NCBI RefSeq assembly: GCF_000975155.1
Contig: NZ_BBRG01000001.1
Span: 186,001-250,000, forward strand
Direction: 5' to 3'
DNA from: Demequina globuliformis
Lineage (GTDB): Bacteria > Actinomycetota > Actinomycetes > Actinomycetales > Demequinaceae
Length of the DNA stretch: 64,000 nt
A model generated the notes under the pieces. It ran no database searches. It was not told the DNA's origin and worked only from the letters and a program-made list of their open reading frames with translations. This document shows positions 1 through 64,000 of the stretch, in pieces. Positions within the stretch are counted from its first letter, which is position 1; each line of letters begins with the position of its first letter. A program made the position numbers and the translations under genes.

Positions 1-826
1 GCAGCTTCTTCACAGCGCCAGAGTGAATCTGCGACACCCGAGATTCCGTCACGCCCAGGATCTGTCCAATTTGGGCGAGCGTGAGGTTGTCGAAGTAGTA
101 CAGCCGCAGCACTTCTTGCTCGCGGTCCCGCACGCCCTGGATGGCAGCCGCCAACAACGCACGGGTCTCCTGCGCCTCGACGGGCGACGATGCCTCCGGC
201 AGTGTGAGGTCATGCGTCGCATCGAGTGCACCGCTGTCGCCGCCGGACACCATTCCGTCCAGCGCGGAGATGTGCGACAGCGCGACCTGCGCGCGAACGT
301 GGCGCACATCGCTTGCGTCCCAACCGATCTGCGCGGCGACGTCCTCGTCGGTCACGGGGCGCAGCAAAGTCTGCTCGAGCGCACGGGTGGCCTGTTCTAC
401 GGTGCGCGCCTTGGCCCGGACCGATCGGGGAACCCAGTCAGCCGCGCGGAGTTCATCGATGATGGCACCGCGGATGCGCTGCGACGCGTACGTCTCAAAT
501 TTGAATCCACGTTCGACCTCGAACTTCTCGACCGCGTCGATCAGGCCAAAGAACCCATACGAGACCAAGTCCGCAAGTTCGACGGTCTCTGGCAGCCGCA
601 CAATCATCCGGGAAGCAACCTGATTCACCAGAGGCGAGTAATGAGTGATGATCGCGTCACGCGCGTTCTTGCGTTCCGTCACGTCGCCGTCGCGCATCAA
701 CGCCCACGAGTCGGTGAGCGCAGGAGCGGGCGGCCCCGGAGGGGCGACAGGTCGCGCGGCCGTCGCAACTGCGGCGTGGTCTTCGCCGAATGCCTCGACG
801 GTCGTGGTTTCCCTCAGCTCGGTCAT
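1..826 (-). CDS. WhiG/FliA-type RNA polymerase sigma factor, truncated by window edge
   Basis: The reading frame starts at ATG 826 and runs off the left edge without a stop, giving 275 residues. Region 2 lies at about residues 55-135 (DLVSYGFFGLIDAVEKF, then FETYASQRIRGAIIDELR), followed by the WVPRSVR stretch that starts region 3. A C-terminal helix-turn-helix (region 4; LTLAQIGQILGVTESRVSQIH) reaches the edge. This pattern is that of sigma-28 FliA and Streptomyces WhiG, which transcribe flagellar or sporulation genes. A GAGGGG Shine-Dalgarno sits 5 nt before the ATG. The gene lies 9 bp after xerC and is probably cotranscribed. The first 40 residues are Ala/Pro-rich and not conserved. Whether it serves motility or development cannot be told here. 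Confidence 0.93.
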   Translation of the reverse strand, partial: MTELRETTTVEAFGEDHAAVATAARPVAPPGPPAPALTDSWALMRDGDVTERKNARDAIITHYSPLVNQVASRMIVRLPETVELADLVSYGFFGLIDAVEKFEVERGFKFETYASQRIRGAIIDELRAADWVPRSVRAKARTVEQATRALEQTLLRPVTDEDVAAQIGWDASDVRHVRAQVALSHISALDGMVSGGDSGALDATHDLTLPEASSPVEAQETRALLAAAIQGVRDREQEVLRLYYFDNLTLAQIGQILGVTESRVSQIHSGAVKKL

Positions 827-835
827 CGTTTCCCC

Positions 836-1786
836 TCAAGCACGCGGATGCGCGAGTTGGTATGCGGCCCTCAGCCGCTCGGCGGACACATGGGTGTAGC
901 GCTGCGTGGTCGTCAGGCTGGCGTGACCCAGGACCTCTTGAACCGATCGCAAATCTGATCCCTCCGTGAGGAGGTGGGTGGCAACGGAGTGACGCAACGC
1001 GTGCGGCGCCACATCCGGGACACCGGCGGCGTGACACAGGTCGTGGATCACCTGGCGGAGTTGGCGCTGGTCGGCGCGCCCACCGCGCCGGCCGAGCATC
1101 AGCGCCGCATCGGTGTGCGTTGTCACCAGCTGCGGGCGGGCGACGTCGAGCCACAATGCCAGCGCACGGGCGGCGGGCACACCGAAGGGCACGACACGCT
1201 CTTTGTCGCCCTTGCCAATGACGCGGATGAGGCGGTTGTCGAGATCAACGGAGTCAACGTTGGCGCTCGACAACTCCCCCACGCGCATGCCCGTCGCGTA
1301 CAGCAACTCCGCGCTGGCCCAGTCCCGTACGTGGAGCGGATCGCCGTCGTCGCACCGCGTGCGAGCCACCTCGAGAAGCGCATCGATATCCGCTGGGGAC
1401 ATGACGTCGGGAAGTACCGACGCGGGGCGGGCAGAGGCGAGGCGAGCCGCCGGGCTTGCAGCGACCCGCTCGGTGGATTCAGCCCACGCGTAAAAAGTCC
1501 GTGCTGCCGCGCCTCGGCGCGCCAGCGTAGTCCGCGACAACCGCGCGTTCGCCATCGAGGCAAGCCACGCACGCAGGTCGGGAAGAGTCACCGCCGCGAG
1601 TACTGCATCGACATCGCGGCCAGCCGCATCAAGGCCACGCTGGTCAATACCCATGTGGTGGGCGAGATGGAGGAGATCTCCCTGGTACGCGCGCACCGTG
1701 TTGTTCGACAGGCCGCGCTGATGGCGCAGGTACCTCTCAAACTGCGCGAGCAGTTCGCTCGCTGGGGGCGCATCGGTGCCGGACAT
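836..1786 (-). CDS. xerC: Tyrosine recombinase XerC
   Basis: A 316-residue tyrosine recombinase that resolves chromosome dimers at dif, normally with XerD. The N-terminal SAM-like core-binding domain spans about residues 10-105 and the catalytic domain about 125-310. All catalytic residues can be placed: R168 (ATGMRVGEL), K192 (GKGDKER), H262 and R265 (HALRH), H288 (LGHAS) and the nucleophile Y297 (QRYTHVS). Length and motifs are normal for XerC. It follows dprA after a 103-bp gap that holds a phased repeat array, and it precedes the sigma factor by 9 bp. The gene order supports XerC rather than XerD or an integrase; no phage genes are nearby. Confidence 0.93.
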   Translation of the reverse strand: MSGTDAPPASELLAQFERYLRHQRGLSNNTVRAYQGDLLHLAHHMGIDQRGLDAAGRDVDAVLAAVTLPDLRAWLASMANARLSRTTLARRGAAARTFYAWAESTERVAASPAARLASARPASVLPDVMSPADIDALLEVARTRCDDGDPLHVRDWASAELLYATGMRVGELSSANVDSVDLDNRLIRVIGKGDKERVVPFGVPAARALALWLDVARPQLVTTHTDAALMLGRRGGRADQRQLRQVIHDLCHAAGVPDVAPHALRHSVATHLLTEGSDLRSVQEVLGHASLTTTQRYTHVSAERLRAAYQLAHPRA

Positions 1787-1803
1787 GTCGCCATCGTGGC
1801 ACC

Positions 1804-1846
1804 GTCACATCTGTCAAATCAACCCCTTGAGTCACATTTGTCACAT
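1804..1846. repeat. Phased GTCACAT boxes upstream of xerC
   Basis: Heptamers GTCACAT, GTCAAAT, GTCACAT and GTCACAT begin at 1804, 1813, 1831 and 1840. All are multiples of 9 bp apart, with one slot (1822) skipped. The array can also be read as a 16-bp direct repeat (GTCACATCTGTCAAAT and GTCACATTTGTCACAT, 14 of 16 matching) 27 bp apart. It fills the xerC-dprA gap just upstream of the xerC start and is probably a regulator-binding site. The sequence does not match an inverted CRP-type site or a DnaA box, so the binder is unknown. Confidence 0.5.
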
Positions 1847-1889
1847 CTGCATCGTCTTTTCACGGCGCCGAGAGGTCGCTTAGTGCTTG

Positions 1890-3134
1890 TTACTGCCGTT
1901 TGATGGCGATTGATGGCGTGGCGCCCGCCGGCGCAGCGCGACGCCACAGCCCACCGGCGTGACTCGCCATTCCAGCCATTTCCAGGCGTCCCAACGACAT
2001 CAGGGCCTCTTGAGTGGTGAGACCAGCGTCCTTCATCACATCTTCGACTGCACTGCCCCGCGCTCCAATCGCGTCGTAGGCCTTGCGATCATGAGCGTGG
2101 GCGAACTCGATACCGCCCGGGGGCCCGGCGTTGAGGCCGAGGTCCAGTTCGAGTACCTGCTCGATGGGCTCCACAAGCTCAAGCACGTCTCGCGCACTCG
2201 TGCACAGCACCGCCTGCTGGTCACGGATGAGCCGGTGGCAACCGGCGGAAGAAGGCGACGTCGCCGGGCCTGGAATGGCAGCAACGGGCCGCGCCAGGTC
2301 GAGCGCATGACGCGCGGTGGACAGCGCCCCGGAGCGGACAGCGGCTTCAACGACGACCGTCGCGGCAGCCGTGGCAATCAACCTGTTGCGCTCGAGAAAT
2401 CGGGAGCGGTGCGGGGCCGACCCTGGCGGAAACTCGGACACGAGGGCACCGCCGCGGACAATGGCAGCCAGGAGATCAGCATTGCCCGCCGGGTACAGGC
2501 GGTCCACTCCCCCGGCGAGGACGGCGACCGTCCTTCCGCCCGCCGCGAGCGCGGCCCGATGGGCTCGCGCGTCGATGCCGTAGGCGCCCCCAGAGATGAC
2601 CGCGCGGCGCCCGTCGGCGATTCCCGCCGCCACCTCAGCGGTCATGTGCTCGCCGTATGCAGTGGCGGCCCGTGCCCCCACAACGGCCACGCCAGCATCA
2701 AAGGACGCCTTCAGATCCGCGTCACCTCGCACCCACAGCACATACGGCTGCTGCTGACCCAGGTCCGCGAGCGCTCGGGGCCAGCCAGGCGCTCCCCTCT
2801 CAATGACCCGGGCGCCACAGGCGGATGCCTGTTCACGAAGCCGGCCGGGTTCGCTCCGTTCCCTGCGCGCCTCCCAGCGTTCCACGGCGCGCTCTATCCG
2901 CTCCCTGTCCCGCGGCTCCACGCTGGCGGGGAGCGCCACACGCCCATTCGACTGGACCGACTCCTTCCACCACTGAAGCGCCTCCTTGGCACCGACAGTC
3001 CCCACGAGCCACTGAGCGATGCGGTCCCCCGGTTCCGCCAGCGCAGACCACGCCACCAAAGCGTCGCCCTCTCCGGGCTCGAGCTCCTGCGCCACCTCCG
3101 CAGAGCGCCGGTCACCTGCTCCCTCCCCGGTCAC
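1890..3134 (-). CDS. dprA: DNA-processing protein DprA
   Basis: A 414-residue DprA/Smf protein. The family binds incoming single-stranded DNA and loads RecA during transformation. The Rossmann-like core is clear: VGARAAT at 152-158, SGGAYGID at 181-188, SEFPPG at 233-238 and FLERNRLI at 246-253. A C-terminal winged-helix-like segment (VEDVMKDAGLTTQEALMSLGRLEMAG) occupies about 350-400. The N-terminal 100 residues are charged and poorly conserved. The start is GTG and overlaps the comM stop by 4 bp (GTGA), so translation is probably coupled. Neighbouring comM points to a competence role, but no uptake machinery is visible in this window. Confidence 0.94.
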   Translation of the reverse strand: MTGEGAGDRRSAEVAQELEPGEGDALVAWSALAEPGDRIAQWLVGTVGAKEALQWWKESVQSNGRVALPASVEPRDRERIERAVERWEARRERSEPGRLREQASACGARVIERGAPGWPRALADLGQQQPYVLWVRGDADLKASFDAGVAVVGARAATAYGEHMTAEVAAGIADGRRAVISGGAYGIDARAHRAALAAGGRTVAVLAGGVDRLYPAGNADLLAAIVRGGALVSEFPPGSAPHRSRFLERNRLIATAAATVVVEAAVRSGALSTARHALDLARPVAAIPGPATSPSSAGCHRLIRDQQAVLCTSARDVLELVEPIEQVLELDLGLNAGPPGGIEFAHAHDRKAYDAIGARGSAVEDVMKDAGLTTQEALMSLGRLEMAGMASHAGGLWRRAAPAGATPSIAIKRQ

Positions 3135-4657
3135 GCCGCCACCCGCGTCCGTAGTGCCATCGCCGTCGCCACGAGGGCGGCGGTCGGCGCTGGCTCACCC
3201 GCGAGGTCAGCGAGGGTCCACGCCACCCGCAGGGTGCGATCCGCACCGCGCGCAGTGAGCAGACCCTGGTCGAGCGCCTGCATCATGTCACGCGTCGCAC
3301 TCGCGGGCGTGTGGTCACGGAGCCACGTCCCGGAGGCTTGCGCGTTCACGGACCACCCCCACTCGCTGAGCCGGCTCGTCGCGACGGCGCGGGCCTGTGC
3401 CACGCGTGCGGCGACGTCTGCACTGCTCTCGCCGGCCTCGTCGAAGCCTCGGCGCACTGGGCGCACCTCCACTTGGAGATCGATCCGGTCCAGGAGTGGG
3501 CCCGACAAACGTCCGAAGTACCTTCGTCGCGCCACCGGCGCACAGCCACACTCGGACCCGGATCCGAAGTACTTGCCGCACGGACACGGGTTCGCCGCCA
3601 AGACAAGTTGAAAGCGCGCGGGGTACCGTGACGCTCCGAGCGCACGGTGGAGCACCACCTCGCCGTGCTCGAGAGGCTGGCGCAGGGTTTGCAGCACTCG
3701 GGTCGCAAACTCGGGTGCCTCGTCGAGAAACAACACGCCACCGTGTGCGCGTGAGATTGCTCCAGGACGCGCCCAGGCGCTCCCTCCACCGACGATGGCC
3801 GCTGCCGAGGCCGAATGATGCGGAGCCTCAAACGGCGGCCTGCGCATGAGACCACCGTCGGGGTCGAACGTGCCCGCCAGTGAATGCACGGACGTGACGT
3901 CGACAGCATCGCGATCGCTGAGGTCGGGGAGGATGCCCGGCAGCCGCGTCGCGAGCATCGTTTTGCCAGCTCCTGGCGGCCCCACCATAAAGAGGTGGTG
4001 CCCGCCCGCAGCCGCCACCTCGAGCGCTGCGCGCGCCTCGGGCTGCCCGCGGACGTCCGCCATATCAGCGCCTGGACGCATAGCCGCATCCGGATGGGCA
4101 GAGGCCACGGGGCGCCGCTGACTGATCGCCGGGTCCTCGCGCACATCCGCGCATCCATACGCCCGCGCCGCGTGCGCAAGGCTGCGGACCCCTGTCACGC
4201 GAGCGCCGGGGATCAGCGCGGCCTCCGCACGGTTCGCCTCGGGCACCACGATCCGCGTCACCCCGGACTTGACCGCTGCGGCGACCGCAGGGAGGATCCC
4301 GCGGACCGGTCGCACTCGGCCGTCCAGTCCGAGTTCGCCAATGTGCACGGCGCTGGCAACCTGAGAGGCATCGACGTCTCCCGCAGCGGCCAACACCGCC
4401 AGAGCGAGAGCGAGGTCTGTGCCTGCTCCCGACTTAGGCAGGGTGGCCGGTGTGAGATTTACCGTGACCCGACGAGCGGGCCACGTCAATCCCGTCGATC
4501 CGCACGCCGCTCTCACCCGATCGCGCGCCTCCGACAGTGCGGCGTCGGGCAAGCCGACGATGGTCAACGACGGCAGTCCTGACGCGACGTGCGCCTCCAC
4601 CTCGATGACATGCCCCGCCACACCGGTCAGCACGACAGACCTTGTGCGTCCAATCAT
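3131..4657 (-). CDS. comM: YifB/ComM-family Mg-chelatase-like AAA+ ATPase
   Basis: A 508-residue YifB/ComM protein. ComM is a branch-migration helicase needed for recombination of transformed DNA in some bacteria; many actinobacterial homologues are uncharacterised. The N-terminal Lon-S5-like domain (about 1-175) contains GLPSLTIVGLPDAALSEARD. The AAA+ domain has Walker A GPPGAGKT at 226-233 and Walker B LDEAPEF at 311-317. It also has a cysteine cluster, C358, C360, C370 and C372 (NPCPCGKY...ECGC), that is usual for the family. The C-terminal Mg-chelatase domain follows. It overlaps yraN and dprA by 4 bp each, forming a yraN-comM-dprA unit. Confidence 0.93.
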   Translation of the reverse strand: MIGRTRSVVLTGVAGHVIEVEAHVASGLPSLTIVGLPDAALSEARDRVRAACGSTGLTWPARRVTVNLTPATLPKSGAGTDLALALAVLAAAGDVDASQVASAVHIGELGLDGRVRPVRGILPAVAAAVKSGVTRIVVPEANRAEAALIPGARVTGVRSLAHAARAYGCADVREDPAISQRRPVASAHPDAAMRPGADMADVRGQPEARAALEVAAAGGHHLFMVGPPGAGKTMLATRLPGILPDLSDRDAVDVTSVHSLAGTFDPDGGLMRRPPFEAPHHSASAAAIVGGGSAWARPGAISRAHGGVLFLDEAPEFATRVLQTLRQPLEHGEVVLHRALGASRYPARFQLVLAANPCPCGKYFGSGSECGCAPVARRRYFGRLSGPLLDRIDLQVEVRPVRRGFDEAGESSADVAARVAQARAVATSRLSEWGWSVNAQASGTWLRDHTPASATRDMMQALDQGLLTARGADRTLRVAWTLADLAGEPAPTAALVATAMALRTRVAA

Positions 4658-5010
4658 TCGACGCCCCGCAGGTGCTCCACATTGACCGATGCGTCAGGCC
4701 CCACCCGCACAGCGAACACATCGATGCGCACCTGGGACCAATGGCGACCGCTCGCGCCCAGCCACGCGCCAGCAAGCCTGCGAAGACGCGCCAACTTGCG
4801 TGGCGTCACCGCCTCCTGGGGCAGACCCGTCGCGCCGGATCTGCGTGCCTTGACCTCAGCAATGACGAGGGTGTCATCCTCGACCCCCACCAGATCAATC
4901 TCTCCGTGCTCACACCGCCAGTTGCGAGCGAGCACCCGCCAGCCCCGATCGACCATCCACTCGTAGGCGGCATCTTCGCCGATCCGCCCCACTTGCTGCG
5001 CTGTTGTCAC
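4654..5010 (-). CDS. yraN: UPF0102/YraN-family nuclease-fold protein
   Basis: A 118-residue UPF0102 protein with a restriction-endonuclease-like fold. The core motif is visible: a Glu in the first helix (GRIGEDAAYEWM), then GEIDLVGVEDDTLVIAEVKAR, the E-x-D...E-x-K signature of this superfamily. The biochemical role is unsettled; Holliday-junction or general DNA processing has been proposed from its linkage with rnhB, comM and dprA, seen here too. The start is GTG 5010 with GAGGTG a few bases upstream, and the stop overlaps the comM start. The 86-bp gap to the MFS gene on the left contains no gene. Confidence 0.9.
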   Translation of the reverse strand: MTTAQQVGRIGEDAAYEWMVDRGWRVLARNWRCEHGEIDLVGVEDDTLVIAEVKARRSGATGLPQEAVTPRKLARLRRLAGAWLGASGRHWSQVRIDVFAVRVGPDASVNVEHLRGVE

Positions 5011-5096
5011 CGTTCACCTCCACGTCGAGAGTGGACGCGCGGTGCAGGGGCCTGCCAGCCGTGCACACTAGTTGGTGGACAGCCGTGGTGCGGGGC

Positions 5097-6461
5097 CTAC
5101 CTGGGGACGGGGCTCGGCTCTTTGGGCGCGTCTTCGGCGGGCCCGGCACCCGCTCCTGCCGCCGTCTCTCGCGGACCACCGTCTTCGGCCTCTCCCGCGT
5201 CATCAGCCAAGCCCGCCTGTCGCACGGCCGCCGCTGCCGCCTCAGCGGCCGTTGCCCCCTCGACCTGGGCATCGGCCCGCAGCAAGAGCGTCGCCGCACC
5301 CACCGTGACGACGAGGGCCCCGACGCCCCCCACAATGAACGGCACCTGGAGGCCGGCCTTGGCGGACCACGCACCCACCAACGTCGCCACCGGCATCATT
5401 GACCAGGTCACGGTGCGAATCGCACCGATCACGCGACCCATAATGCGGTCCGGCGTCAACACCTGACGCAGCGTCGCCCACGGAACGTTCCAGCTCGAGA
5501 TGCCGTACGCGCTGATGGCGTAGCCGACCATGGCCAGCCACAGATAAGGAGCAAGCCCCACCACGATCAAACCCACAGCCCCCAGCAGCGAGCCCGCCAC
5601 CAGCGTGCGCCCGTAACCCCAGCGCCGCATGACCCGTCCCGCCGTCAGCGCGCCAGTAAGCCCACCCACGCCAATGCCGGCGGTGACAAACCCCATTGCC
5701 GCATCTGGCACGCCAAACTGTTCGACAAACAGCAAGATGGTGACCGACTGCGCGAGCGCGATGCAGGCTCCCACCGCGCTGGTGACGATCGTGATTGCCC
5801 GTAAGTAGCGGTGATTCCATAGGAACCGCATTGCCTCTCGCAACGAGATGGGGTCAGCGCTGTCACCCGGCTCAACCCGCGGGCGTGCCACCGCCACAGG
5901 GAGCACAAGCACCAGCACCACGGCGACGACGTAGCCGGCAGACGAGACGACCATGGGCAGTGCCACCGCCACGGCGTACAGAAGACCGCTCACCGGCGTC
6001 GCCACGAACATGTCCACGCCGACCTGAGCGGCCTGAATGCGTCCATTCGCACTACCCAGCTGCGGCCGTCGCACCACGGATGGCACCATCGCATTCGTGG
6101 CGTTGTCGAACAGTGTCTCGCCCAGCCCCAGCACCACCGTGGCGAGGGCCAGGACCGCGATCGACACGGTTCCAGTCGCGATCGACACCGCTACGCCCGC
6201 CGCCGTCACCATGCGCACCACGTTCGCGAGCGCCATCGCATGGCGGCGGTCCATGCGGTCCACCAGCATGCCGGCGGGGACACCGAAGAACAGCCACGGA
6301 ACGTACACCAGCGCCGTCAGCAGTCCAATCGCCATAGGGTTCGTCGTCAACGCCACCGCGGTGAGGGGGATCGCGAGGCGGCCGATGCCGTCCGCGAGGT
6401 TCGAACTGATCGCTGCAGTAAAGAGCGTAGAGAAGTTGCGGCCGAGGCCCGTCTCGCTCAT
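5097..6461 (-). CDS. MFS transporter, probable drug or siderophore exporter
   Basis: A 454-residue major facilitator with about 12 membrane helices. The first half carries the family signature between helices 2 and 3 (GVPAGMLVDRMDRRHAM). The overall pattern resembles the EntS/TetA-like DHA1/DHA3 exporters, so export of a small lipophilic compound is the best guess; the substrate cannot be read from sequence. The last 50 residues form an Ala/Glu/Pro-rich tail outside the membrane domain. The start overlaps the stop of the ArsR-like regulator by 4 bp, so regulator and pump form one operon. Expression is probably controlled by that regulator. Confidence 0.85.
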   Translation of the reverse strand: MSETGLGRNFSTLFTAAISSNLADGIGRLAIPLTAVALTTNPMAIGLLTALVYVPWLFFGVPAGMLVDRMDRRHAMALANVVRMVTAAGVAVSIATGTVSIAVLALATVVLGLGETLFDNATNAMVPSVVRRPQLGSANGRIQAAQVGVDMFVATPVSGLLYAVAVALPMVVSSAGYVVAVVLVLVLPVAVARPRVEPGDSADPISLREAMRFLWNHRYLRAITIVTSAVGACIALAQSVTILLFVEQFGVPDAAMGFVTAGIGVGGLTGALTAGRVMRRWGYGRTLVAGSLLGAVGLIVVGLAPYLWLAMVGYAISAYGISSWNVPWATLRQVLTPDRIMGRVIGAIRTVTWSMMPVATLVGAWSAKAGLQVPFIVGGVGALVVTVGAATLLLRADAQVEGATAAEAAAAAVRQAGLADDAGEAEDGGPRETAAGAGAGPAEDAPKEPSPVPR

Positions 6462-7048
6462 GACTCCTCCTGGCCGGCGCCAACCACCGGGAACACATTG
6501 ATGTGAGTCGCGACGCGACGTGCATTCGGGGGGTCCTCCCGTTCGCGCAGCGGCTCGAGGAACGCACTCAGCGCGTCAGCAAGGTGCTCCGACAGCGCCG
6601 AGGTCTCCTCGACGGTGAGCGCCACCATCGCTGACGAGAACATGGAGGCATCAACCCACGGCGAGTCGCCGTTTGCCTCGCTGTGGCGCAAGAACTCGTC
6701 GACTCGGCGTGCACGCTGGTCGGCGAACTGCCGGGCGACTTGCATCGCCGCGCGTTGCGAAGCGCTGTCTCCCGCCATGTCCGACGCGGCGATGGTCATG
6801 CCGCCAGGGACGGGGCGCCACCACCGCTCGCGTCCGCCCGCGTGAGCCGGGTCGTCCTCGATGTACCCGTGCCGCGCGAGTTGGCGGAGGTGGTAACTGG
6901 TCGCGCCCGATGACTCCCCGAGTTGCTCGGCGAGCTGGCTGGCCGTGGCGGATCCCGCGGCGATCAGCGCGTCGAATAACTCGACCCGGAGCGGGTGCGC
7001 GAGGCCCTTCAGTGCGGCGGCGTCAACGTGGCGTTGCGATGTGCTCAT
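6458..7048 (-). CDS. ArsR-type winged-helix transcriptional regulator
   Basis: A 196-residue regulator with an N-terminal winged helix of the ArsR/HTH_20 kind (LKGLAHPLRVELFDALIAAGSATASQLAEQL, then SGATSYHLRQLARHGYIE). The C-terminal 110 residues are helical and have no ArsR metal-site cysteines, so it probably senses an organic ligand rather than a metal. It is cotranscribed with the exporter at 5097-6461, probably as its repressor. The start lies 6 nt from a TACTCT -10 box, implying a leaderless mRNA, and the promoter overlaps a repeated operator-like sequence. Confidence 0.83.
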   Translation of the reverse strand: MSTSQRHVDAAALKGLAHPLRVELFDALIAAGSATASQLAEQLGESSGATSYHLRQLARHGYIEDDPAHAGGRERWWRPVPGGMTIAASDMAGDSASQRAAMQVARQFADQRARRVDEFLRHSEANGDSPWVDASMFSSAMVALTVEETSALSEHLADALSAFLEPLREREDPPNARRVATHINVFPVVGAGQEES

Positions 7049-7054
7049 GGGGCG

Positions 7055-7096
7055 AGAGTACGCTTACAAAGCTTTCTTTGCAATAGTTTCTTTGCA
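7055..7096 (-). promoter_or_regulatory. Promoter and probable operator of the ArsR-exporter operon
   Basis: Reading leftwards there is a -35 TTGCAA (7078-7083), a 17-bp spacer, a -10 TACTCT (7055-7060), then 6 nt to the ATG at 7048. The plus-strand decamer TTTCTTTGCA occurs at 7073-7082 and again at 7087-7096, 14 bp apart, covering the -35 region. CAAAG-CTTT-CTTTG is a short inverted repeat inside it. A regulator bound here would block RNA polymerase, so autoregulation is likely. Confidence 0.65.
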
Positions 7097-7197
7097 CGGA
7101 ATCGAGCGAGCGCTCGCGCGGCGCCACCTAAGGGGGAAAGCCGGCCGATGGGGAGAACTAAACGCCACCGCCACCGCCAGGCGCTGCGTGCATGTGA

Positions 7198-7226
7198 GTG
7201 CCGGAAATCGCCGCGATCCCGGCACT
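7198..7226 (-). terminator. Possible terminator hairpin downstream of the DHA2 exporter
   Basis: The 8-bp perfect arms AGTGCCGG (7198-7205) and CCGGCACT (7219-7226) enclose a 13-nt loop, 60 bp beyond the exporter stop at 7286. There is no T-tract. It could be a weak intrinsic terminator or a protein-binding palindrome. The rest of 7097-7285 shows no gene. Confidence 0.4.
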
Positions 7227-7285
7227 GACATGCACGGACGGTGGGGCGGGCGACGAGCGCTGGCGGGAGACGCGACGGGCGCTGG

Positions 7286-8971
7286 CTAGTGCGAGTCAGG
7301 CTTGTGGTGGTGCTGGATTTCCTCGACCTTGTGATCGAGCTCATCCGCATACGCGCGGGCCTCATCGCGGAGGTCTTCGAGGATCACCTCGCGCACCTCA
7401 TCCGTGACGGGAGCACCGTAGTCCGACTCGAGCATGCCGTCACTGTCACCCACCACCACCTCACGCTCAGTGGACGTGCGTAGTGGCACCTCCTTGACGA
7501 ACATGAGGAGCACCATCGCCACGAGGGTCAGCGGCGCCAGCCATCCGAGCACCGGGGCAATCGCATCGTTATACGAGCTCACGACGATGTCGTGGTACGG
7601 GTCTGGCAGGCCCGCAACAATCTCCGGAGTGATGGAGTTGAAGTCCTGCCCCGAGCTTTCCACGGCATCCGCAGGCAGCCGCTCCCCCAACAGGCCAGTG
7701 AGATTGGCGGTGAACATCGACCCCACAAAAGCCGCGCCGAGCGATGCGCCAATCTGCCGGAAGTAGTTGTTTGACGATGTGGCCGTGCCGACCACCTTGA
7801 GCGGGAAGGTGTTCTGCACGACGAGAACGAGGTTCTGCATCGTCATCCCCAGGCCCATACCCAAGATCGCCAGGTACAAGCACGTGAGCCAAATGGGCTC
7901 GTCCCACACCATCGTGGACATGAGAAACAGCGCGATGCTTGCGGTACCAGCACCCGCGATGAGCAATCGCTTGTACTTCCCTGTCCGTGTCACGGCACGC
8001 CCGGCAATGATCGACGTGACGAGCATGGTGCCCATCATCGGCACCAGCAGCAGCCCCGCCACCGTCGCGTTGACGCCCGTGACCATCTGCATGTACGTGG
8101 GCATGTACGTCAACGTGCCGAACATTGCCACGCCGATGAGCAGTCCAGCAGCGGTGGTGAGCACAAAGTTGCGCTTGCGGAAGAGGTCCAGCGGCAGCAC
8201 GGGTTCGGCCGCGCGACGCTCGACTGCGACGAAGGCCACTGCCGACACCACCGTCAGCGCGCACAGGCCAATAATCATGGGCGAGACCCAGTCGTACTCG
8301 TGACCGCCCCACGACGTCGTGAGCACGAGCGACGTGGTCGCGATCGCCAGCAACATCATGCCCGCAACGTCCACCTTGACCTTGCGGCGCTCGACCTTGG
8401 GCGGGTGAAGGAAGAACAACACGGAACCGATGGCGAGCGCGCCCATGGGCAGGTTGATCCACAAGCACCACTGCCACCCAATGGTCTCCGTGAACCACCC
8501 ACCCAACAGCGGACCGGCGACCGATGAGAACGCGAAGACCGAGCCCAACACGCCCATGTAGCGGCCGCGTTCGCGCGCGGGAATGACGTCCGCGATGATC
8601 GCCTGCGACAGGACCATCAGGCCGCCACCTCCGATGCCTTGGATGGCGCGGCCGATGATGAGCTCAGGCATGTCTGAGGCGAGCGCGCCCACCACGGAGC
8701 CTGCGATGAACACCGCGATGGCGCCAATCAGCAGGCCCTTGCGGCCAATGAGATCGCCGAACTTTCCGTAGAGCGGCATCATGATCGTCGCCGCGAGGAT
8801 GTAGGCCGTCGTGACCCACAGCATCAGGTCCACGCCACCGAGATCTCCCACAATGGTGGGCAGCGCCGTGGCGAACATGGTCTGGTCGAGCGCAGACAGC
8901 AGCATGGCTGTCATCAGCCCGACGAACATCGGGAGAATGCCGGTCCGGGGCTTCGCGGGCGCTGTCGTCAT
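7286..8971 (-). CDS. EmrB/QacA (DHA2) family drug exporter
   Basis: A 561-residue transporter with 14 predicted membrane helices. DHA2 marks are motif A (GKFGDLIGRKGLLIG) and motif C-like GSVFAFSSVAGPLLGGW, as in proton-driven multidrug exporters. The C-terminal 80 residues are a charged cytoplasmic tail rich in Asp/Glu and ending in a His cluster (HHHKPDSH). The start chosen is ATG 8971, because a TAGTGT -10 box (8979-8984) lies 7 nt upstream, fitting a leaderless mRNA. GTG 8980 would add three residues but would overlap the -10. It is a single-gene unit; the substrate is unknown. Confidence 0.87.
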   Translation of the reverse strand: MTTAPAKPRTGILPMFVGLMTAMLLSALDQTMFATALPTIVGDLGGVDLMLWVTTAYILAATIMMPLYGKFGDLIGRKGLLIGAIAVFIAGSVVGALASDMPELIIGRAIQGIGGGGLMVLSQAIIADVIPARERGRYMGVLGSVFAFSSVAGPLLGGWFTETIGWQWCLWINLPMGALAIGSVLFFLHPPKVERRKVKVDVAGMMLLAIATTSLVLTTSWGGHEYDWVSPMIIGLCALTVVSAVAFVAVERRAAEPVLPLDLFRKRNFVLTTAAGLLIGVAMFGTLTYMPTYMQMVTGVNATVAGLLLVPMMGTMLVTSIIAGRAVTRTGKYKRLLIAGAGTASIALFLMSTMVWDEPIWLTCLYLAILGMGLGMTMQNLVLVVQNTFPLKVVGTATSSNNYFRQIGASLGAAFVGSMFTANLTGLLGERLPADAVESSGQDFNSITPEIVAGLPDPYHDIVVSSYNDAIAPVLGWLAPLTLVAMVLLMFVKEVPLRTSTEREVVVGDSDGMLESDYGAPVTDEVREVILEDLRDEARAYADELDHKVEEIQHHHKPDSH

Positions 8972-9010
8972 AGTCGCCACACTAGCCAGCGGGCCCGCAT
9001 CGCGCGCGGG

Positions 9011-9334
9011 TTAGCGTCCGCGGATCACCCGAATGTCAGGCATGGCGTCATCTTGTGCCAGCTCCTCGATATTGACGTCCTTGAATGTGACGACCCGCAC
9101 CGTCTTGACCAGGCGCGCTGACCGGTACACGTCCCACACCCAGGCGTCGGTCATATTGACCTCGAAGTAGACGTCGGTGCCGGCTGACCGCACGTTGAGG
9201 TCCACCTTGTTGCACAGGTAGAAGCGTCGTTCGGTCTCGACCACGTACTGAAACAGCCCCACGATGTCGCGGTATTCGCGGTAGAGGGCCAGTTCGGCCG
9301 CGGTCTCGTAGTTTTCGAGGTCGTCACTGCTCAC
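9011..9334 (-). CDS. DUF2469 protein
   Basis: A 107-residue DUF2469 protein starting at GTG 9334 with the conserved N-terminus SSDDLENYETAAELALYREYRDIVGLF and the block YVVETERRFYLCNKVDL. The family is restricted to Actinobacteria and almost always lies next to rnhB; its function is not established. The frame stays open further upstream into rnhB, but family conservation begins at this GTG. Upstream spacing contains only a weak GGTGGG. The protein is small, soluble and acidic at its C-terminal half. Confidence 0.88.
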   Translation of the reverse strand: MSSDDLENYETAAELALYREYRDIVGLFQYVVETERRFYLCNKVDLNVRSAGTDVYFEVNMTDAWVWDVYRSARLVKTVRVVTFKDVNIEELAQDDAMPDIRVIRGR

Positions 9335-9392
9335 CCCACCATCTTGGCGGGCGGCCACGCATTGCGCCCGATGGCGCGCCGCGACAGCGGGG

Positions 9393-10127
9393 TCAGTCTC
9401 CGTGCGGCGCCGGAAGAGACCAGCTGCGCCGGTGGAAATCGGTGGGGCCTCGATCGCGGATGGCGTCCAGGTGGGCGGCGGCGCCGTAGCCCTTGTTGCC
9501 TGACCATTGATAGTGCGGGTGCGCCTCGTGCGCCGCCACCATGATCGCGTCGCGCTCAACCTTGGCAAGGATGGACCCGGCCGCGATGGACGCGCACAGA
9601 TCATCACCCTTGATCACCATCGTCACCGGCGGCGGCACGCGTGAGATGAGGGCCGATGCCTCGGCGTGCGCTTCGTACTCCGGCTCACGGTCACTGGCGG
9701 ATTGCGCCGCATCAAAGAGGTCGACGGGAGGAGGGGTGAGCCAGTCGTGCTTGCCGTCGAGCACGATGGCATCCACAACGACGCCAGCGCCTGCGATCTG
9801 GGCGAGTGCCCGGTGGCCGGCAATGCGAAGTGCGGCGACGATCCCGTGCGCGTCGATTTCTGCCGGGCTCGCGTGGCCTACCGCGCGCGCGAGCCCAAAG
9901 CCAGTGCCGTCGTGTTGGGCGAGAGCGAGAAGCATGTCTTCGCGCTTGGCAGCGCTCAGTCGCTTCGAGTCTGCGAGGCCAGCCGGCCACGTGTGGCACG
10001 GCGCGACTGCGCATACGCCGACTGTGACGGGGCCAGCGAGCGCGCCGCGGCCTACCTCGTCGATGCCTGCAACGACGCGGGCGCCCGCATCCCACAGGAC
10101 GCGCTCGTGCTCAAGGGAGACAGCCAT
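9393..10127 (-). CDS. rnhB: Ribonuclease HII
   Basis: A 244-residue RNase HII that removes ribonucleotides and RNA primers from DNA. The catalytic acidic residues are visible: D23 and E24 (GIDEVGRGALAGP), D124 (VLDGKHDW) and D175 (IKGDD), followed by SIAAGSILAKVERD. The spacing between D124 and D175 is about 50 residues, longer than in E. coli, because of a 30-residue insert (residues 130-165) that also occurs in other actinobacterial enzymes. The ATG is 3 nt after the lepB stop with no clear Shine-Dalgarno, so coupling to lepB translation is likely. Confidence 0.94.
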   Translation of the reverse strand: MAVSLEHERVLWDAGARVVAGIDEVGRGALAGPVTVGVCAVAPCHTWPAGLADSKRLSAAKREDMLLALAQHDGTGFGLARAVGHASPAEIDAHGIVAALRIAGHRALAQIAGAGVVVDAIVLDGKHDWLTPPPVDLFDAAQSASDREPEYEAHAEASALISRVPPPVTMVIKGDDLCASIAAGSILAKVERDAIMVAAHEAHPHYQWSGNKGYGAAAHLDAIRDRGPTDFHRRSWSLPAPHGD

Positions 10128-10130
10128 GGG

Positions 10131-10856
10131 CTAGTCGGCGACGACGTCGGGGTCCTCGTAGGGGTTGCCGATGCCGTGGAAGTGCTGCAAGGGCCACACC
10201 GTTGCGAATGCCGTTCCCACGATCGAATCGATCGGCACCGCCCCGCCGCCGGGATTGCCCATGTGCGCTCGAGAGTCAGCGCTGTTGGGGCGATTGTCGC
10301 CCATGACCCAGATGTAGCCGTCCGGCACCGTCGCCGTGAAGTCCGTCAAGGACGGCGCAGTGCCCTCGGGAAGGTACGGCTCATCCAAAGGCTCGCCGTC
10401 GACGGTGATGTTGCCGTCTGCGTCGCAGCAGACCACGGTCTCGCCTGGCAGCCCCACCACCCGCTTGACGAGGTGGGTGCCGGCGTCCTCGGGCAAGAGC
10501 CCGGTGAAGGTGAGAACGTTCTTGCCGGCGCGCTCCCAAGTCGAGTCATCGGCGCCGTCGTCAGGAGGCGCCAGCCAGCCCCCCGGGTCTTTGAAGACCA
10601 CAATGTCTCCGCGACGCAGGTCAAGGGGGTCGGGGCGCCACTTGGTCACGAGGATCCGGTCGTTCTCTTGCAGGGTCGGATCCATCGAGGCGGACGGGAT
10701 CCAGAACGACTGGAAAAAGAAAGTCTTGAGGATGAGCGACAGCGCCAATGCGCACAGCACAATGACGAGGAGTTCCTTGACAAACCCCCACAGACGCCGA
10801 CCGGCGGAGGGCGCAGAGCCCTCCGCCGGTGCTGGCGACGCGTCGCTGATGATCAG
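10131..10856 (-). CDS. lepB: Signal peptidase I, probable CTG start
   Basis: A type I signal peptidase that cleaves signal peptides on the outer face of the membrane. With a CTG start at 10856 it is 241 residues. The membrane helix is about 25-48, the catalytic Ser57 lies in IPSASM, the catalytic Lys131 in VKRVVGLPG, and the box [11 protein letters not shown] follows. The first ATG/GTG/TTG in frame is GTG 10760, which would remove 32 residues and half the membrane helix. No ATG, GTG or TTG exists between it and the rplS stop. CTG 10856 overlaps the rplS TGA as CTGA, the same coupling geometry as the ATGA and GTGA overlaps elsewhere. The enzyme call is firm; the start is inference. Confidence 0.9.
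10801..10829. repeat. 12-bp perfect inverted repeat at the rplS-lepB junction
   Basis: Arms CCGGCGGAGGGC (10801-10812) and GCCCTCCGCCGG (10818-10829) flank a 5-nt loop. It starts 24 bp after the rplS stop and lies inside the proposed lepB 5' coding region, where it encodes an Ala/Pro/Gly linker. No T-run follows. It could attenuate transcription or act as an mRNA processing or stability element between rplS and lepB. Confidence 0.6.
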
Positions 10857-11200
10857 TTCTCGCGCTTCTCGCGGATGCGAGCTGCCTTACCGCGCAGGTT
10901 GCGCATGTAGTACAGCTTGGCGCGGCGGACATCGCCGCGGCTGACCAGCTCGATGTGGTCGATCGTGGGAGCGTGCACCGGGAAGGTGCGCTCGACGCCC
11001 ACGCCGAACGAGATCTTGCGGACGGTGAAGGTCTCGCCGATTCCCTGGCCCTGGCGACGCAGGACAAAGCCCTGGAACACCTGGATACGGGAGCGGTTAC
11101 CTTCAACGACCTTGACGTGCACCTTGACGTTGTCGCCAGGGCGGAAGTCGGGGACGTCGTCGCGGACCTGGCCCGCGGTTACGTGGTCAAGCTTCTGCAT
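10853..11200 (-). CDS. rplS: 50S ribosomal protein bL19
   Basis: A 115-residue bL19, located at the 30S-50S interface. The conserved core [36 protein letters not shown] and the C-terminal [17 protein letters not shown] are intact, and length is standard. An AGGAG Shine-Dalgarno lies 9-10 nt before the ATG. The 133-bp gap to trmD contains an 11-mer shared with the rpsP leader (11334-11344) and a distant pair of 8-nt arms, GCCACAGG (11223-11230) and CCTGTGGC (11297-11304). This suggests a structured leader and a promoter of its own in addition to read-through from trmD. Confidence 0.97.
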
Positions 11201-11333
11201 GACTTCTTACTCCTACGCACACGCCACAGGTCCTGCACGCACTCTGCCTTACGGCCTAGTTCAGTGATGGCGTCGAAGCGGGATGTGCTGGAACCCCCTG
11301 TGGCAGGCCGTCAGCCCCGCTCGCACCGAAGAT

Positions 11334-11344
11334 CTATTGTGCCA
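11334..11344 (-). promoter_or_regulatory. Shared 11-mer TGGCACAATAG before rplS
   Basis: On the minus strand TGGCACAATAG ends at the trmD stop and lies 134 bp before rplS. The identical 11-mer lies 121 bp before rpsP (13983-13993). It may contain a -10 element (CACAAT) giving leaders of about 115-130 nt; no strong -35 was identified. Confidence 0.35.
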
Positions 11345-12038
11345 CATCCGCGTCGCCGTCACCGAGCAAATCCGGTCGACGTTCGCGCGTCCTCGCGAGC
11401 TGCTGCTCGTGGCGCCACTGGGCGATCTTGCCGTGGTGACCGCTCAGCAAGACGTCAGGAACCTCGAGTCCGCGCCACTGTGCCGGGCGGGTATAGCTGG
11501 GGTACTCGAGCAGCCCGTCGGAGTGCGATTCCTCCACGATCGACTGCGCGTTGCCCATGAAGCCTGGGATCAGCCGGGTGATGGCCTCGATCATCGCGAC
11601 CACCGCGACCTCTCCCCCGTTCAGCACGTAGTCGCCCAGCGACACTTCGCTCACACGGAACCCAGCGCTCGCGTAATGCTCCGGTACGCGCGCATCGATC
11701 CCCTCGTAACGGCCGCAAGCGAAAACGAGTTGGGGCTCGTGAGCGAGCTCGGCGGCCATCGCCTGCGTGAACGGGCGGCCCGCCGGGGTGGGTAGCACCA
11801 GGTGAGCCCCCTCCTGCATGACGTCGTCCAGGGCCGCACCCCAGACATCGGCCTTCATCACCATCCCAGCGCCGCCGCCAAATGGAGCGTCGTCGACCGT
11901 GCCGTGCACGTCACTGGTCCAGTCGCGTAGGTCGTGCACGCGCGTGTCCACCAGCTCCTTCGCGCGCGCCTTTCCCAAGAGCGACAGGTCAAGGACGGAG
12001 AAAAACTCGGGGAAGATCGAGAGGACGTCAATCCTCAT
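11334..12038 (-). CDS. trmD: tRNA (guanine-N1)-methyltransferase TrmD
   Basis: A 234-residue SPOUT methyltransferase that makes m1G37 in tRNAs to prevent frameshifting. Knot and substrate motifs are present: [11 protein letters not shown] near residue 52, GRYEGIDAR, and [14 protein letters not shown], which contributes the trefoil-knot AdoMet pocket. The start overlaps the rimM stop by 4 bp. Length and order (rimM-trmD-rplS) are standard. The last codons double as part of the possible rplS promoter. Confidence 0.96.
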
Positions 12039-12568
12039 GCGCGCGTCTCCCCCGTTTCCTCCGGCGACTCACCGTCGAGGAGTCCATAGGGAGGGGTGAC
12101 GACGACCCGCTGTGTCTCGAGGTCGACCTCGACGACGAACTCGTCGACGAAGGGAATCATGGCCCGCCGTCCGCTCGGCTGTGTGACGACCAGCAGGTCC
12201 TGCGCGGGCATGCTGAGGAGGTCCACGACCTCGCCCACGCGCTCCCCTGACGGACGTTCCACCGTGAGTCCCACCAGCTCATGCACATACCAAGCGTCGT
12301 CCTCATCCGACTCATCCCCGTCGATGACGAGCTCCGTCCCGCGGGCGGCGTCGGCCTGCTCGCGGGTGGAAATCTCGTCGAAGCGCAGGTACCAACGCCC
12401 GGCTTGCGTGCGCACGTGGGCGATGGTGAGCGGGCCTGCGGTAGCGGGCTCCGTCTCGTAGGCCTCTCCCGGCACGAGTCGCTCTTCCGGGATGTCGGTG
12501 CGCACCTCAACGGTGACCTCACCCTTGAGCCCGTGGGCACGGCCGATGCGGGCAACAGTCAACTTCAT
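12035..12568 (-). CDS. rimM: 16S rRNA processing protein RimM
   Basis: A 177-residue RimM, a 30S maturation factor that acts on the head domain near uS19. The N-terminal domain begins [25 protein letters not shown], and the PRC-barrel domain contains [21 protein letters not shown] and [10 protein letters not shown]. The frame is open further upstream, but family homology begins at ATG 12568. This start has no Shine-Dalgarno and a TACGCT -10 box exactly 6 nt before it, which indicates a leaderless transcript. It heads the rimM-trmD unit. The sequence from about 90-105 is an acidic insert (GDESDEDD). Confidence 0.94.
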
Positions 12569-12574
12569 GGGTCC

Positions 12575-12580
12575 AGCGTA
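12575..12580 (-). promoter_or_regulatory. -10 box of leaderless rimM transcript
   Basis: TACGCT lies 6 nt before the rimM ATG. The -35 region is weak. The same TANNNT-N6/7-start arrangement recurs at many genes in this window. Confidence 0.55.
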
Positions 12581-12668
12581 GAGCCCCGGCGAGCGTTCCC
12601 CAGGACAGGGAGAGCGGGCCTCGCTACATTGAGCGATACCAAGCGTGGCGTGACACGAAGGAGCAGGC

Positions 12669-13079
12669 ATGTCGAATCCCACCTCCAGGCCAGGATCGGT
12701 GACCTTCGTCGTCGTCCTCGTATGGATCTACGCCATCATGATGCTGATTTCCGGAGGCCTGTGGCTGTGGATGTCTAATGACAGCGCCTTTGTGGGCGAC
12801 GTCGATGTCGATGCGGGCGAGGCGCAAATCTACGGGTGGACCATTCTTGTCATGGGCCTCATCACGCTCCTGACGGCGATTGGACTGGGGCGCGGGTCGC
12901 GGCTCGCCCGGTTCATCGTCAATGCGGTGATGACGCTGCGGATCATCGCGGACGTGCTGGGGCTACTCCTGCTGACCGGCTACCCCCTGTGGCAGGCGGT
13001 CGTATCGATCGCGTGGGCTGCGCTGATTCTGGTTCTGCTGAACAATCGCGCGTCATCGCGCTGGTTCCTCGGCGCATAG
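12669..13079 (+). CDS. Small four-helix membrane protein, unknown function
   Basis: A 136-residue protein with four hydrophobic segments: about 12-35 (VTFVVVLVWIYAIMMLISGGLW), 55-74, 82-102 and 106-123. It resembles the DUF7144-like small membrane proteins of Actinobacteria, but no catalytic motif is visible. AAGGAG precedes the ATG. It is transcribed divergently from rimM, is the only plus-strand gene in the first 26 kb, and ends at a strong bidirectional terminator. Confidence 0.75.
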   Translation: MSNPTSRPGSVTFVVVLVWIYAIMMLISGGLWLWMSNDSAFVGDVDVDAGEAQIYGWTILVMGLITLLTAIGLGRGSRLARFIVNAVMTLRIIADVLGLLLLTGYPLWQAVVSIAWAALILVLLNNRASSRWFLGA

Positions 13080-13091
13080 GAGCCACCAACG

Positions 13092-13129
13092 ACGAAACCC
13101 CCGGCGCCAGGCGGCACCGGGGGTTTCGT
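13092..13129. terminator. Bidirectional intrinsic terminator between the membrane protein and khpA
   Basis: The 13-bp perfect arms ACGAAACCCCCGG (13092-13104) and CCGGGGGTTTCGT (13117-13129) flank a 12-nt loop between two convergent genes. The T-rich ends within the stem would serve both directions. It ends the rpsP-khpA transcript and the small membrane-protein transcript. Confidence 0.85.
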
Positions 13130-13146
13130 ATGTCAGGCAGTGGCTG

Positions 13147-13377
13147 CTAGGCCACGTCCACAATGTTGACGCGAACGTCGTCACGCGCGATGGCGTCGAC
13201 GACGGTCCGCAGCGAGGTGGCGGTGCGGCCGCGTCGGCCAATCACGCGCGGGAGGTCCTCGGGGTGCACCACCACGTTGACGGTGGTGCCGCGACGACCG
13301 GAGCGCTCGGACACCGTGACGTCGTCCGGGTGACGGACGATGCTACGCACCAGGTACTCCACGACGTCGACGACCAC
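13147..13377 (-). CDS. khpA: KH-domain RNA-binding protein KhpA
   Basis: A 76-residue single KH-domain protein (KhpA, UPF0109). The RNA-binding GxxG loop is GRRG at residues 47-50 in PRVIGRRGRTATSLR. The family works with KhpB/Jag in RNA binding, affecting cell size and division in Firmicutes. It follows rpsP with no room for another gene (2-bp gap), the standard actinobacterial order, and probably shares its mRNA. Confidence 0.92.
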   Translation of the reverse strand: MVVDVVEYLVRSIVRHPDDVTVSERSGRRGTTVNVVVHPEDLPRVIGRRGRTATSLRTVVDAIARDDVRVNIVDVA

Positions 13378-13379
13378 GG

Positions 13380-13862
13380 TTACTTCTCCTCAGCCTCAGC
13401 GGCGTCGTCGGCCGCGGGAGCCTCGTCGGCAGCCTCAGCGGCGTCGGCCTCAGCCTTAGCAGCCGCCTCGGCCTCCTTCTTGGCCTTCTCCGCCTCTGCG
13501 GCCTTCTCAGCCTTGAGCTTCTCGGCGGCGTCAGCGGTGGCCTTGATCTGGTCCTCGGGGCTGAGCTTGCCTGCGGGGGTCTCCAGGGTGGACTTCGCGT
13601 CCTTGTCACCCTTGAAGGTGCCCCAGTCGCCGGTCAGTTCGAGCAGCTTGCGAACCTGGTCCGAGGGCTGCGCGCCCACGGAAAGCCAGTACTGCGCGCG
13701 CTCGGAGTCGATCTCGACGAACGAGGGGTTGGACAGCGGGTGGTACTTGCCGATCTCTTCGATCGCGCGACCGTCACGCTTAGCGCGACTGTCGATGACG
13801 ATGACGCGGTAGAAGGGCGCCTTCTTCTTGCCGAAGCGCTTCAGACGAATCTTGACAGCCAT
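13380..13862 (-). CDS. rpsP: 30S ribosomal protein bS16 with long C-terminal tail
   Basis: A 160-residue bS16. The core (residues 1-80: [20 protein letters not shown], then [17 protein letters not shown]) is standard. The last 70-75 residues form a charged Ala/Glu/Lys-rich helix-like tail, roughly doubling the size seen in E. coli; such tails are frequent in Actinobacteria. The start is ATG 13862 with AAGGAG ahead of it; an in-frame ATG 60 nt upstream lies inside the leader and is not conserved. The Shine-Dalgarno lies in one arm of a long hairpin. A TGGCACAATAG element lies 121 bp upstream. Confidence 0.96.
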
Positions 13863-13871
13863 GGCTGTTCT

Positions 13872-13924
13872 CCTTGTGTTTTCGGTGTGAGCCGGTTCAT
13901 CGACCTCGAGGGGAAAACACAAGG
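13872..13924 (-). promoter_or_regulatory. Hairpin sequestering the rpsP Shine-Dalgarno
   Basis: In the rpsP leader CCTTGTGTTTTC (13913-13924 read on the minus strand) is perfectly complementary over 12 bp to GAAAACACAAGG (13872-13883), with a 29-nt loop. The downstream arm contains the AAGG of the AAGGAG Shine-Dalgarno, so a folded mRNA would hide the ribosome-binding site. This resembles translational autoregulation of ribosomal proteins; the ligand is not known. Confidence 0.65.
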
Positions 13925-13982
13925 GCGCGGAACTGGCAAGACGAAAGGCAGGTGAGGATAGAGGGCCACACCAGCCAACGCA

Positions 13983-13993
13983 CTATTGTGCCA
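13983..13993 (-). promoter_or_regulatory. Shared 11-mer TGGCACAATAG before rpsP
   Basis: Identical to the element before rplS. A -10 here would give an rpsP leader of about 115 nt that includes the Shine-Dalgarno hairpin. Confidence 0.35.
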
Positions 13994-14024
13994 GATCAAG
14001 CGCCTGCCGCGAAACCGTCGCGGC

Positions 14025-14654
14025 CTACTCGTGGTCTCCGCCGAAGTCCGGCTGCACGACAGCAGTGACAACGCCGTCCGCGACGACCAGCCACATTCCA
14101 GCGCGCTGATGGTCCGACACGGTCGCGGGGCCTTCGCTTCCCACCTGCGCGGAGGTGACTGGTTCCCAGTCATGCGACTCGAGGTACAGCCTGACGTCCG
14201 GGTCGACGGCGATGTCAACGTCGAGCGATACATCGTTCGACACGACAGCGCCTTGGGCCGCCTCGCCCTCTTCGAGCCCCGCGGCGTACGCCTGCCATTG
14301 ATCGGAGTCAACGCCAAAGACGCAGGCGGCATCCGCGGTGATTGTGTGGGCCTTAGCGTCCGCGCCACCAATGTATGCAAACCACGAGCCGTCCGGCAGC
14401 GTGGTGGATTCTTCTGCGGCGCACCCCGATCCGAGCGAGCCGTCGGCGTTAGCGGGTCCGCTGAGCCGCGCGAGGGAATGCACGGACAGCCGGGTGACGT
14501 CGCGCGCGGCGGGCGTGGCTGACACGACGTTGTCGCGGTCAGCGTGCACACCCGGTGCCGCGGCGATATCCGCGCTCGGTTGGACCGTGCACGAGGTCGA
14601 GAAGATGGCCGCCAACGCGACGACAATCCCTCGACGGAGTGTTCGCGATGCCAT
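14025..14654 (-). CDS. Secreted probable lipoprotein, unknown function
   Basis: A 209-residue protein with a short basic N-terminus, a hydrophobic segment and an imperfect lipobox (FSTSC, Cys22). It is then exported, and two further cysteines (about C79 and C112) may pair. The C-terminal half has beta-strand-like segments (LDVDIAVDPDVRLYLE, MWLVVADGVVTAVVQPDFGG). No family was recognised. GAGGGAG precedes the ATG. It lies 66 bp downstream of apbE in the same direction and could be an accessory of the flavin electron-transfer cassette, but that rests only on position. Confidence 0.65.
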   Translation of the reverse strand: MASRTLRRGIVVALAAIFSTSCTVQPSADIAAAPGVHADRDNVVSATPAARDVTRLSVHSLARLSGPANADGSLGSGCAAEESTTLPDGSWFAYIGGADAKAHTITADAACVFGVDSDQWQAYAAGLEEGEAAQGAVVSNDVSLDVDIAVDPDVRLYLESHDWEPVTSAQVGSEGPATVSDHQRAGMWLVVADGVVTAVVQPDFGGDHE

Positions 14655-14720
14655 CGCACTCCCTCAGGCTTGACTGTGAAAAAACCTAGCGCAGACCACA
14701 CCGGGCGCGCATCTTGCCTG

Positions 14721-15497
14721 CTAAACCGACCATCTCGGAGTTGAAAATGACTTGACCCGCTCCCCTACGATGCGCAGGGCCATGACTTCCATGCCGAACT
14801 CGGGTGCGCGTTGAGCCACCTCGAGTCCGCCAGCGACAATGGCGGTGGCCCACGCGTCGCACTGCACCAGATCGGAGCCTCGCACGCTTGCCTGCGCAAC
14901 CTCGGGCCCACGCGACCGGCGGGGCGCCCAGATATGTCCGGGCGCTCCTGAGCGGCCCGAGGTCGCCAAGCAGGTCGCCGCCCGCTTTCCGCCGCCGAGC
15001 GTCACAGCGCTCACGCTCCGAGCGCGTGGCCCCGGCGGGTCACGCGGATCCGCGATTCCAATCCGCCATCCTGCGTCGGTGGGCGCCGCGCCAGCGACAG
15101 TGATGTCGCCAGCGCATGCGTAAGACCACCCGGAACCGCCCAGGAGACCCAGGCGCCACCGACTGCGTTCCATCGCCCACGTCTTGACGATGCCAGTCGG
15201 GTCGAGGCCACCCGTGGGCGTTCGTGCGTCGAACCACCCCCCGGTCTCGTCGCGGAAGCGCTCGCACAGGTCGAGCACCTCCGCCACCGCGGGCGGAGCA
15301 TCGGCGACGGTGGCCGTGCCCGAACTGAGGCGTGACACCCACGAGTCCGCCCGGTACGTCGAGAACACCTCATCCACCCAGGCGAGGTCCGCAGCGAGGT
15401 GCGGTGCGACAAGGTCGATCGCATCCGGTGAGACGTCGCCCACGACGGTCAGCGTGAAGTCCATCGCCATCGCGGTCGTCGTATGGGTGACGGTCAC
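14721..15497 (-). CDS. apbE: FAD:protein FMN transferase (ApbE family)
   Basis: A 258-residue ApbE. The family attaches FMN covalently to Thr/Ser of FMN-binding domains outside the membrane. Recognisable blocks are FSTYRADSWVSRLS near residue 45, the substrate loop GGLDPTGIVKTWAMER near 97-112, YACAGDI for the NAGGD motif near 126, ATSG near 179, and the metal-site CDAWATAIVAGG near 213. Some blocks are degenerate (CAGD instead of AGGD, VKTWA instead of VKGWA), so activity is probable rather than certain. No export signal is obvious. The GTG start overlaps the FMN-binding gene by 4 bp, and that protein is the likely substrate. Confidence 0.85.
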   Translation of the reverse strand: MTVTHTTTAMAMDFTLTVVGDVSPDAIDLVAPHLAADLAWVDEVFSTYRADSWVSRLSSGTATVADAPPAVAEVLDLCERFRDETGGWFDARTPTGGLDPTGIVKTWAMERSRWRLGLLGGSGWSYACAGDITVAGAAPTDAGWRIGIADPRDPPGPRARSVSAVTLGGGKRAATCLATSGRSGAPGHIWAPRRSRGPEVAQASVRGSDLVQCDAWATAIVAGGLEVAQRAPEFGMEVMALRIVGERVKSFSTPRWSV

Positions 15498-15970
15498 AGG
15501 CCCGCATCCTCGAACGCCGCCTCAGCCGACTCCACCATGGCCGGCGACGTGTAGCTCGCGCCCGAGACGTACTCGACGTCCCACGTCTGTTCTTCCAGGA
15601 ACTCCTCGGTCAATTCCGGGAGGGCCTGTTGGTTGATGCGCCGGGACTCCGCTGCATCCGTTCCGGCGACCGGATAGTCGACGGCCGTGAGGACGCCGTT
15701 GTCAAAGGTGAGCCGGACTTGGTAGTCGCCGCGAATGTTCGTCACGACGGGCCCGTCGAAGGTGCCGCTCACACCCGATGCGGCATCCGCACCGCTGGGC
15801 GACGGCGATGCCTGGGAGGTGCCCCCACCTTCCTGATTCCCCTCACCACTGCTGCCAGCGGCAGTGGCGCCACCGTCAGCGTCATCGCCTCCGTCGGGAG
15901 CCGCGGCAACGCCGCCCGCGACGATGGCGACGCAGGCGCCACCCACCCATACCTGCCTCGTGAGTCTCAT
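15494..15970 (-). CDS. Anchored FMN-binding domain protein, substrate of ApbE
   Basis: A 158-residue protein with an N-terminal membrane anchor or signal (about 5-25), a Gly/Ser/Asp-rich linker (26-68) and one FMN_bind domain (about 70-156). The flavinylation motif is DVEYVSGASYTS at 131-142. The acceptor position of the SGAT-type consensus is Ser139 here instead of the usual Thr. It lies between apbE (overlap) and the ferric-reductase-like gene (3-bp gap). The likely role is to accept electrons from the membrane reductase and pass them to an external acceptor. Confidence 0.85.
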   Translation of the reverse strand: MRLTRQVWVGGACVAIVAGGVAAAPDGGDDADGGATAAGSSGEGNQEGGGTSQASPSPSGADAASGVSGTFDGPVVTNIRGDYQVRLTFDNGVLTAVDYPVAGTDAAESRRINQQALPELTEEFLEEQTWDVEYVSGASYTSPAMVESAEAAFEDAGL

Positions 15971-15973
15971 GCG

Positions 15974-17326
15974 TCACCAACCAAACTCTTCGCGGTGGAT
16001 GGCATCGGAGGCGACCCCGGCCGCGGCAGCATCGGCCTCCACCTCGCGCGCCCACGCGCGCGGTCCGCAAATGTACACGTCGGTCTCGCCAGGGTGAGGC
16101 GCAAAGTCGGTGATCGAGGCTGGGTGCGCGCGCGAGCCCCAGGTGTCTCCGCGAGGGCCAACAATCACGTGCAGGGCCACGTCGCGTTCAGCCGCGAGCG
16201 CCTCGACCTCGTCGAGCAGGGGCGCCTCATCGCGGGACCGCGCGCGGACAACGACCGTGATGTCCTCCCCCGGCGCAGCTTCCTCAAGCATGGCCCGCAC
16301 GGGCGTGATGCCGATTCCGGCCGCAACGAGCAGCAATGACTCGCGGGTGCGGTGAGCGTGCGTGAAGATCCCCAGCGGGCCCTCGACCATGACTCGCGTG
16401 CCAGGAGAGACATGCCTGAGCGCGGCCGAACCGTCCCCCGACGCCTTGGCGGTGATGCGCAGGCGCTCGCCCGCAGCGGCGGAAATCGAGTACGGGTGCG
16501 CTTGCCATGTCAGGCCAGGTGCGAGGAAGCGCCATAGGAAGAACTGCCCGCCGCGCGCTCGCAGCCGCGCGAGGTTGCGGCCGTGGATCGTGACGGTGGT
16601 GGATCCGTCCGGGTGCGGCGTGACTGACTCGACCTCGAGGCGGTGACGCGTGTGCAGCAGCAACGGCCGCAGGAGCCGGAACACCACAAAGGAACCGATC
16701 GACACCATCCACAGCACTGCCCAGAACCACCAGGCCAGTCCGCCGGAGCGGAACGTCGAGCCTTCGAGGAACTGGTGGGGCACCGCCAAAGCGACCCCGA
16801 TGTACACCGCGAGGTGGACGCCGTGCCAGCGCTCGTAGGGCAATCGCAGGCGCACCGCCGTGAGTGACGTCACCAGCACGACCACGAACGCGGTCGCGGC
16901 CACCAACGCCGCCAGCATCCACCAGCCGTAGTCGGGCCATGCGAGTACCTGCTGCACCACGCCACGCCCGTCATAGGTGGCCGTCACCGTCGTCATGATG
17001 ACCAGATGAATCACGAGGAGGACGATCGCGAACTTACCCAGCCTGGTGTGCGTGGCGATCGCGCGGTCGTGGCCCATGGCGCGTTCCACCCACGGCGCGC
17101 GCGAGGCAAGCAGTACCTGGGCCATCATGAGCACGGCCGCCACAATGCCAAAGGCGCGGCCGCACGCGTACCACCAGTCAGGGGCGCTGCTGGCATAGGA
17201 GACGCCCCCGGAAGCGATCATGAGGGCGATGCCCGTCGCGGCCACCAGCCACACTGACGCCTCGAGGCCGTCGACCCACCAACGACGGCGCGCGGCGGAC
17301 CGGCGACGCTCCTGAACCACCGTCAT
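15974..17326 (-). CDS. Ferric-reductase-like transmembrane flavocytochrome
   Basis: A 450-residue protein with six membrane helices in residues 20-225, including His residues placed to bind two haems (THTRLGKFAIVLLVIHLVIM, HGVHLAVYIG, VPHQF), then an FNR-like domain. FAD-binding HPYSIS lies near residue 280, the NAD-binding AAGIGITPVRAML near 343, and the terminal FGW closes the FAD site. This is the NOX/FRE-type fold that moves electrons from NAD(P)H across the membrane. It overlaps the upstream amidohydrolase by 4 bp and is followed by the FMN-binding protein and ApbE, matching described flavin-based extracellular electron-transfer cassettes. Confidence 0.88.
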   Translation of the reverse strand: MTVVQERRRSAARRRWWVDGLEASVWLVAATGIALMIASGGVSYASSAPDWWYACGRAFGIVAAVLMMAQVLLASRAPWVERAMGHDRAIATHTRLGKFAIVLLVIHLVIMTTVTATYDGRGVVQQVLAWPDYGWWMLAALVAATAFVVVLVTSLTAVRLRLPYERWHGVHLAVYIGVALAVPHQFLEGSTFRSGGLAWWFWAVLWMVSIGSFVVFRLLRPLLLHTRHRLEVESVTPHPDGSTTVTIHGRNLARLRARGGQFFLWRFLAPGLTWQAHPYSISAAAGERLRITAKASGDGSAALRHVSPGTRVMVEGPLGIFTHAHRTRESLLLVAAGIGITPVRAMLEEAAPGEDITVVVRARSRDEAPLLDEVEALAAERDVALHVIVGPRGDTWGSRAHPASITDFAPHPGETDVYICGPRAWAREVEADAAAAGVASDAIHREEFGW

Positions 17327-18414
17327 CCCGCACCGCCCGCCACCCGGGCGCCACGCAACACCACAGCGGTTGGCTCGTGCAGCACTCCGATGTCGGCTCG
17401 CGGGTCACGGGGATAGACAACCAGGTCAGCGCTCGCGCCTTCGGTCAGGGTGTCGGCGCCCAGGAAGCGGCGCGCGCGCCACGAGGCGCCGGCCACGACC
17501 TCGGGCGCCGGGATCGCACGCGCCATCTGAGTCGCCTCCTGGGGCAGCAGGCCGTGTCCCAAGGTGCCCCCGGCATCGGTCCCCACCAAGAGCGTCACCC
17601 CCGCTTCGTAGAGGTCGCGCACGTGGTCGTAGCGGCGCTCGTGCATGCGCCGCATGCGCGCGGCGTATCGGGGAAACTTCGCCGCGCCCGCGTCGGCAAA
17701 GCCAACGAAGTTGTCGACCTGCAAGAGGGTCGGCACCACCGGCACGCCTTGCGCGGCCGCCTGCGCCATATGCTCCGCCGTCATGCCGGTACCGTGCTCG
17801 AGGCAGTCGATGCCAGCCTCCAGCAGCGGCCCCACGGCCTCAGTCGAGAACGTGTGCGCGGTCGCCCGCGCGCCAGCGGCGTGCACGCGCGCCATCGCGG
17901 CCCTCAGCAGCTCGGGCGTCCACAACGGGGTGAGGTCGCCTTCGTCGCGGTCGATCCAGTCGGCGATGAGCTTGACCCAGCCGTCGCCCTTGCGAGCCTC
18001 ATCTTCCGCCACGTCCGGCAGGTCTGCTGGCTCAATCTCGCGGGCGTAGTGGCGCAGGTAACGCTTGGGCCTGGCGATGAATCGCGCAGCGCGGATGAGG
18101 CGCGGGAGGTCGTCGCGCGCGTGGACAAAGGAGGTGTCGAGCGGGCTCCCGGCATCGCGAATCAGCAGTGTGCCGGCGTCGCGATCCACGGTCGCCTGTT
18201 TCACCGCCAGGTCGGGATCGGTCGCGCCGCCGGAGTCGAGGCCCACATGGCAGTGCATGTCCACCAGTCCTGGCACCACGGTGCCGGGCACGGTCGTGAC
18301 ATTGCCGCTGTGGCGCGGGCGCTCGAACGTGATGCGGTCCCCCACGACCCACGCGTGGTCCTCGACGCGGTCGTCATCGACCAGGACGGGACCAGTCAGG
18401 TGCAGGACCGCCAC
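17323..18414 (-). CDS. Amidohydrolase-superfamily protein
   Basis: A 363-residue metal-dependent hydrolase. Metal ligands are the HxH motif in VDMHCHVG (about residue 55), a Lys in GWVKLIADW (about 147) that could be carboxylated, His in ATAHTFS (about 183) and LEHGTG (about 203), and Asp in VGTDAGG (about 275). The pattern is of the imidazolonepropionase/prolidase-like group; the substrate is unknown. It is 4 bp downstream of ffh and overlaps the ferric-reductase-like gene, so it heads or bridges that cassette. A functional link with electron transfer is not evident. Confidence 0.83.
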   Translation of the reverse strand: MAVLHLTGPVLVDDDRVEDHAWVVGDRITFERPRHSGNVTTVPGTVVPGLVDMHCHVGLDSGGATDPDLAVKQATVDRDAGTLLIRDAGSPLDTSFVHARDDLPRLIRAARFIARPKRYLRHYAREIEPADLPDVAEDEARKGDGWVKLIADWIDRDEGDLTPLWTPELLRAAMARVHAAGARATAHTFSTEAVGPLLEAGIDCLEHGTGMTAEHMAQAAAQGVPVVPTLLQVDNFVGFADAGAAKFPRYAARMRRMHERRYDHVRDLYEAGVTLLVGTDAGGTLGHGLLPQEATQMARAIPAPEVVAGASWRARRFLGADTLTEGASADLVVYPRDPRADIGVLHEPTAVVLRGARVAGGAG

Positions 18415-18418
18415 GGGG

Positions 18419-20011
18419 TTACCGCCCTAGGTACTTGCTGAGGTCCGCGTCCAGATCCTTGGGGTCAAAGTCCTTGGGCTGATTGAGCCCAAAGGCGCTG
18501 CCCGCTGGCGCCTGACCGGCGGCCTTGTTGCGTGCGGCGGCCTCCTGCTGCGCCCGCTTGGCGGGGTTGCCAGACTTACCCTTGACCTTCTTCTGCGGCG
18601 CTTGCTTGCCCTTGGACTTTTTCCCGCCAGGCATGCCGCCCCACGCGCCCGGGGCGCCGCCGCCCTGACCAGGAAGTTGCGGCATACCGCCACCGGAGGC
18701 CATGGCACGCATCATCTGCTGCGCCTGCTCAAAGCGCTTCACCAGTGAGTTGACCTCGGTCACGGTCGTGCCAGCGCCCGCCGCGATGCGTGAGCGGCGC
18801 GAACCGTTGAGCACCTTGGGGTTGTCGCGCTCCAGCGGCGTCATCGACTGAACGATCGCCTCGGTGCGCACCAACTCGCGCTCGTCGAAGTTCTCGATCT
18901 GGTCGCGCAGCTGGCCCATGCCGGGAAGCATGGTCAGCATCTTCTTCATGGAGCCCATGTTCTTGAGCTGCTGCATTTGCGACAGGAAGTCGGTAAACGT
19001 GAAGTCTTCGCCCTTGGTGACCTTGTCGGCCATCCGCTGAGCTTCGTCCTGATCGAACGCCTTCTCCGCCTGCTCGATGAGGGTGAGGATGTCACCCATA
19101 TCGAGGATGCGGCTGGCCATGCGGTCGGGGTGGAAGACCTCGAACTCGTCCAGCTTCTCGCCGGTCGACGCGAACAGGATGGGCTTGCCGGTGACCTCAC
19201 GGACCGACAGTGCCGCACCGCCACGGGTGTCGCCGTCGAGTTTGGTGAGGACCACACCGGTCAGTGACACGCCCTCGTCGAAGGCTGTCGCTGTGGCAAC
19301 GGCGTCCTGACCGATCATCGCGTCGATGACGAACAGGACCTCGTCGGGCTCAATCGCCTTGCGGATGTCTGCGGCCTGCTTCATCAGTTCCGCGTCCACA
19401 CCCAAGCGGCCGGCGGTGTCGACGATGACGACGGAGTGCTGCTTGGTCTGGGCTTCCTTCATCGCCTTCTTGGCGACCTTGACGGGGTTGCCCTTGACGC
19501 GCTCACCCTCGCGGGTGATGCCCGGCTCCGGAGCGAACACGGGGACACCCGCGCGCTCGCCGACGACCTGGAGCTGGTTGACCGCGTTGGGGCGCTGGAG
19601 GTCGGCAGCGACAAGGAGCGGCGTCTGTCCCTGCCCCTTGAGGTAGTGCGCGAGCTTGCCCGCGAGGGTGGTCTTACCCGCGCCCTGCAGACCTGCCAGC
19701 ATGATGACCGTGGGGCCGGTCTTGGCGAAGGTCAACGGCCGCGCCTGGCCACCCAGGATCGCGATGAGCTCCTCGTTGACGATCTTGACGACCTGCTCGC
19801 CGGGGTTCAGAGCGCCCGAAACCTCGCTGCCGAGCGCGCGCTCGCGGATGTTGCTGGTGAACGTCCGCACCACGGGCACGGCAACGTCGGCGTCCAACAG
19901 GGCGCGACGGATCTCCCGAATGGTGCCATCGATGTCCGCCTCCGACAGGCGGCCCTTGCCCCGCAGGTTGCGGAATGTCGATGTCAGACGGTCAGAGAGA
20001 TTTGCGAACAC
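18419..20011 (-). CDS. ffh: Signal recognition particle protein Ffh
   Basis: A 530-residue SRP54. The N domain is 1-90, the G domain follows with GLQGAGKTT at 107-115, DTAGR at 198-202 and TKLDGD at 256-261, and the Met-rich M domain lies at about 325-450 (FLSQMQQLKNMGSMKKMLTMLPGMG). The last 75 residues are a Gly/Lys/Pro-rich tail common in actinobacterial Ffh. It targets nascent membrane proteins together with 4.5S RNA and FtsY. The start is GTG 20011 with GAAGGGA upstream. The 86-bp gap to glnD holds no gene. Confidence 0.97.
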   Translation of the reverse strand: MFANLSDRLTSTFRNLRGKGRLSEADIDGTIREIRRALLDADVAVPVVRTFTSNIRERALGSEVSGALNPGEQVVKIVNEELIAILGGQARPLTFAKTGPTVIMLAGLQGAGKTTLAGKLAHYLKGQGQTPLLVAADLQRPNAVNQLQVVGERAGVPVFAPEPGITREGERVKGNPVKVAKKAMKEAQTKQHSVVIVDTAGRLGVDAELMKQAADIRKAIEPDEVLFVIDAMIGQDAVATATAFDEGVSLTGVVLTKLDGDTRGGAALSVREVTGKPILFASTGEKLDEFEVFHPDRMASRILDMGDILTLIEQAEKAFDQDEAQRMADKVTKGEDFTFTDFLSQMQQLKNMGSMKKMLTMLPGMGQLRDQIENFDERELVRTEAIVQSMTPLERDNPKVLNGSRRSRIAAGAGTTVTEVNSLVKRFEQAQQMMRAMASGGGMPQLPGQGGGAPGAWGGMPGGKKSKGKQAPQKKVKGKSGNPAKRAQQEAAARNKAAGQAPAGSAFGLNQPKDFDPKDLDADLSKYLGR

Positions 20012-20097
20012 GTAACAGTCCCTTCACAGCGCGTAGGGACCTAGCCTACCGGCGCTGCTTGTGAGTGACCTGCGTGGGCCATGCTGTGGTGGCCCCA

Positions 20098-21867
20098 CTA
20101 CTGTGCCTGGGCGTGCCGTCGCGCGGCATCGGTGAGCTGATCAATCAGGGTGGTGCGCCACGTGGTCCACGCTTTGGGCCCGGCGGCCTTCGCGTCCGCC
20201 TCGGTAAGGGCTCGGAGGGTGTCGAGAAGGTCGACGCGTCCGTTCAGCCGTTCCATGAGGGCCGATGCCGTGACGGGGTCGGCAGGGTCACGCTTGGTCG
20301 CGAACTCGGCGAGAGTGAGGTGCTCGCGCACCAGCAGCGTGACGTCTGCCGTGGTGCCGTCACTCAGGCCTAGGCGCGCCGCGATGGTGGGGATGAGCGC
20401 GGCCCCGTCAGCGGAGTGGTCGGTCGCACCCGGGCGTTTGCCGATGTCGTGAAGCCACGCGGTCAGCAGCAATAAGTCCGGCGTCGGGACCTGGCGCCGC
20501 ATGCGTCCGGCGAGCACGGTCGCCTCGATCATGTGCCGGTCCACGGTGTAGACGTGCACAGGGCTACGTTGCGGCCGGTTGCGGACGCCCTCCCATTCGG
20601 GAACCCAACGCACCGCGAGCCCCTGGAGGTCAATCGCTTCCCACACCGCCGCTAGGTGGGCCGAGCCCCGGAGCAGTTCGCGCAGGTGGTCGCGCGCCTG
20701 CGTGGGCCACGGCTCAGGCAGGTCCGGCGCTTGGTTCAGCGCCTCGAGGAGGCCGGGGGTGAAGACCAGGCCGGTCGAGGCAGCCGTGGCGGCCGCACGC
20801 AAAGGCAACAGGGGGTCGGCCGATGCCTGGGCGTCACTCGCGAGCGCGAGTTCGCCGTCCACGTCGATGAGCCCCTGAGCGACGTGGACGTGGCGCGGAG
20901 CGGCGCCCAAGCGGCGCGCCTTCCATGCCCGCGAGCCGATCCCGGAGCGTTCGAGCGAGCGGCGCGCGCCGCGCTCGGTCGTGTCCACGGCGTAGGCGAC
21001 AGTGCGGCCAGCCTGGGCAAGCGACGCGAGCAAGTCATCCGGATCGGCGATGCCCATCAGGCTCGCGACCTCGTCCGCAAGATGGCGGCCGAGGATGTTG
21101 ACGGGGCGTCCCGACACGAGGTGAATCGCGTCGCGCACGTCACGCAGATGTTCGGCGGCGTCATCCACGGCGCCGTGCGGGCGGTCCGTCAGCCAGGTCG
21201 CCGAGAGCGCGGACAGGCTCGCGTAGTCACGTAAGCCCCCGCGGGCCTCCTTGAGGTGGGGCTCGATGAGATACGCGAGCTCTCCGTGGCGCTCGGCGCG
21301 CGCACGAGAGTTCGCGAGCAGCTCGGGAAGGCGTTTGCGGGCGGCCGATCGCCAGTCTTGGTAGATCGCCGACCGGGCCTGCGTCACCAGCGCTTCGTCA
21401 CCCGCGATGGGCTGCACGTCCAGCAGTCCTGCGGCCGCCGCAAGGTCCTTCGACGCGACCTGCCGGCACTCAGTGATGGATCGCGTGGAGTGATCGAGTT
21501 CGAGGCCCGCGTCCCAAATCGGGTACCACAGGCGTTGCGCGAGAGCCGCGAGGTCATCCTTGCTATGCGTCTTGCCGTCATGCAGCAAGACCAGGTCCAG
21601 GTCGGAGGCGGGCCCCGAATCTCCGCGGCCCAGCGAGCCCACCGCAGCGAGTGCGGCTCCCTCAGACGGGGCATCGGCCCCCTCCCAATGCTCCACCAGG
21701 CGCGCCTTCACCAGGGAGGTCAATGCCTTGCGGCGCTCGGGGCCTGGAACCGCGTCGTCAAACAGTTGCTGCGCCAAGGCGGCCCTGACGCGCTTGAGGT
21801 CCCGCACCCCGTGGGGGTGCGGGACCTCAGCGTCGGAGCCCTCAGCAGTGCTGGGGGTGTTCTCCAT
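20098..21867 (-). CDS. glnD: PII nucleotidyltransferase GlnD lacking ACT domains
   Basis: A 589-residue GlnD, which modifies and demodifies PII according to glutamine. The nucleotidyltransferase motif GSLGRGDSGPASDLDLVLL (about 76-94), the family block PHLKEARGGLRDYASL (about 209-224) and the HD domain (AWLHDIGKRPG and the following HSADGAA, about 470-490) are intact. The protein ends just after the HD domain. The two C-terminal ACT domains that sense glutamine in characterised GlnD proteins are absent, and no room or frame for them exists in the 86 bp before ffh. It follows glnK by 17 bp in the amtB-glnK-glnD unit. Confidence 0.93.
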   Translation of the reverse strand: MENTPSTAEGSDAEVPHPHGVRDLKRVRAALAQQLFDDAVPGPERRKALTSLVKARLVEHWEGADAPSEGAALAAVGSLGRGDSGPASDLDLVLLHDGKTHSKDDLAALAQRLWYPIWDAGLELDHSTRSITECRQVASKDLAAAAGLLDVQPIAGDEALVTQARSAIYQDWRSAARKRLPELLANSRARAERHGELAYLIEPHLKEARGGLRDYASLSALSATWLTDRPHGAVDDAAEHLRDVRDAIHLVSGRPVNILGRHLADEVASLMGIADPDDLLASLAQAGRTVAYAVDTTERGARRSLERSGIGSRAWKARRLGAAPRHVHVAQGLIDVDGELALASDAQASADPLLPLRAAATAASTGLVFTPGLLEALNQAPDLPEPWPTQARDHLRELLRGSAHLAAVWEAIDLQGLAVRWVPEWEGVRNRPQRSPVHVYTVDRHMIEATVLAGRMRRQVPTPDLLLLTAWLHDIGKRPGATDHSADGAALIPTIAARLGLSDGTTADVTLLVREHLTLAEFATKRDPADPVTASALMERLNGRVDLLDTLRALTEADAKAAGPKAWTTWRTTLIDQLTDAARRHAQAQ

Positions 21868-21884
21868 TGATGTGTGTGACTCCC

Positions 21885-23464
<1,580 letters not shown>

Positions 23465-23522
23465 TCTGCTTCTCCTTTGTTCCCGCCCCTCGGCGAGTCA
23501 CGTGTCACACTTCCCCACTGCT

Positions 23523-23560
23523 GTTGCCCCTGCGCGACCACGGTGTTTCGCGACTGTTAC
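23523..23560 (-). promoter_or_regulatory. GlnR-type operator upstream of amtB
   Basis: Reading leftwards: GTAAC (23556-23560), 6 nt, GAAAC (23545-23549), 6 nt, GTCGC (23534-23538), 6 nt, GCAAC (23523-23527). This fits the actinobacterial GlnR consensus gTnAC-n6-GaAAC repeated twice, with the first pair perfect and one mismatch in each of the last two boxes. Confidence 0.75.
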
Positions 23561-23633
23561 AAGACCCTCTCTCACGTAAAAGGTCTGTTGCGACAACAAA
23601 GAACAGGGAGGAAACGGACACCCTGAGACGACG

Positions 23634-23663
23634 AAGGCCCCGGGCAGCGGTGCCCGGGGCCTT
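23634..23663 (-). terminator. Intrinsic terminator after the DUF2510 gene
   Basis: The 13-bp perfect arms AAGGCCCCGGGCA (23634-23646) and TGCCCGGGGCCTT (23651-23663) surround a 4-nt loop, 17 bp past the stop of the gene at 23680. It isolates that gene from amtB. The remaining gap to amtB carries the GlnR site. Confidence 0.85.
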
Positions 23664-23679
23664 GGTCGTGCGGGAGTCG

Positions 23680-24510
23680 TTACAGGAGTTCGCTCGCTCC
23701 CGTGTCGATGAGCCAGGTGTCGCCTTCCTTGACGAGATTGATCTCAACCGCGTTCGTCACGCCGTCGAGTTCGCCGGAGATTTCCACCGTCGCCGTGGCC
23801 TCGCTCACCGTGAGCGCGGTGTACGTCAGGTGTGCATCCTCGGCCTGCGCCGCCAGGTCCTCCTCGCTGAGAAGCTCGCCGGCGAGGTCAGACAACTCTT
23901 GGCACGTCATGCCCCCGAACCAGTCGTCCTTCGCTGCCTGCGTGAGATTCGGTTCCATGCCTTCGCAGTCCCACACGACTGCTGCCTCGTAAAACTCCTG
24001 GACGGTCGCTTCGACTGCGGCGTCCTGTGAGCTGCCGCCTCCCGCGAGCAACACCACGATGATGGCGATAGCGCCCACCACGACGACCACACCCGCGGCA
24101 ATGACGCCCCACACCCACGGGGCGACACCCTTCTTTGTCTGAATCTGACCCGAGGGGTCAATGGTGGAGCCGTTGCCCGCCCACTGCGTCTGCTGCTGCG
24201 CGTACGGATCTGCGTGTGCGGAGTCCGTCGCCACTGCCGGCTGAGTGTAGGGGTCGGTCTGTTCGGGCCGCTCGAACGGGTCCGCGGGCGACACGTGTGC
24301 GTGCTGGTCGGCGACGTTGGCGTCAGTGTGCTCCGCGGCGTCGTGCTGAGCGTCAGCATGTGGCGCGGCGTCCTGCTGCGCGGCGGGCGGCTGCGCGGCG
24401 GGCGGCTGCTGTGGGTCGTGGAAGTGCTGTGTCCACGCGGCTCCGTCCCAATACCGCAGACGTCCCGACCCGGATCCGTCGTCATACCACCCTGCAGGCG
24501 TCGCACTCAT
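23680..24510 (-). CDS. DUF2510 membrane-anchored protein with extracellular domain
   Basis: A 276-residue protein. An N-terminal DUF2510 domain (ATPAGWYDDGSGSGRLRYWDGAAWTQH) is followed by a long Gln/Ala/His/Asp-rich low-complexity linker (about 30-125), one membrane helix (about 131-158, VWGVIAAGVVVVVGAIAIIVVLLAG) and a C-terminal domain (165-276) that resembles the small NTF2/DUF4878-type extracellular folds. The start is ATG 24510 behind GAGGGGGGA; an upstream GTG at 24537 lies before that Shine-Dalgarno and is rejected. The function of DUF2510 proteins is unknown. It ends at a strong terminator. Confidence 0.75.
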   Translation of the reverse strand: MSATPAGWYDDGSGSGRLRYWDGAAWTQHFHDPQQPPAAQPPAAQQDAAPHADAQHDAAEHTDANVADQHAHVSPADPFERPEQTDPYTQPAVATDSAHADPYAQQQTQWAGNGSTIDPSGQIQTKKGVAPWVWGVIAAGVVVVVGAIAIIVVLLAGGGSSQDAAVEATVQEFYEAAVVWDCEGMEPNLTQAAKDDWFGGMTCQELSDLAGELLSEEDLAAQAEDAHLTYTALTVSEATATVEISGELDGVTNAVEINLVKEGDTWLIDTGASELL

Positions 24511-24628
24511 GCGAAGTCCCCCCTCGTCGATGTTCACCTAGCCCGCTGCGGACATTGCGCGCGCGGACCCGGCCGTTGCGCGGTCAGCATAGCGGCTCAC
24601 GCGCGACCGGAGCAGAAGGCGGCGCCCC

Positions 24629-25009
24629 CTAGTCGATCACCGACTCCTCATCGACCAACCACGTGTCGTCTACAAGGACCAGGCGGTGGCGCAGGTGCTC
24701 CGTCACGTACTCTGAGCCGTCGCGCGCGGACTCCTCCGACAACACGATCGCCTCAGTCAGATCGTCGCCAGACAGGGCGATCTCGATGACCGCGCGCCGC
24801 ATGTCTGCCACAGACTCGGCGTAGTCCGCCGCGGCGGCGGCGAAGCTGTCGCCATCGGTCACGCCGAGCGATTCCCGCATGGCCGGAGTAGACGAGGCCA
24901 CGTAGGCATCAAAGTTCGCCAGGTCCCATGCCGCCCAGTAGCGGGTGAGCGCGGCCTCAGCCCGCGCACCCGCGAGAGCATGCGCCTGTGCTTCAGGGGG
25001 CTGTGTCAC
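24629..25009 (-). CDS. Small NTF2-like protein, unknown function
   Basis: A 126-residue acidic soluble protein whose pattern (LTRYWAAWDLANFDAYVASSTPAMRESLG, then strands ending LVLVDDTWLVDEESV) resembles the NTF2-like cystatin-alpha+beta fold. No active-site residues were recognised. The C-terminal strands are similar in style to the end of the neighbouring DUF2510 protein (GDTWLIDTG), so the two may be related. The GTG start overlaps the ftsY stop by 4 bp, so it is translated with ftsY. Confidence 0.65.
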   Translation of the reverse strand: MTQPPEAQAHALAGARAEAALTRYWAAWDLANFDAYVASSTPAMRESLGVTDGDSFAAAAADYAESVADMRRAVIEIALSGDDLTEAIVLSEESARDGSEYVTEHLRHRLVLVDDTWLVDEESVID

Positions 25010-26133
25010 TGGCCCAGCAGTCCATCCACGAACTGCGCGGCATCGAACGGCGCGAGGTCGTCGGCCCCCTCGCCCAAGCCAATGAGCTTGACGGGCACGC
25101 CCAACTCGCGCTGGACCGCGACGACAATGCCGCCCTTGGCTGTGCCATCCATCTTGGTCAGCACAATTCCGGTTACGGGGGCAGCCTCGGCAAACACCTT
25201 CGCCTGCGTCATGCCGTTCTGTCCGGTCGTGGCGTCCAACACGAGCAGCACCTCGACGGGGTGAGCGGCCTTGGACGACACGCGGATGATTTTGCCCAAC
25301 TGATCCATAAGTCCGGCCTTGTTCTGAAGGCGGCCAGCGGTATCGATGAGCACCACGTCCGTGGAGTCCTGCGCCGCCTTGGACGCGGCTTCGAAGGCGA
25401 CCGACGCGGGGTCTGCACCGTCACGGTCCGAGCGCACCACGGGCACCCCTACTCGGGCGCCCCAGGTTTCAAGCTGGTCAGCCGCGGCGGCGCGGAAAGT
25501 GTCCGCAGCACCGAGGACCACACTGCGGCCCTCGGCCACCAAGACGCGCGCGATCTTGCCAGCGGAGGTGGTTTTGCCTACGCCGTTGACGCCAACGACG
25601 ATGATTGCCTCATGCGCGCCGCTACCCGGCGCCGCCAGTTTGAGATCGCGGTCAAGAGTGGGGTCGACGATCTCGAGAAGGACGGACCTGAGTGTCGCCT
25701 TCGGATCTGCCTCGGGATCAGCCCTGAGACGCTCCTTGAGCGCCGAGAGGATGTCGTCGGTCGCGGCCGCGCCCACGTCCGCCATGAGGAGGGTCTCCTC
25801 GAGTTCGTCCCAGTCGTCCTGCGTAAGCGAGCCCCGGGAGAAGATCGACAACAGGCTGGCGCCGAGGCCGCCCGACAATCGGGTGCGCAAGCGCCCCAGA
25901 CGGCTGTCAGGGGACTCCGGCGCGTCAACGCTCGATTGAACAGGCGCCGTGGCCGGCGCGGGCGCCTGAGGAGAGGCCGGCGCGGGAGCGGTGTCCGAGT
26001 CGCGCTGCGGGCCGGGCGCGCCACCCTTGCTCGAGCCACGCTTCAGGTAGCCGACGATGCCGCCCAGGGCGGCCACTGCCACGACTGCGACGACGATGAG
26101 GTCGGCGTCGCCAGGAATCCAGGTCACGTCCAT
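25006..26133 (-). CDS. ftsY: Signal recognition particle receptor FtsY
   Basis: A 375-residue FtsY. An N-terminal membrane helix (about 11-30), typical of actinobacterial FtsY, is followed by a Pro/Ala linker, the N domain (about 78-165) and the G domain with GVNGVGKTT at 181-189, DTAGRLQNK and TKMDGTAKGG. It docks Ffh-ribosome complexes at the membrane. The start lies 6 nt from GAGACT, a near match to the TANNNT boxes of leaderless genes here, and no clear Shine-Dalgarno is present. Confidence 0.96.
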   Translation of the reverse strand: MDVTWIPGDADLIVVAVVAVAALGGIVGYLKRGSSKGGAPGPQRDSDTAPAPASPQAPAPATAPVQSSVDAPESPDSRLGRLRTRLSGGLGASLLSIFSRGSLTQDDWDELEETLLMADVGAAATDDILSALKERLRADPEADPKATLRSVLLEIVDPTLDRDLKLAAPGSGAHEAIIVVGVNGVGKTTSAGKIARVLVAEGRSVVLGAADTFRAAAADQLETWGARVGVPVVRSDRDGADPASVAFEAASKAAQDSTDVVLIDTAGRLQNKAGLMDQLGKIIRVSSKAAHPVEVLLVLDATTGQNGMTQAKVFAEAAPVTGIVLTKMDGTAKGGIVVAVQRELGVPVKLIGLGEGADDLAPFDAAQFVDGLLGQ

Positions 26134-26217
26134 GGCTTCAGTCTCTCAGGTCGCCGCGCGCTCGCGGGTCACCGCCGTCCGGCGTGCGCCGCGCACTCGC
26201 CGCGGCAGTCGGAAGAT

Positions 26218-26628
26218 TTAGCGCCGGCCGATGGCGAGCTCACCCGTGGTGGGCAACTCACCGGTCTCAGGGTGGGCCTCCGAGGTGGTCGCCAGGCGTT
26301 CGCGACCGGCTTCGACTGCTCCGACGGTGAGATCCTTGGCGTGAGTTCCCAGATCTTTGGCCTGCGCATATCTCCCGCGAGCCCACTCCTTGGCTCGCTC
26401 AGACCCGGACACCTCGTCGGGTTCGGAGTTAATACCGCCGAGCAGGGTCCAGTCGGAGGCCTCACGGGGAATCTCGTCATACACGTGCTCCACCCCACGC
26501 CGCCGGTCAATCCCCAGTGCCACGCGCAACACGTGACGCAGGCGTCCCTCCGACAGGCCGGCAACGATGACGACGATGGCCGCCAGCACGAACAGCACGA
26601 CAAGCGCGGATCCGAGCGAGTTCAACAT
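26218..26628 (-). CDS. Single-helix membrane protein, unknown function
   Basis: A 136-residue protein with one N-terminal membrane helix (LGSALVVLFVLAAIVVIVAGL, about 4-24) and a basic-to-amphipathic cytoplasmic part. The start is ATG 26628 behind GGAGG; the frame is open upstream but lacks a ribosome site. No family was recognised. It stands alone between ftsY and the divergent gene at 26757. Confidence 0.65.
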   Translation of the reverse strand: MLNSLGSALVVLFVLAAIVVIVAGLSEGRLRHVLRVALGIDRRRGVEHVYDEIPREASDWTLLGGINSEPDEVSGSERAKEWARGRYAQAKDLGTHAKDLTVGAVEAGRERLATTSEAHPETGELPTTGELAIGRR

Positions 26629-26744
26629 CGGTGAGACCTCCGGAGAATAGGGACAAAAGGGACACGGCACGCTGGCCGGCACCCCCTTGGTAACAAGGAG
26701 GTGGCCCGCGCCGCAAGGTGACACTGCGACGACTCTCCAACCGA

Positions 26745-26750
26745 TAGCCT
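26745..26750 (+). promoter_or_regulatory. -10 box of a leaderless transcript
   Basis: TAGCCT lies 6 nt before the ATG at 26757, with no Shine-Dalgarno. Confidence 0.5.
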
Positions 26751-26756
26751 CCACCC

Positions 26757-28010
26757 ATGACGAACGCTGTGCGCACTCGCTGGGTATGGATCGCCATCGC
26801 CGTGGCCGTAGTGGCCGCGGGAGCGGTCATCGCGGTGCTCGCCTGGGGCGACGACCCGGTGGATTCCGAACCGTCCCCCTCCAGTGCGGCGGGCGTCGGC
26901 TGCAACGCCGACTCGGTCGAGTATATCCGTCTCGATACTCAGATCTCTGAGCCGGAAGGCCCGGTGTGCTTCGAGATCACTGAGCGCGCCACGGTCACCG
27001 TCGGGGCGGCCGCGCTGGTGCCGGAGCCGCTCATCTCTGTCGCTTTAGCAACTGCCAGCGGGGACATCATCGACTCGACGGACGCTACTGCGCAGGAGGA
27101 TCCCGACGTAACGGCGGAGCTTGAGCCCGGCGTGTACGAGATCCTCGTGTCGCCCGTCGGCGAGTCGGGCGCCACCCCTCCCCCTTACCTACTGGTGACC
27201 GCTACGGATGCGGCGACTACGGCATCGGCCTCCCCCACGCCGTCGCCAACGGCAAGTCCGGACGCCAGCATCGATGCGGACCTTCCGGATGCGTCCGCGT
27301 GCGGTGCCACGGTGCCAATCGCCGCGGCTGACTCGCCCGCACAGGTCACCAGTGACGCGCCCTACGCGTGCATCGAAGCGACCGAGGACGGCTTCTGGAG
27401 AGTCGGTGTGACGTCAGACGCCGACTCCACGGCGGACCTGCGCATGGTCGTGTACGGCTCCGACGAGGACCACGGCGTGGTGGCGTCCGTCGACGACACC
27501 TTCGGCAGTGATCCCGACATCAGTCACGACCTTGCCGCGGGCACGTACATCGTGTCGGTGAGCGCCTGGGATGAGGCGCCCTTCGTCGGCGCCGAGGTCT
27601 ACGCGGACAACACCGGGACCCTAGTGCGGACGGGCGAACCGTCCGCGGCTCAGGCACTGCTCGACCCCAGCGTGTGCGAGACCGCGCCTGCGATGGGCGT
27701 CGGTGACGCACTGACCGTCGAGGATCAGTACGCCTGCCTCACGGTGGACGAGGCGGAACGGCTGACAATTCAGGCGGCCACGCTTGGTACGCAGGACCTT
27801 GTGGTCGAGGTGCTGGGCTTTGGTGCCGAGGGCGAGCCCTTCCGTGCGGCATGGGCTGACGGCAATCCGGATGCCACGAGCCTGGGCGACACCGACCCGC
27901 TGCTCGATCAGGTCATCGAGGCGGGCACGTGGGTCATCGCGGTGACGGACTTCCTCGGCGAGCCCGGCGCCGACTACGACCTCCGGGTGGTGCCCACGGC
28001 CGCACGCTAG
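26757..28010 (+). CDS. Membrane-anchored secreted protein with three PPC-like repeats
   Basis: A 417-residue protein with an N-terminal membrane helix (about 9-31), then three beta-rich domains of roughly 120 residues. Each opens with a Cys about 20 residues before a second Cys: GCNADSVEY...VCFEI, ACGATVPIA...YACIEA and VCETAPAMG...YACLTV. Each continues with strands and a GTY/GVYEILVS or GTWVIAVTDF motif like bacterial pre-peptidase C-terminal (PPC) domains. A Ser/Pro/Thr linker joins repeats 1 and 2. No enzyme domain is present, so an adhesive or scaffold role is possible. Its 3' end is 7 bp from that of smc. Confidence 0.75.
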   Translation: MTNAVRTRWVWIAIAVAVVAAGAVIAVLAWGDDPVDSEPSPSSAAGVGCNADSVEYIRLDTQISEPEGPVCFEITERATVTVGAAALVPEPLISVALATASGDIIDSTDATAQEDPDVTAELEPGVYEILVSPVGESGATPPPYLLVTATDAATTASASPTPSPTASPDASIDADLPDASACGATVPIAAADSPAQVTSDAPYACIEATEDGFWRVGVTSDADSTADLRMVVYGSDEDHGVVASVDDTFGSDPDISHDLAAGTYIVSVSAWDEAPFVGAEVYADNTGTLVRTGEPSAAQALLDPSVCETAPAMGVGDALTVEDQYACLTVDEAERLTIQAATLGTQDLVVEVLGFGAEGEPFRAAWADGNPDATSLGDTDPLLDQVIEAGTWVIAVTDFLGEPGADYDLRVVPTAAR

Positions 28011-28017
28011 GTGACCG

Positions 28018-31000
28018 CTACGCCTCTTCGCTGAGCCGCTGCGAGATCACCGTCGTGACGCCGTCGCCACGCATCGTGACGCCGTACAAGGCGTCAGCAA
28101 TCTCCATGGTGCGCTTTTGGTGCGTGATCACGATGAGCTGGCTGTCCTCCTGCAACTCGGTGAAAATCTCCAACAGGCGGCCAAGGTTCACGTCGTCGAG
28201 GGCGGCCTCGACCTCGTCCATCACGTAAAACGGGCTAGGCCTGGCCTTGAAGATGGACACCAGCATCGCCACGGCAGTCAACGACCGCTCGCCACCTGAC
28301 AGGAGGGACAGCCTCTTGACCTTCTTGCCTGCCGGCCGCGCCTCGACCTCGATTCCGGTGGTGAGCATGTGGGCGGGGTCCGTCAAGACGAGCTTGCCTT
28401 CGCCACCGGGGAACAGGCGGGGGAAGATCCTGTCGAACTGACGGGCCGTGTCCTCGTAGGCCTCAACAAAGATGCGCTCGACGCGTTCATCGATTTCGCG
28501 CACGATCTCGAGGAGGTCTTCGCGTGACTTCTTGATGTCGGCAAGCTGGTCCTGCAGGAACGTGTGGCGCTCCTCCAGTGCCGCGAACTCCTCCAGTGCC
28601 AGCGGATTGACCTTGCCGAGTTGGCTCATGGCCCGCTCGGCCGAGCGCAGCCGCTTCTCTTGACGCTCGCGCACATAGGGCTCGGTGGGCGCGTTGCCAT
28701 CCTCATCTGGCTCGCCGTCGAGCACCGGCACCGGGAGGTGGGGGCCGTACTCCTCGACGAGCTGTCCGGGATCCATGCTGAGGTCGTCAACGGCGCGCTG
28801 CTCGAGTTGCTCGAACCGTACCCGCAACTGTGCACGCATGACCTCGTCACGGTGCGCGTCGTCGGTCAGCCTGCGGTGCTCGTCCGCGAGCTGTTCGACC
28901 AGGGCCCTCACGTCACCCAACTGCCCCGAACGCTCGGATCGCGCGGCCTCAGCAGCGGCGCGCTCGTCGTCGGCCTGAGCCACCGAGTGATCGATTGCTG
29001 TGAGAGCATCGGCACATCCCGCGATCACCTCACGCGCCGCCACCGCCTGGCGCTCCCTGCGCTTGGCCGCTTCCTGGGCGCGCACTCTGGCGTCGCGCTC
29101 CGCGATCACGGCTCGCTCGAGCGACTCGGCCCGGGCGGCCGATGCGCGGGCTCGCTCCTCAGCGGTACGTAGCGCGAGTCGCGCTTCTGTCTCCTTGGCA
29201 CGCGAGGCTCGGGCCGATGCTTCGTCGTCATCGCGTTGCTGTTGCGCCTCGCGGGTGTCGGCTTCAGTCTGCTCGGGCTCAGCCTGCGCAGCAGCAAGGC
29301 GCTCGGTCAGGTTCTTCAGTTCTTCGGCCTGGTCGGCCATGCGCTGTTGTGCGGCCTCGATTTGACCAACGAGGCGCTCGGAATCCGCCTTCGCGGCGCG
29401 GGCGGAGGCGCCGAGGTGGCCCAGTTGCTCGGCGACCGCCGCCATCTTGGCGTCCGACTCATTCAAGCGGGCGAGCGTGTGTTCCTGGTGGCTCCTGGCG
29501 TCAGCGGCAGCTTGCTCAGCGTCGTGAAGTTCCTGGGTGACGCGGTCGGCCTCCGTGGCCGCGGCGTCGCGCTTGGTCCGGGCCTCGTCGAGGGCGGCCT
29601 GCATCTGCAGCACGCTGGGAGCGTCGCCTGCTCCGCCCGAGGCGGACCTGGATCCCAGCACATCCCCACGCCGCGTGACGGCGGTGACCTCAGGCAGCGC
29701 AGCGACCAGTGAGCGCGCTGCGGCGAGGTCGTCAACGACGGCCACGCCAGCCACCAACGCCCGCACGGTCTCCGCAATTCCGCCAGCGCCCGACACCAGG
29801 TCGGAGGCCCAGTGCGCGCCGGCCGGCAGGCTCACTGCGGGCTGCGTCACGGTCGCGGAGGGGTCCGCCACCAAGAAACGCGCGCGGCCGGCGTCCTCGT
29901 CGCGGAGCCACCTGATCGCGTCCACGGCGTCCTCGACAGTGTCGACCGCGAGTGCGTCGGCAAGCGACCCCAGCGCCGCGGCGATCGCGTCCTCGGCGTC
30001 CGCCCCTACCTCGATGAGCGCGGCAACGGTGCCGCGCACCGACTTTGATCCTGAGGCCAACAGTTCGCCTGCGCCGTCCTTGCGCGCCAGGGACAACTCG
30101 AGAGCCTCTGCCTTCGCCGCCCACGTGTCCCGCTCGCGCATCACCGTGTGGAGCGCATCCTTGAGGTCATCGCGCCGCGCCTTCGCGTCATCCCACGCCT
30201 CGGTGGCGTGCTCGTGGAGCGCGTCGAGGTCCTCGTCGTCGCCTTCTACGGAGGCCACGGTGGTTTCGAGCGCCTTGAACTCCGTCGTGGCATCGTGGGC
30301 GCGCTTGTCGGCGTCGTCCCTGGCCTCGCGCAGGCGCCCGATCTCCTGCTCTGCGGCTTCCACGCGGCTGCGGCGTGCGGACACATCGCCGGCCAAGCGT
30401 GCGACTCCCTCACGGCGGTCCGCGACCGACCGCATCAGGTTTGCGAGGTGCTTCTCTGAACCCTCCGCAAGCTTCTCTGCCTCCTGGCGGTCTCGCTCGG
30501 CCTGTTCGAGCGCCGTAGCCGCCTGGGCGACCTCAGCGTCGAGCTCGTCCTTCGCCGCGCGTGCACGCTCAAGCTGTTCATCTAGGTCGACCAAATCCGT
30601 GGGCGGCGCGGCGTCCGTTGCGGTGCCAAGCATGCGCAGGCGCTCCTGCGCGAGCGACTCAAGGTTGCGCAGTCGCTCGCGGATCGCGCTGAGCCGGTAA
30701 TAGATATCGTTTGCGGCTGTCAGCGCCGGCGTGGCCTCGGCGGCCGAGCGCTCAAGCGCGGCCAGACGGTCGCGGGCCTCGCCCAGGTCCTTCTCCACCA
30801 GCGCGCGGCGCTCCAAGAGTGCGGACTCGTCGGCCTTACCCGACTCCATCGTGGCCTGCATCTGGGCCAAGTCATCCGCTAGCAGGCGGGCGCGCGCGTC
30901 GCGCACATCAATCTGAATGTGTTGGGCGCGGCGGGCGACCTCCGCCTGCTTGCCCAGCGGGCCCAACTGGCGACGGATTTCCGCAGTCAGATCCTGCACG

Positions 31001-31569
31001 CGCGTGAGGTTGGCCTGCATGCCGTCGAGTTTGCGCAGCGCCTTGTCCTTGCGGCGGCGGTGCTTCAGGATGCCAGCTGCCTCCTCAATGAAGTGGCGGC
31101 GCTCCTCGGGAGTCGCGCGCAGCACGGCATCGAGTTGCCCCTGCCCCACAATCACGTGCATTTCGCGTCCCAGGCCCGAGTCGCTCAGGAGGTCCTGGAT
31201 GTCCATCAGCCGGCAGTTCGAGCCATTGATCGCGTATTCCGAGCCGCCCGAACGGAAGAGGGTGCGCGAGATCGTGACCTCGGTGTACTCGATCGGCAGG
31301 GCGCCATCGGAATTGTCAATCGTCAGCGACACCTCAGCGCGGCCCAGCGGCGCGCGCCCTGAGGTACCGGCAAAGATGACGTCGTCCATCTTGCCGCCGC
31401 GCAGAGTCTTGGCTCCCTGCTCGCCCATCACCCACGCGAGCGCGTCCACCACGTTGGACTTGCCCGAACCGTTCGGCCCCACCACACACGTCACGCCCGG
31501 CTCGAACTCGAGGGTCGTCGCGGACGCGAAGGACTTGAAGCCCCGTAGCGTCAAGGTCTTGAGGTGCAC
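28018..31569 (-). CDS. smc: Chromosome segregation protein SMC
   Basis: A 1,183-residue SMC ATPase. The N-terminal head has Walker A GPNGSGKS at 31-38. It is followed by a long coiled coil, a hinge around residues 500-650 (SGSKSVRGTVAALIEVGADAE), a second coiled coil, and the C-terminal head with signature LLSGGERSLTAVAML and Walker B FYVMDEVEAALDD. It compacts and segregates the chromosome with ScpA/ScpB, which are not in the window. The GTG start is 6 nt from a TAGGCT -10 box and lacks a Shine-Dalgarno, indicating a leaderless mRNA. The 101 bp to its right contain no gene. Confidence 0.97.
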   Translation of the reverse strand: MHLKTLTLRGFKSFASATTLEFEPGVTCVVGPNGSGKSNVVDALAWVMGEQGAKTLRGGKMDDVIFAGTSGRAPLGRAEVSLTIDNSDGALPIEYTEVTISRTLFRSGGSEYAINGSNCRLMDIQDLLSDSGLGREMHVIVGQGQLDAVLRATPEERRHFIEEAAGILKHRRRKDKALRKLDGMQANLTRVQDLTAEIRRQLGPLGKQAEVARRAQHIQIDVRDARARLLADDLAQMQATMESGKADESALLERRALVEKDLGEARDRLAALERSAAEATPALTAANDIYYRLSAIRERLRNLESLAQERLRMLGTATDAAPPTDLVDLDEQLERARAAKDELDAEVAQAATALEQAERDRQEAEKLAEGSEKHLANLMRSVADRREGVARLAGDVSARRSRVEAAEQEIGRLREARDDADKRAHDATTEFKALETTVASVEGDDEDLDALHEHATEAWDDAKARRDDLKDALHTVMRERDTWAAKAEALELSLARKDGAGELLASGSKSVRGTVAALIEVGADAEDAIAAALGSLADALAVDTVEDAVDAIRWLRDEDAGRARFLVADPSATVTQPAVSLPAGAHWASDLVSGAGGIAETVRALVAGVAVVDDLAAARSLVAALPEVTAVTRRGDVLGSRSASGGAGDAPSVLQMQAALDEARTKRDAAATEADRVTQELHDAEQAAADARSHQEHTLARLNESDAKMAAVAEQLGHLGASARAAKADSERLVGQIEAAQQRMADQAEELKNLTERLAAAQAEPEQTEADTREAQQQRDDDEASARASRAKETEARLALRTAEERARASAARAESLERAVIAERDARVRAQEAAKRRERQAVAAREVIAGCADALTAIDHSVAQADDERAAAEAARSERSGQLGDVRALVEQLADEHRRLTDDAHRDEVMRAQLRVRFEQLEQRAVDDLSMDPGQLVEEYGPHLPVPVLDGEPDEDGNAPTEPYVRERQEKRLRSAERAMSQLGKVNPLALEEFAALEERHTFLQDQLADIKKSREDLLEIVREIDERVERIFVEAYEDTARQFDRIFPRLFPGGEGKLVLTDPAHMLTTGIEVEARPAGKKVKRLSLLSGGERSLTAVAMLVSIFKARPSPFYVMDEVEAALDDVNLGRLLEIFTELQEDSQLIVITHQKRTMEIADALYGVTMRGDGVTTVISQRLSEEA

Positions 31570-31575
31570 GCGCTC

Positions 31576-31581
31576 AGCCTA
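31576..31581 (-). promoter_or_regulatory. -10 box of leaderless smc transcript
   Basis: TAGGCT lies 6 nt before the smc GTG start. Confidence 0.5.
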
Positions 31582-31670
31582 GGGGGTGACGTGCCCAATG
31601 TGAGCGAGGCAACCCGCATCACCCCGGCATCGGCCCTGCTCACTGCACCTACGCACCCCGGCCATGACCG

Positions 31671-32276
31671 CTACCGAGAGTCAGCGGCGGAGACCGCCGC
31701 CTCTTCCGTGACCGTCTCCGGATTGAGCCCCAGCGCCTTGAGCTTGGTCTCAGTGAGGAGGGCTTGCCGCTTGGCTCCCCAGTAATCCATCACCGCGAAG
31801 AGCACACCCGACAGCACAAAGGTGAAGTGGAGGCCAATGCGCCACGCGACGGCCTCGTAGTCAAGGGGCTTGCTGCCTGCATCCACGAAGTCCTTGAGCA
31901 GGAGGATCACGGAGATGGCGACCAGCGAGCCGATGAGCTTCATCTTGAGCCCGGAGAAGTCGACGGTGCCCATCCACGATGGGCGGTCCTCCGAGTCCTC
32001 CGCGACCTTGATCTTGGACACGAAGTTCTCGTAGCCCGCGAAGATCACGATCAAGATCAGGTTTCCCAGCAGCGCGATGTCGATCAGGGTGAGGATCTCG
32101 ACCGTGACCTCCTCCGCGCTCTTGGCGAAGGTGAAGCTCGACATCATCTTCCACAACGCCGCGAAGAACTTGAGAGTGACGAGCACGAGGCCCGCGAGGA
32201 GCCCCACGTACATGGGCGCAAGAAGCCACCGGCTGGCGAAGATACTGCGCTCAAGCCCGTCTTCGAAGCGGCTCAC
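31671..32276 (-). CDS. UPF0114 (YqhA-like) membrane protein
   Basis: A 201-residue protein with about four membrane helices. The family N-terminus SRFEDGLERSIFASRWLLAPMYVGL and the block LIDIALLGNLILIVIFAGYENFVSK are clear. The role is unknown; weak similarity to ion-channel-like proteins has been noted for the family. The start is GTG 32276, overlapping the ndk stop by 4 bp; the frame is open further upstream within ndk but without homology. It is translationally coupled to ndk. Confidence 0.85.
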   Translation of the reverse strand: MSRFEDGLERSIFASRWLLAPMYVGLLAGLVLVTLKFFAALWKMMSSFTFAKSAEEVTVEILTLIDIALLGNLILIVIFAGYENFVSKIKVAEDSEDRPSWMGTVDFSGLKMKLIGSLVAISVILLLKDFVDAGSKPLDYEAVAWRIGLHFTFVLSGVLFAVMDYWGAKRQALLTETKLKALGLNPETVTEEAAVSAADSR

Positions 32277-32722
32277 GACAGGCCTGGGAACCAGATGGAA
32301 ATCTCGCGCGAGGCGGACTCGGTGGAGTCGGATCCATGGACCAGGTTCTGGAGCACCTTGGTGGGCCACTGGCGTCCCAGGTCACCGCGAATGGTGCCGG
32401 GCGCGGCGCTCGTGGGGTCCGTGGTGCCGGCGAGCGAGCGGAAGCCCTCGATCACGCGGTCCCCTTCGGCAACGATGGCCAGCGTGGGTCCGGACAGCAT
32501 GAACTCCACGAGGGGCTCGTAGAAAGGCTTGCCCACGTGCTCCTCGTAGTGCTGCGCGAGGAGGTCGGAGGTGGCGGTGCGGAGTTCAACCGCAGCGAGG
32601 GTGTAGCCCTTGGCCTCGATACGGCGAAGAATCTCGCCGGACAGGCCTCGCTTCACACCGTCTGGCTTGACGAGGATGAGCGTGCGTTCGGTGGACGTGT
32701 GCGCTTCTTCGGGGGCAGTCAT
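32273..32722 (-). CDS. ndk: Nucleoside diphosphate kinase
   Basis: A 149-residue NDK that balances nucleoside triphosphates. The N-terminal TERTLILVKPDGVKRGLSGEI and the active-site NLVHGSDS with phospho-accepting His129 are intact. A few extra residues (RQWPTKVLQ) precede the active-site loop and make it slightly longer than usual. The ATG is 7 nt from TATTGT (32730-32735), so the mRNA is probably leaderless. Confidence 0.96.
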   Translation of the reverse strand: MTAPEEAHTSTERTLILVKPDGVKRGLSGEILRRIEAKGYTLAAVELRTATSDLLAQHYEEHVGKPFYEPLVEFMLSGPTLAIVAEGDRVIEGFRSLAGTTDPTSAAPGTIRGDLGRQWPTKVLQNLVHGSDSTESASREISIWFPGLS

Positions 32723-32814
32723 GGCGATGACAATACCGGGCGTGAGCAGCGGATCGGTGATCGGTGTCGCCGCGGTGGCGGCAGGCGTGTGGGCGCGCGG
32801 CGGCGCGTGGGACC

Positions 32815-33324
32815 ATGGTGAACGTGATCACTCTTGACGACTTCGCGACTTTCCCCGACTTTCCCGTGCCTGGGGTCCTGTTCTATGACATTTCCCCCAT
32901 CCTCGCTGACCCCGCGCGGTTCCGGGACGCATGCGAGCAGTTGACGCCAAGCGAGCCCGTGGACGTCGTGGTCGGCGTTGACGCGCGCGGATTCATCTTC
33001 GCGCCGGTCGTCGCTCAGTCGCTCGAGGTCGGCATGGCCATGGTGCGTAAGAAGGGCAAGATGCCCGGCGAACTGCTCGAGGCGGACGCCACGATCGAGT
33101 ACGGCGCGTCCGAGCTGGTGTTGGACCCAGTTGGCGTGGAAGGCAAGCGCGTGCTCGTGATCGATGACGTCCTTGCGACCGGCGGCACGGCCGTCGCCGT
33201 CGCAGACATGCTTGCCCGCGCAGGTGCCACGAGCGTTCAGTTTGCGTTCCTCATGGAACTGCCGGCGCTCCAGGGCCGCGCCAAGTTGGCCGACTACCCC
33301 GTTCACGCAGTCGTCGAGGCTTAG
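32815..33324 (+). CDS. apt: Adenine phosphoribosyltransferase
   Basis: A 169-residue APRT that salvages adenine to AMP. Conserved parts are FPDFPVPGVLFYDISPIL, the hood GVDARGFIFAPVVA, and the PRPP-binding loop VLVIDDVLATGGTA. The start is taken at ATG 32815, where homology begins; the frame is open a little further upstream, and ribosome-site evidence is weak. It is divergent from ndk. Its TAG stop shares three bases with the TAA of the convergent gene (TTAG at 33321-33324). Confidence 0.92.
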   Translation: MVNVITLDDFATFPDFPVPGVLFYDISPILADPARFRDACEQLTPSEPVDVVVGVDARGFIFAPVVAQSLEVGMAMVRKKGKMPGELLEADATIEYGASELVLDPVGVEGKRVLVIDDVLATGGTAVAVADMLARAGATSVQFAFLMELPALQGRAKLADYPVHAVVEA

Positions 33325-33803
33325 GCGCGCCTCACGGCCTTGTACCCGGGCGCCCAACGCACGCCGATCAACACCAGCGGGATCAGCACGATCGTCACGC
33401 ACAGCGTCTCGAACAGTACAAACCCAAGATCTGGCTCGGTCGGCACCGGGACCTGCTCACGCATCCACGCGGCATGAATGGCGAGCGCTGTTATCAGCAC
33501 CGCACCGGCAATCACCATGATGAGGATCGCGACCCATACGCGCATTTGCTTGGTCTGCGGGTGCTCTTGGAGGTGCGCACCCCATACGCGCAAGGCATGC
33601 GCGACCAGGAAGAACGTCACGCATAGCCCCACAAACAACGTGAGGTACACGCTGAACGGCAGATTGCCGTTGGACTCGCCGCGCACCTGAGCCATCCGGA
33701 CAAGCGCCGCACGTTCCAGGCCCCAAAACACCATCGCGATGCCGACGGTGCCGCCTGCGAAGGCGAGCGACATTCGCTTCAGGAGAGGCCGCGAGGAACT
33801 CAC
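33321..33803 (-). CDS. Four-helix membrane protein, unknown function
   Basis: A 160-residue protein with hydrophobic segments at about 13-30, 50-72, 86-108 and 125-146. No family was recognised. It overlaps the DUF4233 gene by 4 bp (GTGA) and so belongs to the folC-DUF4233 unit. Both partners are membrane proteins, which suggests a small membrane complex, but this is only inference. Confidence 0.65.
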   Translation of the reverse strand: MSSSRPLLKRMSLAFAGGTVGIAMVFWGLERAALVRMAQVRGESNGNLPFSVYLTLFVGLCVTFFLVAHALRVWGAHLQEHPQTKQMRVWVAILIMVIAGAVLITALAIHAAWMREQVPVPTEPDLGFVLFETLCVTIVLIPLVLIGVRWAPGYKAVRRA

Positions 33804-34237
33804 TGCGCATCTCCCCCAGCAGGCGTGGCCGCTGCTGCGGCTTCGTCTCGCTCAGCTCGCTCGCGGTCGATGCGCGTGCCCAGCCGCACCCCCATGATCC
33901 ACACGATCAAAAAGACGACGCCGATGATGGTGATGGCTGTGTCGAGGAAGCCGCCAAGCAGCAGTGGCAGCTGCATGGCCCAGCCCAGCGGCCGGCCCCA
34001 CGACTTTGCCTGCTGTCCCGAGGCCCATGCCATGAGCACCACCACCACCAGGCCGCCCCCAAGCAGCCATGGAAGAGGGATATCGATCATGCCCCCGCGC
34101 GCGAGGCCCCACAGCAGCAAGGTCGCAAACAAGGCGCAGAAGGCCTCGAGGAGCAGCGTGGCCTGGCAAAAGATCAGCAATGCGGAGCGTTGCTTCTTCG
34201 CAGGAGGCTGGGGGGCCGGGTTCTGGGCGTCCGTCAT
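33800..34237 (-). CDS. DUF4233 membrane protein
   Basis: A 145-residue protein with four membrane helices (about 18-46, 54-72, 84-112) and a charged C-terminal tail. DUF4233 proteins are almost always encoded just after folC in Actinobacteria, as here (4-bp overlap). The function is unknown. Confidence 0.85.
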   Translation of the reverse strand: MTDAQNPAPQPPAKKQRSALLIFCQATLLLEAFCALFATLLLWGLARGGMIDIPLPWLLGGGLVVVVLMAWASGQQAKSWGRPLGWAMQLPLLLGGFLDTAITIIGVVFLIVWIMGVRLGTRIDRERAERDEAAAAATPAGGDAQ

Positions 34238-35646
34238 CGCGCTTGGCCCATTCCCTTCCGCTCGTCCGCCCGCATCAGGATGCGGACCTCGGAGATCAGC
34301 GTGACGGAGCCGACGGCAAGCACGCCGGCACCCATGTCGTGCACCCGCTCGGTGATCTGTACAGCCTGATCGAGCGCATCGGGGAGGTCGCGCGCGACAC
34401 TCACACGGTCGGCGCCAAAGATCGGTACCGCGATCGCTTCCAGTTCATCGGCTGGGATGGCGCGCGGTGATGCCGATGCCGTGATGACGACGTGGTCAAG
34501 CGCAGGTTCGAGGCCGGCCAGGATGCCCTCTGCGTCCTTGTCCTTCAAAATGCCGACCACGCCGACCAGGGACTCGAACGTGAACGACTCTTCGAGCGCC
34601 CCCACAAGCGCGTCAACACCCGCAGGGTTGTGGGCCGCGTCGACCAAAATCATGGGCGAGGTCCGCACCGCCTCGAGGCGGCCGGGTGAGGTGACGGCGC
34701 CAAAGCCCGCCTCCACGGTCTCCCCCGCCAGGGCCGTCGGCTCACCGCCGTCGGCCAGCAGCGCCTCGACCGCGGCGAGCGCCAACAGGGCATTGCTTGC
34801 CTGGTAAGCGCCATACAACGGCACAAAGATGTCCGCGTAGGTGGCTGCGGTGGTGCGCAACGTGACCAACTGGCCGCCGACGCCGGGCTGACGGTCTACG
34901 ACTTCGAGGTCCGTCCCTTCCCATCTGGCGCGTGCCTCGCGCTCCGCGACCGCGCCGTAGAGCACCTCGAGCACGGAGTCCGACTGCTCGGCAATGACCG
35001 TGGCCGCGCCGGGTTTGACGATTCCTGACTTCTCGTGAGCGATGTCGACGAGCGTGTCGCCTAGCCACTCGGCGTGGTCCATCGCGATGGGCGCGATCAC
35101 CGACACGTCGCCGTCGGCCACGTTGGTCGCGTCCCACACTCCGCCCATGCCCACCTCAATCACGGCCACGTCCACGGGCGCGTCGGCGAATGCCGCATAC
35201 GCGAGCACGACGAGCACCTCGAAGAAACTCAGGCGCGGTCCGCCGTTGTCAACGGACTTGGCGTCCACGAGGTGGATGATGGGCGCGACCTCGGTCCACA
35301 GCCGGATGAAGTCCTCTTGGGCGATGGGCTCGCCGTCAATCTGGATACGTTCCCGCACCGAGCTCAAGTGTGGCGACGTGAACAGGCCAGTGCGCAGCCC
35401 GTGCTCGCGCACCAGAGACTCCGCCATGCGGGCGGTCGAGGTCTTGCCGTTGGTGCCGGTGAGGTGGATCACCTTATACGCGTGCTGGGGGTCGCCCAGC
35501 AACGCGCACACGTCGCGGACGCGGTCGAGGGTCGGTTCAAAGTTGTGCTCGGGGTTGCGGGAGATGATGTGCTGGTAGATCTCGCGCTCGGCCTCGTCCG
35601 GGGACAGGCCGCCAAGCATGAGGTCGGAAGACTCAGGCATACCCAC
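34234..35646 (-). CDS. folC: Folylpolyglutamate synthase FolC, canonical copy
   Basis: A 470-residue Mur-ligase-fold enzyme that adds glutamates to folates and, in many bacteria, glutamate to dihydropteroate. The P-loop is HLTGTNGKTSTARM (about 61-74), followed by SPHLSSVRERIQIDG, VIEVGMGGVWDATN, the metal/phosphate loop APIAMDHAEWLGDT..EKSGIVKPG, and the C-terminal ILVDAAHNPAGVDAL. All blocks are orthodox. Upstream GTG 35646 and ATG 35640 are both possible starts. The adjacent DUF4233 marks this as the ancestral locus. A second, diverged copy lies at 37226-38677. Confidence 0.94.
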   Translation of the reverse strand: MGMPESSDLMLGGLSPDEAEREIYQHIISRNPEHNFEPTLDRVRDVCALLGDPQHAYKVIHLTGTNGKTSTARMAESLVREHGLRTGLFTSPHLSSVRERIQIDGEPIAQEDFIRLWTEVAPIIHLVDAKSVDNGGPRLSFFEVLVVLAYAAFADAPVDVAVIEVGMGGVWDATNVADGDVSVIAPIAMDHAEWLGDTLVDIAHEKSGIVKPGAATVIAEQSDSVLEVLYGAVAEREARARWEGTDLEVVDRQPGVGGQLVTLRTTAATYADIFVPLYGAYQASNALLALAAVEALLADGGEPTALAGETVEAGFGAVTSPGRLEAVRTSPMILVDAAHNPAGVDALVGALEESFTFESLVGVVGILKDKDAEGILAGLEPALDHVVITASASPRAIPADELEAIAVPIFGADRVSVARDLPDALDQAVQITERVHDMGAGVLAVGSVTLISEVRILMRADERKGMGQAR

Positions 35647-35665
35647 CAGTGTCCCATGCTGGACC

Positions 35666-35671
35666 TAGACT
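35666..35671 (+). promoter_or_regulatory. -10 box of leaderless cyclase transcript
   Basis: TAGACT lies 6 nt before the ATG at 35678, inside the 31-bp divergent gap with folC. Confidence 0.5.
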
Positions 35672-35677
35672 CGCGCC

Positions 35678-36358
35678 ATGCCCACCACGTACATCGATCT
35701 GTCTCAGCGGGTCGCCCACGGCACCGTCACGACGCCCGGCCAGCCCGCCGCAACGATCGATCATTGGCGCACTCACGCGGACACCGCTGCGCTCTACGCG
35801 GACGGCACGTCGTTTGCGTTTTCGCACCTGAACATCATTGGCGGAACGGGCACCTACATGGACGCACCTGCGCATCGCTTTGACGGCGGCGCGGACATCA
35901 CGTCCTATGACCTCGACCGGCTCGTCGATGTGCCCGGGCTCGTGATCGATCTGCCGCACGGGTCACTTGGGGCTAACGCAGTCGCGGGGCTGGACCTCGC
36001 CGGCGTAGCCGTCCTGGTGCGCACCGGAGCGTCAGCGCGCTTCGGCTCACCCGAGTACGTCGTGAATGCGCCCATTATTGGGGCCGATGCCGGCGCCGCG
36101 TTGGCAGCGGCCGGACCGGCGTGGGTGGGGATCGACGGGCCCAACGTCGACGGCACCCGCACCGGTGAGCGACCCGTGCACACGGCGCTCCTCGAGGCGG
36201 GCATCCCGATCGTGGAGCACCTGGGATCGTTGGACGCGCTGCCGGCGCGTGGCTTCACCGTGACGGCGATCCCTCTGAACTTCGCGGGGCTGGCGACCTC
36301 ACCCGTGCGGCCCGTGGCGTCGGTGCGGACAACAGGTACCGCGCCGGTCGACTCGTGA
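35678..36358 (+). CDS. Cyclase-family protein (kynurenine formamidase-like)
   Basis: A 226-residue member of the Cyclase family. The metal-binding signature normally reads HxGTHxDxPxH. Here it is GGTGTYMDAPAH (residues 55-66), with Tyr60 in place of the second His, while Asp62 and His66 remain. The C-terminal block ARGFTVTAIPLNFAGLATSPVRPVA is typical. The Tyr form suggests a subclass with altered metal binding; the substrate is unknown. It is probably a leaderless monocistronic or two-gene transcript with the phosphotransferase that starts 58 bp downstream. Confidence 0.8.
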   Translation: MPTTYIDLSQRVAHGTVTTPGQPAATIDHWRTHADTAALYADGTSFAFSHLNIIGGTGTYMDAPAHRFDGGADITSYDLDRLVDVPGLVIDLPHGSLGANAVAGLDLAGVAVLVRTGASARFGSPEYVVNAPIIGADAGAALAAAGPAWVGIDGPNVDGTRTGERPVHTALLEAGIPIVEHLGSLDALPARGFTVTAIPLNFAGLATSPVRPVASVRTTGTAPVDS

Positions 36359-36416
36359 CGATGACCACCACACTCGAGAGTCGCGGGTCACTGCGCGCCG
36401 CGGCACACTGTCAGCC

Positions 36417-37160
36417 ATGGACAACAATGGCACCACCCGCGACGCAGCCACTGGCGGCGGCAACGTCAACGCGGTCGAACGGGTGGGCGCCACCGTCAGG
36501 CGCAGCGCCGGGCCCTGGACTCCCACGGTCCACCGTTTGCTGGATCACCTGCACAACCGTGGTGTCACCTTTGTGCCCCGCGCGCTCGGCATGGACGCCG
36601 ACGACCGCGAGATTCTGTCCTGGATGGAAGGCGAAACTGCCGGCTGGCCCATCCCTGCGTGGGTGTGGGAGGCAGGTACACGCCATCGTGCCGGCCGCAT
36701 GCTGCGCGACCTGCACGACGCAAGCACAGATTTTCCGCTCGAGGGCGCGCATTGGCGCATGCCGGCTCACCACCCCATCGAGGTGATCTGTCTTAACGAC
36801 GTCGCGCCCTACAACATGGTTCACGACGGTGACCGGCTCGTGGGCATCATCGACGTCGACATGGCTTCTCCTGGTCCCCGCGTGTGGGACCTCGCGTACT
36901 TGGCCTACCGGCTGTGTGGATGGTGCGAGGACTCCCCTGCACCCGGCGACCGCTCGCCGCACGTCCTGCTGGACGATCTCCTCGATGCCTACGGCCGTGA
37001 TGCCGCACCCCCGGCGACGGACGTGTTGGCGACCATGCGCGAGCGGCTTCTCGAGCTCGCCGACTGGACCCACGAACACGCCCGTGCGACGGGAGCGGCG
37101 GAACTCGACGCACACGCGCAGATGTACCGGCGGGACGCCTCCCGCCTCACTCCTCGCTAG
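36417..37160 (+). CDS. APH-family phosphotransferase
   Basis: A 247-residue aminoglycoside-phosphotransferase/choline-kinase-fold protein. The catalytic loop is ICLNDVAPYNMV (about 122-133), with Asn at the usual His position and the catalytic Asp126 kept. The metal-binding LVGIIDVDMASPGPRVWDLAYL (about 141-162) follows. An N-terminal ATP-grasp lobe is short. The family phosphorylates small alcohols or antibiotics; the substrate cannot be inferred. A CACACT sequence 7 nt before the ATG may be a weak -10. Confidence 0.82.
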   Translation: MDNNGTTRDAATGGGNVNAVERVGATVRRSAGPWTPTVHRLLDHLHNRGVTFVPRALGMDADDREILSWMEGETAGWPIPAWVWEAGTRHRAGRMLRDLHDASTDFPLEGAHWRMPAHHPIEVICLNDVAPYNMVHDGDRLVGIIDVDMASPGPRVWDLAYLAYRLCGWCEDSPAPGDRSPHVLLDDLLDAYGRDAAPPATDVLATMRERLLELADWTHEHARATGAAELDAHAQMYRRDASRLTPR

Positions 37161-37176
37161 CCGTCAGGCCCCGCTC

Positions 37177-37210
37177 ACCGTCACGCTCAGACCACCGTCA
37201 CGCTCCGACC
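37177..37210. repeat. 17-bp tandem duplication between convergent genes
   Basis: ACCGTCACGCTCAGACC (37177-37193) is followed directly by ACCGTCACGCTCCGACC (37194-37210), differing at one base. It lies between the stops of the phosphotransferase and the second folC. No hairpin or terminator is evident. Confidence 0.7.
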
Positions 37211-37225
37211 GGGCCCCAAGACCCC

Positions 37226-38677
37226 CTACGCAGGCACCACTTCTGCGGACGTCTCACCGGCATCGGCCCTCTTAGGCGGCACCGTCCGCACCTGCGCGGC
37301 GTGCTCGCGCGCCACGACCTGACGGGCCGCCGCGACCAAGGTGATGGAGCCCGCAACGAGCACTCCGGCATCGGGCCCGTGCGCGACCGCCAGTCCCGAG
37401 GCGATCTCGAGTGCCTGCGCGACCGTGGGGGCGACCAGCACCCGCTCGTCGCCCCATACGTCACGCGCGCTCCGTGCGAGCTCGTCGACCGGAGTGGCGC
37501 GAGGAGACGTGGTCTGCGTCACGACCACGCGGTCCACGACCTGCGACAACCCGCGCAGAATGCCCTCGCCGTCCTTGTCCGCAAGTACGGCCACCACACC
37601 CACGACGGCGCTAAAGCCAAAGCTCTCCGCGAGCGAGCCGGCCAGCGCCTGCACGCCATGCGGGTTGTGCGCGGCATCGACCACGATTGTCGGCGCTGCC
37701 GAGATGACCTCGAGGCGGCCAGGAGACGTCGCACCGGCGAACCCGCGCGCCACGGCCTCCGGCTCCAAGACCTCGCCCGGCGCACGACCCCAGAAGCGTT
37801 CCAAGAACGCCTCAACAGCGGCCAACGCGACGAGCGCGTTTTGCGACTGGAAGTCTCCGTGCAGCGGCACCAGCACCTCGTTTTGCGCCCCGCCCATGGT
37901 GCGCAGCTCGACGTACTGCCCAGCGGCATCGGCCCGGCGAGACAGCACCTCGTGGTGCGCACCCTCCCACCGGATGTGGGCGTCTGCCAGGGCTGACGCG
38001 CCACGGATGATGTCTGCGGCCACATGCGGCTGCTCAGCGCTGACGACGGTGGCGCCAGGTTTGATGATGCCGGACTTTTCCGACGCCACGCCCGGCAGAC
38101 CGCCCACAAAGTAGTCGGAGTGATCCTCGGCCATGGGCGTGAGGACAGCCACCTCGCCGTCACCCAGGTTGGTGGCGTCGCGCGCGCCACCGATGCCCAC
38201 CTCGATCACCGCGACGTCGACACCCGCCTGCGCGTACGCCGCAAAGCCGAGCACCGTGAGCACCTCGAAGAAGCTCATGCGCGACCCTCCCGCGTGCACC
38301 GAGGATGCGTCCACGGCGGCAATCACCGGCGAGACGCGCTCCCACAGCGGCACCAGCACATCGGCCGGCAGAGGCTGGCCATCCAGCTGAATGCGCTCTC
38401 GGAACGTCGTCAGGTGCGGCGACGTGAACAGGCCAGTGCGCAGCCCGTGGGCGCGCAGCAGCGACTCGATCATGCGCGACGTCGACGTCTTACCGTTGGT
38501 TCCGGTGACGTGAACAATTCGCAAGGTTCGCTGGGGATTACCCAGGCGATCGAGGGCATCGGCAACGCGACGCATTTTGGCGTCGTGGTCCGTGTCTGGC
38601 TGTCGGGAAAAGATGTCGGAGTCAATCGCGCGCTCCGCCGCGGCAGGGTCGATCCCTGCGCCAAAGGCGTGGTTCAC
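37226..38677 (-). CDS. Second, diverged FolC-like Mur-ligase-fold protein
   Basis: A 483-residue paralogue of the FolC at 34234-35646. The P-loop HVTGTNGKTSTSRM, SPHLTTFRERIQLDG, VIEVGIGGARDATN and IVVDAAHNPHGVQAL are preserved. The loop that binds the second metal and phosphate differs: TPMAEDHSDYFVGGLPGVASEKSGI, against APIAMDHAEWLGDTLVDIAHEKSGI in the canonical copy. The C-terminal 25 residues are an added charged tail. The two may share or split dihydrofolate-synthase and polyglutamylation activities, or this one may act on another acceptor. The start is GTG 38677, preceded by an A+T-rich stretch. Confidence 0.88.
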   Translation of the reverse strand: MNHAFGAGIDPAAAERAIDSDIFSRQPDTDHDAKMRRVADALDRLGNPQRTLRIVHVTGTNGKTSTSRMIESLLRAHGLRTGLFTSPHLTTFRERIQLDGQPLPADVLVPLWERVSPVIAAVDASSVHAGGSRMSFFEVLTVLGFAAYAQAGVDVAVIEVGIGGARDATNLGDGEVAVLTPMAEDHSDYFVGGLPGVASEKSGIIKPGATVVSAEQPHVAADIIRGASALADAHIRWEGAHHEVLSRRADAAGQYVELRTMGGAQNEVLVPLHGDFQSQNALVALAAVEAFLERFWGRAPGEVLEPEAVARGFAGATSPGRLEVISAAPTIVVDAAHNPHGVQALAGSLAESFGFSAVVGVVAVLADKDGEGILRGLSQVVDRVVVTQTTSPRATPVDELARSARDVWGDERVLVAPTVAQALEIASGLAVAHGPDAGVLVAGSITLVAAARQVVAREHAAQVRTVPPKRADAGETSAEVVPA

Positions 38678-38777
38678 AGCAGATATTCTGCGGCACGAAT
38701 CGCGCCCTCGATGACAGTTCTGGGAGTTATTTTTCGGCCGTCGGTTTTTGGGGTTTTTACCAGGGCCGATGCCGGGG
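38678..38777. other. A+T-rich gap upstream of the second folC
   Basis: No gene was identified. The centre (38726-38760) has runs of T and the repeated pieces GGTTTTTGGGG/GGTTTTTACC, unusual for this G+C-rich region. It may hold the second folC promoter and the end of the hydrolase transcript. Confidence 0.4.
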
Positions 38778-39614
38778 CTAGGGAGAGCTCAGGAAGCCGC
38801 GAATCAGCCCGGAAGCCTCCGCACGCAGGTCGGTGCCCATCGGGTGATCGGCCCACCACCAGTAGTGCTCGACGTCCGCGCCCATCGAGCGGCCCACGGC
38901 GTGAGGCATGGCAGCCAGATAGTGCTTCGCGTTCACCTCAGGCGCGGTCTCCTGATCGGCATCCCCCCACAGGATCAGCGCTGGGGTCGCGGCGGCGCTC
39001 AGGGAGTCGCCACTCACGAGCTGCCCCAGGCTCGGTGCGAGCATAACAACCCGATGGATGCGCTCGTCCGCGACGTCGTCGCCCGCGTGTGCGAGGAGCC
39101 CGGCCAGGACCGGAGCGGGGTACTTCTGCGCGAGCCGGTCGATGAGGTCCGGCATCTCCGGCAAAGGCGGCATAGGAGACTCCTTTGCCATGATCGCGCC
39201 AAGGACGCGGGGGTCGATGCGCCCTCCTGCGAGGGCCGCGCAGGTATAGCCGCCGAGCGAAAACCCCGCTGCGTACACCGCCTCCGCGTCGACGGCGAGG
39301 GAGTCGAGAGCCCAATCGAGCCCCCGCGAGACGTCACGGGGCCGCTCCCACATGAACGCGAAGCCCTCGGGCAAGTACTCATGCGTGGACGTGTTGCCGT
39401 GGTGGTCAGGGCCAATGACGATGTGCCCTGCGGCGACAAGGGCCTCCGCGAGCCAGCCAAGGTCGGAGGCACGACCGCCGGTGCCGTGCGAGAGCAGTGT
39501 CAAGGGATGAGGCCCTGCGCCCTCCGGTTCCCACACGGTGAGGGCAATGGGCCGGGGCTGGGACGCGTCGGCCCACGAGCGCCGGGTCTCGTCGGTCAAG
39601 GCAACGGTGCGCAT
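38778..39614 (-). CDS. Alpha/beta hydrolase, dienelactone-hydrolase-like
   Basis: A 278-residue hydrolase. The oxyanion region SHGTGGRASDLGWLAEAL (about 42-59) and the nucleophile elbow GFSLGG with Ser119 are clear. An Asp in LILWGDADQE and the His in VEHYWWWADH complete a plausible triad. There is no signal peptide, so it is cytosolic. It resembles the predicted dienelactone hydrolases; the substrate is unknown. The start at ATG 39614 lies 6 nt from TTGGCT, a near match to the leaderless -10 pattern. It is separated from ileS by a terminator. Confidence 0.85.
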   Translation of the reverse strand: MRTVALTDETRRSWADASQPRPIALTVWEPEGAGPHPLTLLSHGTGGRASDLGWLAEALVAAGHIVIGPDHHGNTSTHEYLPEGFAFMWERPRDVSRGLDWALDSLAVDAEAVYAAGFSLGGYTCAALAGGRIDPRVLGAIMAKESPMPPLPEMPDLIDRLAQKYPAPVLAGLLAHAGDDVADERIHRVVMLAPSLGQLVSGDSLSAAATPALILWGDADQETAPEVNAKHYLAAMPHAVGRSMGADVEHYWWWADHPMGTDLRAEASGLIRGFLSSP

Positions 39615-39650
39615 GGGCCTAGCCAACCACAGGGGCGCTGGAGGGCGTAG

Positions 39651-39686
39651 GTTGAGGCCCCGGCGCGGTGGCACCGGGGCCTCAAC
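39651..39686 (-). terminator. Intrinsic terminator after ileS
   Basis: The 13-bp perfect arms GTTGAGGCCCCGG (39651-39663) and CCGGGGCCTCAAC (39674-39686) enclose a 10-nt loop, 65 bp past the ileS stop. A second imperfect inverted repeat (39699-39712 with 39737-39748) sits between the ileS stop and this hairpin. Confidence 0.85.
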
Positions 39687-39750
39687 GGGCCGTCGTAGAC
39701 GTCACACGCCTAGTCGCGGCGCAGGAGTGCTGGCGATAGGCGTGACGTGC

Positions 39751-42700
39751 TTAGTTGGCGACGGTGAGGGCGACCTCCACTGCCGCGGCGTCGCCCGCCT
39801 GGACCGTGACGCGAGGCTCGCCCGTGGCGGGATCGTGCGCGAGGGTCTCCGAGGCAATCAACGCGGCCCAGGCCTGGACCGCGTGCACGCGCTCGGCGGG
39901 GACGGTCAGCGACAGCACAATGCGGTCGGACACGTTGAGGTCCTGGGCCTTGCGGGTGTCCTGGACGGTTCGGATGAGGTCGCGGGCGTAGCCCTCGGCC
40001 TCCAGTTCGGGGGTCAACGCGGTCGCCAAGAGCACAAAGCCGCCGGTCGGGAGAACGGAGGCTGCGTCCTCGGATGCGTCGTCCGTACCGATCACGGTCG
40101 CGAGGTCATACTCACCATCCACCAGCGCAATACCGCCGGAGACGACGGAGCCGCCGTCGACGGACCAGTCGCCCGTCTTGGAGCCCTTGATCGCCGCCTG
40201 CACGTCCTTGCCGATGCGAGGCCCGGCCGCACGCGCGTTGACGCTGAGGCGCTGCTCGACCGGGTGATCCGCCGTGAACTCCTCGACCGAGACCAGGTCG
40301 ACAGCCTTGACGTTGAGTTCGGAGGCAATGAGGTCCGCGTAAGGCTCCAAGGATGCGGGCTCTGCCACGGCGACCTTGAGCGACGCGAGCGGCTGGCGCA
40401 CGCGAATGTGCTCACTCTTGCGCAGCGCGTGGGCGGACGAGACCACCTCGCGCACCTTGTCCATGACGCCCCCAAGCGAGTCATCGCGCCAGGCGCCGGG
40501 CACCTCGGGGTAGTCCGTCAGGTGCACCGAGCGCTCGCCCGTCAACCCGCGGTAGACCTCTTCCGCCAGGAGCGGCAGCAAGGGCGCGGCCAGGCGGGAC
40601 ACCGTGGTCAAGACGGTGTAGAGCGTGTCGAATGCCTGTGCATCCTCCGACCAGAAGCGGTCGCGCTGGGTGCGCACGTACCAGTTCGTCAGCAGGTCCA
40701 TGAAGCCCTGCAGGGTCGCGGACGCGCCGGGGACGTCGTACGCCACCAATTGTTCGGTCATGGCGTCCACAAGCTCCGCCGTCTTGGCGAGCACGTACCG
40801 GTCCATCACGGGCAGGTCAGCCACCGCAGACTCGGCGACCGGGCTCGCCTGGTAGCCATCGCCGCCATTCGCGGCCCCCGCGTACAACGTGAAGAAGTAG
40901 TACGAGCTCCACAGCGGCAGCATCACTTCGCGCACGCCCTCGCGGATGCCCTCCTCGGTGACGACGAGGTTGCCTCCGCGCAGAATGGGCGAGGACATGA
41001 GGAACCAGCGCATGGCGTCAGAGCCGTCGCGGTCGAATACCTCGTTGACGTCCGGGTAGTTGCGCAAGGACTTGGACATCTTGCGCCCATCAGATCCCAG
41101 CACAATGCCGTGGGAGATCGCCGTCGAGAACGCGGGCCGGTCAAACAGCGCCGTCGCGAGGACGTGCATCACGTAGAACCAGCCGCGGGTTTGGCCGATG
41201 TACTCGACGATGAAGTCCGCAGGGTTATGGGTGTCGAACCATTCCTCGTTCTCGAACGGGTAGTGCACCTGCGCGAACGGCATGGAGCCGCTGTCGAACC
41301 ACACGTCGAACACGTCGGGGATGCGGCGCATCGTCGACTTTCCTGTGGGGTCGTCGGGGTTGGGGCGCGTGAGGTCGTCGATGAACGGGCGGTGAAGGTC
41401 GGGCTCGCCGTCCTCGTTCACCGGCAAGCGCCCAAAGTCGCGCTCCAGGTCGGCAAACGAGCCGTAGACATCCACTCGGGGGTACTCGGGATTGTCGGAG
41501 ACCCACACGGGGATGGGCGTGCCGAAGTAGCGGTTACGGCTGATCGACCAGTCGCGCGCGCCCTCGAGCCACTTACCGAACTGGCCCTCCTTGATGTGGT
41601 CGGGCACCCACGTGATGTCGCCGTTGAGCTCGACCATCCGGTCGCGGAAGTCGGTGACCTTGATGAACCACGAGGAGATCGCGCGGTAGATCAAGGGGTT
41701 GCGGCACCGCCAGCAGTGGGGGTAGCTGTGGTCATAGGTCTCGTGGCGCAGCACCACGCCGCGCTCCTTGAGGTCCTTGATGATGTGCGGGTTCGCGTCA
41801 AACACCTGCTGGCCCGCATAGTCAGCGACCTGACTGGTGAACTGGCCCTTGGAGTCCACGGGCACCACGGTTTCGATGCCGGCCTCACCACAGACGGCGG
41901 CGTCATCCTCACCGAACCCAGGCGCCATGTGGACAATTCCCGTACCGTCCTCGACGGACACAAAGTCAGCGACGAGCACCTGGTGCGCGTTGGCGAGGTC
42001 GGTGAAGTAGCCGAATGGGGGCTCATAGGTGAGGCCACCCAGGTGTGCACCCGCGACGGTGGCCAGCACCGTGGCGTCCTCGCCTAGCTCGCGGGAGTAG
42101 GCGGCCAGACGCGCAGCCCCAAGAATCAGCTTGCGGCCGGCAAACGCGGACTCAGCGCCGGGCGCGACCACGACGTAGTCGATCTCAGGGCCGACGGCGA
42201 CCGCGAGGTTGCTAGGCAACGTCCACGGCGTGGTCGTCCAGATCAGCACCTCTGCCCCGGTCAGTGCGTCCCGCACTGAAGCCTCGAGAGCCGACTCCGC
42301 CACGGCATCGGCCATGAGCGGCATGGCCACGGTGAGCGCCGGGTCCTGACGGTTGGCGTAGACGTCGTCGTCCATGCGCAGCTCGTGGTTGGACAGGGGC
42401 GTCTCATCACGCCAGCAGTAGGGCAACACTCGGTGACCTTCGTAAGCCAGGCCCTTGTCGTACAGCGTCTTGAACGCCCAGATCACCGACTCCATAAACG
42501 TGGGGTCGAGCGTCTTGTAGTCGTTGTCGAAGTCCACCCAGCGCGCCTGTCGCGTGACGTACTCCTGCCACTCATCGGTGTAGCGCAGCACGGAGTCCTT
42601 GCAGGCCTTGTTGAACTGGGCGATGCCCATTTCTTCGATCTGCGCCTTGTCCGTGATGCCAAGGATCCGCTCGGCCTCGAGTTCCGCTGGCAGGCCGTGT

Positions 42701-42984
42701 GTGTCCCAGCCAAAGCGGCGCTCCACCTTTTTGCCGCGCATGGTCTCAAAGCGCGGCACCACGTCCTTCGCGTAGCCCGTCAGCAGGTGACCGTAGTGCG
42801 GCAGTCCGTTCGCGAATGGCGGTCCGTCGTAGAACACGAACTCCTCCGCGTCGCCGCGGTGATCAATCGACGCCTGGAACGTGCCGTCTGCCTTCCAGTA
42901 CTCGAGCACCTCACGCTCGATCGCAGGGAAGCGCGGCGAGGCGGGGACAGAGGAATCGGGCCGATGCTGGGGGTAGGCACTCAT
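39751..42984 (-). CDS. ileS: Isoleucyl-tRNA synthetase
   Basis: A 1,077-residue class I synthetase. The HIGH motif is HYGH at 63-66, KMSKS is at 635-639, and [14 protein letters not shown] is the IleRS form of the connective motif. The large editing domain lies around residues 200-400 and the C-terminal anticodon-binding part around 690-1070. Length and C-terminus resemble the long, eukaryote-like IleRS type rather than the E. coli type. An Ile-specific T-box leader precedes it, so translation should rise when uncharged tRNA-Ile accumulates. Confidence 0.96.
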
Positions 42985-43253
42985 AGCGGCGTCAGTGGTC
43001 CTTACGGGAGTTGTCTCTCACAGTTCCGTACGAGGACGCCGTTGCCGTGCTGCTGCACGCCCGCGACGCGGTACCACCTCGCTTGCCACGCTCCCCTGCC
43101 GTTGCAGGCGGATCGCGACCGCTCATGCCCTCGCTGCCACGAGGACGGACGCTGTGACGGGCTGCCCGTGCGGTTCTACTGAGTCCCGCGCATGGCGCGA
43201 AGCCGTTCTTCCGCAAGCTCTCCGGTGATGGCCGGGTCGTCGCTGATGGCACT
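42985..43253 (-). promoter_or_regulatory. Ile-specific translational T-box riboswitch of ileS
   Basis: The leader read leftwards contains an ultrashort stem I, CCGG-CC-ATC-A-CCGG, with the Ile specifier codon ATC at 43227-43229. Its T-box motif GAGGTGGTACCGCG is at 43067-43080, in which TGGT can pair with the ACCA end of tRNA. A sequestrator hairpin pairs GTCCT (43033-43037) and ACGG (43026-43029) with CCGT (43004-43007) and AGGAC (42998-43002), covering the AAGGA Shine-Dalgarno. No T-run follows, so control is at translation, as in mycobacterial ileS leaders. This explains most of the 500-bp gene-free gap up to 43487. Confidence 0.93.
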
Positions 43254-43284
43254 AGTGTATCCGCTCGCATGATCTCGCCGGCAA
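43254..43284 (-). promoter_or_regulatory. Promoter of the ileS T-box transcript
   Basis: -10 TACACT (43254-43259) and -35 TTGCCG (43279-43284) with a 19-bp spacer, just upstream of the T-box stem I. Confidence 0.55.
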
Positions 43285-43344
43285 GCGGCCCCAGGCAGCG
43301 ACGCGAGGCCGCTGTCAGACGCTCATGGGGGCGGCACGCAGGCA

Positions 43345-43360
43345 CGCGATGTGCATCGCG
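43345..43360. promoter_or_regulatory. Palindromic operator candidate
   Basis: CGCGATG-TG-CATCGCG is a 7-bp perfect inverted repeat with a 2-bp centre, located 128 bp before the MFS start at 43488 and upstream of the ileS promoter. It could bind a dimeric regulator. Nothing else was identified in 43285-43470. Confidence 0.4.
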
Positions 43361-43487
43361 CCACAGCGCATGATTTCCTGGAACATCGCGGCCGTGCGCA
43401 CCGTTGTCGGAGCAGGTGTCCCCGGTCGCGTCCTTGCGCCTGCGATGCCGCCCCCACACACGCCCCCCACCTGAAGGAGTTTCTGCA

Positions 43488-45356
43488 TTGAGCACCATGC
43501 CGCGCACGCGTGAGCTCGATATGCAGGCGTACCTGGGGGAAGAGCGAGCTACAGACTCCTCGTTTGAGGAAGAGTCCTTCACCGACGAGCCCTACCCGGA
43601 CAGCCAGCCTTACCTTGCTGCCGACGCGACTCGCACCATGGAGATTGTCGAGCGCATCGAGGCTGAGGAGCACCTCGCGGCTGAGGACGGCCTCGCGAGC
43701 GCCGACGACGATGCCAGCGAAGGCACGGCGCCCGCCGCGGGAGCCGCGGGGCCAGCCTGGGCGCCAACGGTGAGCGCGGACACCGAAGACCCCGGCGACA
43801 GTGCCGAGAGCGCCGTCGAGTCCACCCGCGAACTGCCCGCGATTCACGACGCGGACCCGCTGAGCGATGAACACACGGCTCACCACGATCCGCTCGAGGC
43901 GGAACCGACCACGCTGTCTCTCCCGGTCGTCGGTGGCTCCGCCGCCGTGGTCCTGGACGAGCCGGAACCTGGCTACCGCTCCGAGGCGTCGCTGCTGGTG
44001 TCTGCCAAGCGCGCAAAGCTGGGCTTGTTCGCTCTCGCGACGGCCGCTTTTGCGACGGGCGTGAATGAAGCGTCAGTGGTCGCGCTCAGCGCTGACATCG
44101 CCGCGGGGCTGGGCATCCCGGTCGCCACGATCGGCATCCTGGCGACTGCGTTCGCTCTCACGGTGGTGCTCACGGCCATTCCCCTCACCCTGGTCACCAA
44201 GCGATGGAGCCGGCGCGTCTCGCTGACCATCGCCATGGCGGTGTGGAGCGTGGGCCTGGTGATCGCCGCGTCTTCCACGTCGCTTGGCCAACTCGCGGCC
44301 GGCCGCGTGACCTCGGGGCTGGCACACGCGCTCTTTTGGGCGATCGTGGCTCCTACAGCCGCAAGCCTCTTTGCCCCGCACCTGCGCCCCAAGACCGTCA
44401 CCGGGATCATGCTCGGGTCTGCGGCCGCCGGCGTGCTCGGCACGCCCCTGGTGACGCTGGCAGGTTCGCATCTGGGTTGGCAGGCGCCCTACATCGCGCT
44501 CGCAGCGCTGGGAATCATCCTGGCGGTGGCACTCGCATTCGTGTTGCCGTCATCCGCCACGACGTCGGGCACCTCCCACACTGTGGGTGACTTGCCCTCG
44601 CGCAGCGCGTTCTTCCGAGTCCTCACGGTCGCGTTCCTAGTCGCCATGGGAATGTCGACCACTTGGACCTACATTGTCCCGTTCTTCACCGAGGTCTCGG
44701 GCCTGTCAGCGGACATGCTGCCGCTGCTCTTCGCTCTCGGCGGCCTGCTCGCGGTCGCCGCCACCATGCTCGTTGGCAAGTTCCTGATCCGCCACGCCGT
44801 CCGCACGGTAGCCGTGGGCGCCGCAATGGTCGCGGGCGCGTGGTGCATGTTGGCGCTGGGTCAGGCCTGGTCCGCCATCGCCTTCCAGGCCATGCAGGCG
44901 GCCGGCTGGGCCGTCCTCGTGGCCGCCCTCCTTAATTGGGCGATGCGTCACACACCGTGGCGCACAGAAATGGGTGGCGGGATGTACACCACAACCGCCA
45001 ACGCCGGCGCAGCGGCGGGTCCACTGGTAGGCGCCGGGGTGGTCAGCGTGTGGGACACCACCGTGCTCCCCTACGTCTCCCTCGCCATGTACGTGGTCGC
45101 GCTTGCCGTCACCGTCACGGTGTCCAAGCGCACGCGCAAGAAGCTCAACGTGCCTCGCAGCGTGCGGGCGGCACAGACCTCGATGGTGCAGATGCAGGCG
45201 CGGCGCTCCGCGTGGGCACGCCGCCAACGCGACCTCGCCCGCGAGCGCAGGGCCGCCGGCCGCCCACGCCGCCGGGCCGCACCGAACGCTAAGAGTGAGC
45301 GCATGGCCAATCGCAGCGAACGCCCAGAGTTCACCTCCGCCACACCTATGCGCTAG
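43488..45356 (+). CDS. MFS transporter with long acidic N-terminal extension
   Basis: A 622-residue protein. Residues 1-170 are a Glu/Asp/Ala-rich, probably disordered cytoplasmic segment. About 12 membrane helices follow from about 176 to 560, of the DHA1 sugar-efflux/AraJ type (GVNEASVVALSADIAAGLGIPVATIG). The last 60 residues are strongly basic (RRSAWARRQRDLARERRAAGRPRRRA). The substrate is unknown. The start is taken as TTG 43488, 8 nt behind AAGGAG; ATG 43497 is an alternative with poorer spacing. Oppositely charged tails on one transporter are unusual. Confidence 0.78.
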   Translation: MSTMPRTRELDMQAYLGEERATDSSFEEESFTDEPYPDSQPYLAADATRTMEIVERIEAEEHLAAEDGLASADDDASEGTAPAAGAAGPAWAPTVSADTEDPGDSAESAVESTRELPAIHDADPLSDEHTAHHDPLEAEPTTLSLPVVGGSAAVVLDEPEPGYRSEASLLVSAKRAKLGLFALATAAFATGVNEASVVALSADIAAGLGIPVATIGILATAFALTVVLTAIPLTLVTKRWSRRVSLTIAMAVWSVGLVIAASSTSLGQLAAGRVTSGLAHALFWAIVAPTAASLFAPHLRPKTVTGIMLGSAAAGVLGTPLVTLAGSHLGWQAPYIALAALGIILAVALAFVLPSSATTSGTSHTVGDLPSRSAFFRVLTVAFLVAMGMSTTWTYIVPFFTEVSGLSADMLPLLFALGGLLAVAATMLVGKFLIRHAVRTVAVGAAMVAGAWCMLALGQAWSAIAFQAMQAAGWAVLVAALLNWAMRHTPWRTEMGGGMYTTTANAGAAAGPLVGAGVVSVWDTTVLPYVSLAMYVVALAVTVTVSKRTRKKLNVPRSVRAAQTSMVQMQARRSAWARRQRDLARERRAAGRPRRRAAPNAKSERMANRSERPEFTSATPMR

Positions 45357-45425
45357 GGATTTCCCGCCGCTTCCACTCGCGGCCGACGTGCTCCGGCGTG
45401 ACACTGGACGGGAAAGGAGAACACC

Positions 45426-45824
45426 ATGCTCCACAACAGCCCCGCATTCAGTAGTTTCTCGACCGACTCGGCCGCCACGGCAGCGAAGTTTTACGGCGAG
45501 GTCTTAGGCCTCGACGTCACAGCGATGGACGGCGAAGGCATGGGCGCGATGGTGCGCGTGCGGTTCACCCACGGCGCGACCGCGTTGATCTACGAGAAGG
45601 AAGACCACGCTCCGGCCACCCACACCGTGCTGATGTTCCCGGTCGACGACGCCACCGCAACAGCGCGGTGGCTGACCGAGCGTGGCGTCGCACTTGAGCG
45701 CCTCGAATGGTGCGATGACGACGGCGTGGCGCGCGATCCGTCAGGCCTCACACCGAACACGGCGTGGTTCAAGGACCCCGCCGGCAACTGGCTCAGCATC
45801 CTGGAGTCCGATGACGAGGGCTAA
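45426..45824 (+). CDS. VOC-superfamily glyoxalase-like protein
   Basis: A 132-residue single VOC domain protein: FSSFSTDSAATAAKFYGEVLGLDVT at the N-terminus and NTAWFKDPAGNWLSILE at the C-terminus, both typical. Such proteins bind metals or sequester antibiotics; the function here is unknown. AAGGAG precedes the ATG. The end overlaps the next gene by 14 bp, so the two are translated together. Confidence 0.82.
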   Translation: MLHNSPAFSSFSTDSAATAAKFYGEVLGLDVTAMDGEGMGAMVRVRFTHGATALIYEKEDHAPATHTVLMFPVDDATATARWLTERGVALERLEWCDDDGVARDPSGLTPNTAWFKDPAGNWLSILESDDEG

Positions 45825-47034
45825 ACGCCATGTGATTGCCTTCATGGGCGTGGGCGCCGCCACCCTCAGTGCCTGCGCGGGGACGCCCTCCGAGGCGCCG
45901 GCCGCCACCACCGGCGGCTCACCGGTGCCCGCAGTCTCCGCAGGAGGTGCCACAGCCGCGCCTTCGATAGCGCCACCGTCTGTGAGCACCCCCATCACCG
46001 AGCTTGACGTCGCGGGAGTGACCGACGCTGCCACGGGGCTGCCCGCCCCGTGGGACGCGGAGGTGGCGCCCGACGGCACCGTATGGGTGTCGCTGAGGGA
46101 CACAGGCGAGATCGCCCGTGTCGAAGCCGGGGAAGTCACCACGCTCGCGGGTCCGGGCGCGGATGCCCTGGCTGCCACCGTGGAGGCCGCGGGCGAGGCG
46201 GGGCTCCTTGGGCTCGCCCTCCTGCCCTCCGATCCCCGCGTTCTCTACGCCTATGTGACCCGTGCGGACGGCAACGCTGTGGTGAGAATGGCGCTGGAAG
46301 ACGACGCCCTCGGCGCACCTGTAGACGTGCTGACCGGCATCCCGAAGGCTGCGAACCATGACGGCGGACGTATCGCCTTTGGGCCCGACGGCTACCTTTA
46401 TGTGGCGACGGGAGACGCCGGCCAACCCGAACTCGCGCAGGATCCTTCCTCGCTCGCGGGGAAAGTTCTGCGGCTCCAGGCGGACGGCACGGACGCAGAC
46501 GGGGCGCCGGCGCCGGACAACCCGTGGGGGACGCTGGTGTGGTCCATGGGGCATCGCAATGTTCAGGGACTCGCATGGCTTCCTGACGGGACCATGGTCG
46601 CCTCCGAGTTTGGGCAGTCTGACGCCGACGAGCTCAACGTCATCGTTCCTGGCGCAAACTACGGGTGGCCCCACGTCGAGGGGCTCGTCGGCGCTCCGGA
46701 GGGAACCGAGTTGGGCGCCACAGTCTCGGGATTCACGTATCCGGTCGCGCAGTGGAGTCCCACGTCGACGGCGTCGCCCAGCGGCATCGCCGCCAGCGCC
46801 GCAGGCGTGTTCGTGGCCGCGCTGCGTGGCGAGGCAGTGTTCTGGGTCCCACTCGACGGTTCCGCTGCGAGCGGCTTCGCGGAGCCACAGACTCTCCTGG
46901 ACGGCGTGGGCCGGGTGCGGGACGTGTCTCATAGCGCTCGCGGGGAACTGCTGGTGCTCACGAACAACACCGACGGTCGCGGCGATCCGAACGACGGCGA
47001 CGACCGCCTGCTCCGTGTGGAGTTGACGCAGTAG
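45811..47034 (+). CDS. Glucose/sorbosone dehydrogenase-like lipoprotein
   Basis: A 407-residue predicted lipoprotein (lipobox LSAC, Cys22) with a Ser/Thr/Pro-rich linker and a six-bladed beta-propeller of the GSDH/PQQ-dependent sugar dehydrogenase family. Family blocks are PWDAEVAPDGTVWVS, EAGLLGLALLP, NHDGGRIAFGPDGYLYVATGD, GHRNVQGLAW and ANYGWPHVEG. It probably oxidises sugars outside the membrane with PQQ, though cofactor use cannot be proven. The start at ATG 45811 has GGAG 5 nt upstream and lies inside the end of the VOC gene. Confidence 0.85.
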   Translation: MTRAKRHVIAFMGVGAATLSACAGTPSEAPAATTGGSPVPAVSAGGATAAPSIAPPSVSTPITELDVAGVTDAATGLPAPWDAEVAPDGTVWVSLRDTGEIARVEAGEVTTLAGPGADALAATVEAAGEAGLLGLALLPSDPRVLYAYVTRADGNAVVRMALEDDALGAPVDVLTGIPKAANHDGGRIAFGPDGYLYVATGDAGQPELAQDPSSLAGKVLRLQADGTDADGAPAPDNPWGTLVWSMGHRNVQGLAWLPDGTMVASEFGQSDADELNVIVPGANYGWPHVEGLVGAPEGTELGATVSGFTYPVAQWSPTSTASPSGIAASAAGVFVAALRGEAVFWVPLDGSAASGFAEPQTLLDGVGRVRDVSHSARGELLVLTNNTDGRGDPNDGDDRLLRVELTQ

Positions 47035-47082
47035 GCCACCGATAGGTCCCGTAGGACGCGGAAGCCCCCTGAGGCAGCGGCG

Positions 47083-47643
47083 TCAGCCGCCTGCCGCGTC
47101 GTCTCCCCTGCACACGCGCTTTTCCGGAAGTGCAGCCACCATGAGCGCGTGGGGAGCGGTGCCATCGCGCTTGTTGAGCGCGGTGTACTTTGCGTAGACG
47201 GCGCGCAAGTCCTCGGACAGTTCCGCGCGCTCCTCAGCGGTAAGCCAGACGGAGTCGTGGCGCATCGAGTAGCGCTCGTCCTTCCACTTGTCCCCTGTGG
47301 CTGCGACCGTGTGCGCAGCGGTCGTGACGATCAGGTCGGAGAAGGTCTGCACAGCCGCGAGGAACTCGGACACCGAGCCCGAGGTGAACTCCTCTGGCGT
47401 CAAGAGCGCCTGGTCAGGCAATGCCCGGTAGGTGCGCTCCATCGCACCGCCCTTGCGCTCCTCCTTCACGATCTCGATCGCGCCGCCCTGTTCCAGCTGC
47501 TTGAGAGCGCGATAGAGAGAGGCCTGCGGGACGTCAGGAAGAATGTTTTGCAGATCACGCGCGGTGAGGTCCTCAGCGCCCAATGCGATCACCACCTGCA
47601 TGCGGACGGGGTGGAGGAGGAGTCGTGCGCGGTCGCTGGCCAT
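47083..47643 (-). CDS. HTH transcriptional regulator
   Basis: A 186-residue regulator with an N-terminal winged helix of ArsR/PadR-like type (LLHPVRMQVVIALGAEDLTARDLQ, SLYRALKQLEQGGAIEIV) and a helical C-terminal part. The target is unknown. The ATG is 6 nt from TAGCAT (47650-47655), so the mRNA is probably leaderless. It is convergent with the sugar-dehydrogenase gene across 48 bp. Confidence 0.8.
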   Translation of the reverse strand: MASDRARLLLHPVRMQVVIALGAEDLTARDLQNILPDVPQASLYRALKQLEQGGAIEIVKEERKGGAMERTYRALPDQALLTPEEFTSGSVSEFLAAVQTFSDLIVTTAAHTVAATGDKWKDERYSMRHDSVWLTAEERAELSEDLRAVYAKYTALNKRDGTAPHALMVAALPEKRVCRGDDAAGG

Positions 47644-47649
47644 TGGGCC

Positions 47650-47655
47650 ATGCTA
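47650..47655 (-). promoter_or_regulatory. -10 box of leaderless HTH-regulator transcript
   Basis: TAGCAT lies 6 nt before the ATG at 47643. Confidence 0.5.
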
Positions 47656-47746
47656 CCCGCGAAGGACCAGGTAGGTCGTGGACACGCGACAATGGCGCCA
47701 AGCCCGACAAACGGGACGAGACGGCTGAATCGTTTCGACCCGAAAC

Positions 47747-48493
47747 CTAGTCGCGACGCACAGTCTTGGTGGCGCCGCCTTGCTCGCGCGGGCGCACGAC
47801 CAGCAGGTCGATGTTCACGTGGTGAGGGCGGGTGAGGGCGTACTCGATGGTGTCGGCGACGTCATCTGCCATGAGTGGCTCAATGCCCGCATAGACCTGA
47901 TCGGCACGCTCACCGTCACCAGCGAAGCGATTGAGCGAGAACTCCTCGGTGTGCACCATGCCTGGCGCGATCTCGATCACCCGCACACCCGTACCGGTGA
48001 GTTCCAGGCGCAGCGTGCGTGTCATGGCCGCCTCGGCGTGCTTGGCCGCAACATAGCCCCCGCCATACTCATAAGGCTCGTGGCCCGCGGTCGAGGTCAC
48101 GTTGACGACGTCGCCGCGACCCGAGTCGCACAGCGCGGGCAGGAGCGCCTGCGTGACGCGGACAGTTCCGACCACGTTGAGTGCGTACTGCTGGGTCCAG
48201 GCCTCGAGGGGCGCGTCAGCGATGAGCTCCCAGCCCACGGCCCCTCCAGCGTTATTGACGAGCGCATGCACTGGCTGCTCCACGGAGTGAGCAAGCTCAT
48301 CGACGTCCGCGTCGCTCGTGATGTCCGCGACCACCACGTCACAGCCGGTCTGAGCAGCGAGCGCCTCGAGGCGCTCGGCGCGACGCGCCACTGCTGTCAC
48401 CCGCCACCCGGCGGCGATCAGCCGCTTCACGGTTGCGGCACCGATCCCAGACGAGGCTCCTGTCACCACGGCATGCAATTGAGGTGTCGTCAT
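47747..48493 (-). CDS. Short-chain dehydrogenase/reductase
   Basis: A 248-residue classical SDR. The cofactor motif TGASSGIG is at 11-18, NNAG at 80-83, and the catalytic Ser134, Tyr147 and Lys151 (GYVAAKHAE) are in place. Basic residues after the second strand (ARRAER) favour NADP(H). It resembles the YdfG/3-hydroxy-acid dehydrogenase group; the substrate is unknown. The ATG lies 6 nt from TAGGCT (48500-48505), a leaderless arrangement. Confidence 0.87.
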   Translation of the reverse strand: MTTPQLHAVVTGASSGIGAATVKRLIAAGWRVTAVARRAERLEALAAQTGCDVVVADITSDADVDELAHSVEQPVHALVNNAGGAVGWELIADAPLEAWTQQYALNVVGTVRVTQALLPALCDSGRGDVVNVTSTAGHEPYEYGGGYVAAKHAEAAMTRTLRLELTGTGVRVIEIAPGMVHTEEFSLNRFAGDGERADQVYAGIEPLMADDVADTIEYALTRPHHVNIDLLVVRPREQGGATKTVRRD

Positions 48494-48499
48494 GGTCCG

Positions 48500-48505
48500 A
48501 GCCTA
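48500..48505 (-). promoter_or_regulatory. -10 box of leaderless SDR transcript
   Basis: TAGGCT lies 6 nt before the ATG at 48493. Confidence 0.5.
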
Positions 48506-48584
48506 GTGTCCCCACGTCACTCTTCAGGAGCGTGCGCACACACTGACCGGGGCATCGGCCCACTGCCACATTTGCGGCGGCGCT

Positions 48585-49073
48585 CTACTGTGTGCGCGGC
48601 CGACGCCGTCCCAGGCCCGGAAGGAACTTTCCGGTGCGTGCTGCGTACGCGTCGTATCCCTCATACGCGCGTACCAGGTAGCGCTCTTCGACTCGCGTCT
48701 TGACCTCAAAGAACACGACGAGCGCAAACACGCTCGCCCAACACAGCACGCGCCCTGCGCTCACGGCCACCCCGGCGCACATGAGGATGAGCGCCGTGTA
48801 CATGGGGTGGCGGACCCATCGGTAGAGTCCCCGCGCCACCAGACCCACGCCGTTGGGGACCGGTGACGGCGTCAATGACCCGCCCAGGGAGCGACCCGTC
48901 CACACCACACCCACGGCGCCAGCAACGATCATCGCGAGCGCGAGCCCCAGCGATGACCACAGTTGCGGGCCTACAGGCGCCACCGCCGTCACCGCGACCG
49001 CGAGGAATGCAAGCCCCTGCACAGCGACCATCACCCAGCGGCCCTCGTTGATCACTCGTGCGAGGCGACTCAT
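48585..49073 (-). CDS. Isoprenylcysteine/phospholipid-type membrane methyltransferase
   Basis: A 162-residue membrane protein with about four helices and the ICMT/PEMT signature GLYRWVRHPMYTALIL, followed by E-x-x-L near EERYLVRAYEGYDAYAARTGKFLPGLGRR. The fold methylates isoprenoid or lipid head groups using AdoMet. It overlaps the acyltransferase gene by 4 bp and belongs to the patatin-acyltransferase-methyltransferase unit, which supports a lipid substrate. Confidence 0.83.
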   Translation of the reverse strand: MSRLARVINEGRWVMVAVQGLAFLAVAVTAVAPVGPQLWSSLGLALAMIVAGAVGVVWTGRSLGGSLTPSPVPNGVGLVARGLYRWVRHPMYTALILMCAGVAVSAGRVLCWASVFALVVFFEVKTRVEERYLVRAYEGYDAYAARTGKFLPGLGRRRPRTQ

Positions 49074-50182
49074 GAGACCTCCTCGCGGGCTTCCCGCTTG
49101 GCCGCCGCGACAGCCTCAGGAGATGTTTCCGGCTGGTTGTCGTCAATCCATGCGTCGATGCGCTCCCACCACGAGTACAGCCACTCCAGGCGGGCGTCGC
49201 GGTCGGCGGGGATGTCACCGGGTTCCGTCGCCCACCCGCGCAACACGATCTCCTTGTCGACGGGCAGCTCGCGCCACACATCACGCACGGTGCTGAGCCG
49301 CTCGAGGCCGGTATGCGCGACCATCACCACCGTTGCCTCAGGACAGGCCTCCATCGCCGCGAGCACTCCCCCGGCGTGCGGCGGCATCACATGCGGCATG
49401 GCCTCGGCACGCGCCGCGAGCTCGTCATGGCCCGCCTGTCTCAGCTGCGCAATGCGCTTGGCTCGGCGCTTGGGGGTGGCGTTGGCCCCCTCGGGAAAGA
49501 TCAGCAGCGCGTCGTCACCCTTGAGTCCAGCGGCGAGGGAAGCGATCGACGACGTGCCGCTCGGTGCGCCCTTCTTGCGGCGACCGTAGGGTGCCACAAA
49601 CCGCGTCGGGACCCTGTTGAGCAGAACATCGACGGCGGGGTCCCATTGCAATGTGTCCTTGAGAACGATCGCGGGCTCGCGCCGCAAGCGATTGATGAGG
49701 GCCTCCACGATGATGAAGGAGTCGCCCGGACCAGCGTGGCGTGACACCACGATGACGGGACGTCCTGGCGCCAGCGCATCCAGATCCGCGTCCTGGAAGG
49801 TGATGGTCAGGCGCAGGATCCGGCGCGCCGCTCGGAACAACGACTTGAGCATCACTCCGGCAAGTCTGTAGTGCTTGCGCTGGAATCGATCGCTGCGCAC
49901 CTTCCAGCCAAATCCCGAGCCCACCCATAGGAAGAACATCCACACCAGCGCCAGTGCATCCCACATCAAGTAGAGGCCGGCCATGAACAGCACGCGCAAG
50001 ATCCGTACGCGGCCAGGGAGCGCCCACGCCACCGCTCCCGCAACGATGAGCGCCAGCCACACCGCCGTAGGCGTCCACAGCAGCGCGAGCAACACGATCC
50101 CGGGCGCAATGACGCAGCGGCGTACCCACACCGGGGGCAGCCTCCACGACATGCGCCGGCGCGCGCGCGATGCCTCGCTCAT
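49070..50182 (-). CDS. PlsC-family acyltransferase
   Basis: A 370-residue protein with two or three N-terminal membrane helices (about 22-88) and a PlsC-type domain. The catalytic HxxxxD is H149-D154 (SRHAGPGD), and the substrate box FPEGANATP is at 229-237. It is probably a lysophospholipid acyltransferase. It overlaps the patatin gene upstream and the methyltransferase downstream by 4 bp each, so the three form one operon. Confidence 0.86.
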   Translation of the reverse strand: MSEASRARRRMSWRLPPVWVRRCVIAPGIVLLALLWTPTAVWLALIVAGAVAWALPGRVRILRVLFMAGLYLMWDALALVWMFFLWVGSGFGWKVRSDRFQRKHYRLAGVMLKSLFRAARRILRLTITFQDADLDALAPGRPVIVVSRHAGPGDSFIIVEALINRLRREPAIVLKDTLQWDPAVDVLLNRVPTRFVAPYGRRKKGAPSGTSSIASLAAGLKGDDALLIFPEGANATPKRRAKRIAQLRQAGHDELAARAEAMPHVMPPHAGGVLAAMEACPEATVVMVAHTGLERLSTVRDVWRELPVDKEIVLRGWATEPGDIPADRDARLEWLYSWWERIDAWIDDNQPETSPEAVAAAKREAREEVS

Positions 50183-51009
50183 GCGCCCACGCCCGCCTCG
50201 CTGAGGTACGCCGCACTCGCCTCATACGCGGCGGTGATCCTGTCCTTTGTCAGCTCCAGATTCTTGAAGGCTCCGAGTTTGCGGTCGCCCGGTTGAGGCC
50301 CTCCGTAGGGCAATACGTGGACCGTGACGCCGGCGGGCACCTCGGCCAGTTCGCGGACAAACCGGTGCCTGCGGGAAATCTCGAAGGTCACTTTGGCGAC
50401 GTCCGCTGGGTTAGCTGGGACCGTCAGCGGCTCGTCGATCCGGCCCACCTGCAATACATAGACCATGTCCGCGCCACGCCGAATCGCCTCAGCCAACGGA
50501 ATCGAATTCACCACGCCGCCATCGACATAGTGCTCTCCGTTGATGAGAGTAGGCGGCAGCGCGGCGGGAACGGAGGCGCTCGCGATCACCGCGTCAATGA
50601 GCGGTCCCGAGTCGAACCAGGTTTCCGCATTGCGCTCGATGGACGCCGCGCACACGGCGAAAGGGATCGTGAGTTCCTCGAACGTGCGCACGTCATCCAG
50701 CACCGCCTCGATGAGTTTCTTGAGCGGCACTGACGAGTTCAGGTGCGTGCGCGAGCGGGCCAGGCGGCTCAACTGCTTGGTGAACGGCTCTCCGTAAATC
50801 GTGGAGGCCGTCGGCGAACTCCACGCCGCCTCCAGCGACTTCACGACGTCCAATGACGGCTTGTGCGCCACGGCCGCACCGTTGATGGCGCCGATTGACG
50901 TGCCCACCACCACATCAGGCGTAATGCCGGCCTCGAACAGCGCACGCAGCATGCCCACCTCGACGGCGCCTCGCACCCCGCCGCCTCCCAGAACAAAACC
51001 GACTGTCAT
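50179..51009 (-). CDS. Patatin-like phospholipase
   Basis: A 276-residue patatin. The oxyanion loop GGGGVRG is at 8-14, the nucleophile Ser38 in GTSIG, and the catalytic Asp163 in DGG. There is no signal peptide. It probably releases fatty acids from lipids, which the neighbouring acyltransferase could reuse. The start is ATG 51009, where homology begins; the frame is open further upstream without homology. The 132-bp gap to the giant gene shows no strong terminator. Confidence 0.88.
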   Translation of the reverse strand: MTVGFVLGGGGVRGAVEVGMLRALFEAGITPDVVVGTSIGAINGAAVAHKPSLDVVKSLEAAWSSPTASTIYGEPFTKQLSRLARSRTHLNSSVPLKKLIEAVLDDVRTFEELTIPFAVCAASIERNAETWFDSGPLIDAVIASASVPAALPPTLINGEHYVDGGVVNSIPLAEAIRRGADMVYVLQVGRIDEPLTVPANPADVAKVTFEISRRHRFVRELAEVPAGVTVHVLPYGGPQPGDRKLGAFKNLELTKDRITAAYEASAAYLSEAGVGA

Positions 51010-51141
51010 GCCACTGATACTGTCACGAGACGTGATGCCCGCGCAGGCGCCGCCAAAGACCGCTCCGCGCGAGCCGTGCGTCACCCAAGGCACGCTCTCG
51101 CAGGGGCGACCGGGCCAATCGCACGCCGGACGTCACGAGCG

Positions 51142-54100
51142 CTACGACACCTCCCGGTCGCGCCGGCGACGCCACGCGGCGCCGAGGACGAGGGCCGCAC
51201 CGAGGGCCACGAGCAACCCCGCGAGCCCCACCGTCGCCGGCGAGAGTGAGCCTCCCGTCACGGGCAGTGCCGGCGCCGGCGGCGATGACGGGGCCAATGG
51301 CGTGGACGTGCTGTCACATGGCAGGCCGTCACTGGTCACCCCATCAACGCACCACCCGCTGGAGCTGCCCGAGCCACCACCCGGCGGCGTCGGAATACAG
51401 TCATTGCCCTCGCAAGCGGGGTTGGCGGGCTGGAAGGCGACGTTCACGATGCTTTGGTCGCCGGCTGCCGTGACGGTCACCGAATAGGTCAGCGTCACGG
51501 TCTCACCCACCTCTAGCGGCCCTTCCCAACGCAGGTAGGGATCAGTCATGGTCACCGTGCCGACGCTGGGCTCGGCCGCCGCGTCGTTGTTGAAGTTCGC
51601 GTCGTCGAGGACATCCGTGAGGTCATCAACGACGACCGCGGCAAGGGCATCCGTGTACGGCGCGTCGCCGGTGTTCGTGGCCGTGACAGTGAACGTGACG
51701 GTGTCACCGATCTGTACGCCGCCTGCCGGAGCATCTGCACGCTTGTTGATGTCAAGGGCGGGGAGGTCGATCGGGTTCTGCGTCGAGCAGTCCGGGTTGA
51801 ACACGGCGAGCACGGTTGGCAGGTAGAAGCGCGACGTCCGTGGTGCGCTCATCGAGGGATCCACCGCGCACACGGATTCCGGCGGTCCGGTCACGGTGTT
51901 GTCGAGAACGCCGTCACCCATGGGCGGCGCGTCCACCTGGACCGAATAGGTGATCGTCACCGACTCGCCCGGGGCCAGCGCGCCAGTCCACCTCAGAGTC
52001 TCCCCCGGCACAGATACCGTCACGGTCCCGCCGGTTGCCTCAGCGTCCTCCAAGTACATGGCGTCGTCGAGGACACCGGACAGATCATCGGTGATAGTCG
52101 CGGGGTCATCAAGCGTGTACTCGAACGTGCCCGTGTTGGCGACCACAACCGTGTACTCGACCTGCTCCCCGGCCACGACTGACGCGGCGGCATCCGAGGT
52201 CTTCACAATGTCCAGCGACCGCACCGGAATTGTCACCACGCAGCCGTTGCCCTCGCAGGTGGACTCTGGCGGGCCTTCAACCACGTTGTCCAGTTCGCCA
52301 TCACCGGTCGGCGGGTCGTTGACGCGCACCGAATACGTGAGCAGGACCTCCTCCCCGGCCACGAGAGGCCCCGTCCACGTCAGGTCGGTGCCAGAGAGTT
52401 GGAATGACCCTTCGCCCGTGGAGCTGACGGCATCGTCCAGATATGTCGCGTCGTCAAGCACGCCGGACAGGTCGTCCGTGACGATCACCGGGTCGCTACC
52501 TTCGTAATCCACGCTGCCGGTATTGCGCACCGCGACCTCATACGTGACGGTTTGGTAGGGGCCAATCCAGTCATCGACATCGGACGCCTTCTCAATCGCC
52601 AACTGGCGCACCGGCACGGTCACGGTGCATTCCTCGGGGAGCCCGGCGAGCGCATCTCCTTGGGGTGGGTTGCCTGCGAAGCAGTTGGACTCGGGCGCGC
52701 CGGCCACAGTGTTGACGAGCGTGGCTCCCTCCGCGACGGGGTCGTCCATCTGCACGGTGTACGTGATGGTCACGGTTTCTCCCGCGGCAAGCGGGCCCGT
52801 CCACGTGATGACCTCTTCCCCATCATCGAAGGCGAGCGTGACGCCTGGACCCTCGGAATCAGCAGCCAGCTCATCGATCCACGTGGCGTTGTCCAACACA
52901 TCAGAGATGTCATCCCAGACGTAGGCCGGGTCTTCAGCACCGTAAGGAATGAACCCGGGATTGGTGACGGTGATCTCGTACGTCAACAGCTCGCCTGGCA
53001 CCACCTCCTCTTGGAGGGCACGCTTGGTGAGCTCGACAGTTTTGTCAGGCGACAGCACCTGGCAGTTCTCGGGATCTGCTTGCTCGTCCGGGTAGCAGTT
53101 GGACTCCTCAGGGCCTGTGACCGCGTTGAAGAGATCTCCATCCCCAAGCGACGGATCGTCAATCGAGAAAGCGTACACGAGCTCGATTGACTCGCCGCCG
53201 GCCAGTGGCCCGGTCCACGTAATGGTCTCTGAGCCCTCCGTCGACCCGTCATAGATGGGCGGGTTGGCGGGGTCCTGCACAGGGCTGGTCGTCGCGTCCA
53301 GGAACGAGGCGTCATCATCCACTTGGCTCACGTCATCGACGATCACTACTGGATCGTCATCCGTGTAGGCGCCACCACCCGTGTTGGTCACCGTCACCGT
53401 GTACTCCACGGTGCCAGTGGCGGCGATGTCCGCCGCGTCGTTGACCGTCTTCACGATGGTCAGCCCGCGCACCGTCGAGGTCGTGGTGCACTCGCTGGGT
53501 AGCTCCTCGCCAGCGCCGGGCTCCGCGCACGTCGACTCAGGCGGTCCTGTCACCGCATTGACGAGCACTCCGTCGCCTGCACCGGTGGCGGGATCGTCGA
53601 CTGTCACGGTGTAGCGAATCTCCACGCTCTCGCCTGACGCCAAAGCGCCCGTCCAGGTAAGGGTCGGGGCAACGAAACTTCCAGGGCCGGAGGCCGTGGC
53701 GGTGTTGCCGTCAACGATGGTGATGGCGTCATCCCACGTGGCGCCCTGGAGAACGTCGCTCAAGTCATCGCTCACCCGTGCGGGATCGCCCACCGTGTAC
53801 TCAAAGGCGCCGGTATTCGTCACGGTGATGACGTACTCAATGGTGTCGCCGTCCACGAACGGGCCGTCATCGGTCGTGATCTTACTTACCGCGAGCGCCC
53901 GCACCTGCGCCGTCGTCGTGCAGCCCTCCTCCTCGCCCGTGTCACACGGACCCTGGCCGTCAGGGTTGACGACCGCATTGGTGAGCACGCCATCGGCACC
54001 GTCGGGGGCATCGGCCGGATCAAGGACCGTCACCGTGTAGTGAATCTCAACGATCTCTCCCGGCGCCAACTCGCCTTCCCACAGCAGCGAGGGTTCGGTG

Positions 54101-57100
54101 TAGGTCAACGTCACCGTTGGGGTCTCATCGTTGAGGTCGACCACGGTGGGGCCGCTCGTCAGATCAGCGTCGTCCTCGACGTTCGACAGGTCATCCGTGA
54201 CCCGAGCGGGGTCGCTCGCGGTGTAGGTGTAACTGCCCGTGTTCGTCACCGTGATGGTGTACTCGATTTCCTGCCCGGGAATCACCGCGCCGCCAGCATC
54301 AGAGGTTTTCGTGACGTCGAGCGAGCGCACAGGGTCGGTGGTCGAGCACTCGGCGGCGGGGTCAGCCTCGTCGCACGAGGACTCTGGCGGACCCGTCACC
54401 GCGTTGCCGACGGCGCCGTTCCCGCCCACATGCGGATCGTCGATCGTCACGGTGTAGGTGATGATCACCTGCGTGCCGGCTGCGAGCGGGCCCTCCCATG
54501 TCAGCGTCTCCCCGGCCTCGTCCGCCGTGGTTGTCCCCACGTCAGGAACGGTGGAGTCGAGGACGAGGTTGGAGGCGTCATCCAACACATCCGACAAGTC
54601 GTCAACAATGACGGCGGGCTCGTCCTCCGTGTAGTCGCCGGATCCCGTGCTGTCGATCGTCACCGTATAGGTCACGTCATCCCCGGGCCCCACAGGGCCG
54701 CTTGCACTCGAGGTCTTGGTGATGCCCAGTGCTTTGACGCCGGTAGTGGTGCCGCAGTCGCCATCCTCTGAGTCGGTTTCGCAGTTCGACTCCGGTGGCC
54801 CCACGACGAGGTTGTCCATCTGTGAATCCACGCCCGCGGGTAGGGGATCATCCACGGTCACGTCGTAGGTAATCGTGATGACTTCGTCCACGGCGAGCGG
54901 ACCAGTCCACGTGAGCTCACCGGTCGCGTCGTCAAAGGCCACTTCTGTCTCGGGGTGGTCGGCTTGATTGCTGGCCACCTCAATCCCGTCCGGACCATCG
55001 GCGACGAGCAGGACGTCGCTCAGATCATCAGTCACGGTGGCAAAGTCTGGATCCGCATAGGCATGCGAACCGGTATTGGTCACAGTGACGGAGTACGTCA
55101 CCGTCGCGCCCGGCACCACTGCACCGTCGGGCGAGGCCGTCTTCACGATGTCGAACTGTCGCACGTCGGTTGTGGTGGTGCACCCCGGCGCGGAGGGGTC
55201 TTCACACGATGACCCCTCGGGCCCCGTCACCGCGTTGACCAGCTGGGCGCCCTGCGAGACCTCGTCATCGACGTTGACGGTGTAGACGATCGACACCGAG
55301 CCGCCGACCGCGAGGTCACCCGTCCACGCGATGGTCTCGGTCGAGGCCTCAAAGGTGGCGCCCGGATCCACTGGGTCCACGAAACCCACCCACTCGGCGT
55401 GGTTCAACACACCGTTGAGGTCATCCTCGACCGTGACATCAGTGAGGGCGGCCGAGCCCGTGTTGCTGATGGCAATGGTGTACGTCACGTCTTCCCCAGG
55501 AGACACCACACTCTCCGACGCCGCCTTCTCGATGTCGAGCTGGCTCACCGGGACGGTCACGGTGCAGCCGGGACCGGCAGGGGTGTCGGGGTCGCCGTCG
55601 TCCTCACAGGTTGACCCAGGCGGACCCACAACCGTGTTGACCAACTCGGCGCCTTCGGCGACCGGGTCGTCGAGTTCGACCTGGAATTGAATCTCGACTA
55701 CCTCTCCCACTGGCACATCGCCGGTCCAGGCGACGGTGGCGGTGTCCGCGTCGAATGCCGCTTCTGGCGGCGTGGGGGGCGTGATGAACCCCGCCCATTG
55801 GGCGTGTGTGAGCACGTCCGTGAGGTCGTCTGTCACGCTCGCGTCCAGGTACACGGTGTCGCCGGTGTTCTCGATCGCAATGGTGTAGGTCACGGTGCCA
55901 CCGGGTTGAGCGACATCCACATCCGCAGTCTTCGTGATGTCGAGAGCGCGGACGGCGACGTTGGTGGTGCATTCGGTGGACAGCGGGTCGTCGTCTTGCG
56001 AGCAGTTCGCTTCCGGAGGGCCCACAACGGCATTGTCGAGTTGCCCATTGCCGGTCCCGTCCGGCTGATCGACGATCACCGCATACTGGATCGTGACCGT
56101 CTCACCGACGTCGAGGGTCCCATCCCACGTCAACGTAGAGGTGCCGTCGAAGACCGCGTCTTCGGGTGTGTTCCCGTCGACGGAGGACGTTTCGGAGATT
56201 CCGAAGTTTGCGTCCCACGTGGCATCGTCCAACACTTCACTGAGGTCATCGTCGATGTGAGCCAACGGCACTCCGTCAGCCCCATAGGCGACTTGCCCAC
56301 TGTTTTGCACGGTGACCGTGAACACCACTTGATCGCCGGCGTCGACAAAATCGGTGGGTTCCGCCTGCTTGTTGATGGTCATGGAGCGAATGGGCACGGT
56401 CACGGCACAGTCGGGATCGACCGGGTCCTGATTGGCGTCACAGTTCGACTCGGGAGGGCCGACGACCGTGTTCTCGGCTAGCCCGTCAGCGCCTGCTGGC
56501 GGCGGGTCCGACGCCCGCACGGTATAGGTCACGGTGACCGCGTCGCCGGCAGCAAGCGGGCCCTCCCACGTCAGGATCGGCTGGTTGAACGTGGGCTGCG
56601 GCGCGGACAACGGCGTCGCCACCGCTCCGAGCCACACGGCGTCGTCGAGCACCGCACTGACGGTGTCCGTGATCACCAGCGGGTCGTCAGCCGTGTAGTC
56701 CACGTCGCCGGTGTTGGTGATCACCACCTGGTAGGTGATGAGGCCGCCTGCCACTGCGAACTCATTAGGCGACGTCTTCACGATGTCGACGGCGCGTACC
56801 GGGGTGGTGGTGGAACAGTCTGGGTTCGTGGAATCTGGCTCACAGGTCGAGCCCTCGGGCCCCACGATGAGGTTTCCCAACTCGTGGTCGCCCAAAGGCG
56901 GATCACCGACGGTCACCGTGTACGTCACGACCGTCGTCTCGCCCGCTCCTAGAGGTCCTTCCCAACTCAACAACTCCGACGCTTCGTCGAAGTCCGTGGC
57001 GCCTGGGCCCGTGCCCGGAGGGGGAACGATGGTGACGTTGTCGTCCCACTCAGCGTCGTCAAGAACCGCCGACAGGTCGTCATCAAAACTCGCCAACTCC

Positions 57101-60100
57101 GACGCGTCGTCGTAGTCGACAGCGCCCGTGTTGGTGATCTCGACGGTGTAGGTCACTTGGCCACCAGCGTCAACGCTCTCCGGGGCGACTGACTTGGCAA
57201 TCTCCAGTGCACGGATCGGCACCTCGGTCGAACACTCGCTGCGGTCGCCGGAGTCGGCACCACAGGTGGACCCTGGAGTAGACGTGACCGCGTTCGTCAG
57301 GACGTGGTCATTCGCCGGGTCGAGGACCTGGTCAACGCTAACCGTGTACTCGACTTCGACGACGGCACCCGGGTTGAGCAGCGGCGATTCCCAATGAAGA
57401 ACGTTGCCGTTGAGGTTCGCGGTGCCGGCGTCTCCCGTACCGGCCACGAGCGTCGCGGTCGGACCGGAGGCCAGCGTCGCCTCCAGAAGGACGTCCGTCA
57501 GGTCGTCATCGAAGTACGCGTAGTCCGGGGGTGCAAGAGGTGCGCCACCTGTGTTCTCGACCGTCACTGTATAAGTCAGGTCGTCTCCGGCATGGACCTC
57601 ATCGACAGGCGAGACGGACTTACTGACCGACAGAGCGCCCACGAGGGTCTCGGTCGTGCATTCCGCGGGGAACTCTCCTGTATCCGGGTCCTCGACGCAG
57701 TTGGATCCGGGCACGAGAGCCACGTTTGACATGTCGCCGTTCGAACCGGCGTCGGGCTCATCGACGATGAAGGAGAACGTCAGGACGAGCACGTCGTCTG
57801 GGGCCATCGCGCCAGACCACTCGAGGATGTCGCCGGTCACTGTCGGGTCGGGCGCGGGCGCGCCGTTGAGCACAGCCGCCGCGTCCCCCTGATACGTGCC
57901 GTCATCGACCATCTCCGCCAAGTCATCGGTGACCACCACGGGGTCAATCGTGGTCGCGCCAAAGTTTTCCGCGGTGATGGTGAACTCCACGGTGTCACCC
58001 ACGGCGACAATGCCCTCTGGAGTGACCGACTTGTCAACAATGAGGCCTTCGACGGGAACGGTCGTGAAGCACTCCTGGCCCTGAGGGTCAGCGAGCGCGG
58101 GACAGTTGGACTCCGTCGGCCCCGTCACCGAGTTCGTGAGCACGTCGCTCACGGTTGCCTCGTCGCCGTCATCCACTGGAGGCGTGTCGACCATCACGTC
58201 GTAGGTGATCGTGACGCTCTCCCCCGCGGCGAGAGGTCCTTGCCAGACGAGCCGTTCGCTCACTGCATTGAACGTCCAACTCCCCACGTCTGCAGGGATG
58301 GTCGGGGTCACCGCAACGTTGCCCACCCACGTCGCGTCGTCGAGCACATCAGTAAGGTCGTCAATGAACCGTGCGGGTGCGCCCGTCGTGTAGTCGATGC
58401 CGCTCGGATTGGTCAGCGTGACTTCATACGTCACGACCTCACCTGCAAACACCGCCGCCGGATCGCCAACGATCTCCTTGGCGATCGCGATTTCCGGCGC
58501 GGCGGTCAGCACCGGGAAGTCCTCGACTTCTCCACCAATGACGGCGCCGTAGGGTGACAAATCTTCTGTGTCCACCACGCCCGGCAGCAGTCGAATGCGG
58601 CCATATGTGTTCAGCGCATTGAGCTGAATCGGGAAAACGAGGTCAAAGATTCCAGTGGTGTTGGCAGGAATGGTGAGTGACTGTTGCTCCGTGTTCACAT
58701 CAAGAACGTCGTTGCCGTCGAAATCAATGAAGCCCACCAAGGTCGCGGCTTCGTCAGTGTTGTTGGTCACCGCGACCGGGACCACCGGGAACGTCGTGGT
58801 GTCGACAACGATCGAACCCTGAACGGCGTCTTCGTCGTCCACATTGGCCACGTCGTCACCGTCAGCGCCACCGCTGGGTGCGCCATCGAACTCCGCATCG
58901 AGACCACCTGGGAAGCCGAGCATCAGTGGAGCCTCCCCGGCGTCGGCATCGAAGTCGAGCAGAGCGTGACGCGCACCGTCCGCGTTCAGCGTGGTGAAGT
59001 ACTCGTCCGGCAAGTCACCAAAATCCATCGGCATCGCCGCCGTTGGACAGCGCGCGCCGTCGAGCGCCTCGGTAGACGCGCCATACGCGAAGAAGTCGGC
59101 ATCCCCCGTCACTGACAGCCGCCACAGGAGACCGGAGGCGTCATGATGCGCGTAGAAGTAACCGTCCTGGTCAGTGAATACCGCCGGGAATTCGCCTCCA
59201 CTGACGGCCGTACCGTCAGGAGCCTCAAGAACCCCCACATCTGCGACCGTGGCGAAGGTGCCGGCCGCAGTGTCGAACGCGACGACAGTCCACTCGTCGG
59301 TGGCACTCGGCGTGGACCCAAGTGAGTACAGGACGGGGTCGGCCGCCCCATCGGGCACCACTGCCCAGTCGCCGAGGCCTTCTGCGCCGTCGAGGTCGGC
59401 AGTGCCGCTGGCGACCACGTCGAGGAAGGTGGCGGAGCTTGGGTCGAGGTCAACGCGCGCCCACTCAACGGGGTCGCTGTCCCCGCGGGCGAGCCACAAC
59501 TGTCCAGCCGCATCGATGTCACCCGCAGTCCACGCGCCGCTGAGCGGCACAGCTGTGCCGGCCTCCATCGGGATGCCCAGCACTTGGATGGTGCCGTCTG
59601 CACCCACGCGCACAATCTCCGTGGCATCATCGCCAGTCACCGTCGCCCCGTAGAGATAGTTGTCGAGCGGGTTGTAGCCGAGCGCGTCGACCTCATCGGG
59701 ATAAGCGTCCGCGAGGAGCTCCGATTGCTCCCCGGTGACAAGGGTGACAGTCACAACGTCAACGGGGCCGGCGCCGGTGGTCATGATGCCGTCTGGCGTG
59801 CACTCGAGGGGGAAGGGCGGCACAGCGAGAATGCGGTGGTCTTCGATTTCCCCGTCCGCAGCGGGTCCGTCTGGCGTGGGGTCGTCCCATGCACCCGGAA
59901 CGATGCGCAAACGGACATACACCGATGCATCAAACGTCGTTGCCTCATCGAACGTGAGATTCGCAGTGGTCTCGCCGGCGTTCGCCGGGACCGCTGCGGT
60001 GGCTCGCTCGTCTACGGTGAACGTGCCGTCACCATTGAGGTCCACCCACCCTGCGACCGTGGCGGCGGTGTCAGAGTTGTTGGTGACGGCGACGGCGAGC

Positions 60101-63100
60101 GACACGGGAGCGTCCATGTCGAATGTGGTGCCCGGCGCAAGGCCTTCCTCGTCGGCCCCGCCTGTGGTGTCGTCCCCGCGCGCGCCCGCGCCTGGCTGAC
60201 CGTCAAACTCGTCGTCTACTGTTCCGGGGGCGCCGAGGTAGACCTCCGGGGCATCGGTGCCATCAGGGTGGATCAAACTGTGGCGCGCTCCATCGACGCC
60301 AAGGGTGGTGCCAAAGGAGTTGGGGGCGTCACCAAAATCGACGGGAATGACCGCCTCTGGGCAGCCCACAGCATCGATGGCCTGGGGCGCAGGTCCGTAG
60401 GAATAGAAGTCTGTTGCGCCACCAGCGAGTGCAACACGCCAAATCTGCCCGGTGTCGTTGCTGGTCGCGTACAGGAATCCATTGCCGTCGACCGCGACAC
60501 CGCCGATCTGCGGGGTGGCGCTGCCCCCCGTGATCGAGGTTCCATCTGGCGCGGTCAACAATCCGAGGAGTTGCACTGTCTCGAACGCCTCAGTGTCCGT
60601 ATCGAACTCCACCAACGCCCACGTGCCCCCGGTCGTGAACCCGAGTGTGTACAGGTTCCCTGAGGCCGGGTCGAAAGCCCAGTCCAGCGCCACAGACTCG
60701 ATGGCGGATGGCAACGGCGCAGTTCCCGCGGCCACTACCGACAGGAACGTGGGATCGCCGTAGGTCGTGTTGATGCGCGCCCAGGTCACCGGGTCGGTGC
60801 CGCCCGTCGCCACCCACAGGTGGTCCGCCTGGTCCATGTCGCCCAGCGTCCAGCCGTCAAGCGGCACGGCGGTCCCTGTCGAGTTGGTGGCCTCCCCCAG
60901 CTCCAGGTACTCACCGTCCCCCGTCGCGAGCACCACTGCCGGCCCGGTGTCCGCTCCGGTGCTCACTCCGTACACGTAGCCGTTGTTGGTGTTGTAGCCG
61001 GCTGCATCGATGGTGACGATGTCCTCCGCGAGCAGCGCAGACTCTCCGGTGACGAGGTTGAGACGGTAGGCATCCACGGGGTCGCCGTCGATCAGCACGG
61101 GGCCGGGCAGGCACGGGGACGGCTCGGGCACAACGCGTGCCGCCCAGTCCTCAACCTCGCCAGTGCGCACGCCAGCGCCCACGGTCGAGGTGTCCGTGGG
61201 CATCTGGTCCTCGTCCTCGTAGGCAAGGCGCAAGCGCATAAAGGTGTTGCCGAATGCGACGTCGGGAGCATTGGGGAAGGACAAGGTCACCGTTCCCGAG
61301 GAGGTGCCCGCGTCTGTAAAGGCCCGCTCGTCGTCCTCGAACGTGCCGGATTGGTCGAAGTCGACCCACCCCACCAATGTCGCGCTTTCGCCACCGTTAT
61401 TCGTCACGGGGACCTGAATGGAAGCGCCCGACTCGCCGTGGACAATGACCGGCGCCTCCGCGAAGGCGTCATCGTTGTCGGCGTCTGCCTGCGGGGATGG
61501 CTGTCCGTTGGTCTCGCGCGACACGGAGGAGCCGATCATGACCAGCGGCTGGTCGAGGTCGTTGGAGATCAGCTCGTGGTACGGCCCGCCGCTGCCAATG
61601 AGGGTGGAGTACGTGTCGGGAGCGTCAGCGAAGTCGACGCTCACTGGAGCACTCTGGCAGCGGGCTCCGTCGTTGGCCGTTGAACTGGGCCCGTAGGCAA
61701 AGAAGTTGAGGTCTGATGGATCAGAGACGTTTACGCGCCAGATGTGCCCCAGGCCATTGGTCGAGCCGTACAGGTAGCCATCGAGGTCCGCATACACCGC
61801 ACCGAACGTATTGCTGTTGTTGTTCCAGCCAGCAGCGTTGGGATCGCGTTGCGTGGCTACCCCGTTGGGAGCGATGAGACGGCCAAGTCCTTGCACGATC
61901 GTCGACGTCGACGCGCCGCTCAAGGGGTCATATGACACGAGTGCAGCACTGAAGTTATTGGTGTTCCAACCGATCGCCCACAGCGTCCCCTCAAGCCGGC
62001 CGTCCGGCGCGAACGATTCCGGAACGCTCGGGACAAAGGCCCAGTCTGCGCCAATGTTCCAGTTGCTGTTGGTGTCCGCCCGCCCGTTGTCGATGACCTC
62101 CATGAACGTGGACGACCCTGGGCGAACGTCGACTGCAATCCATCGCCACGCGTTAGGGCCTTGCGGAGCGCGCGCATAGTAGATCCCATCGGGCGAGACA
62201 TCACCGACGTTAGGAAAGGTTCCCCCAAAGGTGCCGGACGTCCAACCGGAATCCGCCCAGTCCACTTCTCCCAAGCGGATCACGTTCTGATAGTCCGGAG
62301 AGATCGCCGCAATCTCTAGGGTGTTCGCTGTCCCGGTGGAGTCAGCACTCGACACCGTCCCGTAGTAGTAGCCATCGAGCTCGTTGTAGCCCACGGCGTT
62401 CACGGTGAGGTTGTCTGGAAGTGACCCCTCGTCAAAGGAGTCTCCCGTGACCAGGTTGATCTCATACGGGTGCGTGGGGTCGCCCTGCCACAGCGTCGCG
62501 TTCGAGGGGCACTGGCCGGGGTTGACGTAGAGCACGTCCGCGTCTGCCGGCAAGGTCAGTCCGTCCGTCGTGACGTCGGAGGCGGCGTTGGTGTACGTGC
62601 CCGCCACCGTGGCGGTGACGTTGATCGACAGTGTGCAACTGACAAGCGAGTCGCCCGACAGATCGCCGGAGCCGGAGATGGTGCCACCGGTACCGGAAAT
62701 AGTGCCGTTGGTACAGGTGGTCGCGGCGTCCGGTGTGGATGAGACTTCGAGGCCAGGCGGCAGAGCATCCTCGAACGACCACCCCACCTTGGGTCCCGTC
62801 GGCACCGCATCGTCGAACGGCATGTGGGTGTTCGTCACGGTGAACGTCACTCGCGTTTGCTGTCCGACAACGTGCGTGCCCTCGAGGAAGTCCTTGTCCA
62901 ACTGTGGCGTCGCGTCCAGCACCACAGCGTTGTCCGCATGTCCGCGCAGGCTCGGCACATCCACCAGCGACAGCGAGTACTGCAGAGGGCTTCCGTCACT
63001 CACGACCGAGTTCTCGCCCACGAAGGTTGCTGTCCGCGTCATGCGGTTGAAGTTGCCATCGCCTGCCTGCACGCCAATGCCGGACGTCGCGCACGAGTCA

Positions 63101-63879
63101 GGGACCGACGCGAACATGTCGGTAGCGCCGGCTCCGCTGGTGAGCGTGATTTGCGGGTGCAACGATGTTGCGTTGTTTGTTTGGCACGTCATCGTTGCCA
63201 AGTCAATCGAGGCCATATAGGTATGGCCGGCGACGGTGGGGATGGAGGCGGCCGTTTCGAACACGACTCCCGAGGCGGCCGTGGGCGAGTTCACGACAGA
63301 CAGGGAGTAGTTGTTGGCGTCCGCCCCCAAGCCGGGCGTCTGTCCTGCGTACGGATACGAGTTGTCGTTGTACCAGCGCCCGAGGTTGAGCGACTTGAAC
63401 AGAGTCGCCGTCCACTGCGCGTTGGAACCGCATTCAGAAGCGACGGCGTCCGAGGGCAGTGCGACGTTGTTCGAGGACACGGTGACGTTGCCGTTGGCCT
63501 TGACCACGAGCCCATTGCAATTGGCGCCCAGGGCAAACGCGGGGTCCTGAGAATACGTTTGGCCGTCGTCCGCGACATATCCAGGATGGGTACCATCCCC
63601 AGGGACAGGCAGCAGCGTGTTGACGTAGCTGCCGGACTGGGCGATCTGGATGTTCTGGAAGTCCTCGATCCATGCGACGGCGGGCGGCTGCATTTGCCCC
63701 GGCGTTCCCGGAGCGGCGCTGGCTGGCGCGGACTCGACCACCGCCGCGGACACCGCTCCAGCGGTCACGAGCAGGGCAATGGCGAGGACGCTCGCGACAC
63801 GGCCTGCGGAGCCGTGCGGGTGCGTAGAGTTCCGGGCGCGACCAGACGAGCGCCGTGCCGTGGACCGCAACGTACGCAT
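51142..63879 (-). CDS. Giant sortase-anchored surface protein with GEVED modules and 17 DUF11 repeats
   Basis: A 4,245-residue secreted protein. It has a signal peptide (about 1-55), an N-terminal beta-rich region (to about 450), three modules of about 440-465 residues that pair a propeller-like segment with a GEVED domain (about 452-1793), and 17 DUF11-type repeats of about 139 residues (about 1795-4160). A Ser/Pro linker and a cell-wall sorting signal follow: LPVTG at 4205-4209, a hydrophobic helix and RRRRDR. All 17 repeats have one Cys pair near the C-terminal end. It should be a covalently attached fibre for adhesion. The sequence is very acidic. GGGAGG precedes the ATG. No sortase lies in the window. 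The 121 bp to the right edge hold no gene. Confidence 0.9.
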   Translation of the reverse strand: MRTLRSTARRSSGRARNSTHPHGSAGRVASVLAIALLVTAGAVSAAVVESAPASAAPGTPGQMQPPAVAWIEDFQNIQIAQSGSYVNTLLPVPGDGTHPGYVADDGQTYSQDPAFALGANCNGLVVKANGNVTVSSNNVALPSDAVASECGSNAQWTATLFKSLNLGRWYNDNSYPYAGQTPGLGADANNYSLSVVNSPTAASGVVFETAASIPTVAGHTYMASIDLATMTCQTNNATSLHPQITLTSGAGATDMFASVPDSCATSGIGVQAGDGNFNRMTRTATFVGENSVVSDGSPLQYSLSLVDVPSLRGHADNAVVLDATPQLDKDFLEGTHVVGQQTRVTFTVTNTHMPFDDAVPTGPKVGWSFEDALPPGLEVSSTPDAATTCTNGTISGTGGTISGSGDLSGDSLVSCTLSINVTATVAGTYTNAASDVTTDGLTLPADADVLYVNPGQCPSNATLWQGDPTHPYEINLVTGDSFDEGSLPDNLTVNAVGYNELDGYYYGTVSSADSTGTANTLEIAAISPDYQNVIRLGEVDWADSGWTSGTFGGTFPNVGDVSPDGIYYARAPQGPNAWRWIAVDVRPGSSTFMEVIDNGRADTNSNWNIGADWAFVPSVPESFAPDGRLEGTLWAIGWNTNNFSAALVSYDPLSGASTSTIVQGLGRLIAPNGVATQRDPNAAGWNNNSNTFGAVYADLDGYLYGSTNGLGHIWRVNVSDPSDLNFFAYGPSSTANDGARCQSAPVSVDFADAPDTYSTLIGSGGPYHELISNDLDQPLVMIGSSVSRETNGQPSPQADADNDDAFAEAPVIVHGESGASIQVPVTNNGGESATLVGWVDFDQSGTFEDDERAFTDAGTSSGTVTLSFPNAPDVAFGNTFMRLRLAYEDEDQMPTDTSTVGAGVRTGEVEDWAARVVPEPSPCLPGPVLIDGDPVDAYRLNLVTGESALLAEDIVTIDAAGYNTNNGYVYGVSTGADTGPAVVLATGDGEYLELGEATNSTGTAVPLDGWTLGDMDQADHLWVATGGTDPVTWARINTTYGDPTFLSVVAAGTAPLPSAIESVALDWAFDPASGNLYTLGFTTGGTWALVEFDTDTEAFETVQLLGLLTAPDGTSITGGSATPQIGGVAVDGNGFLYATSNDTGQIWRVALAGGATDFYSYGPAPQAIDAVGCPEAVIPVDFGDAPNSFGTTLGVDGARHSLIHPDGTDAPEVYLGAPGTVDDEFDGQPGAGARGDDTTGGADEEGLAPGTTFDMDAPVSLAVAVTNNSDTAATVAGWVDLNGDGTFTVDERATAAVPANAGETTANLTFDEATTFDASVYVRLRIVPGAWDDPTPDGPAADGEIEDHRILAVPPFPLECTPDGIMTTGAGPVDVVTVTLVTGEQSELLADAYPDEVDALGYNPLDNYLYGATVTGDDATEIVRVGADGTIQVLGIPMEAGTAVPLSGAWTAGDIDAAGQLWLARGDSDPVEWARVDLDPSSATFLDVVASGTADLDGAEGLGDWAVVPDGAADPVLYSLGSTPSATDEWTVVAFDTAAGTFATVADVGVLEAPDGTAVSGGEFPAVFTDQDGYFYAHHDASGLLWRLSVTGDADFFAYGASTEALDGARCPTAAMPMDFGDLPDEYFTTLNADGARHALLDFDADAGEAPLMLGFPGGLDAEFDGAPSGGADGDDVANVDDEDAVQGSIVVDTTTFPVVPVAVTNNTDEAATLVGFIDFDGNDVLDVNTEQQSLTIPANTTGIFDLVFPIQLNALNTYGRIRLLPGVVDTEDLSPYGAVIGGEVEDFPVLTAAPEIAIAKEIVGDPAAVFAGEVVTYEVTLTNPSGIDYTTGAPARFIDDLTDVLDDATWVGNVAVTPTIPADVGSWTFNAVSERLVWQGPLAAGESVTITYDVMVDTPPVDDGDEATVSDVLTNSVTGPTESNCPALADPQGQECFTTVPVEGLIVDKSVTPEGIVAVGDTVEFTITAENFGATTIDPVVVTDDLAEMVDDGTYQGDAAAVLNGAPAPDPTVTGDILEWSGAMAPDDVLVLTFSFIVDEPDAGSNGDMSNVALVPGSNCVEDPDTGEFPAECTTETLVGALSVSKSVSPVDEVHAGDDLTYTVTVENTGGAPLAPPDYAYFDDDLTDVLLEATLASGPTATLVAGTGDAGTANLNGNVLHWESPLLNPGAVVEVEYTVSVDQVLDPANDHVLTNAVTSTPGSTCGADSGDRSECSTEVPIRALEIAKSVAPESVDAGGQVTYTVEITNTGAVDYDDASELASFDDDLSAVLDDAEWDDNVTIVPPPGTGPGATDFDEASELLSWEGPLGAGETTVVTYTVTVGDPPLGDHELGNLIVGPEGSTCEPDSTNPDCSTTTPVRAVDIVKTSPNEFAVAGGLITYQVVITNTGDVDYTADDPLVITDTVSAVLDDAVWLGAVATPLSAPQPTFNQPILTWEGPLAAGDAVTVTYTVRASDPPPAGADGLAENTVVGPPESNCDANQDPVDPDCAVTVPIRSMTINKQAEPTDFVDAGDQVVFTVTVQNSGQVAYGADGVPLAHIDDDLSEVLDDATWDANFGISETSSVDGNTPEDAVFDGTSTLTWDGTLDVGETVTIQYAVIVDQPDGTGNGQLDNAVVGPPEANCSQDDDPLSTECTTNVAVRALDITKTADVDVAQPGGTVTYTIAIENTGDTVYLDASVTDDLTDVLTHAQWAGFITPPTPPEAAFDADTATVAWTGDVPVGEVVEIQFQVELDDPVAEGAELVNTVVGPPGSTCEDDGDPDTPAGPGCTVTVPVSQLDIEKAASESVVSPGEDVTYTIAISNTGSAALTDVTVEDDLNGVLNHAEWVGFVDPVDPGATFEASTETIAWTGDLAVGGSVSIVYTVNVDDEVSQGAQLVNAVTGPEGSSCEDPSAPGCTTTTDVRQFDIVKTASPDGAVVPGATVTYSVTVTNTGSHAYADPDFATVTDDLSDVLLVADGPDGIEVASNQADHPETEVAFDDATGELTWTGPLAVDEVITITYDVTVDDPLPAGVDSQMDNLVVGPPESNCETDSEDGDCGTTTGVKALGITKTSSASGPVGPGDDVTYTVTIDSTGSGDYTEDEPAVIVDDLSDVLDDASNLVLDSTVPDVGTTTADEAGETLTWEGPLAAGTQVIITYTVTIDDPHVGGNGAVGNAVTGPPESSCDEADPAAECSTTDPVRSLDVTKTSDAGGAVIPGQEIEYTITVTNTGSYTYTASDPARVTDDLSNVEDDADLTSGPTVVDLNDETPTVTLTYTEPSLLWEGELAPGEIVEIHYTVTVLDPADAPDGADGVLTNAVVNPDGQGPCDTGEEEGCTTTAQVRALAVSKITTDDGPFVDGDTIEYVITVTNTGAFEYTVGDPARVSDDLSDVLQGATWDDAITIVDGNTATASGPGSFVAPTLTWTGALASGESVEIRYTVTVDDPATGAGDGVLVNAVTGPPESTCAEPGAGEELPSECTTTSTVRGLTIVKTVNDAADIAATGTVEYTVTVTNTGGGAYTDDDPVVIVDDVSQVDDDASFLDATTSPVQDPANPPIYDGSTEGSETITWTGPLAGGESIELVYAFSIDDPSLGDGDLFNAVTGPEESNCYPDEQADPENCQVLSPDKTVELTKRALQEEVVPGELLTYEITVTNPGFIPYGAEDPAYVWDDISDVLDNATWIDELAADSEGPGVTLAFDDGEEVITWTGPLAAGETVTITYTVQMDDPVAEGATLVNTVAGAPESNCFAGNPPQGDALAGLPEECTVTVPVRQLAIEKASDVDDWIGPYQTVTYEVAVRNTGSVDYEGSDPVIVTDDLSGVLDDATYLDDAVSSTGEGSFQLSGTDLTWTGPLVAGEEVLLTYSVRVNDPPTGDGELDNVVEGPPESTCEGNGCVVTIPVRSLDIVKTSDAAASVVAGEQVEYTVVVANTGTFEYTLDDPATITDDLSGVLDDAMYLEDAEATGGTVTVSVPGETLRWTGALAPGESVTITYSVQVDAPPMGDGVLDNTVTGPPESVCAVDPSMSAPRTSRFYLPTVLAVFNPDCSTQNPIDLPALDINKRADAPAGGVQIGDTVTFTVTATNTGDAPYTDALAAVVVDDLTDVLDDANFNNDAAAEPSVGTVTMTDPYLRWEGPLEVGETVTLTYSVTVTAAGDQSIVNVAFQPANPACEGNDCIPTPPGGGSGSSSGWCVDGVTSDGLPCDSTSTPLAPSSPPAPALPVTGGSLSPATVGLAGLLVALGAALVLGAAWRRRRDREVS
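51250..51267 (-). other. LPVTG sortase sorting motif of the giant surface protein
   Basis: These codons encode LPVTGG, 41 residues from the C-terminus, followed by a hydrophobic helix and an arginine-rich tail, the standard three-part cell-wall sorting signal. Confidence 0.9.
51390..58497 (-). repeat. Array of 17 DUF11-type coding repeats
   Basis: Each unit of about 418 bp encodes the pattern L(D/E)I-x-K(T/S), then G-x-x-V-x-Y-T-V-x-V-x-N-T-G, then DDL(S/T)DVLDDA, W-x-G-x-L-x-x-G-E, and VGPPES-x-C followed by a second Cys and TTxPVR. Units differ widely, so the array is ancient rather than a recent DNA duplication. Confidence 0.88.
58500..62523 (-). repeat. Three GEVED-containing coding modules
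   Basis: The modules lie at about 61130-62523, 59815-61130 and 58500-59815. Each begins with a Cys, a VTGE/D box and a YN...YLYG(A/T) propeller-like run, and ends with (V/M)DFGDAPD, a D-x-D-x-x-G-x-F calcium-like loop and GEVED/GEIED. Confidence 0.8.
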
Positions 63880-64000
63880 CCGCCACTGCCTCCCCCGACG
63901 CTGCCATGCACCCGTTGGATCACGGTGGGAGCGCCATTGCTCCTGGCCCGGCCACGACTCGTGTGCGACCAGGTATCTCTTTCGCCATCTAAACCGATGG

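Follow-up and report, generated by a model that had tools for sequence, protein, structure and literature searches.

A predicted structured leader conserved upstream of rpsP in Demequinaceae, and a species-private hairpin within it that pairs the Shine-Dalgarno sequence

Results

The 64-kb stretch of Demequina DNA analysed here, referred to throughout as the window, carries rpsP, the gene for ribosomal protein bS16, on its minus strand (13380..13862, ATG 13862-13860; Pfam Ribosomal_S16, PF00886, 6.7e-26). The Pfam domain spans residues 9-67 of 160, and the protein has a long Ala/Glu/Lys-rich C-terminal tail (13380-13660, minus strand). Directly 3' of rpsP lies khpA. The gene order rpsP-khpA-rimM-trmD-rplS is interrupted in the window at 12669-13129, leaving rpsP-khpA apart from rimM-trmD-rplS; between khpA and rimM lie a DUF7144 gene on the plus strand (12669-13079) and, at 13092-13129, a strong inverted repeat.

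Over the Shine-Dalgarno (SD) sequence of rpsP, AAGGAG (13870..13875, minus strand), the window holds an inverted repeat whose 5' arm CCUUGUGUUUUC (13913..13924, minus strand) and 3' arm GAAAACACAAGG (13872..13883, minus strand) make 12 perfect pairs (13924-13913 with 13883-13872) around a 29-nt loop. The original prediction had placed a perfect 12-bp hairpin with this spacing beside the rpsP start and held that the AAGG of the ribosome site is base-paired; arm pairing and minimum free energy (MFE) folds bear out both statements, with all four bases inside the stem and the final A and G of the SD outside it. An 83-nt MFE fold includes the 12-bp stem (−27.6 kcal/mol, z −2.28, equalled by 4 of 200 shuffles), as does a 211-nt fold, for which the z-score is weaker (−1.79, 8 of 200 shuffles). 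The accompanying remark that the arms are A+T-rich also holds, since they are only 5/12 G+C. Perfect inverted repeats with arms of at least 12 nt and loops of at most 60 nt number six in the 64-kb window, against zero to two in each of 10 first-order Markov sequences of window length, and any such repeat appeared in a fraction of 0.0003 of 20,000 leader-sized Markov sequences. One such repeat in 64 kb is therefore unremarkable; that it should fall on the rpsP SD by pure chance is unlikely. None of the other five repeats in the window has a loop longer than 14 nt, and most of them are G+C-rich; perfect, mostly G+C-rich short-loop inverted repeats lie at 10800-10830, 21795-21829, 23634-23663 and 39651-39686.

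We compared 47 Demequinaceae rpsP leaders, 44 of them from Demequina, where rpsP was found in all 44 genomes examined, and three from two sister genera. The 12-bp hairpin occurs in one of the 47, the window's own; the 46 others are without it. Aligned arm positions pair at 12/12 in the window, at 9/11 in the sister leader L003 and at no more than 8 in the other 45, some of which are gapped, and the longest unbroken helix covering at least three SD bases (G-U allowed) measures 12 bp in the window and at most 7 elsewhere. The original prediction had itself made retention of the pairing in relatives its test, and on that test the hairpin does not hold up.

Predicted openness of the SD was averaged for the 44 genus leaders: L030 has the lowest mean (0.03), followed by the window (0.28), while the sister has 0.71 and all others fall within 0.30-0.93; the window is thus second lowest, yet near the next leader. 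Taken alone, the AAGG bases of the window have a predicted openness near zero, and in silico none of the four is more than 1.4% unpaired between 10 and 60 °C. The earlier idea of a temperature-sensitive switch thus goes unsupported, and an RNA thermometer was rejected because the SD helix shows no melting up to 60 °C in silico.

Across the family, a leader of about 115 nt stands before rpsP and is predicted to fold into a helix, P1, two hairpins, P2 and P3, and a pseudoknot. In the window, with all elements on the minus strand, the 5' strand of P1 (13974..13980) pairs with its 3' strand (13931..13937) at six of seven positions, P2 (13952..13971, loop CCCUCUAU) pairs at five of six stem positions, and the P3 strands (13920..13927, 5'; 13901..13908, 3') pair at seven of eight. 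The P2 loop reads CCCUCU (CCCUCUA). The pseudoknot is of the H type, with AUUCG inside the P1 loop pairing with CGAAU after P3, shortly before the SD, and UCUU joining the pseudoknot to P1. Its strands in the window are UUUCG (13942..13946) and CGAAA (13880..13884), the latter ending 4 nt before the SD and having four of its five bases inside the 3' arm of the 12-bp hairpin; CCUUG is common to P3 and the 12-bp stem. Among 46 distinct family rows, the 5' strand of the pseudoknot reads AUUCG in 43, UUUCG in two and ACCCG in one, and the change from AUUCG/CGAAU to UUUCG/CGAAA is found in the window species and its sister. CCCUCU is missing from five of the 44 Demequina leaders (L021, L024, L027, L030 and L042), which keep P1 and the pseudoknot segment, altered in L030.

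Sequence variation in these leaders tends to keep the pairs. In the 46 distinct leaders, aligned by fitting to a covariance model, 87.8% of cells pair as opposed to 78.4% in shuffles, and covariation is 0.302 versus 0.170 (sd 0.008), a value that none of 500 shuffles reached; the alignment before model fitting agrees (85.1 versus 77.9% pairing; covariation 0.250 versus 0.156). Sliding the partners by one to three columns lowers pairing to 33-41%. Two-sided changes are present in five of six pairs of P2, all eight of P3, two of five in the pseudoknot and two of seven in P1, where the two outer pairs fail in 26 and 17 of the 46 rows. Within the pseudoknot 99.1% of cells pair, and its covariation amounts to about two events, an A-U to U-A swap in the window species and its sister and a U-A to C-G swap in L030, which breaks two of the five pairs. 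Pair-keeping variation in P1, P2, P3 and the pseudoknot thus supports the predicted leader fold. The original prediction had proposed a covariation check on rpsP leaders; covariation is seen for the conserved leader fold, and the 12-bp pairing is absent from 46 of 47 leaders. In the other 46 leaders, the SD could pair with the P3 loop or a near-invariant UCUUG (4-7 bp with G-U); having seen no covariation for such pairing, we set it aside as speculative.

Upstream of the leader fold lies a conserved CTGGCACAAT (13985..13994, minus strand) with a -10-like hexamer, CACAAT, at 13990-13985. All 44 genus leaders carry an element of this CTGGCA type upstream of P1, 43 as CTGGCAnAnT and L024 as TGGCAGAAT, and in the window its end lies 61 nt upstream of the outer hairpin arm. 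We infer that the element serves as a promoter and that transcription starts near 13978. A scan of 13000-14700 with the sigma-70 consensus returned no promoter. Transcription starting inside the hairpin, which the original prediction had named as a finding against it, is unsupported, with this probable promoter upstream of P1 in all 44. No intrinsic terminator was found in 13000-14700 either, and on this ground we rejected a terminator. The conservation might in principle be that of DNA, a promoter with an operator, and not of RNA. The -10-like element is indeed itself conserved, but two-sided changes in P2, P3 and the pseudoknot are unexpected of a DNA site, and we regard this explanation as very improbable.

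Covariance model R1, built from 44 of the 47 family genomes with three independent of it, matches 47 of 47 family genomes and all three genera, and its best match ends at the rpsP start in each of the 47. The leader thus has two marks of an r-leader: in 47 of 47 family genomes it immediately precedes the gene of an r-protein, and its predicted structure is backed by covariation. Weak second R1 matches away from rpsP were seen at G010:C1:1298348-1298460 (E 1.6e-4) and G028:C4:1373359-1373447 (E 7.5e-4). At E ≤ 0.01, R1 matches 27 of 248 genomes in the order, 19 from the family and eight others. We rejected the eight matches outside the family, none of whose loci has an rpsP start by sequence pattern; a comparable pattern overlooked the start at 11 of 208 other loci.

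The P2 hairpin recurs in the order and the class. Outside the family, CCCUCU is found at the leader position before rpsP in 136 of 143 leaders of the order and in 58 of 76 from other orders, compared with 52 of 3690 background windows. With G-U pairs and one mismatch allowed, it is closed by a stem of at least six pairs in 93 of the 136 order leaders (17% with shuffled flanks) and in 27 of the 58 from other orders (18%). The motif is missing from seven of the 143 order leaders and 18 of the 76 class leaders; two of the 18 end early at contig ends, and five we take to be from Mycobacteriales. These five (L262, L263, L271, L274 and L277) have segments in common, among them GCAAAACCGG and GAAUUGC, and some offer possible GUCAC/GUGAC and CGCUG/CAGCG pairings. 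At loci from other classes (L280-L303), several of which gave no rpsP start, the bases upstream of the start, where one was found, often resemble by eye the end of another gene, ffh-like in some, and are without the leader described here.

A second loop, CCCCA or CCCAC, is present in 138 of 143 order leaders and 62 of 76 from other orders, and is closed by at least six pairs in 40 of the 138 and 26 of the 62, versus 11% when shuffled. In Demequina, a CCCCA-type second motif occurs in seven of 44 leaders, none with a 5-pair stem; the P3 loop instead has TTCCC in 36 of 44, with at least six pairs in 27 of the 36 versus 15% when shuffled. Because the Demequina P3 loop is of another kind, P2 is the best-shared element, and P3 may be the equivalent of the second C-rich hairpin seen elsewhere. 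A further model, R2, made with 98 leaders, realigned 79 of them and neither of the two Demequina leaders that it was given. In the 79 R2 leaders, P2 covariation is 0.282 versus 0.164 (sd 0.019), and 59.9% of cells pair versus 50.5% in shuffles. Pairs changed on both sides in this alignment number five, as against 5.1 in shuffles, which is no excess, and a register shifted by one scores almost as well. Support for the predicted P2 at class level is weaker than that for the family-level fold.

The same bases of the window leader are claimed by competing folds. In silico, P3 (13927-13920 with 13908-13901, 7/8 pairs) and the pseudoknot (13946-13942 with 13884-13880) are still able to form, and the 12-bp helix overlaps bases of both and excludes each. 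With the helix, the nested MFE comes to −50.4 kcal/mol; freeing only the SD gives −44.6 kcal/mol, and freeing the SD together with the pseudoknot strands gives −41.8 kcal/mol, pseudoknot energy being uncounted. In MFE folds of growing prefixes, P3 appears first, the UUUCG/CGAAA helix is present in nested form at 108 nt, and the fold switches to the 12-bp helix at 116 nt, once the SD has emerged. As an alternative fold, the 12-bp helix is private to the window species and represents either drift or an additional OFF state.

We consider it improbable that the 12-bp hairpin is itself a selected SD-closing switch that responds to bS16 or to temperature. Its 12 perfect pairs lie on the SD, repeats of this kind are rare in leader-sized Markov sequences, the MFE is lowest with the helix formed, and the sister already pairs at 9 of 11 aligned positions, all of which speak for such a switch; however, 46 other family leaders do without the hairpin, the stem stays closed up to 60 °C in silico, and the mean SD openness of the sister is 0.71. 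A more serious possibility, although we put it somewhat below even, is that the repeat arose in the variable P3 arm by drift or by a templated, quasipalindrome-type mutation, with little regulatory effect. The repeat occupies a variable stretch of the leader, where the window is 4 nt longer than its sister in a plain alignment, and the sister shows partial complementarity already; against this, a stem of about −16 kcal/mol on the SD of an r-protein gene should carry a cost unless counteracted.

Discussion

Our analysis indicates that the real finding at this locus is the conserved leader, as predicted from aligned sequences, and that the 12-bp hairpin is a private feature within it. What now speaks for the control element before actinobacterial rpsP that the original prediction proposed is not the 12-bp hairpin on which it was built but another structure of this leader, backed by covariation within the family and by the CCCUCU hairpin found in most order and class leaders examined.

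On balance, we lean towards a reading in which the conserved leader controls rpsP translation, its ligand most likely being free bS16, and in which the 12-bp helix of the window adds a second OFF fold. That control would be translational is our inference from sequence. The ligand would stabilise the core formed by P1, the pseudoknot and P3, and this stabilised core, standing beside the SD, would block loading of the 30S subunit. The 12-bp helix would give the window species a further OFF fold, stronger than the first; either folding kinetics would have to keep the RNA out of it or the initiating ribosome would have to open it.

We place bS16 first among the ligand candidates because rpsP is the constant neighbour of the leader and because rimM-trmD-rplS is parted from it in the window; the separation of rplS favours bS16 over bL19. 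It is possible, though we think it rather doubtful, that the leader responds to something else, be it KhpA, bL19 or an RNA, or only sets the stability of the mRNA. The position of khpA directly after rpsP fits such a role, whereas in the window a gene on the opposite strand stands between rplS and the leader. The comparison with rRNA also bears on the choice of ligand. Some r-leaders, and only some, resemble the rRNA site of their ligand. The conserved segments of the Demequina leader, compared by sequence with the genome's own 16S locus, share words of 6-8 nt with no notable likeness; rRNA mimicry gains no support from this sequence comparison, and the result would suit a ligand other than bS16.

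A broader proposal, which we advance tentatively and with limited confidence, extends regulation by bS16 to much of the actinomycete class. A leader absent from Rfam and answering to bS16 would control rpsP there via hairpins whose loops, CCCUCU and another, are rich in C, joined in Demequinaceae by a pseudoknot beside the SD, and in the window the 12-bp helix competing with P3 and the pseudoknot would form a two-state SD switch.

Rfam 15 gave no leader matches at gathering thresholds, and a permissive scan returned names at chance level. In Escherichia coli, the S15 and S4 leaders use a pseudoknot beside the SD in translation control. The Demequina leader is like them in having a pseudoknot beside the SD, here predicted from sequence, and differs from them in gene and sequence. 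Our literature search, with most subscription papers outside its coverage, found no actinobacterial rpsP leader. Table 1 of an r-leader catalogue lists S16 for Flavobacteria only (PMC7247131). That candidate is likewise a conserved RNA directly upstream of rpsP with S16 as its predicted ligand, but it belongs to a different phylum from Demequina (PMC7247131, Table 1). The same table has r-leader candidates from the phylum of Demequina, those for actinobacterial L31 and L17, but they precede other genes, rpmE and rplQ (PMC7247131). A passage of a 2024 review states that there is no information to date on regulation of the trmD operon, which includes rpsP (PMC10931766), and passages of another paper name rpsP solely among antisense targets (PMC8388888).

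With a structured leader kept before rpsP across the family and a related element in most sampled members of the class, regulation of rpsP and the trmD operon becomes directly testable, and the species-private helix would offer a natural case of a new SD-closing fold arising within a conserved leader.

Follow-up and report, generated by a model that had tools for sequence, protein, structure and literature searches.

A 4,245-residue protein encoded in the window (the whole analysed stretch of 64,000 nucleotides of Demequina globuliformis DNA), very likely a giant surface protein anchored in the cell wall, contains a region of 17 repeats that would be its stalk. Taken as a whole, the observations are best explained, with fairly high confidence, by a stalk of DUF7927 domains that each carry two cross-links of their own, where we infer both bonds and the load path running through them. 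Each repeat of the fibre is probably stapled at two points, by a predicted isopeptide bond and a predicted disulfide.

The stalk spans residues 1799 to 4169 (window positions 58485 to 51373, minus strand; Table 1). It is preceded by a head composed of three DUF6923 modules and one DUF7933 domain, with module 2 modelled as a β-propeller, and by an N-terminal region (residues 60 to 320) that retrieved no match in a Pfam search and whose cysteines are similarly placed in Demequina relatives. No mention of DUF6923 was found in the papers searched. The protein presents the features of a sortase-anchored protein, namely an export signal (recognised by eye), an LPXTG-type motif, a membrane segment and a basic tail, and two sortases are encoded in its own genome. 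It is probably a fibrillar adhesin, with a presumed role in adhesion.

Table 1. Features of the giant surface protein and their positions in the window
Feature	Residues	Window position	Strand	Remark
ORF, predicted giant cell-surface protein	4,245 aa	51142..63879	-	export signal, then head, stalk (17 repeats) and LPVTG anchor
Hydrophobic export signal at the N terminus	~28-56	63712..63798	-	ends ASAAP; by-eye sequence reading
N-terminal region, family unassigned	60-320; Cys121, 150, 232, 263	62920..63702	-	
DUF7933 domain (predicted isopeptide family)	Cys389/Cys415	62563..62907	-	
DUF6923 module 1, predicted β-propeller	Cys457/Cys741, at both ends	61585..62526	-	fold by homology to module 2
DUF6923 module 2, predicted β-propeller	Cys923/Cys1173	60289..61128	-	modelled
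DUF6923 module 3, predicted β-propeller	Cys1360/Cys1611	58975..59817	-	fold by homology to module 2
Repeat 1 (DUF7927)	K1801 D1840 N1916, Cys1926/Cys1937	58045..58485	-	
Repeat 2	K1950 D1985 N2052, Cys2061/Cys2074	57634..58044	-	
Repeat 3	K2087 D2125 N2196, Cys2206/Cys2216	57208..57633	-	
Repeat 4	K2229 D2267 N2336, Cys2346/Cys2355	56791..57207	-	
Repeat 5	K2368 D2405 N2470, Cys2480/Cys2491	56383..56790	-	
Repeat 6	K2504 D2544 N2616, Cys2626/Cys2637	55945..56382	-	
Repeat 7	K2650 D2684 N2748, Cys2758/Cys2772	55540..55944	-	modelled
Repeat 8	K2785 D2819 N2882, Cys2892/Cys2900	55156..55539	-	modelled
Repeat 9	K2913 D2951 N3023, Cys3033/Cys3042	54730..55155	-	
Repeat 10	K3055 D3093 N3159, Cys3169/Cys3178	54322..54729	-	
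Repeat 11	K3191 D3229 N3301, Cys3312/Cys3320	53896..54321	-	
Repeat 12	K3333 D3371 N3441, Cys3451/Cys3464	53464..53895	-	
Repeat 13	K3477 D3515 N3585, Cys3595/Cys3606	53038..53463	-	
Repeat 14	K3619 D3656 N3723, Cys3733/Cys3751	52603..53037	-	
Repeat 15	K3764 D3802 N3865, Cys3875/Cys3880	52216..52602	-	4-residue loop
Repeat 16	K3893 D3931 N3994, Cys4004/Cys4031	51763..52215	-	26-residue loop
Repeat 17	K4046 D4085 N4146, Cys4156/Cys4161	51373..51762	-	
Extra C-terminal pair, after repeat 17	Cys4177/Cys4188 (CVDGVTSDGLPC)	51316..51351	-	
LPVTG sorting motif	4205	51253..51267	-	then hydrophobic segment and RRRR tail

Alignment of the 17 repeats bears out the statement of an earlier note on this DNA that each carries one cysteine pair. 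Every repeat contains exactly two cysteines, which occupy two fixed columns, and the Lys, Asp, Trp, Asn and both Cys are invariant (17/17) at a mean identity between repeats of 38% (25 to 55%). Were 34 cysteines dropped randomly on 17 repeats, exactly two in each would occur with a P of about 3e-9, a value that leaves the column identity of the cysteines out of account. The loop between the two cysteines is variable in sequence and spans 4 to 26 residues. The motifs described around the pair proved looser than stated, the first cysteine lying in SNC in 6 and in STC in 5 of the 17 repeats, and the second directly preceding TT or ST in 9. The inventory of 17 stalk pairs stood and had overlooked the further pair after repeat 17 (Cys4177/Cys4188); four-cysteine linkers with this same pattern are also present in relatives.

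The repeats had been assigned to DUF11 (PF01345), an identification that was dropped because the sister family DUF7927 (PF25549) scores far higher in Pfam, matching the stalk in 17 stretches with 881 bits for the protein, against 291 bits in 9 stretches of the same region for DUF11. Individually, all 17 repeats lie above the curated DUF7927 cut-off of 31 bits (47 to 80 bits each), while 16 match DUF11 at E ≤ 0.001 and 14 exceed the cut-off of that family. The NCBIfam model TIGR04226 ("isopeptide-forming domain-containing fimbrial protein") also matches, with 167 bits. AlphaFold2 prediction of two adjacent repeats (7 and 8) gave a confident model (pLDDT 95.9, pTM 0.87) in which the cysteines flank the last β-hairpin: the invariant Asn lies in strand 100-107, C113 follows this strand, C127 sits immediately ahead of the final one (128-133), and the next domain begins at 136. 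A Foldseek search with the stalk model retrieved the solved CLIPPER domain 9IFR (E 3.4e-8, TM 0.70 to target, rmsd 3.6, 24% identity), in agreement with a CnaA-like fold as in 9IFR. The top rows of that search, integrins and factor XIII, had TM values under 0.4 and were set aside as unspecific similarity among multi-Ig proteins. A sequence search of solved structures gave no close template, the best being 5MKC (Jo/In domain) at E 0.056. The stalk repeats are DUF7927 domains, each with a predicted fold of the CLIPPER/CnaA type.

DUF7927 is described in PMC12617251 as a predicted isopeptide family, exemplified by A0A6G8FG97 with Lys125, Asp161 and Asn225 at spacings of 36 and 100 residues. The triads of all 17 stalk repeats follow the family spacing, with 34 to 40 residues from Lys to Asp (mean 37) and 97 to 115 from Lys to Asn (mean 106), and no difference from DUF7927 was found in the 17 repeats, all of which score above the cut-off and carry the triad. 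A Lys-Asp-Asn triad of this kind marks an isopeptide bond formed within the molecule, which is predicted for DUF7927 and is probably the main covalent lock of the repeat. The stiffening of a long fibre that had been proposed earlier is plausible, although that proposal overlooked the triad. A triad that has decayed or goes unused, leaving the disulfide as the sole covalent lock of each repeat, is very unlikely. Some DUF11-type domains are reported to lack working isopeptide residues (PMC12617251), and isopeptide formation in the stalk is itself a prediction; however, unused residues are hard to reconcile with their invariance at such low identity and with their persistence in cysteine-free relatives.

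The search for the pair in relatives covered 403 distinct repeats from the window, the genus and the order, with cysteines counted in the linker after the Asn. Two cysteines were found in 352 linkers, four in 10 and none in 41, never an odd number, and the repeat body was free of cysteine in all 403. If the two sites were independent, about 74 single-cysteine repeats would be expected and none was observed among the 403, counts that are non-independent because repeats arise through duplication (12 state changes on a tree of 431 repeats). The pair was gained or lost several times on this tree. Single-cysteine linkers occur in two distant phylum-level members (L107 and L117). Three relatives belonging to other families (L084, L087 and L088) retain the triad and manage without the pair. 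Homologues of this kind, named in the earlier note as evidence that would speak against its proposal, rule out the pair as a folding requirement and leave the disulfide itself untouched; the pair is therefore an optional staple, not needed for the fold. The pair is common to nearly all Demequina repeats, and a scan of genome contigs with the single protein retrieved one named relative, Demequina sediminicola.

The two cysteines of each repeat very probably form an intrarepeat disulfide. This reading is favoured by the even counts in the 403 repeats, in which the two cysteines come and go together, by the isolated pairs, by the position at the last hairpin of the model and by two DsbA-like thioredoxin-fold proteins in the same genome (CxxC motifs CPIC and CYYC), all of which lend indirect support to the intradomain latch of the earlier note. 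VKOR, the DsbB-like partner known from Actinomyces oris, was not found in the genome, and Corynebacterium diphtheriae is likewise without it. The note's other suggestion, clasps between repeats, was dropped as the main reading. The second cysteine does lie near the domain boundary, only about 13 residues upstream of the Lys of the next repeat, but clasps between neighbouring repeats or neighbouring stalks are highly improbable given a pair in L084 repeat 1 whose fellow repeats in the array have no cysteine, the joint appearance or disappearance of both cysteines of a linker, and a model that puts both beside the two final strands of a single domain.

Metal binding or a reversible redox switch, in place of a structural disulfide, is brought to mind by the short-loop pairs (CEGNGC, CEGNDC), which look by eye like such motifs. 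This is scarcely credible for a loop of such variable length and unconserved sequence, with no conserved His or additional Cys nearby. Very little weight can likewise be given to a neutral leftover spread through duplication of one ancestral repeat: tandem repeats are easily duplicated and the pair is widespread in Demequina, but both cysteines are kept in 17/17 repeats at only 25 to 55% identity, and no single-cysteine intermediate appears in the 403 repeats despite the several gains and losses.

In 16 window repeats, the Asn is followed after 10.0 ± 0.35 residues by the first cysteine, this after 11.7 ± 4.9 by the second, and this after 13.1 ± 0.5 by the next Lys. The corresponding predicted covalent path measures 23.1 ± 0.6 residues in these repeats and 23.1 ± 0.5 in 170 Demequina repeats. 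In the proposed arrangement of isopeptide and disulfide, the first cross-link would join the invariant Lys near the start of the repeat (strand A) to the invariant Asn near its end (strand F), assisted by the invariant Asp; the second would close the last hairpin, from the end of strand F to the start of strand G, with the cysteine pair adjoining the three isopeptide residues of its repeat. Under end-to-end pulling, which the load path presupposes, force would enter at the Lys, pass to the Asn, along 10 residues to the first cysteine, through the disulfide to the second and along 13 residues to the next Lys, and about 117 of 140 residues per repeat, including the variable loop, would be shielded. 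At 0.36 nm per residue, this scheme predicts that a repeat could extend by at most about 8 nm if both bonds form, about 12.5 nm if it has just the isopeptide and about 50 nm if it has neither. That the two bonds in series act as one chain, with a path of 23 residues per repeat whatever the repeat length, is a tentative proposal, and the constant arm lengths could merely mirror the strand lengths of the fold. If true, the stalk would consist of uniform, nearly inextensible units, in which the variable hairpin loops would bear no force and could diversify freely.

The earlier note's view of DUF11 domains as mainly generic surface repeats has been overtaken: PMC12617251 describes a solved CLIPPER domain (DUF11, PF01345; 9IFR, from Acinetobacter silvestris B9T28_05395) that is isopeptide bonded and also carries a disulfide. 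The stalk resembles 9IFR in fold class, in the order Lys-Asp-Asn, in the disulfide near the last strand (predicted in the stalk) and in its tandem repeats within the stalk of a GEVED-containing fibrillar adhesin. It differs in the placement of the cysteine pair, which in 9IFR makes a tight CTTC bulge within the final strand and in the stalk brackets a loop of variable length between the two final strands; in family, the Demequina repeats being best described as DUF7927; and in anchor, with a sortase motif in place of the OmpA-like domain of the 9IFR protein. The main text of PMC12617251 does not name DUF7927 among disulfide-rich families. FimP of A. oris and SpaA of C. diphtheriae combine Ig-like domains, isopeptide and disulfide bonds, export and sortase anchoring (PMC3485203), as predicted for the stalk protein. 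These three-domain pilins are polymerised by sortase, whereas the Demequina protein is a single chain with 17 stalk domains. A distinct N-terminal region, GEVED domains, a repetitive stalk and a C-terminal anchor are shared with CshA-type fibrillar adhesins, from which the Demequina protein departs in its DUF6923/DUF7933 head; a profile search found no match to the CshA N-terminal domain. The Demequina stalk provides a new and clear instance of an already known toughening strategy for bacterial surface fibres. Across more than 400 natural repeats, the predicted disulfide has been swapped in and out while the domain keeps its isopeptide triad, and this large natural set makes the mechanical gain of the disulfide on top of the isopeptide lock directly testable.

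Every cysteine-bearing domain of this actinobacterial surface protein contains an even number of cysteines. The 48 in the whole protein are divided among the N-terminal region (4), DUF7933 (2), the three DUF6923 modules (2 each), the stalk (34) and the C terminus (2), and in this respect the stalk does not stand out from the other domains.

The giant protein carries an N-terminal hydrophobic export signal and, at its C terminus, LPVTG followed by a hydrophobic segment and RRRR, which, as read from the sequence, corresponds to the organization of a wall protein anchored by sortase. Pfam places DUF7933 together with three DUF6923 and GEVED modules in residues 1 to 1,800, followed by 17 DUF7927 (PF25549) repeats that form the stalk. 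The only named relative among the matches is D. sediminicola, with 68% identity. All cysteines of the protein (48 of 48) fall into domain-wise even sets. The N-terminal region with four conserved cysteines matched no family in Pfam and is a possible candidate for a binding domain.

Positions of the features discussed
Feature	Position	Strand	Basis
ORF of 4,245 codons, giant surface protein	51142-63879	minus	sequence
N-terminal region, four conserved Cys	62920-63702, aa 60-320	minus	sequence
Three DUF6923 modules	58975-62526, aa 452-1635	minus	Pfam
Stalk repeats 1 to 17	aa 1799-4169	minus	alignment
L095, L096, DsbA-like proteins (CPIC, CYYC)	own genome C8:1617089, C6:58136		

Each of the 17 repeats contains exactly two cysteines and no others, as the earlier note had reported, and in their alignment Lys, Asp, Trp, Asn and both cysteines (Cys1 and Cys2) are invariant despite a mean identity of 38%. 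Were the 34 cysteines placed at random, exactly two would fall in every repeat with P of ∼3e-9. The repeats had been named DUF11, a label that gives way to DUF7927, which scores above cut-off in 17/17, with DUF11 matches being weaker. The cysteine pair was correctly described, whereas the Lys, Asp and Asn of the same repeats, predicted from sequence to form an intramolecular isopeptide bond, had been overlooked, as had an extra cysteine pair at aa 4177/4188. The CVDG..GLPC pattern of this extra pair recurs in four-cysteine linkers of relatives.

DUF7927 was built as a predicted isopeptide family in a 2025 survey (PMC12617251), whose main text does not single it out for disulfides, and an NCBIfam isopeptide-forming fimbrial domain also matches. 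The survey reports the solved structure of a DUF11 domain (9IFR; new name CLIPPER) that contains both a disulfide and a Lys-Asn bond, and gives 41.3% as the share of actinomycetotal isopeptide domains with disulfides, so that the combination of the two cross-links is already known. The protein falls into this known class of doubly cross-linked surface stalks, to which the analysis adds a strict even-number cysteine rule across some 400 repeats of the window, genus and order, and a putative covalent path of fixed length, 23 residues.

The AlphaFold2 model of repeats 7-8, for which the window and relatives supplied 87 two-repeat rows (pLDDT 95.9, pTM 0.87), places Asn within strand 100-107, Cys1 (113) after this strand and Cys2 (127) directly before the last strand (128-133), whereas the disulfide of 9IFR is a CTTC within the last strand. 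The next domain has its first strand from 136, with Lys at 140. Foldseek matches of the model include 9IFR (E of 3.4e-8, TM of 0.70 to target).

In the window, Asn and Cys1 are separated by 10.0 ± 0.35 residues and Cys2 and the next Lys by 13.1 ± 0.5, and the distance from Cys1 to Cys2 varies between 5 and 27 positions, with 4–26 residues separating the two. Together the two arms come to 23.1 ± 0.6 residues for the repeats of the window, whose period is 140 ± 6.5, and to 23.1 ± 0.5 for 170 Demequina repeats, whose period is 134 ± 6. With both bonds formed, a pulling force would run from Lys through the isopeptide to Asn, along 10 residues to the disulfide and along 13 residues to the next Lys, and the remainder of the repeat, variable loop included, would lie outside the load path. 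In pilins, mechanical unfolding is known to be blocked, wholly or in part, by isopeptide bonds, and contour length is shortened by disulfides (PMC8355295). A simpler reading is that both arms are β-strands whose length is set by the fold, and spacing by itself is therefore no proof of a mechanical role.

The family was found in 13 of 44 genomes searched in the genus, 87 of 297 in the order and 90 of 397 in the phylum, the last mostly weak. The repeat-finding model ends before the cysteines, so that detection is independent of them; the wider survey used a model built from its matches. Among 403 distinct repeats from the window, genus and order, 352 have two cysteines in the segment between Asn and the following repeat, 10 have four and 41 have none; odd numbers do not occur (0), and no repeat body contains a cysteine (0/403). 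Independent sites would give ∼74 single-cysteine repeats against the 0 observed, a contrast inflated by kinship. Even so, 12 changes of cysteine state are required on a tree built from 431 repeats, among them those of the phylum, and a single cysteine is present in two distant phylum members.

The earlier note had proposed either a disulfide latch within each repeat or a clasp between neighboring repeats. Three order-level arrays from other families (L084, L087 and L088) keep the triad with the cysteine pair mostly or wholly absent, and carry a Pro-rich linker (e.g., ATPPTGPPITPPEVTTEHPVPGF) in place of the cysteine hairpin. In L084, repeat 1 has the pair and the other repeats do not; the simplest reading of a lone pair in an otherwise cysteine-free array is a bond inside a single repeat. 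This disfavors the clasp, and the pair is likely a latch within the repeat. The genome encodes two DsbA-like thioredoxin-fold proteins, with the motifs CPIC and CYYC, preceded by membrane or lipoprotein signals as judged by eye; no VKOR was found in it. For other actinobacteria, it is established that MdbA carries out oxidative folding, whether VKOR is present or not (PMC9974433).

Every DUF6923 module has one cysteine near each end (457/741, 923/1173 and 1360/1611), as do 14 distinct modules of relatives. The model of module 2 (pLDDT 84.7) is all-beta and its Foldseek matches are almost all β-propellers. Module 2 is thus a predicted β-propeller, and a reasonable guess is that a disulfide joining its two ends may clamp the ring shut. 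No mention of DUF6923 was found in the literature searched.

Within Demequina, DUF7927 repeats occur in only 13/44 genomes, with 2 to 31 repeats per genome, so that the gene is patchily distributed and unstable in length. In one relative (L049, G016:C8:225500-245000), an open frame of 5,690 residues contains 31 of these repeats, some with very short cysteine loops (2 residues between cysteines).
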